DNA of 34,078 nt from Clostridia bacterium (GTDB lineage: Bacteria > Bacillota > Clostridia > Oscillospirales > Acutalibacteraceae). Each line of letters begins with the position of its first letter. The stretch's first letter is position 1. The notes beneath the pieces were generated by a model. The model was given only the letters and a program-made list of their open reading frames with translations, searched no databases and was not told the origin of the DNA. Below are positions 1-34,078 of the stretch, piece after piece. Location of the stretch: assembly GCA_017502085.1 (NCBI GenBank), contig JAFVVQ010000024.1:1-34078 (forward strand), given 5' to 3'. Made by a program: the position numbers and the translations under genes.

Positions 1-26
1 AGCCAGGATCAAACTCTCTAAAAATT
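1..26 (-). rRNA. rrs: 16S ribosomal RNA, 5' end only
   Basis: Read on the minus strand, the first bases give AGAGTTTGATCCTGGCT, the near-universal 5' end of bacterial 16S rRNA. Only about 25 bases lie inside the window; the rest of the rRNA operon lies to the left. The exact mature 5' end cannot be fixed from sequence alone, so the boundary at 26 is approximate. The rrn leader and promoter follow at higher coordinates. Confidence 0.95.
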
Positions 27-229
27 ATATCTAAACACCCGTAGGTGTTTAAACCATCTTCAGAGCTTTAATCGCTCAGTCAGTTTTTCACTGACATTCT
101 TTCTTGTTCTTCACAAGAATTACTGTTGTACTTGAAAGTACTCTCAAATTAATCTTCAAGGGTTTTTTCTTCTTCTCGTTGTTTAATTTTCAAGGTGCGG
201 TGCATCCCTCTCACGTGGGGTGCTCGAAT
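27..229 (-). promoter_or_regulatory. rrn leader, untranslated region upstream of 16S
   Basis: About 200 bases lie between the rrn promoter and the 16S 5' end, with no supportable gene. The stretch holds several small perfect hairpins: TAAACACC/GGTGTTTA (32-39 with 44-51), GTCAGT/ACTGAC near 80-97, ATTCTTG/CAAGAAT near 100-120 and GTACTT/AAGTAC near 129-142. On the minus strand a CCTTGAAAATTAAAC stretch near 183-197 resembles the boxA-like leader elements of Firmicute rRNA operons. The hairpins are seen directly; a role in rRNA processing or antitermination is inferred from known rrn leaders. Confidence 0.6.
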
Positions 230-258
230 AATATATCACATCAAAATCGATTTGTCAA
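230..258 (-). promoter_or_regulatory. Consensus rrn promoter
   Basis: On the minus strand there is TTGACA (253-258), a 17-base spacer and TATATT (230-235), pointing into the 16S gene. Upstream (259-300) is a run of A and T tracts like an UP element, which fits a strong rRNA promoter. The bases between 259 and 370 hold no gene that I can support. Confidence 0.85.
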
Positions 259-370
259 CACTTTTTTTAAACTTTTTTCAAAAATTTTTAAATTATTTTT
301 TCAGCCCCTTATTTATGCTTTTTTCGAATTAACATTGTTCCCTTTTGACGCAAACATATATTATTGTATA

Positions 371-982
371 TTAATAATTTATAATAGCTTTCTTAATACG
401 TTCATAAACTTCAACTATCTTGAAACGCATTTCATAACGGGGATTACTCTGAATCAGTTTTGCTCCGTCTTCACCAAGTATCGCATCAATATCCGCACCA
501 TCACTTGCGGCAGGCAAACATAACGGTGGAAACATCACACACCACCAGTTATGACCTTTACCGCTTCCGAGAATTACTTTCAGTGCAAGATACTCCCCTG
601 CCGGTAAAGTATATGTGTCATACGTTCTTGTTGTGAAATACTCTTTTTCAAGATTGATTGTAACTCCGTAATCAAAACCGTTTTCGTTCAGTACGTTTTG
701 CGCAACAGCAATGAGTTCATCTTTTTCACTCTCCAGCATATCCCTCGCATCATCCGTAGTTGCCGCACCCGAAAATATCTGCGCTCCACTTTCAAGGAGT
801 GCATCTCTGACAAGAAGCTTCACATTCTGATCGGCATCACAGTCGGAATCCGCCAGAATATGCAGACGGACAACGTTTTCTCTGACGTCAGTACATTCCT
901 TACCAAATCCTGCAATTGAAAAGATAATTGCCGCAATCAGACCGAGGGCAACAGAGATTTCTGCTTTGTGTGATTTTTTCAT
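371..982 (-). CDS. spoIIR: Stage II sporulation protein R (SpoIIR)
   Basis: 203 residues. SpoIIR is the secreted forespore signal that triggers SpoIIGA to process pro-sigma-E in the mother cell (known for the family). The sequence shows one N-terminal membrane or signal segment (about residues 9-26), then the family blocks VVRLHILADSD, VRDALL and, near residue 150, GHNWWCVMFPPLC. I chose the ATG at 982 over an in-frame ATG at 1015 because AAAGGACGG lies 8 bases before it and the protein then begins MKKSHKAE, a normal signal-peptide start. It lies 54 bases behind mreB on the same strand. A perfect 10-bp inverted repeat (987-996 with 1020-1029) covers its ribosome site. No clear terminator follows; the rrn promoter comes next. 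Confidence 0.93.
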   Translation of the reverse strand: MKKSHKAEISVALGLIAAIIFSIAGFGKECTDVRENVVRLHILADSDCDADQNVKLLVRDALLESGAQIFSGAATTDDARDMLESEKDELIAVAQNVLNENGFDYGVTINLEKEYFTTRTYDTYTLPAGEYLALKVILGSGKGHNWWCVMFPPLCLPAASDGADIDAILGEDGAKLIQSNPRYEMRFKIVEVYERIKKAIINY

Positions 983-986
983 ATAA

Positions 987-1029
987 TAAACCGTCCTTTT
1001 ATGTTTTGAATACATTGTTGGACGGTTTA
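987..1029 (-). promoter_or_regulatory. Hairpin covering the spoIIR ribosome-binding site
   Basis: On the minus strand TAAACCGTCC (1020-1029) is perfectly complementary to GGACGGTTTA (987-996), with a 23-base loop that holds a further ATGT/ACAT pairing. The second arm contains the GGA of the spoIIR Shine-Dalgarno and ends 4 bases before the ATG at 982. No T-run follows, so it is not an intrinsic terminator. The inverted repeat is seen directly; control of translation is inference. Confidence 0.6.
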
Positions 1030-1036
1030 AGCTTTT

Positions 1037-2083
1037 TTATTCAGTTTCATCAACTTCAAGTCCGCCTATTTCATCACGTGACTTGAACACGTAGCCGTTC
1101 TGGCTGAGGATATCAATATGAGCAAGTGCCTCACCCGTACCGAGAGCTACGCAGTTCACGGGATCATCTGCAATAAAAGTTTTTATTCCGGTTTTACGGT
1201 AAATCATTTCATCAATACCGTTGAGCAACGCACCGCCGCCCGTGAGATAAATCCCGCTCTCCATAATATCCGCGGCAAGTTCGGGAGGAGTCAGTTCAAG
1301 AACAGAACGCACCGCCTCGCTGATTTGTTCGAGCTGAGGACGCATTGCAAGATATGCTTCTGTTGAGCTGACCTCAATACTTACGGGCATACCCGTAATA
1401 AAATGCTTTCCTTTGACGGTCAGACCGAGTTCGACTTCACGGAGATACGAGCAACCGATTCTGCGTTTTATCATTTCTGCGGTACGGATTCCGATGATGA
1501 CGTCTCTTTCTCTGCGGATCTGACGGCGGATCGCTTCATCGAGCGCATTACCTGCAACCTTGACAGAACTTGAAACAGAAATGCACCCCATAGTAATAAC
1601 GGCTATGTCTGTTGTACCGCCGCCGATATCAACTACCATTGCACCTTTCGGTCGGTCGCTTTTGAGACCTGCGCCGAGTGCCGCCGCAAGCGGTTCTTCA
1701 ATGAGACAGGCTTTTGCCGCACCCGCAGAAGTTATCAGGTCAAGAATCGTTCTTTTTTCAAGACTTGTGACCATTGACGGAACACACGCAACGACGTTCG
1801 GCTTGAACACCATTGTTTTGCAGATTTTCGAAAGGAAGGAACGAAGTATATGTTTCGTTGCGGTGAAATCGGAAACGATGCCGTTTATCATCGGTTTCAC
1901 AACCCTGATTGAGTCGGGAGCTTTTTCATACATATCATATGCACGTTTACCGACTGCAAGGAGTTTGCCCGTGTTGACTTCATACGCTGCCGCACAGGGT
2001 TCGGAGAGAACGATACCCTTACCCTCAACATAGATGACCACAGACGTAGTGCCGAGGTCAATACCGATATTTTTTCCTATCAC
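1037..2083 (-). CDS. mreB: Rod shape-determining protein, MreB/Mbl family
   Basis: 348 residues, normal for MreB, the bacterial actin that forms membrane-bound filaments and guides the elongasome. The actin-fold ATPase motifs are visible: phosphate 1 IGIDLGTTSVVIY (about 6-18), the connecting motif around LIEEPLAAALGAG, phosphate 2 VVDIGGGTTDIAVI (about 149-162) and the adenosine motif IYLTGGGALLNGID near residue 282. Start is GTG at 2083, preceded by AAAGGCGG at a 7-base distance; there is no better ATG. The gene sits 46 bases after comFC and before spoIIR, away from the usual mreBCD cluster, so it may be a paralogue (Mbl or MreBH type). I cannot separate these by eye. Confidence 0.92.
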   Translation of the reverse strand: MIGKNIGIDLGTTSVVIYVEGKGIVLSEPCAAAYEVNTGKLLAVGKRAYDMYEKAPDSIRVVKPMINGIVSDFTATKHILRSFLSKICKTMVFKPNVVACVPSMVTSLEKRTILDLITSAGAAKACLIEEPLAAALGAGLKSDRPKGAMVVDIGGGTTDIAVITMGCISVSSSVKVAGNALDEAIRRQIRRERDVIIGIRTAEMIKRRIGCSYLREVELGLTVKGKHFITGMPVSIEVSSTEAYLAMRPQLEQISEAVRSVLELTPPELAADIMESGIYLTGGGALLNGIDEMIYRKTGIKTFIADDPVNCVALGTGEALAHIDILSQNGYVFKSRDEIGGLEVDETE

Positions 2084-2129
2084 CGTTTCACCGCCTTTCT
2101 TTATATTCCTTTCTTTATATTAATGTATA

Positions 2130-2837
2130 TTATTTATCTTTCTTTTTGGATTTTGTCAGTGCCAGACATATGCAACATACTTTTTCCGCGCCGTTAAGCC
2201 AGAGCATTTTCGCACATTCGTTGAAGGTTTCACCCGAGGTGGAAATATCGTCGCAGAGCAATATTTTCTTACCTCTGACCGCATCGGAATTACCGACGTC
2301 AAACACTCCCGTCAGATTGCCTTTGCGAAAAAGATAACTGATTCCGTGCTGAGGTCTTGTTTCGTAAAGCTTGATGAGAACGTCTTCTCTGTACGGAATA
2401 TTTACGCATTCGGACAAGCCTTTTGCAAGAAGCCTGACCTGATTGTATCCCCTTTTGCGGATACTTTTCTTTGTCATTGGCACACCGACAATATAATCAA
2501 AATCTTCAGCCGCAAACCTTTCGGAGAACGTTTCTGCCATTTCGAGACAATATGCCCCGGAATTCTGTTGACCGTGACGGAATTTAAAAATATGCAGACC
2601 CTTACGGACAACTCCTTCGTAATAAAAAGGAGCCGCAAGCATACTGTAATATTTTTCCCCGTCGCAGGAGCATTCATCCTTTTCTCTGCCGCAACGGGTA
2701 CAGATTTCGCCCTCGATTCTCGGGAGCGACGCGGCACACTCTTCGCACATCAGGTCCTGAGGAAATATGACGTCGTCACAATACGCACATCTCTGAGGGG
2801 TAAAAGCTTTTGCAAGGGCTTTGAGAATCCGAATCAT
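2130..2837 (-). CDS. comFC: ComF family protein (ComFC-like phosphoribosyltransferase)
   Basis: 235 residues. ComFC is a cytosolic protein linked to DNA uptake during transformation; its domain is a type I phosphoribosyltransferase fold. The N-terminus carries paired cysteines CAYC (17-20), CEEC (32-35), CTRC (46-49) and further Cys, as expected for the zinc ribbon of this family. The PRPP-binding loop is seen as KKILLCDDISTSGET near residues 188-202. The ATG overlaps the stop of recD2 in an ATGA (2834-2837), so translation of the two is probably coupled. Family members occur in many bacteria not known to be competent, so competence should not be concluded from this gene. Confidence 0.88.
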   Translation of the reverse strand: MIRILKALAKAFTPQRCAYCDDVIFPQDLMCEECAASLPRIEGEICTRCGREKDECSCDGEKYYSMLAAPFYYEGVVRKGLHIFKFRHGQQNSGAYCLEMAETFSERFAAEDFDYIVGVPMTKKSIRKRGYNQVRLLAKGLSECVNIPYREDVLIKLYETRPQHGISYLFRKGNLTGVFDVGNSDAVRGKKILLCDDISTSGETFNECAKMLWLNGAEKVCCICLALTKSKKKDK

Positions 2838-5035
2838 CCGTCATCACCGAGCATTATAAAATATCGCAGAGCGGAATAACGCTTTGCCTTACTGTTGTTT
2901 GCAGTCATTCTTTCGACCGTCTGTTTAGAGCCGACAAGCACAATGAGTTTCTTTGCTCTTGTGACGGCGGTATAAAGAAGATTTCTGTATGAAAGCTGCT
3001 CAACCACTCCCGTTACGGGCATCACAACCGCATCAAATTCATTGCCCTGACTCTTGTGAACGGTTATTGCATAAGCGTGTTCGAGTTCGGTATGACTGTC
3101 AAAAGGATAATCCGCCACTCTGTCATCAAAACGGACCTTGAGCGTATGCGACGGCTCGTCAATTTTTTCAAGCACACCGATATCACCGTTAAAAATACCC
3201 ATACCGTCGGTTTCTTCCGACCTCCAGGTGATGTTATAGTTATTCTTTATCTGCATAACCTTATCGCCTTCACGGAATATCCGCTGACCGAAGATATGCT
3301 CTCTTTTGTGTTTTGCCGGCGGATTGAGGCATTTCTGCAGAACTTTATTAAGATTGACAGTTCCCGCTTCACCTTTTCTCGAGGGGCAAAGCACCTGTAT
3401 ATCTTCAGTTGGATTATAACCGTAAGCATTCGGAAGTCTTGTCGAGCAAAGCTCCGCCACCGTCGAAGCAGCTGCATAAGGCTGCTGTCTGTCCATAAAG
3501 AAAAAGTCCTTATCCGTACGCATAATTTCAGGCATTTCTCCCCTGACTATGCGGTGGGCATTGGTGACTATCAGACTTTCCATCGCCTGACGGAAAACTT
3601 CGTTCAATTCAACAACGGGAAGCAATTTCGAGTTAATCATATCGTGAAGCACGTTACCCGCACCGACGGGCGGCAACTGGTCGGAATCGCCGACCATAAT
3701 CAGGCGGCATCCGATAGGCAATGCATCAAGCAAACTCGAAAACACCGTTATATCAACCATCGAAAGCTCATCAACAATTACTGCATTGGCGTTGATGGGA
3801 TTTCTTCTGTTGCGTGAAAATACGGGCTTGTCGTTTCTGTCCCATTCAACCTCGAGGAGTCTGTGAATAGTCTGCGCCTCTCTGCCCGTAAGCTCACTCA
3901 TTCTCTTTGCGGCTCTGCCCGTAGGTGCGGCAAGAGCGACTTCAAGACCCTGCCACTCAAACATTTTGAGAATTCCACGGAGAGTTGTCGTTTTGCCCGT
4001 ACCCGGTCCTCCGGTAAGAATCAACAACCCCTTGCTGACAGCAAGTCTGATGGCAAGACGCTGTTTTTCATTGTAACATATACCGCTGATAAGCTCCGTT
4101 TTGGCTATTTCCTCATCAATATTGCGGTCATCCTTCGGCGTAAACTGTTTCATAAAAACAATGTTATCCGCCGCTTTTTTCTCTGCACTGAAGATTTCGG
4201 GCAAGAAGATAAATTCTCTGTCGTTTATGGGAAAGGTTACAAGCTGTTTCTGTGAAATGAGATTATCCGTCTGAATATCGGCAACATCGTCGGTGCAGCC
4301 GAGCAACGCCGCCGCAGTCGGAATAAGTTTTTCTCTCGGGAGGCAGGTATGTCCGTTATGCAGATTATGGCGCACAACATAAAGAACACCCGCTGCAATT
4401 CTGTATTCATCTGCAGGTTTCACGGGAAGTCTGTCTGCAATGTCGCAGGCTCTTTCGAAATTGATTCCGATGCCGTCGGAACAAAGTACGTACGGATTTT
4501 TTTCTACCGTCTCAACGGATTTTGCACCGTACACCTTGAACACACGCAGACACTCCGCAGTTGTCATACCGTATTTTTCAAGCGATATAAGAGCCTCTCT
4601 TTCTTCAGCTCTTTTAACGAATTCCCTCGAAATTTCCCTTGCCTTTTCGGAAGAAATACCCTTGATGGTTGCGAGTCTTTCGGGATACTTTTCAATAATA
4701 TAAAAGCTCTCGTCGCCGAAAGCTTCAACAATCTTTGCAGCTGTTTTTTCTTTGACACCCTTGATGATACCCGACGAAAGATAGGAGAGCATTTCTGCGG
4801 CAGTTTCGGGCATTTCCCTTCGGCAACTTTCAATTCTGAACTGTTTGCCGAAAGTCGGATGCACCGTCCAGGTTCCGACAAGAGTAACCCTCTCCCCGCA
4901 GTAAAGTGAGCCTGCATTGCCCGTCGCAGTATAAAGTTCACCGTCGCTCGAAAAATCGAGAACGGTGTATCCGTTTTCCGTATTCTGGAACGTTATGAAC
5001 TCCACAACGCCGGTTATTGTTACAAGCTCATCCAT
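2834..5035 (-). CDS. recD2: RecD2-type ATP-dependent DNA helicase
   Basis: 733 residues, typical for RecD2, the 5'-3' SF1 helicase that acts without RecBC in recombination and repair. An N-terminal OB-like part begins VTITGVVEFITFQNTENGYTV, followed by helix-hairpin-helix regions (SSGIIKGVKEKTAAKIV near 87-103). Walker A is GGPGTGKT (342-349), Walker B is VIVDELSMVD, and the C-terminal motif VI block reads YAITVHKSQGNEFD, with AVTRAKKLIVLVG near the end. The ATG at 5035 gives the usual family N-terminus, but no Shine-Dalgarno is visible before it and no promoter is evident in the 50 bases behind rnpB. Read-through from rnpB or a weak start is possible. It heads the recD2-comFC-mreB-spoIIR set. 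Confidence 0.93.
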   Translation of the reverse strand: MDELVTITGVVEFITFQNTENGYTVLDFSSDGELYTATGNAGSLYCGERVTLVGTWTVHPTFGKQFRIESCRREMPETAAEMLSYLSSGIIKGVKEKTAAKIVEAFGDESFYIIEKYPERLATIKGISSEKAREISREFVKRAEEREALISLEKYGMTTAECLRVFKVYGAKSVETVEKNPYVLCSDGIGINFERACDIADRLPVKPADEYRIAAGVLYVVRHNLHNGHTCLPREKLIPTAAALLGCTDDVADIQTDNLISQKQLVTFPINDREFIFLPEIFSAEKKAADNIVFMKQFTPKDDRNIDEEIAKTELISGICYNEKQRLAIRLAVSKGLLILTGGPGTGKTTTLRGILKMFEWQGLEVALAAPTGRAAKRMSELTGREAQTIHRLLEVEWDRNDKPVFSRNRRNPINANAVIVDELSMVDITVFSSLLDALPIGCRLIMVGDSDQLPPVGAGNVLHDMINSKLLPVVELNEVFRQAMESLIVTNAHRIVRGEMPEIMRTDKDFFFMDRQQPYAAASTVAELCSTRLPNAYGYNPTEDIQVLCPSRKGEAGTVNLNKVLQKCLNPPAKHKREHIFGQRIFREGDKVMQIKNNYNITWRSEETDGMGIFNGDIGVLEKIDEPSHTLKVRFDDRVADYPFDSHTELEHAYAITVHKSQGNEFDAVVMPVTGVVEQLSYRNLLYTAVTRAKKLIVLVGSKQTVERMTANNSKAKRYSALRYFIMLGDDG

Positions 5036-5084
5036 AATTTCAAAATCATAAAAAAATCCGTGTTATTATTTAATCCGATAAAAA

Positions 5085-5457
5085 GAGTAGACACCGAGAG
5101 GGCTTGTAAGCCGAGTTCTGTCATTTAAGGCAATCATCTGTCTACGCCATACATTGCTGCATGGCTTGAGCCACTTTTCGGAGTATCGTCGAGCAAACGC
5201 CGAAGCCCAAAGGCTTCTCCCCCTGTCAGTGTTGCTTCGGATAGGGTTTGCAGGGCAATGCGGTTCCCCGCATTCCGGTGAGCTCTTACCTCGCCTTTCC
5301 ACCCTTACCTGCATAGCAGGCGGTATATCTCTGTTGCACTTTCCCTAAGGTCACCCTCGGCGGCCGTTAGCCGTTATCCTGCTCTGTGAAGCTCGGACTT
5401 TCCTCACGCAGTTTAAAAACTGCCCGCGACTGCCCGGCCCACTCAGTGTCCGTACTC
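5085..5457 (-). ncRNA. rnpB: RNase P RNA, bacterial type A
   Basis: About 373 nt, the catalytic RNA that removes tRNA 5' leaders. The minus strand shows the conserved regions in order: GAGGAAAGTCCGAGCT with AGCAGGATAACGGC (about 5365-5406), AGGGTGACCTTAGGGAAAGTG, GGGTGGAAAGGCGAGG with GAGCTCACCGG, and near the 3' end GACAGAACTCGGCTTA. Helix P1 can be closed between GACACTGAG at the 5' end and CTCGGTGTC at the 3' end. The RNA ends in a short T-run at 5080-5084. The layout fits type A rather than the Bacillus type B. Its ends are placed from P1 and the promoter, so they may be off by a few bases. Confidence 0.95.
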
Positions 5458-5463
5458 CATAAT

Positions 5464-5492
5464 ATTTTAAATCACGAACAGAAAAAAGTCAA
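5464..5492 (-). promoter_or_regulatory. rnpB promoter
   Basis: On the minus strand TTGACT (5487-5492), a 17-base spacer and TAAAAT (5464-5469) place the transcription start near 5457, at the 5' side of helix P1 of RNase P RNA. Confidence 0.85.
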
Positions 5493-5532
5493 ATGTTTTA
5501 ATACACAAAATAAATTATTTACAATTTTATAC

Positions 5533-5561
5533 TTGTATATCAAAAGAAGATGCGATAAAAT
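5533..5561 (+). promoter_or_regulatory. Promoter for the LCP gene
   Basis: TTGTAT (5533-5538), 17 bases, TAAAAT (5556-5561), about 50 bases before the LCP start codon and back to back with the rnpB promoter. The -35 box is imperfect. Confidence 0.55.
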
Positions 5562-5609
5562 AATTGACAGATTGAAAAATATGCCCGCAACACGGCGAAA
5601 GGACTTCAT

Positions 5610-6728
5610 ATGAACGGTAAAAACAAAAACAGTAAATATGATACTCAGAAGATTGATATTTCTTCAATCCCGACTTACACCCTGCCCGAGGACAGCAACG
5701 GCGATATTTATATCGGCAGACACAGACCTCAGCCGCAACCCCCCGCACCTCAGATGCCCGTAAGTCAACCCAAGAAAAAAAAGAAACACCGCTTACTCAA
5801 AGCGGCAATCATAACACCCGTCATTCTTTTTCTTGCGGCTGCCGTTTTTATTTTCGGCTTTGCGCTGACGGTGGATTACACACGCAATGACCTTGACAGA
5901 AACGAGTACATCAGCTCATCTGACCTGAGCAGCAGTAAGCAGGTCACCAACGTACTGTTTATCGGCACAGACGATGCAACGGGCAACAGCACGTCACGTT
6001 CAGACTCGATGATGCTCATTTCCGTTGATTATAAGCACGGCAAAATCAAACTGACCTCATTTTTGCGTGACAGTTGGGTTGAAATCCCATCAAAAGGCAA
6101 AAAAGCAAAACTCAATGCCGCCTGTGCCTACGGCGGACCTCAGCTTGTCGTCGATACAATCGAATATAATTTTCACATCGATATCGACCACTACGTGATG
6201 GTAAACTTCGATATGTTCACGCAGATTGTCGATAATCTCGGCGGTGTTGAAGTTGAAGTCACGGATAAAGAGGCAAGATTCATCCGCAACACAACGAGAC
6301 ACAAGGATATGGAAAGCGGAGAAAAAGTTCTGCTCGACGGTGCAAAGGCACTCGTATATTGCAGAATCAGAAAGCTTGACTCCGATTATATGAGAACCGC
6401 ACGTCAGAGGAAAGTCATCACCGCACTCATCAACAAGGCAACGGAAACGGATATTCAGACGCTTTTTGAGGCGGTCAACAAAGTATTCCCTCTGCTTGAA
6501 ACTGACCTGAATGCCGCTGAAATCACGGGACTTGCATTCAAGGCGGGATTCGGAATTATGGCATTCGATATTCAGCAGACACGAGCCCCCATTGAGGAAC
6601 ATATGAAAGCGACAACAATCGGCGGTCAGTGGGTTGAGGTGCTTGAGATGGATAACGTCAGACAGTATCTTTACGATTTCATTTACACAAACAAAATCGA
6701 CCCCGATGAATACAAAAGTGAAGGATAA
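5610..6728 (+). CDS. LytR-CpsA-Psr (LCP) family cell-wall ligase
   Basis: 372 residues. LCP proteins transfer undecaprenyl-phosphate-linked glycopolymers, such as wall teichoic acid or capsule, to peptidoglycan outside the membrane. The order is a Pro/Lys-rich cytoplasmic tail (1-61), one membrane segment (about 62-87), then the LCP domain with VLFIGTD (about 115-121), SRSDSMMLISVD, the loop LTSFLRDSWVEIP with its conserved Arg, and the later TARQRKVITAL block. This arrangement and length are normal for the family. Start: AAAGGA lies 6 bases before the ATG at 5610. The GNAT gene follows after 4 bases, so the two are co-transcribed. Confidence 0.92.
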   Translation: MNGKNKNSKYDTQKIDISSIPTYTLPEDSNGDIYIGRHRPQPQPPAPQMPVSQPKKKKKHRLLKAAIITPVILFLAAAVFIFGFALTVDYTRNDLDRNEYISSSDLSSSKQVTNVLFIGTDDATGNSTSRSDSMMLISVDYKHGKIKLTSFLRDSWVEIPSKGKKAKLNAACAYGGPQLVVDTIEYNFHIDIDHYVMVNFDMFTQIVDNLGGVEVEVTDKEARFIRNTTRHKDMESGEKVLLDGAKALVYCRIRKLDSDYMRTARQRKVITALINKATETDIQTLFEAVNKVFPLLETDLNAAEITGLAFKAGFGIMAFDIQQTRAPIEEHMKATTIGGQWVEVLEMDNVRQYLYDFIYTNKIDPDEYKSEG

Positions 6729-6732
6729 CGGT

Positions 6733-7188
6733 ATGAACATTACATTCAGAAATTTTGTGAAAGACGACAGAGACACCTTTTTCGGGATGGTCAAGAAATT
6801 TTATGCGCCTCCCGCCGTATTGCATTTCCCGAGCGACGAGGTAATGCTCTCCGCATTCGATGCGACAATCGATATGCCCCAATACGTCAAAGGTTATCTT
6901 TTCGAGTGCGACGGAAAGCCCGCGGGATATGCAATGGTTTCGCTGAAATTCGAGACCGAGGTAGGCGGAATCGCCGCCTGGATTGAGGAACTTTTTGTTG
7001 AAGATAAATTCAGAGGTAAAGGCATCGGCACGGAGTTTTTTGAGTTTCTCAAGAAGGAACATTCGGGCAAGATAAGAAGAATCCGCCTTGAAGCGGGTGA
7101 GGATAATCTCGATGCAATCAGACTCTATAAACGCCTCGGCTTTGAGTTTCTTGATTACAGACAGATGGTTATTGACAAGGATTTTTGA
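6733..7188 (+). CDS. GNAT family N-acetyltransferase
   Basis: 151 residues, the size of a single GNAT domain. It transfers an acetyl group from acetyl-CoA to an amine; the substrate cannot be told. The acetyl-CoA motif A is visible as LFVEDKFRGKGIGTEFFEFL near residues 86-105, and a C-terminal DAIRLYKRLGF block is typical. I place the start at the ATG at 6733 because AAGGA lies 7 bases before it. A longer in-frame start at 6634 lies inside the LCP gene and would add residues foreign to the family. A strong hairpin terminator follows at 7196. Confidence 0.9.
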   Translation: MNITFRNFVKDDRDTFFGMVKKFYAPPAVLHFPSDEVMLSAFDATIDMPQYVKGYLFECDGKPAGYAMVSLKFETEVGGIAAWIEELFVEDKFRGKGIGTEFFEFLKKEHSGKIRRIRLEAGEDNLDAIRLYKRLGFEFLDYRQMVIDKDF

Positions 7189-7195
7189 TGAACTG

Positions 7196-7225
7196 ACGGC
7201 GGCAAAAAATATTTTGCCGCCGTTT
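7196..7225 (+). terminator. Terminator after the LCP-GNAT operon
   Basis: A perfect 12-bp stem, ACGGCGGCAAAA (7196-7207) with TTTTGCCGCCGT (7212-7223), and a 4-base loop, 8 bases after the GNAT stop codon. The T-run after the stem is short. Confidence 0.75.
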
Positions 7226-7236
7226 CAATATTTCTC

Positions 7237-7265
7237 TTGATTTTTTATATTTATTCGGATATAAT
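7237..7265 (+). promoter_or_regulatory. tRNA-Leu promoter
   Basis: TTGATT (7237-7242), a 17-base spacer and a perfect TATAAT (7260-7265), ending 14 bases before the tRNA. Confidence 0.8.
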
Positions 7266-7279
7266 AGAAAAGCTGATTT

Positions 7280-7366
7280 GCCGATGTGATGGAATTGGCA
7301 GACGTGACGGACTCAAAATCCGTTGGTAGCGATACCGTGCGGGTTCGACCCCCGCCATCGGCACCA
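7280..7366 (+). tRNA. tRNA-Leu (anticodon CAA)
   Basis: 87 nt with encoded CCA. The acceptor stem GCCGATG pairs with CATCGGC. The anticodon stem ACGGA/TCCGT holds loop CTCAAAA with anticodon CAA (reads UUG). A long variable arm, GGTAGCGATACC, marks a class II tRNA, and the T-arm is GCGGG-TTCGACC-CCCGC. The discriminator base is A, as expected for leucine. Its last 16 bases plus 3 more are repeated at 7503-7521. Confidence 0.96.
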
Positions 7367-7521
7367 GAAAATTGCCCCTTACGGCGTCTCCCGCCGTGAG
7401 GGGTATATTTTTGTGGATTGCGATGCGAGGGGGCGAAAAGGCGACCCGACCGCAGTCGGGGGAAAACAGTCCGGTGGACTGTTTTTCAGCCGGGGGCAGA
7501 CTCCCGCCATCGGCACCAGAA
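7347..7521 (+). repeat. Direct repeat of the tRNA-Leu 3' end flanking a hairpin block
   Basis: CCCGCCATCGGCACCAGAA occurs at 7351-7369 (tRNA 3' end plus GAA) and again, perfectly, at 7503-7521. With one mismatch the repeat extends to 23 bases (7347-7369 with 7499-7521). The second copy is not part of a full tRNA: upstream of it only a degenerate T-arm can be imagined. The 130 bases between the copies hold three hairpins: CCCCTTACGGCG/CGCCGTGAGGGG (7375-7403) followed by TATATTTTT, CCCGAC/GTCGGG (7445-7460), and AAAACAGTCC/GGACTGTTTT (7463-7485). A duplication, a remnant of integration at the tRNA, or a tRNA-linked repeat are all possible. Confidence 0.8.
7375..7412 (+). terminator. Terminator after tRNA-Leu
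   Basis: A 12-bp stem with one G-T pair (7375-7386 with 7392-7403), a 5-base loop and then TATATTTTT. It lies 8 bases after the CCA end of the tRNA and could end its transcript. Confidence 0.65.
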
Positions 7522-7522
7522 T

Positions 7523-7558
7523 AAAGACCTCTGCAGTTACTGTCTGCAGAGGTCTTTT
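7523..7558. terminator. Bidirectional terminator between tRNA-Leu block and sugar kinase
   Basis: AAAGACCTCTGCAG (7523-7536) pairs with CTGCAGAGGTCTTT (7544-7557) around a 7-base loop, with T-rich sequence after the stem on the plus strand. On the minus strand it lies 7 bases after the kinase stop, so it may serve both sides. Confidence 0.75.
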
Positions 7559-7565
7559 CTTTTGT

Positions 7566-8423
7566 TCACTTTAAATCAGGTATTGCTTCTTTATGAGAGA
7601 CAACCAAGGCACTTAACTCTGCGGCGGATTTGCCTGCTTTTGTGAGGTCACCGCTCCTGAAATATTCGCAGAGAAATGCCGCGCTGTAGCTGTCCCCCGC
7701 TCCGACCGTTGAAACAACCTCCGTCTTAACCGAAGGTACGTATTCATACTTCCTGTTTTTCACGTCATAAATCACAGAGCCATTTTCACCTTTCGTGAAA
7801 AGAATCAGCCTGATATTTCTGAATGCATCCGCTATATTCTCCAGAAGTTTTTCTTCGGTTTCGGCAACTTCATAAAATCCGAATTTCGCAAGAAACGGCT
7901 CTTCCTCATCGCTGAGTTTGAGAATCGTTGCGTTTTCAAGACAGAGTCTGCAGCTTTCCGCATCATAACAACCGTTACGAAGATTTATATCGCAGAAAAC
8001 ATCTGTAAATCTGCAGTTTTCAAGAATATCACGCACTGCCTTACGGGATTTCTCTTCCCTTTGAATCAACGTACCGAAAGCAAAAATATCCGCTCCGTAC
8101 TCCCTGACGGATTTTATATCGGCATCAAGCATATCGTATGCCGCAGGTCGCATAACATTATATGAAGGCTGACCGTTTCTGACGGTTACGATGCATTTGC
8201 CCGTTTCTTTTCCGACCGTCGAAACAAATCGGGTATCCACACCGAATTTTTCAAGATATCCGAGTGCTTTTTTGCCGAATTCATCGTCACCAACCCCCGA
8301 AACCATGGCGGCAGATGCTCCCGATGCAACGCAATGGGCACAAAAATTAAGAGGTGCGCCGCCGATAACCGCTTCGTCACCGAAAATATCAAATATTATT
8401 TCACCGATTGCAAGAATTTTCAT
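7566..8423 (-). CDS. PfkB family carbohydrate kinase (fructokinase-like)
   Basis: 285 residues, of ribokinase/PfkB type, phosphorylating a sugar with ATP in the cytosol. The N-terminal signature is seen as IGGAPLNFCAH near residues 20-30. The C-terminal signature STVGAGDSYSAAF carries the catalytic Asp at about 244 and the GAGD anion hole at 241-244. The overall pattern (MKILAIGEIIFDIF at the start, then a GAPLN block) is closest to fructokinases, but the substrate is not proven. Start: ATG at 8423, with a consensus promoter just upstream and a GGTGAT site. It diverges from the MraY-like gene and ends at a terminator shared with the tRNA region. Confidence 0.9.
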   Translation of the reverse strand: MKILAIGEIIFDIFGDEAVIGGAPLNFCAHCVASGASAAMVSGVGDDEFGKKALGYLEKFGVDTRFVSTVGKETGKCIVTVRNGQPSYNVMRPAAYDMLDADIKSVREYGADIFAFGTLIQREEKSRKAVRDILENCRFTDVFCDINLRNGCYDAESCRLCLENATILKLSDEEEPFLAKFGFYEVAETEEKLLENIADAFRNIRLILFTKGENGSVIYDVKNRKYEYVPSVKTEVVSTVGAGDSYSAAFLCEYFRSGDLTKAGKSAAELSALVVSHKEAIPDLK

Positions 8424-8438
8424 ATCATCACCGATTCA

Positions 8439-8467
8439 ATTATAACCGCTGAAAACTTTCAAGTCAA
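8439..8467 (-). promoter_or_regulatory. Promoter of the PfkB kinase gene
   Basis: On the minus strand TTGACT (8462-8467), 17 bases, TATAAT (8439-8444), 15 bases before the start codon. The -10 box is perfect. Confidence 0.85.
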
Positions 8468-8479
8468 TCAAGATTGATA

Positions 8480-8508
8480 TTGAAAATCCGATAAAGATAT
8501 GTTATTAT
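8480..8508 (+). promoter_or_regulatory. Promoter of the MraY-like gene
   Basis: TTGAAA (8480-8485), 17 bases, TATTAT (8503-8508). It is divergent from the kinase promoter, with 12 bases between the two -35 boxes. Confidence 0.75.
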
Positions 8509-8539
8509 TTCTTCAGAAAAAAGAAAACGGAGGTCTGTT

Positions 8540-9526
8540 ATGCTTTTCAATTTATTACCCATTAAAATCAGCTATCTCGGAATCGTTCTTCTGCCCGTTA
8601 TCGTATGTGCGGTTCTTCTCGCACTTTTCAAGAACAAACTCCCCAAAGATCAGGGCAGAGATTTTGCATTCAACGGCAAACTTTCGGCAGGAAAAATGCG
8701 CGGCGCAGGTATCATTTTTGTCTGTGCATTCATTATCGTTTCACTGCTTGTTCTTCCACTTCCGTTCAGCGGTCTTGCAATTTCGATGAATCTCGAATAC
8801 TATTTTTACCTCGTTCTTATTTTCCTTGGTATGCTTTCGGGTTACCTTGACGATGCCGCCGAAAAGCCCTGGGGCGAATATAAAAAAGGCATCATTGACC
8901 TTGCTATTTCAGGTCTGACCGCCGCTAACTTCGTTTATTTCAATCCCGACATTCTGAGCATCAGCCTTTTCGGTATGTCGCTCAGTATTCATCCCGTTGT
9001 TTTCGGCGTTCTTGCGGCTGTTCTCGTATGGCTCCTCATCAACGCAACCAACTGCTCAGACGGTATTGACGGATTCTGTGGAAGCCTTACAATCGTTTCT
9101 CTTATCTCGGTTCTTATTGCGAACAAATTCCTTGCTATCGAGGACGAGAGAATCAGCTACTTAATCATCATTATGATATGCACACTCATCCCCTACCTCT
9201 GGAAAAATGCCGAGCCCAGCACAATGATGATGGGCGATGCCGGATCAAGGGCACTCGGTCTTTTCCTTTGCATCTGCATTCTCAAGACAGGCAACGTGTT
9301 GCTGACAATCCCCTTCTGCTTTATGCTCTGCCTCGACGGATTGCTCGGAATTGTCAAGGTGTCTCTCATCCGTTTCCTCAAGATAAAGAATGCTTTCAAG
9401 AATATCCGCACTCCGCTCCACGACCATTTCAGAAAGAACAAAGGTTGGTCGAACACCCAGGTAATCTTCAGATTCTGTATGATTCAGGCGCTTATTTCCG
9501 CCGTAACCGTTATTGCACTTAAATAA
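8540..9526 (+). CDS. mraY: MraY-type phospho-N-acetylmuramoyl-pentapeptide transferase
   Basis: 328 residues, a polytopic membrane protein with about ten hydrophobic segments. MraY moves phospho-MurNAc-pentapeptide from UDP to undecaprenyl phosphate, giving lipid I. Visible family motifs are GYLDDAAEK (the Asp pair, near 108), the catalytic INATNCSDGIDGF block (near 168), MMGDAGSRALG (near 232) and, near the end, PLHDHFRKNKGWSN, a form of the HHH-E-KGW loop. The His motif is altered compared with classical MraY. GGAGG lies 6 bases before the ATG. The gene stands alone between a divergent kinase and a terminator, outside any mur cluster. It could therefore be the only MraY or a paralogue for another polyprenyl-linked sugar; the WecA-like relatives are the alternative. 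Confidence 0.85.
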   Translation: MLFNLLPIKISYLGIVLLPVIVCAVLLALFKNKLPKDQGRDFAFNGKLSAGKMRGAGIIFVCAFIIVSLLVLPLPFSGLAISMNLEYYFYLVLIFLGMLSGYLDDAAEKPWGEYKKGIIDLAISGLTAANFVYFNPDILSISLFGMSLSIHPVVFGVLAAVLVWLLINATNCSDGIDGFCGSLTIVSLISVLIANKFLAIEDERISYLIIIMICTLIPYLWKNAEPSTMMMGDAGSRALGLFLCICILKTGNVLLTIPFCFMLCLDGLLGIVKVSLIRFLKIKNAFKNIRTPLHDHFRKNKGWSNTQVIFRFCMIQALISAVTVIALK

Positions 9527-9535
9527 ACGTCAATC

Positions 9536-9563
9536 AGGCTGCCCCGAAGGCAGCCTTTTTTTG
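9536..9563 (+). terminator. Terminator after the MraY-like gene
   Basis: AGGCTGCC (9536-9543) pairs with GGCAGCCT (9549-9556) around CCGAA, followed by a run of seven T. Confidence 0.9.
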
Positions 9564-9585
9564 TTTTGCGAAGAACAAAAAACAT

Positions 9586-9614
9586 TTGACTAAACCGTAT
9601 TATATGAGTATAAT
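9586..9614 (+). promoter_or_regulatory. Promoter of the lipoprotein-GH2-WYL-DUF3798 operon
   Basis: TTGACT (9586-9591), 17 bases, TATAAT (9609-9614). This near-consensus promoter lies 42 bases before the lipoprotein start. No further promoter or terminator is evident until 14263. Confidence 0.85.
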
Positions 9615-9656
9615 TATAATAATTATATTTATTTTAAATGAAAGGGCTGATTGCCG

Positions 9657-10271
9657 ATGAAAAAAGTATTAGTTTTTCTGACGGTTTTTGCGATTGTTTT
9701 TTCTTTTGCCGCCTGCGGTAACAACGAGGATAACGTTAACGTCACTATTGTCACGGATTCCTCGGAACTGGCTGCAAACTATTTCGGTGAAGGTGAAAAG
9801 CAGATTCTCCGCACACTCGCTTATTCAAACGCAAAAATTCTGAGTGATATTTTCATTCTTTCGCATCTTCCCGCTGACCAGGCTAAAAAGATTCAGATTG
9901 ACGGTGTAAATTACGCACCCGTTATGAATAACGACTACATCAACACATACTCCGAGCTGATTAATCTGCTCAACGCAAACTATACCGCAGATACTGTTAA
10001 AAGTATCCTCGGAAACCCTGCAATTTATATCGAGAAAGACGGTGTTTTTTACTATAACACCGACTACACCTCGGGTTATTTCACCGGAGAAAACCCCTAT
10101 CACTATATCTGGGACGATATCGAAATCAGCATCACAAGAAAAACAGATGATGCCATCGAATTTACAGCACATATAAAAGACCCCTACGGCAATCCTTCCG
10201 GCTTCCCGATGAAAGCCGTTACCGAAAACGGCGAATGGAAGCTTGCGGATTTCTATTACGTCAACAAATAA
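9657..10271 (+). CDS. Lipoprotein of unknown function
   Basis: 204 residues. The N-terminus MKKVLVFLTVFAIVFSFAAC is a signal peptide ending in a lipobox (FAAC), so the mature protein is probably lipid-anchored on the outer face of the membrane. The rest is soluble, with a tail of alternating hydrophobic strands; I do not recognise a domain. ATG at 9657 is preferred over the in-frame TTG at 9651, because AAAGGG at 9641 lies 10 bases from the ATG and only 4 from the TTG. The GH2 gene follows after 13 bases with a shared AAGGAG, so a link to glycan breakdown is possible but not shown. Confidence 0.8.
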   Translation: MKKVLVFLTVFAIVFSFAACGNNEDNVNVTIVTDSSELAANYFGEGEKQILRTLAYSNAKILSDIFILSHLPADQAKKIQIDGVNYAPVMNNDYINTYSELINLLNANYTADTVKSILGNPAIYIEKDGVFYYNTDYTSGYFTGENPYHYIWDDIEISITRKTDDAIEFTAHIKDPYGNPSGFPMKAVTENGEWKLADFYYVNK

Positions 10272-10284
10272 GGAGAGTATTAAA

Positions 10285-12042
10285 ATGAAACACATTTCCA
10301 CACCCTGGGTTGACAAGGTTGACAAAACCTGTCCCCTCCCCGAATATCCCAGACCCCAGCTTACAAGAAAAGACTGGATGAATCTCAACGGCATTTATGA
10401 ATACGCCATCACCGGTGCGAACGACTCTCTCCCCGAAAAATTTGACGGCGAAATTCTTGTGCCTTACTCGGTAGAATCAGAGCTTTCGGGTGTTCAGAAG
10501 GCTCTGAGCGAAAATGACAGACTCTGGTACAGAAGAAAATTCTCAACCGACAATACATTCAAAGGCAAAAGAGCGATTCTGCATTTCGGTGCGGTTGACT
10601 GGCAGTGTTCGGTATGGGTGAACGGTACTCTCGTCGGTGAACATACAGGCGGTTACAATCCCTTCAGCTTTGACATCACAGATGTTCTTTGCGACGGCGA
10701 AAACGAACTCGTTCTCAAGGTTTTCGACCCCACCGATGCAGGTCATCAGCAGAGAGGCAAGCAGATAAGAAAGCCTGTCGGTTTCTGGTACACCGCAACT
10801 TCAGGTATCTGGCAGACGGTATGGCTTGAGCCCGTAAATCCCTGCAGAATCGAAAGCATCCGACTCACTCCCGATATCGACAAGAGCATTATCAAGGTTG
10901 AAGTCAACCACAACTGCAACTGCGGTTGCTCTGTTTCCGCAAAGGTTCTTGACGGCGACAAGATTGTTTTCAACGGCGAAATCGGTAACGGCGCAGAGAT
11001 TTCAATTCCCGATGCAAAACTCTGGAGTCCCGAATCCCCCTTCCTCTACAACCTTGAACTGACACTCGATTGCAACGGTGAAAAGGATGAGGTCGGCTCT
11101 TATTTCGGTATGCGTAAATTCTCCATTATGAAGGATTCAAACGGATATCCCAGACTTGCGCTCAACAACAAGCCCTATTTCCAGAAAGGTCTCCTCGATC
11201 AGGGTTACTGGCCTGAATCTCAGCTCACTCCTCCCACAGATGAGGCTATGATTTTTGATATTCAGAAGATGAAGGATCTCGGATTCAATATGCTCCGCAA
11301 GCATATCAAAGAAGAGCCTCTGCGCTGGTATTACCATTGCGACAGACTCGGAATGCTTGTATGGCAGGATATGATCAGCGGCGGCAAACCTCTCGGACCT
11401 ATCCTTGCGGGTGCATTCCCCAATATCAACGTTCACGTCAAGGATAACCTTTACAAAGCATTCCACAGAGATCTCCCCGAATGGAGAGAGGAATTCAAGG
11501 CAGAGCTTTTCGAAATGATCGATAACCTCTACAACTGCGTTTCTATCTGCTGCTGGGTACCTTTCAATGAGGGTTGGGGTCAGTTCGATGCACTCGAAAT
11601 CGGTAACAAGGTCAAGGCTTACGACCCCACAAGATTCGTTGACCACGCAAGCGGATGGCACGATCAGGGCGGTTGCGATTTCAAGAGCGTTCACAAATAT
11701 ATCCTCCCCATCCACAAACCCACGGCATTCCGTACAAAGGGAAGACCCTACGTACTCAGCGAATACGGCGGATACAGCTGGAACATCAAGGAACACGCAT
11801 GGAATCCCATCCGTTCATTCGGATACATCCCCTTCACAAGCAAGAATGCTATCACCAAAGCCTACGTCAGCCTTCATGAAAAGCAGGTTATCCCGCTTAT
11901 CGCAAAGGGTCTTTGCGCTACGGTTTACACTCAGGTCAGCGACGTTGAATTCGAAGTAAACGGTATGTTCACATATGACCGCAAGGTCCTCAAAATCGAT
12001 GAGCAATCTGTTATTGAAACCAACAAAAAGATGACTTATTAA
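10285..12042 (+). CDS. Glycoside hydrolase family 2 enzyme
   Basis: 585 residues. GH2 enzymes are retaining exo-glycosidases (beta-galactosidase, beta-glucuronidase, beta-mannosidase). The N-terminal sugar-binding jelly roll holds the typical WQCSVWVNGTLVGEHTGGYN and the later GFWYTATSGIWQTVWLE, followed by an immunoglobulin-like part and the TIM barrel. The acid/base Glu is in WVPFNEGWGQF (near residue 428) and the nucleophile Glu probably in LSEYGGY (near 492). There is no signal peptide, so it acts in the cytosol on imported sugars. AAGGAG precedes ATG 10285 by about 9 bases; the upstream in-frame ATG at 10243 lies inside the lipoprotein gene. The substrate is not determined. Confidence 0.9.
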   Translation: MKHISTPWVDKVDKTCPLPEYPRPQLTRKDWMNLNGIYEYAITGANDSLPEKFDGEILVPYSVESELSGVQKALSENDRLWYRRKFSTDNTFKGKRAILHFGAVDWQCSVWVNGTLVGEHTGGYNPFSFDITDVLCDGENELVLKVFDPTDAGHQQRGKQIRKPVGFWYTATSGIWQTVWLEPVNPCRIESIRLTPDIDKSIIKVEVNHNCNCGCSVSAKVLDGDKIVFNGEIGNGAEISIPDAKLWSPESPFLYNLELTLDCNGEKDEVGSYFGMRKFSIMKDSNGYPRLALNNKPYFQKGLLDQGYWPESQLTPPTDEAMIFDIQKMKDLGFNMLRKHIKEEPLRWYYHCDRLGMLVWQDMISGGKPLGPILAGAFPNINVHVKDNLYKAFHRDLPEWREEFKAELFEMIDNLYNCVSICCWVPFNEGWGQFDALEIGNKVKAYDPTRFVDHASGWHDQGGCDFKSVHKYILPIHKPTAFRTKGRPYVLSEYGGYSWNIKEHAWNPIRSFGYIPFTSKNAITKAYVSLHEKQVIPLIAKGLCATVYTQVSDVEFEVNGMFTYDRKVLKIDEQSVIETNKKMTY

Positions 12043-12068
12043 TTCTTCTACGAAAGGACGCGGTTTCC

Positions 12069-13059
12069 TTGGCAGAAAATAGAAGCGCAAGAACGCGCCT
12101 TCTGACTATCGTTGATATTCTCAAGGTTTATTCCAATGAATCAAACGTGCTCAGCATCGAAGAGATTTGCACCCATCTTGAGAAATACGGATATGAGGCT
12201 ACAAAGCGCAACGTTGTTGCCGATATAAAAAGCATAAACACGACCCCATATAAAATAATCTACGTCACAAAGCCGAAAAAAGGCTATTATCTTGTCAGAG
12301 ATTTTACACTTTCTGCCGCCGAATCACTTATGACTGCAGTCTATTCTTCAGAAAGGCTCTCGGAATCTGACAGAAAAAATGCCAGAAATGCTCTTCAGAG
12401 AATTCTCAGTCTGCCGACAAACGAGCTTCTTTTAAGTACAACCGAAAGAGTTTCGCCCGATATTCCGCACGAGTCCCTTTCCTGGGAAAATATAATGTCC
12501 CTCAGAGCAGCTGTTTTCCGCAAAAAAAAAAGTTCGAATTACGGTTTCCTTAACAGAAATCGGTGACAGTTTTGACTCCGTTGAGGATGAGGAATTTCTC
12601 ACAGTCACCCCCGTCAAAATAGCAATCAGCCCCAACTCCACTCTGTTTGTTTTCACAAACGGTGATAGCTCTCAGGCTTTTTGTATCCATCTGTGCAGAA
12701 TCCGTAAGGTTGAAATTCTGAATGACGATGCAGAAGATTTCACGGGCAACATTGACGATGCAATCGGCTATTTTTCGGGCACAGTCATCAAAAACCGACA
12801 TAAAACAGCGAAGTGGGTTTTCCTCAGACTCAAAACAGAGGATGCCGAGCTAGTGAGAAACTATTTCGATGCGCCCGTCAAGCTTCGTAAGGATGACGTT
12901 GAAGGATACTGCATAGCCAAAGTATTTACGGTTCTTGACGAAAGATTTATCGGCTGGCTTCTTTGCTACGGCGACAAGATTGAAATCATTGCCCCCAATG
13001 GTCTCAGGGATTATTTTGCCGGTCTGATCAAAAACAATATTTTAACCGAAGAGGTCTGA
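12069..13059 (+). pseudogene. WYL-domain transcriptional regulator, frame broken at an A10 tract
   Basis: Two frames together make one YafY-like regulator of about 330 residues. Frame one (12069-12566, 165 residues, TTG start with AAAGGA 10 bases upstream) encodes the N-terminal winged HTH: SIEEICTHLEKYGYEATKRNV with VVADIKSINTT. It then runs off at VFRKKKSSNYGF to a stop at 12566. Frame two (from 12532 to the stop at 13059, one base ahead) continues with the WYL-type C-terminal domain and ends LRDYFAGLIKNNILTEEV. The frames meet in ten A residues (12522-12531); nine would restore one reading frame. The cause may be a real mutation, an assembly error, phase variation or slippage. The second frame looks intact, and the next gene starts 4 bases after it, which argues that it is still translated. 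Confidence 0.8.
12522..12531 (+). repeat. A10 homopolymer at the WYL frameshift
   Basis: Ten consecutive A within CGC-A10-GTTCG. Runs of this length are known sites for slipped-strand mutation and RNA polymerase slippage. Loss of one A joins the two halves of the WYL regulator exactly. Confidence 0.9.
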
Positions 13060-13063
13060 TTAT

Positions 13064-14254
13064 ATGTTCAAAAAATTCATAGCTGTTTTTCTTGCTCTGG
13101 TTCTTGTTTTATCCTTTGCGGCTTGCGGTAAAAAAGATCCTGTTGAAGAAAAAAACACAGTTCCCGTAACATCGGAAGATATTCCGATGAGTGAAAAGAA
13201 AATTGCAATTCTCGTGCCTGCAGGTACGCAGTTCAACGAAAGTGTTATGGCTGCAAAAGAAATTGCAAAAGAATATTCCGACAAAGTAATCGTCAGGGAA
13301 TTTGACAATTCAAACGTACTTGCCGATAACAAAAACAGCCTTTTCGAGGCTACCAATCAGATTGCAGCCGACAAAACAATCGGTGCCGTAATCTATTCCA
13401 AAGCGGCAAGACACGCTAACGAAGCCATCCTTTCGGCAAAGATGAAGAATCCCGATCTTCGTTTTATCTGCATTGAGCCCGAAGCATCAGTCGGCAATCT
13501 CGCAGAACTTTCGGAGGCAATTCTCTGCGTTGACTGGGTAAAGGCTGCCGATGATATTGTTGCCTTTGCCAAATCTCAGGGAGCAAAATATTTTCTGATG
13601 ACATCCTTTAACCGTCATCTCAGCGGCAGTTCATCAGCCGATAACGTTTCGCTCCTGGCATCAACCGCAAAAAGTGCTATCGGTTCCGCCTGCAAAAAAC
13701 AGGGAATCGAATTCATATATCACAATGCTCCCGACCCGATTTCCGCTGACGGTAAGGATGCCGTTATCAAGAGCATCAGAGAAGGCATTGCAAGATACAA
13801 GAAAAGCGGAACGCTCAAAGGCTCTGACGTTGCGGTTTTCTCAACAGATTACCACATTCAGAATGAGCTTCTCGGCATTGCCGACGAAAACAATTATATC
13901 TGGATCGGTCCCTCATTCCCGACCGCTTATAACGGTGTCGGCGAATATCTGAAGGTGGCTCTGCCTGAAAAAACATCAGATATTGCCGCTTACAAAGACG
14001 AGGTCAAAAAGGCTTCCGCAGAGATGACAAAAGCTTCGATTTACACTTATCCCCTTGAAGCAATTCTTCTCAGAGCCGCGGTACACATCGCTTTCGATAT
14101 CCTTGCAGGAAAAACCGACAGCAGCAATCTCAGAGAACGAGTTACAATGCGTCTCACCGATGCCGCCGCAAACGATAAATTCACTTCAAAGCTTTTCGGC
14201 GGATACAGTAACGTATTTGCAGTATACTGCCCCGCATTCGAATCTGCTAAATAA
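13064..14254 (+). CDS. DUF3798-type substrate-binding-like lipoprotein
   Basis: 396 residues. The signal MFKKFIAVFLALVLVLSFAAC ends in a lipobox with Cys at 21, so it is a surface lipoprotein. The rest resembles a periplasmic-binding fold (KIAILVPAG start, NSLFEATNQIAADKTIGAVIYSKAA, then GAKYFLMTSFNRHLSG). The SFxRH block, the HNAPDPISADGKDAVI block and the later WIGPSFPTAYNG recall the DUF3798 family, a recognition from memory. The ligand is unknown. ATG 13064 lies 4 bases after the WYL regulator stop with GAGG inside its end, so translation is probably coupled. A strong terminator follows. Co-transcription with a WYL regulator and GH2 enzyme suggests a small nutrient-response operon. Confidence 0.78.
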   Translation: MFKKFIAVFLALVLVLSFAACGKKDPVEEKNTVPVTSEDIPMSEKKIAILVPAGTQFNESVMAAKEIAKEYSDKVIVREFDNSNVLADNKNSLFEATNQIAADKTIGAVIYSKAARHANEAILSAKMKNPDLRFICIEPEASVGNLAELSEAILCVDWVKAADDIVAFAKSQGAKYFLMTSFNRHLSGSSSADNVSLLASTAKSAIGSACKKQGIEFIYHNAPDPISADGKDAVIKSIREGIARYKKSGTLKGSDVAVFSTDYHIQNELLGIADENNYIWIGPSFPTAYNGVGEYLKVALPEKTSDIAAYKDEVKKASAEMTKASIYTYPLEAILLRAAVHIAFDILAGKTDSSNLRERVTMRLTDAAANDKFTSKLFGGYSNVFAVYCPAFESAK

Positions 14255-14262
14255 AACAGATT

Positions 14263-14292
14263 GCCGCTCCGGATTATCGGAGCGGCTTTTTT
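14263..14292 (+). terminator. Terminator of the GH2-WYL-DUF3798 operon
   Basis: GCCGCTCCG (14263-14271) pairs with CGGAGCGGC (14278-14286) around GATTAT, followed by six T. Confidence 0.93.
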
Positions 14293-14295
14293 CTA

Positions 14296-14324
14296 TTGAC
14301 AATATATTGCTGAAAAGGTATAAT
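14296..14324 (+). promoter_or_regulatory. Consensus promoter of the Crp/Fnr gene
   Basis: A perfect TTGACA (14296-14301), a 17-base spacer and a perfect TATAAT (14319-14324), starting 4 bases after the previous terminator. Confidence 0.92.
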
Positions 14325-14356
14325 GTATGTGTTAATTGCAACAAGGATGTGACAAT

Positions 14357-15022
14357 ATGCGCAAATATCTCGGAGTAATCAAAATGTGCGAACTTTTCGC
14401 AGGTATCAATGATGATGAACTTGCCGACGTACTCGGCTGCCTCAATGCAGAGGTCAAGAGTTTCCGTAAGGGCGATACCGTTTGCCGTGCGGGTGAATTC
14501 GCAAACTCGGCGGGCGTTGTGTTGACAGGCAGAATATACCTTGAAAGCAACGACTTTCTCGGCAACAAATCGATAGTTACGGAATTCACTCCGGGCAGAT
14601 GTTTCGGCGAAAGCTACGCATTCGCCAAGAATATGACTATGCCTTTCAACATTGTTGCAAAAGAAAATTCGGATATTCTTGTTTTCGATATGCGCCGCCT
14701 GGCAAAGCCCTGCGTCAAGGACTGCATAAACCATAAAATGCTGACGGATAACCTTCTCTGCTCGATGGCGGCAAAGCACTGCGAACTGAACAACAAAATC
14801 ACGCATCTTTCAAGACGAACAACACGCGAAAAGCTGATATCCTATCTTTCGGAACAGGCAAATCTGCAGAAAACAATCATTTTCACAATACCGTTCAACC
14901 GTCAGGAACTTGCGGATTATCTTTCCGTTGAGAGAAGCGCAATGTCAAAAGAACTTGCCCGAATGAAAAGCGACGGTCTGATTGACTATGACGGCAGAAC
15001 TTTCAAGCTCAAGCTTAAATAA
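14357..15022 (+). CDS. Crp/Fnr family transcriptional regulator
   Basis: 221 residues, normal for the family. Residues 1-115 form the cyclic-nucleotide-binding-like beta barrel (FRKGDTVCRAGEFANSAGVVLTGRIYL, then FGESYAF), followed by the dimer helix. The C-terminal winged HTH (about 155-221) includes the recognition part NRQELADYLSVERSAMSKELARM. No cAMP-binding Arg-Ser pair or N-terminal Fe-S Cys cluster is evident, so the effector is unknown; many clostridial members sense redox, nitrosative stress or small metabolites. ATG at 14357 has AAGGA 9 bases upstream; the in-frame TTG at 14336 has none. It is a single-gene unit that faces the T-box-controlled synthetase gene, with a shared terminator between them. 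Confidence 0.9.
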   Translation: MRKYLGVIKMCELFAGINDDELADVLGCLNAEVKSFRKGDTVCRAGEFANSAGVVLTGRIYLESNDFLGNKSIVTEFTPGRCFGESYAFAKNMTMPFNIVAKENSDILVFDMRRLAKPCVKDCINHKMLTDNLLCSMAAKHCELNNKITHLSRRTTREKLISYLSEQANLQKTIIFTIPFNRQELADYLSVERSAMSKELARMKSDGLIDYDGRTFKLKLK

Positions 15023-15038
15023 ATCATTTCATACAAAA

Positions 15039-15079
15039 AAGGTACTGTCTCCCGAGGGAAACAGTACCTTGATTTTTTT
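15039..15079. terminator. Bidirectional terminator between Crp/Fnr and acyl-CoA synthetase genes
   Basis: AAGGTACTGT (15039-15048) pairs with ACAGTACCTT (15061-15070), with an inner TCCC/GGGA pairing. A T-run follows on the plus strand (15073-15079), and six A precede it (15035-15040), which give T on the minus strand. It sits between two converging genes. Confidence 0.9.
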
Positions 15080-17405
15080 ATTTCTTGTTTGCTTCGCGAA
15101 GCTCAACTCTGCGGATTTTGCCGCTGATTGTTTTGGGAAGTTCGTCTCTGAATTCAACGATTCTGGGATACTTATAAGGTGCGGTATGCTCCTTGACGTA
15201 GGTCTGAATTTCCTTCTTGAGAGCATCGCTTTTTTCGGTTCCCTTGGTGAGAACGATATCAGCCTTGACTACCTGTCCTCTGATTTCATCGGGTGCGGCA
15301 GATACTGCACATTCGAGAACATAGGGAAGTTCCATAATAACGCTTTCAATTTCAAAGGGTCCGATGCGGTAGCCTGATGACTTGATAACGTCATCGACTC
15401 TGCCGACATACCAGAAGAAACCGTCTTCATCTCTCCATGCGGTATCACCCGTATGATAAACGTTATCGTGCCACGCTTCCTTTGTCTTAGCTTCGTCAAG
15501 ATAATATTCCATAAACAGACCGCAAGGTGAGCCGGCATCTGTCCTGACAACGATTTCACCGACTTCGCCGACCTTTGCGGGCTTACCTTCGGATGTGATG
15601 ATATCAACGTCAAACAGCGGGCTGGGTTTACCCATTGAGCCGACCTTGATTGACGTGCCTACAAAGTTTGCGAGAGCAAGGGTCGTTTCCGTCTGACCGA
15701 AGCCTTCCATAAGTCTGATACCCGTTGCCTTGAGGAACTGCTGGAACACCTCGGGATTGAGTGCTTCACCCGCAGTTGTGGCATATTTGATTGAGCTGAG
15801 ATCATATTTGGAAAGGTCTTCCTTAATAAAGAAACGGTACATTGTGGGAGGTGCGCAGAATGTTGTTATCTTGTACTTGCCGATCATCTTAAGAATATCG
15901 TCAGCAACAAAACGGTCGAAGTCATAAGTGAAGACACCTGCTTCGCAGAGCCACTGACCGTAGAGTTTACCCCAGAGAGCTTTACCCCATCCCGTATCGG
16001 AGATAGTGAAGTGCAGACCGTTGGGGTCAACGTTGTGCCAGTATTTTGCGGTGATAAAATGACCGAGAGGATATCTGTGAGTATGAAGTGCGATTTTTGG
16101 ATAACCCGTTGTGCCCGAAGTGAAGAACATAAGCATCGGATCATAGCCGAATGCACCCTCTTCAGGTGAAGGTCTTTCAAAGACGTCACTGAAGTTGCAG
16201 TATTCCTCATCGAAGTTCAGCCAGCCCTCACGTTCACCGTGAGCGATGATTTTCGTCTTGAGAACGGGACATTTTGCTGCTGCAAGTTCAACCTGATGAG
16301 CAACGTCACCGTCAGCCGTGCAGACGATTGCACTGATTTTACCCGCATTGAAGCGGTATTCAAAATCGTGTTCAACAAGCTGGTTAGTTGCGGGAACAAC
16401 GATTGCACCGATTTTATGAAGAGCAAGAATTGAGAACCAGAACTGATAATGACGCTTGAGAACAAGCATTACCTTATCGCCTTTCTTGATTCCGAGCGAC
16501 TTGAAATAGTTTGCTGCCATCGAAGAATGACGGCTCATATCGCTGAAAGTGAAGCGTCTTTCAACACCCTTGTTGTCGATATGAAGCATTGCAGTTTTGT
16601 CGGGTGACTTCTTTGCGATTTCATCAACAATATCAAACGCAAAGTTGAATTTATCATCATCCTTGAATGTGATTCCGTTGAGAACACCGTCTTCATCAAG
16701 AGTTGTTTCGATGAATCTCGAATAAACGGGATTCTGAAGATTCGCAAGATCAACGTTGGTTGTGCTTGCGGTTTTGATTTCTTCAACGTAATCGCTCATC
16801 TCGGTTGAGCCGTCGGGCGAAATAACGATTGCATAGAATTCGCACTCCTGACCGCCAACCGCAATTTCATTATGAGGAACGGAGGAATCGAAGTAGATAC
16901 AGTCGCCCTCGTTGAGAGTTTCCGTTCTGTCACCGATAATCATCTTGAGTGTACCTCTGATGACGATATTGATTTCCTGGCCCTCGTGACTTACACAATG
17001 ATAAGGAGGATTAAGAGCTGACTCCGAATAAGGGATTATTACTCTGAAAGGCTCTGCAATTTTATTTTTGAAGAAGGGTGCAAGTCTGTTATAAACAAAG
17101 CCCTCTCTTCTTGTGATGGGCATACCCTCGCCCTTTCTTGTTACGGTATATTCCGTAAGGCTGGGGCTGCTGCCCTCCATAATATCTGTAATTTCAACGC
17201 CGCAAACCTGAGCAAGGTTATAGATAAAAGTGAAGCTGAAATCACGGCTTCCTGATTCATAGAAGCAATATTCTTCTTCACTGAGACCGATTTTCTCTGC
17301 CATTTCACGCTGTGAAAGGCCCATATCGAGTCTGAGCGCAATAATTCGCTGGGCAACCTCCATGATTTTGTTTTCAACTGAACCTTGACCAAAAGTTATC
17401 ATCAT
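15078..17405 (-). CDS. XRE HTH - cupin - acyl-CoA synthetase fusion protein
   Basis: 775 residues in three parts. Residues 16-75 are an XRE-type HTH (LRLDMGLSQREMAEKIGLSE). Residues about 118-200 are a cupin (HEGQEINIVIRGTLKMIIGD, then EGDCIYFDSSVPH). Residues about 250-775 are an adenylate-forming acyl-CoA synthetase with A3 motif FFTSGTTGYPK (427-437), GFGQTETT, YHTGD, GRVDDVIKSSGYRIGP and the catalytic Lys of ISGKIRR at about 763. It looks closest to the medium-chain/acetyl type. The first two domains alone make an XRE-cupin transcription factor, so the protein may couple fatty-acid activation to gene control. GGAG lies 5 bases before ATG 17405 and 8 before ATG 17402; either start is possible. 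A T-box leader lies directly upstream, and no other gene shares the transcript. Confidence 0.93.
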   Translation of the reverse strand: MMITFGQGSVENKIMEVAQRIIALRLDMGLSQREMAEKIGLSEEEYCFYESGSRDFSFTFIYNLAQVCGVEITDIMEGSSPSLTEYTVTRKGEGMPITRREGFVYNRLAPFFKNKIAEPFRVIIPYSESALNPPYHCVSHEGQEINIVIRGTLKMIIGDRTETLNEGDCIYFDSSVPHNEIAVGGQECEFYAIVISPDGSTEMSDYVEEIKTASTTNVDLANLQNPVYSRFIETTLDEDGVLNGITFKDDDKFNFAFDIVDEIAKKSPDKTAMLHIDNKGVERRFTFSDMSRHSSMAANYFKSLGIKKGDKVMLVLKRHYQFWFSILALHKIGAIVVPATNQLVEHDFEYRFNAGKISAIVCTADGDVAHQVELAAAKCPVLKTKIIAHGEREGWLNFDEEYCNFSDVFERPSPEEGAFGYDPMLMFFTSGTTGYPKIALHTHRYPLGHFITAKYWHNVDPNGLHFTISDTGWGKALWGKLYGQWLCEAGVFTYDFDRFVADDILKMIGKYKITTFCAPPTMYRFFIKEDLSKYDLSSIKYATTAGEALNPEVFQQFLKATGIRLMEGFGQTETTLALANFVGTSIKVGSMGKPSPLFDVDIITSEGKPAKVGEVGEIVVRTDAGSPCGLFMEYYLDEAKTKEAWHDNVYHTGDTAWRDEDGFFWYVGRVDDVIKSSGYRIGPFEIESVIMELPYVLECAVSAAPDEIRGQVVKADIVLTKGTEKSDALKKEIQTYVKEHTAPYKYPRIVEFRDELPKTISGKIRRVELREANKK

Positions 17406-17451
17406 TCATTCTCCTTTCACGATGATTCTGATTTGCTGCTTCGGGACAAAT

Positions 17452-17724
17452 AAAAAAACGCCCCAAAGCAGAGGTTAATCTGCCTTGAGACGAGTATAAT
17501 CTTACCCGCGGTACCACTCAAATTGCGCTTTCGCACCACTCATCAGGCTCCATCAAGCCCTACACCTTAACGCAGTGTCTACGAAAACTGTCTACTCAAC
17601 TGACGTTTTTCGGAGTTTCAGCTCGGAAGGGATAGCTTTGAACTGCTTCGCTGACGGCTCGCACCATACGCCGCCTCTCTGAAAACTCTGCAACTCAGCT
17701 TTCTTCGTCTTCGCTTTTGAATAT
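17452..17724 (-). promoter_or_regulatory. T-box riboswitch, alanine specifier (GCU)
   Basis: On the minus strand the T-box core GAGTGGTACCGCGGG is at 17503-17517. A Stem I distal loop is seen as AGAGAGGCGGCGTATGGTGCGAGCC. The specifier region reads CAAA-GCU-A-UCCCUUCCGAGC (specifier 17634-17636), which aligns with the known GAAA-codon-A-UUCUUGAGC pattern of glycine T-boxes. The UGGU bulge (17513-17516) asks for a tRNA with discriminator A; tRNA-Ala has A, while tRNA-Ser (AGC reading) has G. The terminator is CGTCTCAAGGCAGA (17479-17492) with TCTGCTTTGGGGCG (17459-17472) and seven T. TTGAG of the T-box can instead pair with CTCAA of the terminator, giving the antiterminator. Uncharged tRNA should switch on the gene at 17405. 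This region fills most of the gene-free stretch 17406-17882. Confidence 0.92.
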
Positions 17725-17730
17725 GTTAAT

Positions 17731-17759
17731 AGAATAACACTCTCAAACGAGTTTGTCAA
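17731..17759 (-). promoter_or_regulatory. Promoter of the T-box transcript
   Basis: On the minus strand TTGACA (17754-17759), a 17-base spacer and TATTCT (17731-17736). This places the start of the T-box RNA near 17724. Confidence 0.85.
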
Positions 17760-17838
17760 TATTTTTTTGTTGTTAAAATAAACAAAATTGGGTATTCGCC
17801 AAGCCGTATATACAGTTGAACCGCAATACCGACTGCAC

Positions 17839-17873
17839 AAAAAACAGCGCCGCATTCTTAAGAACACGGCGCC
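17839..17873 (-). terminator. Terminator after the M23 endopeptidase gene
   Basis: On the minus strand GGCGCCG (17867-17873) pairs with CGGCGCT (17846-17852), with an inner TTCTTAAGAA palindrome, followed after one base by TTTTTT (17839-17844). It lies 9 bases after the stop. The bases 17774-17830 between it and the T-box promoter hold nothing I can name. Confidence 0.85.
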
Positions 17874-17882
17874 GATTCAATA

Positions 17883-20090
17883 TCAGTTATAAATATAATA
17901 TTTCGGATTCTGGGTTTCGCCTCTGTAAATAACCTCGAAATGAAGATGCGGACCCGTTGAGTTACCCGTCGAACCGACTCTGCCGATTGTTCTGCCTGCC
18001 TCAACGTATTCGCCGACCCTTACGGTAATCGAACCGCTTATCATATGCGCATATCGGGTCTTATATCCGTCACCGTGATTGATGAGAACCATATTTCCGT
18101 ATCCCGAATTGCTGCGCTGAACAACCTCAACCGTACCGCTTCTCGATGCGATAACAGGTGTGCCGCTTGCACCGCCGCCGTATTTGATCAGGTCGATACC
18201 GTTATGCCAACCGCTGTTTCGCCAACCGTACGGTGAACTTACGTAATGACAGCTCGGCGCAGGCCAGAGGAAGCCTGAATCGGAAGGACTACCGACGTAA
18301 ACGCCGTCATAGTAAGTCTTTGTACCGACTGTTACGATTTCATCAACAGGCTCGGTTATGGTCTCATAATCATACTTTGTATCAACGTGTTCCCCGTCAA
18401 TATAGATTTTGGTCCTGATAACCCTTTCGGAGCCGTTGACACCCTTCTGCTCGACCTTCTTATAACTGCTGTACTTTGTGGAATCCTTTTTCTTGATTGT
18501 ATCAAATCTGATTTCTCTGATTTCAGATGTTGTGACGGTTTTTTTGATGTTGATGATTTTCCCCGATTCCCTGATAGTGACACTGTCGCCTTCTGAAATG
18601 TCATTGAAATCGTAATCGGGATTGAGTCCGATAATTTCATCTTCATCCACACCGTATTCTTCTGCAAGAGATGAAACGGTATCTTCCTCGCGCATAATAT
18701 GGATAACCGCATTTTCAGCAGGTTCGTCGAGAGTCTGTGCCAGTTTTGACGCATCCCACATTACACTTGCATCATCTTTATAAAGACCCTGAACGTAATC
18801 GATATTCTGTGCAAAGCCGACAACGTAACCCTCTTCGTCAGCCTGAGCCTCATACGGCTCAAGGATAATATAGAAAACGGTTTTCGCATCCGCTTCGTTT
18901 TTGACCGCACAGATAAATCTGCCGTCGATATAAACTCCGCAGGCATTGGTCAGACTGTCAACGGAGTTTTCAATCATCTTATCCGAAATAGCCTGAGCAT
19001 CGTTAAGCTTATCCACCGATACAACCGATATTTTATAATCTGCATTGAGATTGGCAGACGAAGCAACGGTTGCCTCAACGTCAGTGGAAATTCCGCCGCC
19101 AAGGAGTCTGTCTTTAACAATATCCTTTGCTTCAAGATAGACGGATTCGTTGACAATATATCCGAGGCTTTTCTCGTTGTAGAAAACCTCAAGCGCAAAG
19201 GTGATTCCCGACCAATAACCGACCGTCAGCACAAGAATAACGACCGAAAGCACGGGCATTGCAACGTTGCCGAAAGTTTTAAGGAGCTTCTTGTGTCTTG
19301 AGAAAGCTTTTCTGAAATAATGCAAAAGCACTGCCGGCAGACTTTTGGGATTGCCGAAGGCTTTTCTGATTGACTTCGATGCCGATTTGATTTCTCTGCG
19401 GAAATAAGCGATTTCCTGCAGAGTGGTATGCGTGTATTCTGCCGCTTTGGCTCTCGACTTTGCGGTAAGCAAACCGACAAACCTTTTGACAGCCTTGAAC
19501 GGGAATGAAACAACGCGAAAGACAAGTGACAGCAGTGCCGCAACAAGACCTGAAGTCACGTCACCGAGGGTATATATGAAAGCATATGCCGCATTGCTTT
19601 GCGACAAATCGAAAGCTGTCGTTTCGGTTATCTGTTTCCTCTGTCTTTTCAGCTTCTTCGGTTTTCGGGGTTTCTCTTTCTCAACGTCGGCTTCATCAAC
19701 AGAATATGCGGCGGGTTCGACGGGATTACCGTTAATAAGCTCATCCATTCTGTCGACTTCTTCATCAACAACCGAAGCATCAACCTCAAATTCGATAATA
19801 GGCTTTCTGGGTTGCTGTGTTTCGGTTTTTTCGGTTTCCCGAACGTTATTCTGCGCCTGCTCAAGCTGAATCGAATACCTGCGCTCGATATCCTCTTTGA
19901 TTGCATCAAGCTCAAGCTTACGGCGTTTTTCGTCCCTGAGTTTCAACTCTTCTTCTCTGCTCAGCGGCTTTGCTTTCGGCTTTTTGGACGCACCTGAATA
20001 AACCTCTGACAAATCAAAGAATCCGTCTGTGATTCTGTCAAGAGGCTTCGGTGTTTTATCGGTATCGGGTTTTCTTTTTTCTTCGCCCAT
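17883..20090 (-). CDS. Membrane-anchored M23 peptidoglycan endopeptidase with LysM and G5 domains
   Basis: 735 residues. Order: a long charged, Lys/Glu-rich N-terminal part (1-165), a hydrophobic stretch (about 168-198), a basic linker, a membrane segment (about 275-301), an extracellular region, LysM (about 463-506), a G5-like domain (about 517-590) and M23 (605-735). The zinc ligands are H629 and D633 in HNGID, and H717 in the PHLHFE motif, so the enzyme looks active. M23 enzymes cut peptide cross-links in peptidoglycan, while LysM and G5 bind the wall. The domain set recalls clostridial sporulation or wall-remodelling enzymes, but the large cytosolic part is unusual. GGAGAG precedes ATG 20090 by 4 bases, and a good promoter lies at 20117-20145. 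Confidence 0.9.
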   Translation of the reverse strand: MGEEKRKPDTDKTPKPLDRITDGFFDLSEVYSGASKKPKAKPLSREEELKLRDEKRRKLELDAIKEDIERRYSIQLEQAQNNVRETEKTETQQPRKPIIEFEVDASVVDEEVDRMDELINGNPVEPAAYSVDEADVEKEKPRKPKKLKRQRKQITETTAFDLSQSNAAYAFIYTLGDVTSGLVAALLSLVFRVVSFPFKAVKRFVGLLTAKSRAKAAEYTHTTLQEIAYFRREIKSASKSIRKAFGNPKSLPAVLLHYFRKAFSRHKKLLKTFGNVAMPVLSVVILVLTVGYWSGITFALEVFYNEKSLGYIVNESVYLEAKDIVKDRLLGGGISTDVEATVASSANLNADYKISVVSVDKLNDAQAISDKMIENSVDSLTNACGVYIDGRFICAVKNEADAKTVFYIILEPYEAQADEEGYVVGFAQNIDYVQGLYKDDASVMWDASKLAQTLDEPAENAVIHIMREEDTVSSLAEEYGVDEDEIIGLNPDYDFNDISEGDSVTIRESGKIINIKKTVTTSEIREIRFDTIKKKDSTKYSSYKKVEQKGVNGSERVIRTKIYIDGEHVDTKYDYETITEPVDEIVTVGTKTYYDGVYVGSPSDSGFLWPAPSCHYVSSPYGWRNSGWHNGIDLIKYGGGASGTPVIASRSGTVEVVQRSNSGYGNMVLINHGDGYKTRYAHMISGSITVRVGEYVEAGRTIGRVGSTGNSTGPHLHFEVIYRGETQNPKYYIYN

Positions 20091-20116
20091 AATACTCTCC
20101 GAAGCAGATTTTAATT

Positions 20117-20145
20117 ATTATAGTATAAACGTTCCGCATTTACAA
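20117..20145 (-). promoter_or_regulatory. Promoter of the M23 endopeptidase gene
   Basis: On the minus strand TTGTAA (20140-20145), 17 bases, TATAAT (20117-20122). It lies just after the stop of rfbD, so the M23 gene can be transcribed on its own; no terminator separates the two genes. Confidence 0.75.
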
Positions 20146-20161
20146 GACCGTAGAATCAGGT

Positions 20162-21007
20162 TTAACACTCCGTTAACAATCCGATATATCTCTCAAGGGC
20201 ATCCTGCCAGGAAGGCAGTCTGCCGAAACCGTTATCATCAAGCGATTTTTTGGACATTCTTGAATTAAGAGGTCTGACTGCAGCGGTTTTGTATTCCGCA
20301 CTTGTAACAGGAATAATCTTTGTTTTTCTGCCCGCAAGTCTCATAATTTCAGCGGCAAATTCCGCCCATGTGCAAAGTCCCTCGTTCGTTGCGTGATAAA
20401 CGCCGTATTTCTCGGTTTTCACCATATCACAAAGCAGAATCGCGAGATCATAGGTATAGGTCGGTGAACCGACCTGATCACTAACAACCGTAAGTTCATC
20501 TCTTGTTTCCGAGAGACGGAGCATTGTTCTGACAAAATTTTTGCCGTTGATCCCGAATACCCACGAAATGCGTACGATGAAACACCTGTTACATAATACT
20601 GCAGCCTCTTCACCTGCCAGCTTTGATGCACCGTAATGATTGCATGGCTTTTTGGGAGAATCGGTTTCGAACTCTTCGATCCCCTCGCCGCTGAATACAT
20701 AATCCGTGCTGATATAAATCAATTTGCAACCGTATTTTTCGCAGGAAAGAGCGATGTTCCTCGTACCGCTTTCGTTAACAGCGGAACACAAGTCTTTTTC
20801 CGACTCCGCTGCATCGACGGCGGTATAAGCCGCACAGTGTATAACCGCATCGGGTCTGACAGATTCAATATATGCCTCAACCGCCTGAGAATCGGTGATA
20901 TCAAGCTCGGGCAGATCGGCTCCGACCGCCTCATCGCCGTTAAGCTCCAGTCTCTTTATAACATCATATCCGAGCTGACCTTTTGCGCCCGTCACAACAA
21001 CTTTCAT
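20162..21007 (-). CDS. rfbD: dTDP-4-dehydrorhamnose reductase (RmlD/RfbD)
   Basis: 281 residues, family length. The enzyme reduces dTDP-4-dehydro-L-rhamnose to dTDP-L-rhamnose, the last step of the rhamnose donor pathway. Visible are the NAD(P)-binding GAKGQLGYDV at the N-terminus, HCAAYTAVDAAESE, the STDYVFSG block, the catalytic YGASK (Tyr and Lys three apart) and RISWVFG. The start is ATG at 21007, giving MKVVVTGAKGQLG, with GGAG 5 bases upstream; the in-frame ATG at 21040 would add 11 residues foreign to the family. No rmlA, B or C gene lies nearby, so the pathway would be split across the genome. Related NAD-dependent sugar epimerase/reductases are the alternative. Confidence 0.88.
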   Translation of the reverse strand: MKVVVTGAKGQLGYDVIKRLELNGDEAVGADLPELDITDSQAVEAYIESVRPDAVIHCAAYTAVDAAESEKDLCSAVNESGTRNIALSCEKYGCKLIYISTDYVFSGEGIEEFETDSPKKPCNHYGASKLAGEEAAVLCNRCFIVRISWVFGINGKNFVRTMLRLSETRDELTVVSDQVGSPTYTYDLAILLCDMVKTEKYGVYHATNEGLCTWAEFAAEIMRLAGRKTKIIPVTSAEYKTAAVRPLNSRMSKKSLDDNGFGRLPSWQDALERYIGLLTEC

Positions 21008-21043
21008 AAAACTCCATATTACCTCATTATATATTTTCACTGT

Positions 21044-21072
21044 ATTTTAACATATTTTTTTGCTCAGCACAA
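21044..21072 (-). promoter_or_regulatory. Promoter of rfbD
   Basis: On the minus strand TTGTGC (21067-21072), 17 bases, TAAAAT (21044-21049). The -35 box is imperfect. Confidence 0.55.
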
Positions 21073-21168
21073 GATTTTTTTATTTTCTGCTTTTTTATTT
21101 GAAAAATATGTGGTATTATAAATAAAGAATGTTTTCTTCCGTTCAGAAAAAAGAAAGGGGCAGAAAAA

Positions 21169-22026
21169 ATGATAAAAGTTACCGCACCCGCAAAAATCAA
21201 TCTTTTTCTTGATATTCTCGGCAGACTCGATAACGGATTTCACAGCCTTTTTATGGTAATGCAGTCCGTTGATCTTTGTGATGAAATAACCGTCAGCAAG
21301 GGCAACGGCGGAATTGCACTCACCTGCTCCGACTCCCGTCTGCCTCAGGACGAAAAAAACATCGCATATAAGGCAGCGGCAGCTTTTTTCAAAGCAACGG
21401 ATATCCAACCCGATGCGGTCATCACCGTCGAAAAGAAAATCCCCTTTGAGGCAGGTCTTGCGGGCGGAAGTGCTGATGCGGCGGCGGTTATCGTCGGTCT
21501 CGACAGACTCTTCGGAACAAATCTCACAAAGCAGCAGATGTGCGATATCGGTCTCACCGTCGGCAGTGACGTACCTTTCTGCATAAGAGGAGGCACCTGC
21601 ATTGCACAGAACAGAGGTGAAATCCTCTCGGAGGTCAAACCCCTCAAGGATTGTTATATCGTTCTTGCCAAACCCGAAAAAGGCGTTTCAACTGCGGCGG
21701 CTTTTGCTGCGGCTGACAGCTCATATATCTATCACCCCGACAGTATCAGAATGCTCGACGCCTGTTCTAACGGAGATTTCGAGGGCATCTGCAAATATGC
21801 AGGTAACGTTTTTGAACAGGTTATTGAAGTTGTTGAAAGAGTTGAAATCAAAGATACAATGCGTGAATGCGGCGCTCTGCTTTATCAGATGAGCGGCAGC
21901 GGACCTACCGTTTTCGGTATCTTTGAAAAAGAAGAAGACGCACAGGCGTGTGCATCCCGCCTGAAAGAAAGCATCGCTGACGTTTACGTTACAAAACCCG
22001 TCGGCTACGGTGCATCTGTTATCTGA
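21169..22026 (+). CDS. ispE: 4-diphosphocytidyl-2-C-methyl-D-erythritol kinase (IspE)
   Basis: 285 residues, a GHMP kinase of the MEP pathway. It phosphorylates CDP-methylerythritol with ATP in the cytosol, on the way to IPP and DMAPP and so to undecaprenyl carriers. The N-terminal block TAPAKINLFLDILGRLDNGFHSL, the ATP loop PFEAGLAGGSADAAAV (near 91-106), SDVPFC and the C-terminal YQMSGSGPTVFGIF are all classic. AAAGGGG precedes the ATG at 21169. The gene diverges from rfbD and ends at its own hairpin, so it looks like a single-gene unit. An AT-rich stretch near 21114 may hold its promoter, but I see no convincing -35. Confidence 0.95.
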   Translation: MIKVTAPAKINLFLDILGRLDNGFHSLFMVMQSVDLCDEITVSKGNGGIALTCSDSRLPQDEKNIAYKAAAAFFKATDIQPDAVITVEKKIPFEAGLAGGSADAAAVIVGLDRLFGTNLTKQQMCDIGLTVGSDVPFCIRGGTCIAQNRGEILSEVKPLKDCYIVLAKPEKGVSTAAAFAAADSSYIYHPDSIRMLDACSNGDFEGICKYAGNVFEQVIEVVERVEIKDTMRECGALLYQMSGSGPTVFGIFEKEEDAQACASRLKESIADVYVTKPVGYGASVI

Positions 22027-22041
22027 CATCGGTATACAAAT

Positions 22042-22082
22042 AACCGTACGGTATGATTTTTTTCATTCCGTGCGGTTTTTTA
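22042..22082 (+). terminator. Terminator after ispE
   Basis: AACCGTACGG (22042-22051) pairs with CCGTGCGGTT (22068-22077) with one T-G pair and an inner ATGA/TCAT, followed by a T-run. Confidence 0.85.
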
Positions 22083-22111
22083 TTGACCTGATGACAAAAA
22101 AATGTTAAAAT
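22083..22111 (+). promoter_or_regulatory. Promoter of the transporter-GDPD operon
   Basis: TTGACC (22083-22088), 17 bases, TAAAAT (22106-22111). Transcription should begin near 22118, which rules out a start codon at 22118 unless the mRNA is leaderless. Confidence 0.8.
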
Positions 22112-22135
22112 CTCCGTTTGGAAGAAGGTGCTTAT

Positions 22136-23341
22136 TTGAAACCGAAAAACAACAGAGAATCACGGATAATTTTTATATGTTGGCTGGCATATACCGCCGC
22201 CTACGTCGGCAGACTCAATTTCAGCGCTTCAAACGTCGCCATCATAGAAGCCCTCGGCGCAACGAAGCCCGATGCGGGTCTGGTCAGTTCATTCTTTTTC
22301 TTTGCGTACGGCGCAGGTCAGCTCGTCAACGGTATTCTTTCAAAAAGATACAACGCAAAATATATGATTTTCGCTTCACTGACGGTTTCGGCAATTCTCA
22401 ATCTGCTGATGCCGCTTTGCGGAGATATGTCGGTGATGAAATACATATGGCTCGTCAACGGTATGGCACAGTCGGTTCTGTGGAGCACACTTATCAAGAC
22501 ACTCTCCGATTTTGTTTCGGATAAAAAGCTCCCCTCCGCTATCCTCGCAATGAGCACAACCGTTGCAATCGGCACTCTCGTTTCATACGGCATATCGGCA
22601 TTATTCGTTCGTTTCGGCATATGGCAGGCGGTGTTCTATGCCGCAAGTATCGTTCTGATTATTGCCGCTTTCGTATGGCTTTTCCTGTTCGGTCCGAGCG
22701 AAAAGAAATCTCCCGAAACCGAAAAAATCAAAACCGACAAGGTGAAGATGAGCAAAACCGTCGGATTTGCGCTGATACTCGCCGCAATTGCAGGCATTGC
22801 AAACGGCTTCATAAAAGACGGTATTACAACCTGGGTACCGTCGGTATTATACGAAGAATTCGGACTTTCACAGTCTTTCTCAATTCTTCTCACGCTTTTC
22901 TTGCCGATGGTTTCAACCCTCGGAGCAACTATCGCCAAAAAGACTCACGAAAAAATCTCATCCCATGCAACAATGAATATGATATTCTATGCCGTTTCGG
23001 CGCTTCTCTGTGCAGGAATTCTTTTCTCACTGAAAATAAGAAACCTGCCTGCAATTATGATTTGCTTCATCGGCGTAGCGTGCGGTATGGCAATGATAAA
23101 CAACGTTATCACCAGCATGTTTGCTCTTGATTACAGACAGAGTCTCAACGCAGGATTCGCCGCAGGTCTGCTCAACACCTTCTGCTATATCGGCAGCACA
23201 ACAACAACCTACACGCTCGGTGCTGTTTCGCAGACAAAGGGTTGGAATGCGGTATTCGTTATTATGCTTACCGTATGCATTGCGGCGGCGGTTATCTGCC
23301 TTGCAGGTCTTGCAACAGAAAGGAAACACAAAAACTCATAA
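22136..23341 (+). CDS. MFS transporter, OPA (GlpT/UhpT)-like
   Basis: 401 residues with about 12 membrane segments, in two halves joined by a charged loop near residues 185-205. The N-terminal YVGRLNFSASNVAIIEALGAT and SSFFFFAYGAGQLVNGILSKRYNAKY blocks look like organophosphate:phosphate antiporters (GlpT, UhpT, UhpC), which take up glycerol-3-phosphate or sugar phosphates; this is a resemblance. I use TTG 22136 as the start, because AAGG lies 7 bases before it; the upstream in-frame TTG at 22118 coincides with the predicted transcription start. A glycerophosphodiesterase-like gene follows after 15 bases, which supports a glycerol-phosphate or glycerophosphodiester substrate. Confidence 0.82.
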   Translation: MKPKNNRESRIIFICWLAYTAAYVGRLNFSASNVAIIEALGATKPDAGLVSSFFFFAYGAGQLVNGILSKRYNAKYMIFASLTVSAILNLLMPLCGDMSVMKYIWLVNGMAQSVLWSTLIKTLSDFVSDKKLPSAILAMSTTVAIGTLVSYGISALFVRFGIWQAVFYAASIVLIIAAFVWLFLFGPSEKKSPETEKIKTDKVKMSKTVGFALILAAIAGIANGFIKDGITTWVPSVLYEEFGLSQSFSILLTLFLPMVSTLGATIAKKTHEKISSHATMNMIFYAVSALLCAGILFSLKIRNLPAIMICFIGVACGMAMINNVITSMFALDYRQSLNAGFAAGLLNTFCYIGSTTTTYTLGAVSQTKGWNAVFVIMLTVCIAAAVICLAGLATERKHKNS

Positions 23342-23356
23342 ACGGCGGTGTAAAAA

Positions 23357-24088
23357 ATGTCAACATTCAGAATTGATACGGAAGTCAGGCTTGATAAGCT
23401 CATCAACGGCAAACATTACGCAAAAGCAAAAAACCTTGCTCCCTCTCTCCCCGACGGATTCACAGTTACCTATCACGCCGGTGCGCTCCACACAAAGCCG
23501 AATACTGTCGAATCAATCGAAGCGGCACTCAGTTACGGTGCAAAGGTTGTCGAATTCGACGTCACATTCCGTCCTGACGGCACTGCGGTAGTCATCCATT
23601 CGGGTGCACCCAAGCAGAATGAAGGCGTTCTGCTCGATGAGGCACTCAAAACGGTTGCAACCGACAAACAGTGCAAAATCAATCTTGATATCAAATCCAC
23701 CGTAAATCTGCCTCAGGTTGACTTGCTCATTGAAAAACACGGTCTGACCGACAGAGTTTTCTATACGGGAGTTTTCAGAGACTGGGTTGACACTGTTAAG
23801 AAAAACTCTGCAATCCCATATTTTCTCAATCATAAGATTACGGCTGAGGAATCAAAGAGCAAAGAGCTTCTTCAGAAACTGGCAGATGAAATTATTTCAC
23901 TCGGCGCGATCGGTCTTAACAGCCATTTCGGAAATGCGACTCCCCTCACAACCGAAATTATGCATAAAAACAATCTGCTTGTTTCTCTCTGGACCGCAAA
24001 CAAATCGCCTGACATGGCAAAAGTTATAGCCTGTCTGCCCGACAACATCACAACCAAAAAACCTCATCTTCTGACTCAGATGATATAA
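23357..24088 (+). CDS. Glycerophosphodiester phosphodiesterase-like protein, divergent active site
   Basis: 243 residues, with the TIM-barrel GDPD layout. GDPD splits glycerophosphodiesters to glycerol-3-phosphate and an alcohol. The family signature is recognisable but altered: HAGALHTKPNTVESIEAAL replaces the usual HRG...ENT block (Arg lost, Glu lost). VVEFDVTFRPDGTAVVIHSG keeps the Glu-x-Asp pair and the second His but has His-Ser in place of His-Asp. NLDIKS stands where NIEIK is usual. No signal peptide is seen, so it is cytosolic. It shares an operon with the OPA-like transporter. It may be active on another phosphodiester or have lost phosphodiesterase activity. The operon ends at the 24095 hairpin. 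Confidence 0.82.
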   Translation: MSTFRIDTEVRLDKLINGKHYAKAKNLAPSLPDGFTVTYHAGALHTKPNTVESIEAALSYGAKVVEFDVTFRPDGTAVVIHSGAPKQNEGVLLDEALKTVATDKQCKINLDIKSTVNLPQVDLLIEKHGLTDRVFYTGVFRDWVDTVKKNSAIPYFLNHKITAEESKSKELLQKLADEIISLGAIGLNSHFGNATPLTTEIMHKNNLLVSLWTANKSPDMAKVIACLPDNITTKKPHLLTQMI

Positions 24089-24126
24089 AAAAACGGAGCA
24101 TCGGCAAAACCGATGCTCCTTAATTT
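24088..24126. terminator. Bidirectional terminator between GDPD and CotH genes
   Basis: GGAGCATCGG (24095-24104) pairs with CCGATGCTCC (24110-24119) around CAAAA. T-rich sequence follows on the plus strand (TTAATTTTT), and seven T follow on the minus strand, so it ends both converging units. Confidence 0.92.
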
Positions 24127-24138
24127 TTATTCTGACAA

Positions 24139-25950
24139 TCAGATTACGTTTTCGAGACCGAAGGTAACTATCATCTTTTCAAACATATTGTTTATAAATG
24201 ATCCGATCTTCATTTCGATTTTTTCAAAGAAACCGATTTCAACGTCCTGCACCTGAATCGTACCGAAGTTTGCGGAAAGAAAATCAACTCTCTTTGAAGA
24301 AAAATCAAGAACACTGTCAGTTTCAGCCTTATATGCTTTTCTGATTTCGGCTTCGTCATAAGTGTCGAAAATATTCCAGCGGTATGCGTTCATAACTGCC
24401 GATTCCGTAAGAGTTGCAATATATGCGGGCATTGCGGCACCTGTGAGAACAATCGCATTTTTAAGCGTTGAATCCCAACTGCTCTTTGCCTTATCCGCAA
24501 ACTCCTGTTTCTGACAGAGAGTATTGAAGAGCGTGGGCACACGGTCGTAATCCTTCTGATCAAAAATCGTGTTTCTGTACTGTCTGCCGAAGCAAACCGT
24601 GAACTCTTCGGGATTCGTATAATCACAACCGAATCTGCCGATATCGTTATTGCCCAGAGCAATATCGTAATCCCAGACGGGACCCGCATAAAGAACGTCG
24701 TTCACGGGCTTATAAAGATAAGTGCTCGTCAGACCGCAGTCCATATTCGAAGTCCACTCGTTGAAAGCATAATACTCTGCAAATGAATCAACGTCGATAT
24801 ATTCGGAATAATGCTTGCCCGCCTCATTCTTACCGTTTTCGGTAATCACAGCATCCTCGAAATCCTGATAGTATTTGCTGATATATTCGATTTCGCCCTT
24901 TGAAGCATATTCGGGGGATTTCATAATAAAAGGCTGACCTATCTTCGTTACGAAACCGCTTGCTTCATCCTTATATCTGTTTGAAATTTCCATTTCAAGA
25001 ATATAACCGCCTGAAATTTCTTCAGGTTCGTTGGGAATCTCAATCCACTTGCTCGTACCTTCAAGCAAGCCTGCAAACGTTCCGTAGACACCGCCCGTTT
25101 TGCAATCCTCTTCGATATCGATATCGGGATTGGCTTCTTCGTTGGCATCCTCAAGGTTGTCAATATTGACCCTTGTCTTGTCGACCTCAACTCTTGATGT
25201 GAGAATATAATTTCCCATATATTCGTTGTTTATATAAACGTCACAGGGAACATACTGCGGCACGAAATCCAGACCCGCAGCCTTTGCGGCGGCATAAACG
25301 TAAGCATTTCTGATGAGCGAGAGGTCGGTATGGTTTGCGATAAGGCTCCATTTTTTGCTCTTGCCCATACCGAAAAGATTGACCTTTTCATCAAGCTTGA
25401 TGTTGTAGGGCTTCTTTTCCATCTTCCAGGTTGAATTGCCTCTGCCCTTCACTTCAACACCACCGTCATAAACGGTTACACCGAGCGCATCGGTGATTTC
25501 AATGAGGCAGTCTTCTCTGTTGCTTTTATCGGCATGAATATAATCAAGAGAGCCTGACGGAGTTTCAATATAAACGTTGGGAATTGCCGAGCCGAAAATA
25601 GCTTTGACGGTGTAGCTGTTATTGCCGAGCGTAACGGTTATTGCGGTCTTATCGCCGAAAGCATCTGCAATTGTTGTAGAAGCGGTGATTTCCTTACCGT
25701 TGACATATGCCTTTTCATCGGAATTGACTACGAATTTCGTGATAAACTTATTCATCGACACAGGAACAAAGAAATAGTATTCGCCGTCAATTTCATAAGC
25801 ATCAACAAGACGCTCTGTCGTGTCATCATTGCCGTCATCAAGGAGAATATAAGCATCAAGCTTTGCCGCTTTTTTGTCAGCATAAGCAAGAACGGCAAAT
25901 GACGATAAAACAAAAACGAGTGCGAGTAATACCGAAATTATTCTTTTCAT
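24139..25950 (-). CDS. CotH-like secreted kinase domain protein
   Basis: 603 residues. CotH is an atypical kinase known from Bacillus spore coats; similar proteins are secreted by many gut Clostridia. A signal peptide covers residues 1-24 (cut after AYA). A beta-rich N-terminal part (25-120) follows, then the CotH domain with VEVKGRGNSTWKMEKKPYNI (about 165-184), WSLIANHTDLSLIRN and the late metal-binding block GPVWDYDIALGNND near 427-440. The C-terminus ends in an amphipathic helix. It is the last gene of the NifU-GH38-phosphomutase operon, with CGGAGG 7 bases before the ATG. It might phosphorylate or bind a coat or cell-surface protein. A role in spores is not proven by sequence. Confidence 0.85.
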   Translation of the reverse strand: MKRIISVLLALVFVLSSFAVLAYADKKAAKLDAYILLDDGNDDTTERLVDAYEIDGEYYFFVPVSMNKFITKFVVNSDEKAYVNGKEITASTTIADAFGDKTAITVTLGNNSYTVKAIFGSAIPNVYIETPSGSLDYIHADKSNREDCLIEITDALGVTVYDGGVEVKGRGNSTWKMEKKPYNIKLDEKVNLFGMGKSKKWSLIANHTDLSLIRNAYVYAAAKAAGLDFVPQYVPCDVYINNEYMGNYILTSRVEVDKTRVNIDNLEDANEEANPDIDIEEDCKTGGVYGTFAGLLEGTSKWIEIPNEPEEISGGYILEMEISNRYKDEASGFVTKIGQPFIMKSPEYASKGEIEYISKYYQDFEDAVITENGKNEAGKHYSEYIDVDSFAEYYAFNEWTSNMDCGLTSTYLYKPVNDVLYAGPVWDYDIALGNNDIGRFGCDYTNPEEFTVCFGRQYRNTIFDQKDYDRVPTLFNTLCQKQEFADKAKSSWDSTLKNAIVLTGAAMPAYIATLTESAVMNAYRWNIFDTYDEAEIRKAYKAETDSVLDFSSKRVDFLSANFGTIQVQDVEIGFFEKIEMKIGSFINNMFEKMIVTFGLENVI

Positions 25951-25983
25951 CTTTATACCTCCGATATTTTAAAAACAGATTGA

Positions 25984-27615
25984 TTATAATCCCATTGTTT
26001 CCATAAGCTTTGCGGAGATTGCGGACTGTCTTGCCTTTGCAACGTCCGAATTTTCACCCTTGACGGAGAAATAAAGCTTAAGCTTGGGCTCTGTGCCCGA
26101 AGGTCTTGCGGCAGCCCACGAGCCGTCTGCAAAATCGAAGCGAAGCACGTTTTCCTTGGGCAGACCGTCAATGCCGAGAGAGTAGTCCTTGAGTGCGGAA
26201 AGGTCGTCAAACACTTTTTCGCCGTTGACTCTGAGAAGCTGCATTGATGACTGAATCTTTTCTGCACCCTCCTTGCCCTTGAGTACAATTGTTTCAAGGC
26301 AATCGAAATAATAACCGTATGCGGCATAAATATCATTCAGCGCATCAACGAGAGTCTTACCCTGATTCTTGTAATATGAAGCCATCTCTGCAATGAGCAT
26401 CGAAGCGGAAACGGCATCCTTATCTCTCGCGTGAGTGCCTGCAAGGTAGCCGTAGCTTTCTTCATAACCGAAGAGGAATGTCTTTTCGCCGCTTTCCTCC
26501 CACTTGCAGATTTTTTCACCGATATACTTGAAGCCCGTAAGAGTCTGCACGGTTTCCGCACCGTGGCTCTCTGCAATAGCCGCACCGAGACCGCTTGTTA
26601 CGATGGTTTTGACAACTGCGGCATTTTCGGGCATTGAGTCTTTTCTGAATTTAAGAACAAAATCAACAAGCAGAGCACCTGTCTGATTACCCGTAAGAAG
26701 AACGTATTCGCCGTTATGGCAAACGCCCACACCGACTCTGTCGCAGTCGGGGTCGGTACCGATAACGATATCGGCTCCCTCTTCTTCAGCCTGCTTAAGA
26801 GCAAAATTAAGTGCATCCTTTTCTTCGGGATTGGGTGAGCGCACGGTTGAGAAGTTGCCGTCGGGAAGCTCCTGAGACTTTACGATTGAAACGTTCTTGC
26901 CATCAAGAATTTTTCTGACGGGAATATTTCCGGTGCCGTGAAGAGCGGTATAGACAATCTTAAGCTCACTCTTTTCGTTATAAACACTCTGTTTTTTAAC
27001 CTCTGCAAGGAAAGCGTCGAGGGTTTCTTCACCGATTTCAATGAGCAGCCCGTTTGCCTTTGCTTCATCGGCAGCCATAAAGGGAATAGCCTTGAGATCT
27101 GTTACCGCATTGACAAATGCGATTACCTTGTCCGCATATTCGGGAACAAGCTGACAGCCTTTTGAATCATAAACCTTGTAGCCGTTGTATTCTTTGGGGT
27201 TATGACTTGCGGTAAGAACAACACCCGCCGTGCAGTTATGATATCTGACCGCAAAAGAAAGAACGGGAGTCGGCATAAGCGTGTTGAAAAGATATACTCT
27301 GATACCCGCTGCATTGAGAACAGATGCGGCATCAGCGGCAAAAGCTGCCGAGTTATTGCGCGAGTCATATGCAATTGCAACGGATTTTTCACCCGTAAAC
27401 TCTGCGTTGAGATAATCGGCAAGACCCTTGGTTGCCTTTGCAACGGTATACTTATTCATTCTGTTGGGACCTGCACCCATAATTCCGCGCAGACCGCCCG
27501 TACCGAATTCGAGTTCCTTATAGAATCTGTCTTCGAGTTCCTTTGCGTCTGTAATTGCTTCAAGCTCCGCCTTTGTTGTTTCGTCAAAGGTGAGCCAGTA
27601 TTCATAGCCTTTCAT
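25984..27615 (-). CDS. pgcA: Phosphoglucomutase/phosphomannomutase family (PgcA type)
   Basis: 543 residues, somewhat short for the alpha-D-phosphohexomutase family member PgcA, which converts glucose-6-phosphate and glucose-1-phosphate for UDP-glucose supply. Motifs are complete: FGTGGLRGIMGAGPNRMN near the start, the phosphoserine loop TASHNPKEYNGYKVY (about 141-155), metal loop GTDPDCDRVG (about 287-296), sugar loop GYEESYGYL and the phosphate loop RPSGTEPKLK near the end. AAGGAGG overlaps the GH38 stop and precedes the ATG by 10 bases, so the two are tightly linked. In this operon a phosphomannomutase role, acting downstream of mannose released by GH38, is possible. Confidence 0.93.
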   Translation of the reverse strand: MKGYEYWLTFDETTKAELEAITDAKELEDRFYKELEFGTGGLRGIMGAGPNRMNKYTVAKATKGLADYLNAEFTGEKSVAIAYDSRNNSAAFAADAASVLNAAGIRVYLFNTLMPTPVLSFAVRYHNCTAGVVLTASHNPKEYNGYKVYDSKGCQLVPEYADKVIAFVNAVTDLKAIPFMAADEAKANGLLIEIGEETLDAFLAEVKKQSVYNEKSELKIVYTALHGTGNIPVRKILDGKNVSIVKSQELPDGNFSTVRSPNPEEKDALNFALKQAEEEGADIVIGTDPDCDRVGVGVCHNGEYVLLTGNQTGALLVDFVLKFRKDSMPENAAVVKTIVTSGLGAAIAESHGAETVQTLTGFKYIGEKICKWEESGEKTFLFGYEESYGYLAGTHARDKDAVSASMLIAEMASYYKNQGKTLVDALNDIYAAYGYYFDCLETIVLKGKEGAEKIQSSMQLLRVNGEKVFDDLSALKDYSLGIDGLPKENVLRFDFADGSWAAARPSGTEPKLKLYFSVKGENSDVAKARQSAISAKLMETMGL

Positions 27616-27630
27616 AGTGATATATCCTCC

Positions 27631-30567
27631 TTATAATTCAAATCCGAGTGTAATAATTTCAAACGGTGCATACTCAATTTCGGTTGCAGCACCGATTTCA
27701 TCCTCAAGCATATTGAGGATTTTTGCTTTTTGTGGCAATACCAGAGTGCCTCTCTCACCGTTCTGCTCGCTGAGTCTGGCAACAATCATACTGCCGTTTT
27801 CCGAAAGCTTCAGCGACTGAAGCCACAGCTTATCGGAAAAACTGAAACCGCATTCAACGTCTGCTTTCACAAGCGGAACATTATATTCAAACGCGACGTT
27901 ATTTATACCTGCATCAACGAAATCGCCCTGATGCGGATAAATCATATAACAGAAATCGTGACTGCCGATATCCGAAGTGGGATCGGGACGAATTGTTGCC
28001 CGAAGAAGTGAAAGCGCCATAACGTTATTCTCTGCGGAAACACCGTATTTCCCTTGATTGATAAGAGCAACACCGCCCCCGTGCTCACTCATATCGCACC
28101 ACTTATGATGACAGACCTCAAAACGGGCTTGTTGCCACGAGGTGTTGCGGTGAGTTTCTCTTCGGATAAAGCCCGCTGAAGTATCGCAAACAAGTTCACG
28201 GGACAGAACGTTGCAATCAAACTCAACCTTTGCAAGTCTATGTTTTTCGTTCCAGTCGACGATGTTTTCAACTTCAATTCCCCTTGAGCGTCTGAAAAGA
28301 CGGATTATCCTCTGCCATCTGCTTTTAGCGGTTACCAGAGTTGCGCTGAATTCGGCACATTCGTCATCGTACTTCAACAGTTCAAGCGGTTTGTCTGTTA
28401 CGATATTCTCCTGTTTATCTTTATAATTCGGGAGAATATCCCAGGCATCATAGTTACCCGGCGTATCGTGATAAATTTTAAGTTTATTGAAATCCCCTTT
28501 GACCCACTCTCTGCCGAGTTCCTTGTCCTTGAGCGAAACAATGCTTCCGTCGGAGGCAAAAACAACGCTGTAAAACGGTGTTTCGGCATTGAGACCATTA
28601 CATTCAAACCAGCCCTCGGCTTTTTCGTTTACGATTTCACCGCAGGAAAGAGCCGGTATTGACGGGATTGCATAATATCCGTTCACTCCCCTTCTTATGA
28701 CAGAACCGTTTTTATCGGGTATGAACGTCAGGGACTTTCTGGCAAAATTCAGCGAATTGAAATATCTGTTCCCTTCGCCGATGATATCGGAAAGCTCCTT
28801 TTCCATCTGCTCATAGTCAGCCATCGCATCACGGTAAACGGGAGTAATATGGCTGCCGGGAATAATATCGTGAAACTGATTTATCATCAGCTTTTTATAG
28901 ATTTCTCTGATTTTCTCTGCGGGATACTCAACGCCCTGCTTCATTCTCAACACGGAAAGCAACTCCGCCTCACGGAGCATAAATTCAAGTTTACGGTTGA
29001 ATGACTTGAGATTCGACTTTGTGGTGAAAGTACCTCTGTGCATTTCGAGATAAAGTTCACCGTCCCATACCGAAAGCTTTTCGTTGCCGTCAAAGTTTCT
29101 GTGCAGAAATTCTTTGCCCGTCATATGCTCGGTCTCGGGCATAACGGAAAGCTTGTCAAACCGATGCATAAGTTCAACCATTTCTTCGGTTGCACCGCTT
29201 CCCCCGTCACCGTAACCAAACATCTGCAGGGTTGCACTGCCCGTATTTTTGTCCTGATATGCCTCCCAGTTATCAGCAACCTGACTCGGCATATTCCACG
29301 AAATAAAGTGAGTCGGCGGCACACAGGCATAAACTTCAGAGCCATCGATGCCCCTCCAGATGAAATTGTTGTGAGGGAATCTGTTCGTATCATTCCACGT
29401 TGACATTTTGTTGGATACAAAATAATCAACACCGCTTTTTTTCAGTATCTGCGGAAGTATCCAGCTGTTTCCGAAAACGTCAGGCAACCAACAGTTATCA
29501 ACCGTTATGCCGAATTTTTCTCTGAAAAAGCTCTGTCCATAAAGACACTGTCTTATAAGGCTTTCGCACGAAGGCACGTTGCAGTCAGGCTCAACGTACA
29601 TTGCTCCGACGGGTTCAAATCTGCCTTGTGCAATTCTTTCTTTAAGCTCTGCAAATACTTCAGGATAATATTTCTCAACCGTTTCATAGGTATACGCCTG
29701 AGTGTGTGCGTATTTGAAATCGGGATATTTATCCATCAATCGGAGCTGAATCAGCACCGTGCGAAGATTCTTCTGCACTGCGTGGATTCTCCTCCAATAA
29801 TATGCGATATCAAGGTGGGAATGGGCAACAAGCGCTACCTTACCGCTGCCCGAATAATCTTTGTTTGAGAAGACGTTTTCTTCAATAAATGCGGATGCTT
29901 TTCTGACATCCTCTGTTTTTATATCATCAAAGTCAATGAAGTTAAGTGCCTTATCGAGAGCATCAATCACAAGCTGCGAGAAATCCTCGTTGAACGCACC
30001 GCTGAGAGCCGCATCAAGAAGCATCTCAATATCATAGACAAGCGAAGTAACCGCTTCATTGACAACCGTAATATATCCGCCCTCGAAAATCTGACGGCAG
30101 CCCCTGACGGAAAGACTCTCGGGATTTCTTTCATCATCGGGCTTTGAACGGTTATAGCCCATAATTTCAAAATGCAGCTTTCTGCCGTCAACGTATTCCG
30201 AAAGATTCATCCGCTCTCTGTTGGGGTCAATACCGCCGACATACCTGCCGTTGACCTTTACAATCATTTCGGCAGCCGTCTTGAGTGCAAAGCAGAATTT
30301 CTTGCCTTCCAGGTGAGCGGGCAGTTCGTAATCCGCTTCGATAAATGCCGTACCGTCAGGAGTAAAATACATATCCCCTCTTCTGAGCGGCCTCGGTTTT
30401 TCGTCATAGAATTCAAAATTCATTTCGGAGGTCTGACGCGCTTCACGGATTCTGAAATCTTCAATTTCGTGCTTTTCGGAATATATTTCTCTTTTAAGCC
30501 AACCGAAACGGAGTTTTATCCACTCCTCCGGCCTCATACTGCGGCGTTCAACCTTTATATGAGCCAT
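27631..30567 (-). CDS. Glycoside hydrolase family 38 alpha-mannosidase
   Basis: 978 residues. GH38 enzymes are retaining, zinc-dependent alpha-mannosidases. An N-terminal beta-rich part (1-240) precedes the catalytic barrel: VALVAHSHLDIAYYW (244-258) holds the zinc ligands His251 and Asp253. EPDCNVPSCESLIRQ is the substrate loop, and WLPDVFGNSWILP (360-372) holds the nucleophile Asp363. The C-terminal beta-sandwich runs to 978 and ends with PFEIITLGFEL. There is no signal peptide, so it works in the cytosol, as do bacterial enzymes that trim imported mannosides. AAGGAGG overlaps the NifU-like stop codon. The operon partners suggest use of mannose-rich glycans; the exact linkage is not known. 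Confidence 0.93.
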   Translation of the reverse strand: MAHIKVERRSMRPEEWIKLRFGWLKREIYSEKHEIEDFRIREARQTSEMNFEFYDEKPRPLRRGDMYFTPDGTAFIEADYELPAHLEGKKFCFALKTAAEMIVKVNGRYVGGIDPNRERMNLSEYVDGRKLHFEIMGYNRSKPDDERNPESLSVRGCRQIFEGGYITVVNEAVTSLVYDIEMLLDAALSGAFNEDFSQLVIDALDKALNFIDFDDIKTEDVRKASAFIEENVFSNKDYSGSGKVALVAHSHLDIAYYWRRIHAVQKNLRTVLIQLRLMDKYPDFKYAHTQAYTYETVEKYYPEVFAELKERIAQGRFEPVGAMYVEPDCNVPSCESLIRQCLYGQSFFREKFGITVDNCWLPDVFGNSWILPQILKKSGVDYFVSNKMSTWNDTNRFPHNNFIWRGIDGSEVYACVPPTHFISWNMPSQVADNWEAYQDKNTGSATLQMFGYGDGGSGATEEMVELMHRFDKLSVMPETEHMTGKEFLHRNFDGNEKLSVWDGELYLEMHRGTFTTKSNLKSFNRKLEFMLREAELLSVLRMKQGVEYPAEKIREIYKKLMINQFHDIIPGSHITPVYRDAMADYEQMEKELSDIIGEGNRYFNSLNFARKSLTFIPDKNGSVIRRGVNGYYAIPSIPALSCGEIVNEKAEGWFECNGLNAETPFYSVVFASDGSIVSLKDKELGREWVKGDFNKLKIYHDTPGNYDAWDILPNYKDKQENIVTDKPLELLKYDDECAEFSATLVTAKSRWQRIIRLFRRSRGIEVENIVDWNEKHRLAKVEFDCNVLSRELVCDTSAGFIRRETHRNTSWQQARFEVCHHKWCDMSEHGGGVALINQGKYGVSAENNVMALSLLRATIRPDPTSDIGSHDFCYMIYPHQGDFVDAGINNVAFEYNVPLVKADVECGFSFSDKLWLQSLKLSENGSMIVARLSEQNGERGTLVLPQKAKILNMLEDEIGAATEIEYAPFEIITLGFEL

Positions 30568-30579
30568 AAAGCACCTCCT

Positions 30580-30813
30580 TTAAACATCCTGAAAATAAGG
30601 CTTCTTGCGGATACCGACAACCCTGACGTTTTTACCGAGATCCGCCTCAATTCTTTCTTCAACCCACTTGAGACAGCGGTCAAGAATAAGACATTTCGAG
30701 CATTCACCCTGAAGAAGAACGGTTACTTCACTGTCCTTTTCTTCAACAAAGGTGATTTCTCCGCCGTCGCCCTGCAGACGGGGTCTGATATATTCATTGA
30801 TATATTTTTCCAT
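30580..30813 (-). CDS. Small NifU C-terminal-like Fe-S scaffold protein
   Basis: 77 residues, one domain. The IRPRLQGDGGEITFVE block and VLLQGECSKCLILDRCLKW match the NifU C-terminal/NfuA scaffold, with the CxxC pair at Cys38 and Cys41 and an extra Cys47. Such proteins hold and pass on [4Fe-4S] clusters. The usual CSGCPSS pattern is replaced by CSKCLILDRC, so the loop is altered. It is the first gene of a four-gene unit, with only 12 bases before GH38. None of the other products is an obvious Fe-S enzyme, which makes the pairing odd. AAAAGG lies 11 bases before the ATG, a long spacing. Confidence 0.8.
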   Translation of the reverse strand: MEKYINEYIRPRLQGDGGEITFVEEKDSEVTVLLQGECSKCLILDRCLKWVEERIEADLGKNVRVVGIRKKPYFQDV

Positions 30814-30847
30814 AATCCAATCAGCCTTTTCAAATTAATCCAAAATA

Positions 30848-30876
30848 ATTATATCACTGCTCAAATTCAAGCGCAA
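30848..30876 (-). promoter_or_regulatory. Promoter of the NifU-GH38-pgcA-CotH operon
   Basis: On the minus strand TTGCGC (30871-30876), 17 bases, TATAAT (30848-30853), 35 bases before the first start codon. The -10 is perfect and the -35 imperfect. Confidence 0.7.
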
Positions 30877-30974
30877 TTGTTTTTAATAAAAAAGATTAAA
30901 ATATTTTCTGTTTTGTCTTTTATTTAGCTTTTACGTATGTTAAAATTAAAATATAACGGATTATGAGGTGAAAT

Positions 30975-32525
30975 ATGATGTATATTGTCACAAGCAATCA
31001 GATGTACCGGGCGGAATGTAACGCCGTTGAGCGTGGCATAAGCTTTCCACAGTTGATGGAAAACGCAGGCACCGCCTGTGCCGCCGCAATCAAAAAGCAT
31101 TTCTGCATCAGCAGAGATAATCCGAAGAAAATCCTCATCATCAGCGGAAAAGGCAAAAACGGCGGTGACGGTTTTGTTATAGCACGAAAAATGTGGGAAT
31201 ACGGATGCGACGTAACCCTTATGCTTGCCTGCGGAGATCCGAAGGATAAAATTTCTCAGGATATGTTTTCTCTCGCGGAAAGTACGGGCATCGATATTCT
31301 CCGATACAACAACAATCTGACTCTGCTCAAATCGTATATCGAAAACGCCGACGTTATCGTCGACGCAGTTTTCGGGACGGGTTTTTCGGGTTCACTCAAT
31401 CAGCCCCTTTCCGCTTTGGCAAAGATAGTCAATTCATCAAAGGCAAAAACCGTTGCGATTGACGTGCCCAGCGGCACAAACTGTGATTCCGCGAGTGCCG
31501 AAGGTACCGTTTTCAAAGCAGATATGACCGTTGCTATTTCGGCATATAAGCCGATACATATTCTCAAACCCTGCAATTCATACTGCGGGAAGACCGTTGT
31601 TGCCGACATCGGCATAACTGACGGTGATTTTGAAAAGCTCGACAGTGTTGTCTGTTTCACGCTCGACTCAAAAGACGTCAAGAAAATGCTCCCCAGAAGA
31701 AAATCAGTTTCAAACAAAGGAACTTACGGCAGAGCGCTTTGCGTTTGCGGCAGTATGCGTATGACAGGTGCCGCAGTGCTTGCGGTCGGCGGTGCACTCA
31801 GAACAGGTGCGGGGCTTGTGACCGCCGCGTTCCCCCAATCGGCATATGCCGCTATCGCACCGAAACTGACAGAATCACTGTTTCTGCCATTGGAATCAAA
31901 CCTTGAGGGTACTCTTTCATTCTCGGCATTTTCGGGCATTGCCGAAAACGCGGCCAATTCAACCGCAGTTCTTATCGGTTGCGGTATGGGATTCAACAAA
32001 GACACAACAAGGATAGTCCATTCGGTGGTCAGAGAAATAAAAAAACCGATGATTATTGATGCCGACGGAATAAATGCGCTGAGCACTAATATAGATATAT
32101 TGAAAGAGGCTCAGGCTCCCGTAATCCTGACTCCGCATCCGGGTGAAATGAGCAGAATCTGCGGCAAAAGCATTGCTGAAATAATCGCAGATCCCGTTTC
32201 CGTTGCCTATGAATTTGCTCACAGATACGGAGTTACCGTTGTTCTTAAGGGCGCTAATACGGTTGTCTGCGGTACGGGTGAAAATGAGATATATATCAAT
32301 GCAACCGGTAATGCAGGTCTGGCAAAGGGCGGCAGCGGCGATTTGCTTGCAGGTATGGCTGTCTCTCTTTTGGCGCAAGGTATGAATCCGTTTGATGCTG
32401 CGGTATGCTCGGTATATCTCCACGGACTTGCCGCAGATGCAGTTGCAGAAAAAACATCGATGAGAGGTATGCTCCCGACTGATGTTCTCAATGCATTGCC
32501 TGAGTTTTTTTCAAAATTTGAATAG
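30975..32525 (+). CDS. nnr: Bifunctional NAD(P)H-hydrate epimerase / ADP-dependent dehydratase (Nnr)
   Basis: 516 residues, the normal fusion length. It repairs NADHX and NADPHX: the N-terminal YjeF_N part epimerises them, and the C-terminal ribokinase-like part dehydrates the S form using ADP. Residues 1-215 show the ENAG block and GKGKNGGDGFVIAR (about 55-68), with VDAVFGTGFSG and AIDVPSGTNCD. Residues 225-516 show GSMRMTGAAVLAVGGALRTGAG, TPHPGEMSRI and NAGLAKGGSGDLLAGM, the nucleotide and catalytic Asp loop. GAGG lies 6 bases before ATG 30975; the ATG at 30978 is an equal choice. A small lipoprotein follows after 11 bases. A TTTATT-16-TAAAAT pair near 30919-30946 may be its promoter. Confidence 0.95.
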   Translation: MMYIVTSNQMYRAECNAVERGISFPQLMENAGTACAAAIKKHFCISRDNPKKILIISGKGKNGGDGFVIARKMWEYGCDVTLMLACGDPKDKISQDMFSLAESTGIDILRYNNNLTLLKSYIENADVIVDAVFGTGFSGSLNQPLSALAKIVNSSKAKTVAIDVPSGTNCDSASAEGTVFKADMTVAISAYKPIHILKPCNSYCGKTVVADIGITDGDFEKLDSVVCFTLDSKDVKKMLPRRKSVSNKGTYGRALCVCGSMRMTGAAVLAVGGALRTGAGLVTAAFPQSAYAAIAPKLTESLFLPLESNLEGTLSFSAFSGIAENAANSTAVLIGCGMGFNKDTTRIVHSVVREIKKPMIIDADGINALSTNIDILKEAQAPVILTPHPGEMSRICGKSIAEIIADPVSVAYEFAHRYGVTVVLKGANTVVCGTGENEIYINATGNAGLAKGGSGDLLAGMAVSLLAQGMNPFDAAVCSVYLHGLAADAVAEKTSMRGMLPTDVLNALPEFFSKFE

Positions 32526-32536
32526 CAGGTGATATT

Positions 32537-33052
32537 CTGAAAAAATTCCTTTCGCTTCTCGTCGCAATAGCACTGATGTTTGCGGCAGGATGTGAAAAAA
32601 GCGGTTCAGCTCCCGCCTCTCCGCCCGAAATACCAAAAAACTTTTCGGCAGATGCGGAAATAACCTTCCGCGAGCTTTACATGACCGCAACCGTCAGTCT
32701 GACTGCCGAAAACGAATTAAAAATCAAAATGCTCACACCCGAGGTCCTCTCCCCGCTGGAAATTATCTGCAAAGACGGAGTCTGCTCCGCCGCATATGAC
32801 GGCATCAGCTTTTCGGTTGATACAAACAGATTCCCTCAGGCTGATTTCGCATCGATAACAGCTCAGGCATTTGCCTATACCAACGCTGACGTTGAACTGA
32901 AAAAAAGCGTTTCCAACGGAATTATAAGCTATCAGGGAAGTACGGATAACGGAGTTTTTGTTCTGACCCAGGATGAGAAAAGCGGTGCGTGGCTAGATCT
33001 TTCGGTTGAAGGTGCACAACTGCATATAGTTTTCAGTAATTTTGAAACATAA
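32537..33052 (+). CDS. Small lipoprotein, probably CTG-initiated
   Basis: 171 residues if it starts at CTG 32537. The region then reads (M)KKFLSLLVAIALMFAAGC, a perfect lipoprotein signal with lipobox AAGC, and AGGTGAT lies at the right distance (about 7 bases from GG to the start). The first ordinary start, ATG 32576, would cut the signal peptide to MFAAGC and has no ribosome site. ATT at 32534 is another unusual candidate. The mature part is Ser/Pro-rich, then beta-rich, ending VEGAQLHIVFSNF. It loosely recalls LolA-like or GerS-type lipoproteins, which I cannot confirm. It is co-transcribed with nnr and ends at the 33060 hairpin. Function unknown. Confidence 0.72.
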   Translation: MKKFLSLLVAIALMFAAGCEKSGSAPASPPEIPKNFSADAEITFRELYMTATVSLTAENELKIKMLTPEVLSPLEIICKDGVCSAAYDGISFSVDTNRFPQADFASITAQAFAYTNADVELKKSVSNGIISYQGSTDNGVFVLTQDEKSGAWLDLSVEGAQLHIVFSNFET

Positions 33053-33059
33053 AAATATG

Positions 33060-33102
33060 AAGGCTTGTCCGAGGCAAATCTGAGGGCAAGCCTTATGTTT
33101 TT
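33060..33102 (+). terminator. Terminator after the nnr-lipoprotein operon
   Basis: AAGGCTTG (33060-33067) pairs with CAAGCCTT (33087-33094) around a 19-base loop, followed by ATGTTTTT. Confidence 0.7.
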
Positions 33103-33152
33103 GAGTGAGATGCAGACAAAATAAAAAAATTCAGATTTTTTTAAAATTATGC

Positions 33153-33180
33153 TTGACATTTCGGGTTTCTGTGATATAAT
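33153..33180 (+). promoter_or_regulatory. tRNA-Pro promoter
   Basis: A perfect TTGACA (33153-33158), a 16-base spacer and a perfect TATAAT (33175-33180). A short GTTGAG/CTCAAC hairpin (33188-33208) lies in the leader before the tRNA. Confidence 0.88.
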
Positions 33181-33221
33181 AGCATTCGTTGAGTCACGAA
33201 ACCTCAACAAAAGCGAAATAT

Positions 33222-33297
33222 CCGGGTGTGGCGCAGTTGGGAGCGCGCTTGACTGGGGGTCAAGAGGCCGTGAGTTCAAGTCTCGCCACTCGGACCA
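33222..33297 (+). tRNA. tRNA-Pro (anticodon GGG)
   Basis: 76 nt with encoded CCA. Acceptor CCGGGTG pairs with CACTCGG with one G-T pair. The D-stem is GCGC/GCGC, the anticodon stem CTTGA/TCAAG holds loop CTGGGGG with anticodon GGG, and the T-arm is GTGAG-TTCAAGT-CTCGC. The discriminator is A. It reads CCC and CCU. A serine recombinase gene ends about 100 bases downstream on the other strand. Confidence 0.95.
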
Positions 33298-33298
33298 T

Positions 33299-33335
33299 AG
33301 TGAGTATTCATAACACAAGTGAATACTCACTTTTC
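33299..33335 (+). terminator. Terminator after tRNA-Pro
   Basis: AGTGAGTATTCA (33299-33310) pairs with TGAATACTCACT (33320-33331) around a 9-base loop and is followed by TTTC and further T. It begins 2 bases after the CCA. Confidence 0.88.
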
Positions 33336-33373
33336 TTTTTTACATTTCCTCATAGTTAATATTGTTATGTATC

Positions 33374-33400
33374 GAGCAGGTTTTGAGCCTGCTCTTTTTT
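33374..33400 (+). terminator. Second hairpin with T-run beside the recombinase gene
   Basis: GAGCAGG (33374-33380) pairs with CCTGCTC (33388-33394), followed by six T on the plus strand. It directly abuts the 3' end of the minus-strand recombinase. On that strand no T-run follows, so it works better as a plus-strand terminator that shields the gene from the tRNA transcript. Confidence 0.65.
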
Positions 33401-33401
33401 G

Positions 33402-34078
33402 TTATGCCGTTAAATACTCAACGGCTACGCCTTGTCTTGCTTCAAGGACTATATTTTCCTCTTTAACAGGATTTTCAATAACCCCGATAAAGCGATAATG
33501 AATAATGATTTTCTGTGTTTTGTTCTTGCCTTTGCCTTCTATTGAATGGACTTCGATTTTCTCAATTAGCTCATTCAAGAGTGCAGGTGTTAGTGTTTCC
33601 ATCTGCATAAACTTACGAACCGCAAAAGTAAACTGCTCTTTGCTTGTACGAAGATTTTCAATTTCAGACAGTTCTTCTTGGTATTGCCTGATTTTCAGTT
33701 TCAGCTCGTCACGCTCAGTTTCGTACTTCTGTGAAAGCTGCATAAAGCTTTCTTCATTGACAATACCGTTGATATGCTTCTCAAAGAGTTTTTCATACAT
33801 CAATGCAACCTCTTTAGTTCTTGCTGTTGCCTTATCAATACAGTTTTCAAGAAACTTCTGCTGATTGAGTATGCTTTTGTTGGTCTTTGCTTCAAGAATA
33901 TCTGCGAACGCTTCTTCATCTTCAATGAGAAAACTTGCAAAACTTCTGAGCTCAAGCATCACAATCTGCTCCAAAGAATCAGCTCTGACATAATGTGTAC
34001 CCTCACAGGTGCCCCTGCGACCTTTGTAGTTGGAGCACATAAAATATTTGATGTCAGTATTGGGATGATTGACATTGA
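33402..34078 (-). CDS. Large serine recombinase, C-terminal part (cut by window edge)
   Basis: About 225 codons are present; the frame stays open to the window edge, so the N-terminal resolvase domain lies outside. The edge region reads FMCSNYKGRRGTCEGTHYVRADSLEQIV, the zinc-ribbon recombinase pattern (CSN...C...H). A coiled-coil stretch rich in Lys and Glu follows, about 70-150 residues in (EKHINGIVNEESFMQLSQKY, then RDELKLKIRQYQEELSEIENL). A C-terminal LIEKIEVH...HYRFIG block matches the DUF4368 tail of TnpX/TndX-type transposon recombinases. Such enzymes excise and insert conjugative or mobilisable transposons. The ATG at 34040 is internal, not the true start. Orientation, with the 3' end nearest tRNA-Pro, suggests the mobile element lies to the right. 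Confidence 0.9.
   Translation of the reverse strand, partial: NVNHPNTDIKYFMCSNYKGRRGTCEGTHYVRADSLEQIVMLELRSFASFLIEDEEAFADILEAKTNKSILNQQKFLENCIDKATARTKEVALMYEKLFEKHINGIVNEESFMQLSQKYETERDELKLKIRQYQEELSEIENLRTSKEQFTFAVRKFMQMETLTPALLNELIEKIEVHSIEGKGKNKTQKIIIHYRFIGVIENPVKEENIVLEARQGVAVEYLTA

Follow-up and report, generated by a model that had tools for sequence, protein, structure and literature searches.

Results

The T-box Leader and Its Gene

The DNA analysed here (the window) is a stretch of 34,078 nucleotides from the genome of a Clostridia bacterium of the Acutalibacteraceae. On its minus strand, the leader examined here is followed by one open reading frame of 775 aa (15078..17405), for which the initial annotation had proposed a fusion of an XRE-type regulator, a cupin and an acyl-CoA synthetase. 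Indeed, four Pfam domains were found above their cut-offs: an XRE-type helix-turn-helix (HTH_3, aa 22-74, 17184..17342, E 5e-9), a cupin domain (Cupin_2, aa 139-193, 16827..16991, E 8e-12), an AMP-binding adenylation domain (aa 261-634, 15504..16625, E 2e-59) and the C-terminal domain AMP-binding_C (aa 685-763, 15117..15353, E 1e-20). The gene forms a unit of its own, being followed by an intrinsic terminator (15039..15070, minus strand), and the gene upstream of its leader ends with its own terminator at 17874-17845.

The T-box proposed for this leader, with Stem I, UGGU bulge and terminator before one gene, was recovered by the Rfam model RF00230, which aligned over its full length (1-219 of 219) from Stem I to the antiterminator at 17483..17720 on the minus strand (85.1 bits, E 4.1e-19 in a scan of the 521-base leader, E 4.9e-19 in a scan of the whole genome). 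The score lies under the Rfam gathering score of 93 bits, and the T-box is consequently absent from the list of a default Rfam scan of the window. Among 20 homologous loci scanned at that threshold, 11 had a T-box above it. The match is thus of full length and has a low E value, with a score below the cut-off; as described below, the specifier is another than the one originally read. A preQ1-II hit covering 17403-17503, with 29.7 bits where the family requires 47, was put down to chance.

A promoter with the sequence TTGACA-17-TATTCT and a TG ahead of the second hexamer lies immediately 5' of the T-box (17731..17759, minus strand, 10/12 consensus positions). The consensus scan returned two sites where 0.9 were expected. 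The second one (9/12) is situated at 17521-17493, within the antiterminator and 5' of the terminator, and therefore would not bypass it. Between terminator and gene (17452-17405), where the initial annotation had considered that a strong promoter might circumvent the terminator, the same scan revealed none.

The elements of the leader could be assigned individually. In the structure line of the RF00230 match, GAAG (17703..17706) pairs with CUUC (17626..17629) to close the specifier bulge. In 99 representative leaders of homologous genes this helix was paired in 387 of 388 cells, and it has changed on both sides, from A-U to G-C and from G-C to A-U. The UGGU bulge, which would pair with the tRNA ACCA end, is located at 17513..17516 and was found in 118 of 118 leaders, with U throughout at the variable place. 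A terminator stem-loop of 14 pairs followed by 7 T (17459..17492, minus strand, RNA fold z = -2.93) overlaps the 3' arm of the antiterminator. In the 99 leaders its helix was paired in 1088 of 1168 cells and the lower antiterminator helix in 492 of 495; the helix just above the specifier reached 316 of 476. The hand-set registers of distal Stem I (181/494) and of the upper antiterminator (190/495) were misplaced and are uninformative. We take the T-box of the window to be genuine; it lies ahead of one gene, with the promoter on its 5' side and the terminator of 14 bp on its 3' side.

The Specifier Reads Isoleucine

The specifier had been read as GCU (Ala), with the remark that a shift to AUC (Ile) would fit an activation of branched-chain acids. 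Register and leader alignment place the specifier at 17631..17633 (minus strand), where the triplet is AUC, as in that remark. Counted from the bulge end, AUC occupies bases 2-4 and GCU bases 5-7. According to statements in the TBDB article, the specifier is found at nucleotides 2-4 from the bulge end, and 99% of Ile T-boxes use AUC (PMC7778990). Across 118 different leaders found with a strict motif before homologous genes, this register gave AUC 94 times, GUA 22 times and GUC twice; after grouping at 85% identity, the 99 remaining leaders comprised 79 AUC, 19 GUA and one GUC. The frame of GCU showed 16 different triplets in the same 118 leaders, with GCU itself in 21, and it did not track the switch from AUC to GUA between paralogues. 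The leader alignment hence rules out GCU and the shifted frames.

The register was confirmed within the window's own genome. By script, the T-box of alaS reads GCC and that of valS reads GUA; by eye, we obtained UUC for pheS, UGC for cysE, AUC for ileS and UGG for trpB, and the two T-box matches before ilvA read AUC and then CUC. The genes behind these T-boxes were named by NCBIfam models, with alaS, valS, pheS, cysE, trpB and ilvA over the cut-off and ileS, present only in part, at 575 bits against 621. This check leaves out the leaders of ThrS- and AspS-like genes (L011 and L012), which gave no clean reading. Another T-box of this genome, with a Phe specifier, stands before a phenylacetate-CoA ligase-like gene.

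The base following AUC is variable in the 94 AUC leaders (C 45, A 44, G 4, U 1). In the window it is a C, unlike the usual purine after the specifier, so that reading GCU at this place is understandable. The UGGU bulge had also been taken as support for alanine. tRNA-Ala and tRNA-Ile both normally have the discriminator A, and the bulge cannot separate one from the other. Judged by its leader, the window's T-box is an isoleucine T-box, because the leader alignment gives AUC, GUA or GUC and the genome's own alaS, valS and ileS T-boxes confirm the register.

Individual leaders required care. The automatic specifier pattern could not read L029 and gave wrong readings for L101, L123, L143 and L160. 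Three T-boxes escaped the strict motif: those of L036 and L120, recovered by eye, and that of L178, recovered by a looser motif. The alignment reads L029, L036, L101, L120, L123, L160 and L161 as AUC. The T-box match of L132 turned out to be false (its promoter is GTGGTATAAT), yet it was aligned as 'ATC', and alignment alone can therefore mislead. The strict set of 118 leaders excludes L132, L161 and L036; the latter two were kept among the 111 labelled proteins used below.

A hand-written tRNA-Ile pattern had no match in the window's genome, which is incomplete. Among 60 genomes it matched only in G044, the sole single-contig genome, where ARAGORN identified the hit as tRNA-Ile(GAU). Its lack elsewhere may be due to poor assembly of rRNA operons.

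Homologues and Tandem Copies

A homologue was found at E <= 1e-80 in 51 of the 60 genomes, the window's genome counted. In a separate scan of named genomes, we took the best 80 of at least 592 pattern matches as loci, which is a sample and no census. These 80 loci belong to Oscillospiraceae, Ruminococcus (including R. flavefaciens SAb67) and other Clostridia, many of them from rumen or gut. A search for the same leader before related synthetase genes had been suggested, and it was successful: at 68 of these best 80 of at least 592 matches, a T-box motif lies in the zone from 420 bases before the gene start to 60 bases inside the gene. The motif was absent from this zone at 11 of the 80, nine of which are titled Ruminococcus, and one locus (L152) offered too little DNA to judge.

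In many genomes the gene is present in two head-to-tail copies, the first preceded by an AUC leader and the second by a GUA or GUC leader. Of 18 GUA/GUC copies in a tree built from 70 synthetase parts, 17 form one group nested among the AUC copies; the lone exception, L083, branches apart. The specifier labels require 6 changes on this tree compared to a mean of 30.4 for shuffled labels, with L036 and L120 labelled 'none' despite the T-boxes spotted by eye.

The Synthetase Part and Residue 474

The entire synthetase part aligns with MacsMa of Methanosarcina acetivorans (PDB 3ETC, E 2e-199), a chain of 580 aa without the XRE-cupin part. A T-box would not be expected in this archaeon. Residue equivalences were set through the 3ETC alignment together with the YHTGD motif (431-435). 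Trp478 aligns with the substrate-binding Trp259 of MacsMa, and we read Gly570, within GFGQTET, as the counterpart of Acs Trp414/416. Both residues are invariant in 13 of 13 aligned fused homologues, all of which keep the adenylation motifs, the HTH and the cupin. The protein hence has the marks of a medium-chain (Macs-type) synthetase, namely the domains, the adenylation motifs, a Gly where Acs has Trp, and the alternate Trp259. Its best NCBIfam match is MbcS (NF047394); with 451 bits, where 850 are required, it is not a member.

We then compared the 111 proteins labelled by specifier. At residue 474 (codon 15984..15986, minus strand), all 94 AUC-linked enzymes have Gly and all 17 GUA/GUC-linked enzymes have Ala. 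No other column in the catalytic part divides the two groups completely; in the HTH/cupin part, columns 59, 100, 120 and 124 divide them equally well. Residue 474 probably lies near the acyl pocket, which an Ala would be predicted to shrink by one methyl. Gly474 was also present in all ten inspected homologues lacking a T-box among the loci taken from the best 80 of at least 592 matches. Unfused homologues show Ala, Leu or Met at this position, with Ala in the copy of the window's own genome that is described below; L120, which is unfused and has an AUC T-box, has Gly. A test for independence of specifier and residue 474 gave p 0.5 from 2-3 independent changes, too few for significance, and for this reason the link between codon and residue is suggestive, not proof.

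Gene Neighbors and Pathway Genes

At six loci (L170, L176, L182, L185, L190, L198) among the best 80 of at least 592 matches, the genes behind an AUC/GUA pair are related to those of the window's genome for VorB, a subunit of 2-oxoisovalerate:ferredoxin oxidoreductase (VOR), and for the TPP and gamma subunits. These are six of the seven loci in that sample with a GUA copy; the seventh, L179, is a contig of 5188 bases that ends soon after. The gene order of L170 is AUC-ACS, GUA-ACS, a CbiA/ParA-type ATPase, a ferredoxin-like ORF, VorB, beta, gamma and IlvE; beyond IlvE a LeuA-like gene begins, preceded by a CUC T-box. In L170, VorB and IlvE scored over the cut-off, the beta and gamma subunits are best matches below it, and the ferredoxin-like ORF was called by eye. 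VorB and IlvE are over the cut-off in L198 as well, and IlvE thus lies downstream in both loci inspected for it. The last ORF of L198 is LeuA-like by eye and had no match at E 1e-40.

The window's genome contains a related arrangement on another contig (C36), where the genes for VorB (over the cut-off), the beta and gamma subunits, an XRE-cupin protein and a synthetase lie side by side, the last two as separate proteins. Consequently, the parts that are fused in the window are tied to VOR. The C36 operon is not among the 12 T-box matches of this genome, three of which are above the cut-off.

In the assembly of the window's genome (2.63 Mb, 66 contigs, 84.5% complete), ilvA, ilvB and ilvC are all present and preceded by T-boxes, and a salvage route would therefore not be the sole one here. 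Our expectation that ilvA would be absent was wrong, as the gene was found over the cut-off. Across the 60 genomes, KARI (PF01450) was detected in 16 and IlvA over the cut-off in 13, the window's genome included in both cases. With this genome left out, neither KARI nor IlvA was detected in any of the 19 genomes carrying a Val copy. Among the other 40, where no Val copy was found, there were 15 with KARI and 12 with IlvA; these 40 include incomplete genomes, such as G005 with a possible fragmentary second copy. For KARI, Fisher's test over the 59 genomes gave p 0.0012, which ignores kinship and is only a guide.

Discussion

We consider it likely that the isoleucine T-box drives a synthetase activating 2-methylbutyrate for reductive isoleucine synthesis, and that its Val twin does the same with isobutyrate for valine. 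The starting points of this model, namely leader, specifier, gene, tandem pairs, neighbors and the Gly/Ala switch, are read directly from the DNA. Uncharged tRNA-Ile(GAU) would pair with the AUC specifier and, by its ACCA end, with the UGGU bulge; with the tRNA bound, the antiterminator would form and the synthetase gene would be read. The enzyme would convert 2-methylbutyrate, supplied by the gut or rumen medium, to 2-methylbutyryl-CoA, which a 2-oxoacid:ferredoxin oxidoreductase could turn into 3-methyl-2-oxovalerate by reductive carboxylation, and transamination would then yield isoleucine. In relatives, the duplicated copy with a GUA or GUC T-box would likewise lead from isobutyrate to valine. 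From these features we infer the regulation in the cell and the direction of the pathway. tRNA charging, as proposed in the initial annotation, is the likely signal.

Since the 1960s it has been known that rumen bacteria use branched-chain volatile fatty acids to build leucine, valine and isoleucine; for ruminococci these acids are growth factors. The substrate is suggested by the specifier, the gene neighbors and the likeness to 3ETC. This nearest solved enzyme prefers 2-methylbutyrate, according to the article on it (PMC10455477). In the rumen, 2-methylbutyrate is converted to Ile and isobutyrate to Val, according to an article that cites work from 1969 and 1971 (PMC7356843). The older work is physiology; the loci described here add candidate genes and a tRNA-based control.

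A more elaborate version of this model, which is tentative and in our view rather unlikely as a whole, places two sensors on one product. The T-box in the mRNA would read tRNA-Ile charging, and the XRE-cupin part would read the acid or the acyl product and act on a promoter such as that of VOR. In the duplicates, codon, cupin and acyl pocket would have changed in concert, from Ile and 2-methylbutyrate to Val and isobutyrate.

In Staphylococcus, MbcS supplies branched acyl-CoA for branched membrane fatty acids. An isoleucine T-box enzyme serving chiefly this purpose would agree with MbcS being the nearest NCBIfam model, but the score is far below that model's cut-off, and the Val twin, the VOR and IlvE neighbors and the absence of KARI from the genomes that have a Val copy point to amino acids. 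Moreover, tRNA charging would be an unexpected gauge of lipid need, and we regard a main role in lipids as improbable. Still less probable is that the XRE-cupin part is central, with the T-box controlling how much of a transcription regulator is made and the synthetase part acting as ligand sensor for it. The HTH and cupin retained in the 13 aligned fusions, the unfused pair beside VOR and the four HTH/cupin columns that split Ile- from Val-linked copies would fit such a role; the adenylation motifs are intact in the same proteins, however, and the Gly/Ala contrast near the predicted acyl pocket suggests that selection has acted on the substrate. Control of a carboxylate-activating enzyme by tRNA-Ala charging has a practically negligible probability: the A after GCU, as in many specifiers, and a UGGU bulge that permits Ala stand against the scatter of triplets in that frame, the wrong distance from the bulge end and the GCC of the genome's own alaS T-box in the register that gives AUC here.

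The activation of 2-methylbutyrate for isoleucine synthesis would join elements that are each already known, namely T-boxes, the enzyme family and the physiology. The leader resembles the T-boxes of ileS, valS and ilv/leu genes (RF00230) in its Stem I, specifier bulge, UGGN bulge and antiterminator/terminator, with AUC for Ile and GUA for Val. It differs in that it precedes a carboxylic-acid:CoA ligase fused to an XRE-cupin part, with tandem paralogues whose specifiers are switched. This union with codon-switched tandem copies was not encountered in our literature search. The search, which did not extend to the main T-box surveys (Vitreschak 2008 and Gutierrez-Preciado 2009), found no report of a T-box before an acyl-CoA synthetase, and the main text of PMC2494555, PMC7778990 and PMC3766115 contains no words beginning with 'CoA'.

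If our reading is true, these loci provide candidate genes for the activation step of branched acids in rumen bacteria. The T-box codon would name the amino acid made from the acid and may thus serve as a guide to the substrate. The Ile/Val twins offer a clean test, as the codon and one residue probably near the acyl pocket change together. The range of T-box targets would then extend from tRNA synthetases, biosynthesis and transport to the activation of scavenged carboxylic acids.

Features surrounding the synthetase genes

In the window, the upstream neighbour of the synthetase gene encodes an M23 peptidase that also contains a G5 domain and matches LysM weakly (17883-20090, same strand), and a terminator lies between the two. 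A bacterial class A RNase P RNA is found at 5091-5445 on the minus strand (274 bits).

Among the loci carrying synthetase homologues, L194 has a second T-box with an apparent UUC (Phe) specifier (6034, minus strand), which lies near a synthetase gene linked to an AUC (Ile) T-box. Upstream of the homologues in L119 and L110 we searched for a T-box motif and found none. Inspection by eye revealed at both loci an inverted repeat with a run of T residues after it, which may constitute a different attenuator.

T-boxes specifying Leu and Phe

CUC (Leu) T-boxes lie near Ile or tandem Ile/Val synthetase genes at L168:3636, L170:17639, L180:3654 and L198:17459, and a similar T-box is located at L174:3634. 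The gene that follows the CUC T-box is LeuA-like in L170 (profile match, partial gene) and, judged by eye, in L168, L180 and L198. In the window's own genome, G000, two T-box matches with an 11-base overlap (L208, contig C66, 8231-9939) read AUC, then CUC by eye, and ilvA, ilvB and ilvC follow this pair.

Contig C29 of the same genome carries a T-box (60021-60271) whose specifier we read by eye as UUC (Phe). Since the sodium/solute symporter gene is encoded upstream of this T-box, it lies outside its control. The T-box precedes a PaaK-like phenylacetate-CoA ligase gene (L207:6631-7947, minus strand), which matches profile TIGR02155 at 525 bits, below the cut-off of 646. Contig C64 encodes iorA and iorB, both scoring over cut-off. 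By analogy with the proposed activation of 2-methylbutyrate for Ile, the PaaK-like ligase would activate phenylacetate toward phenylalanine synthesis.
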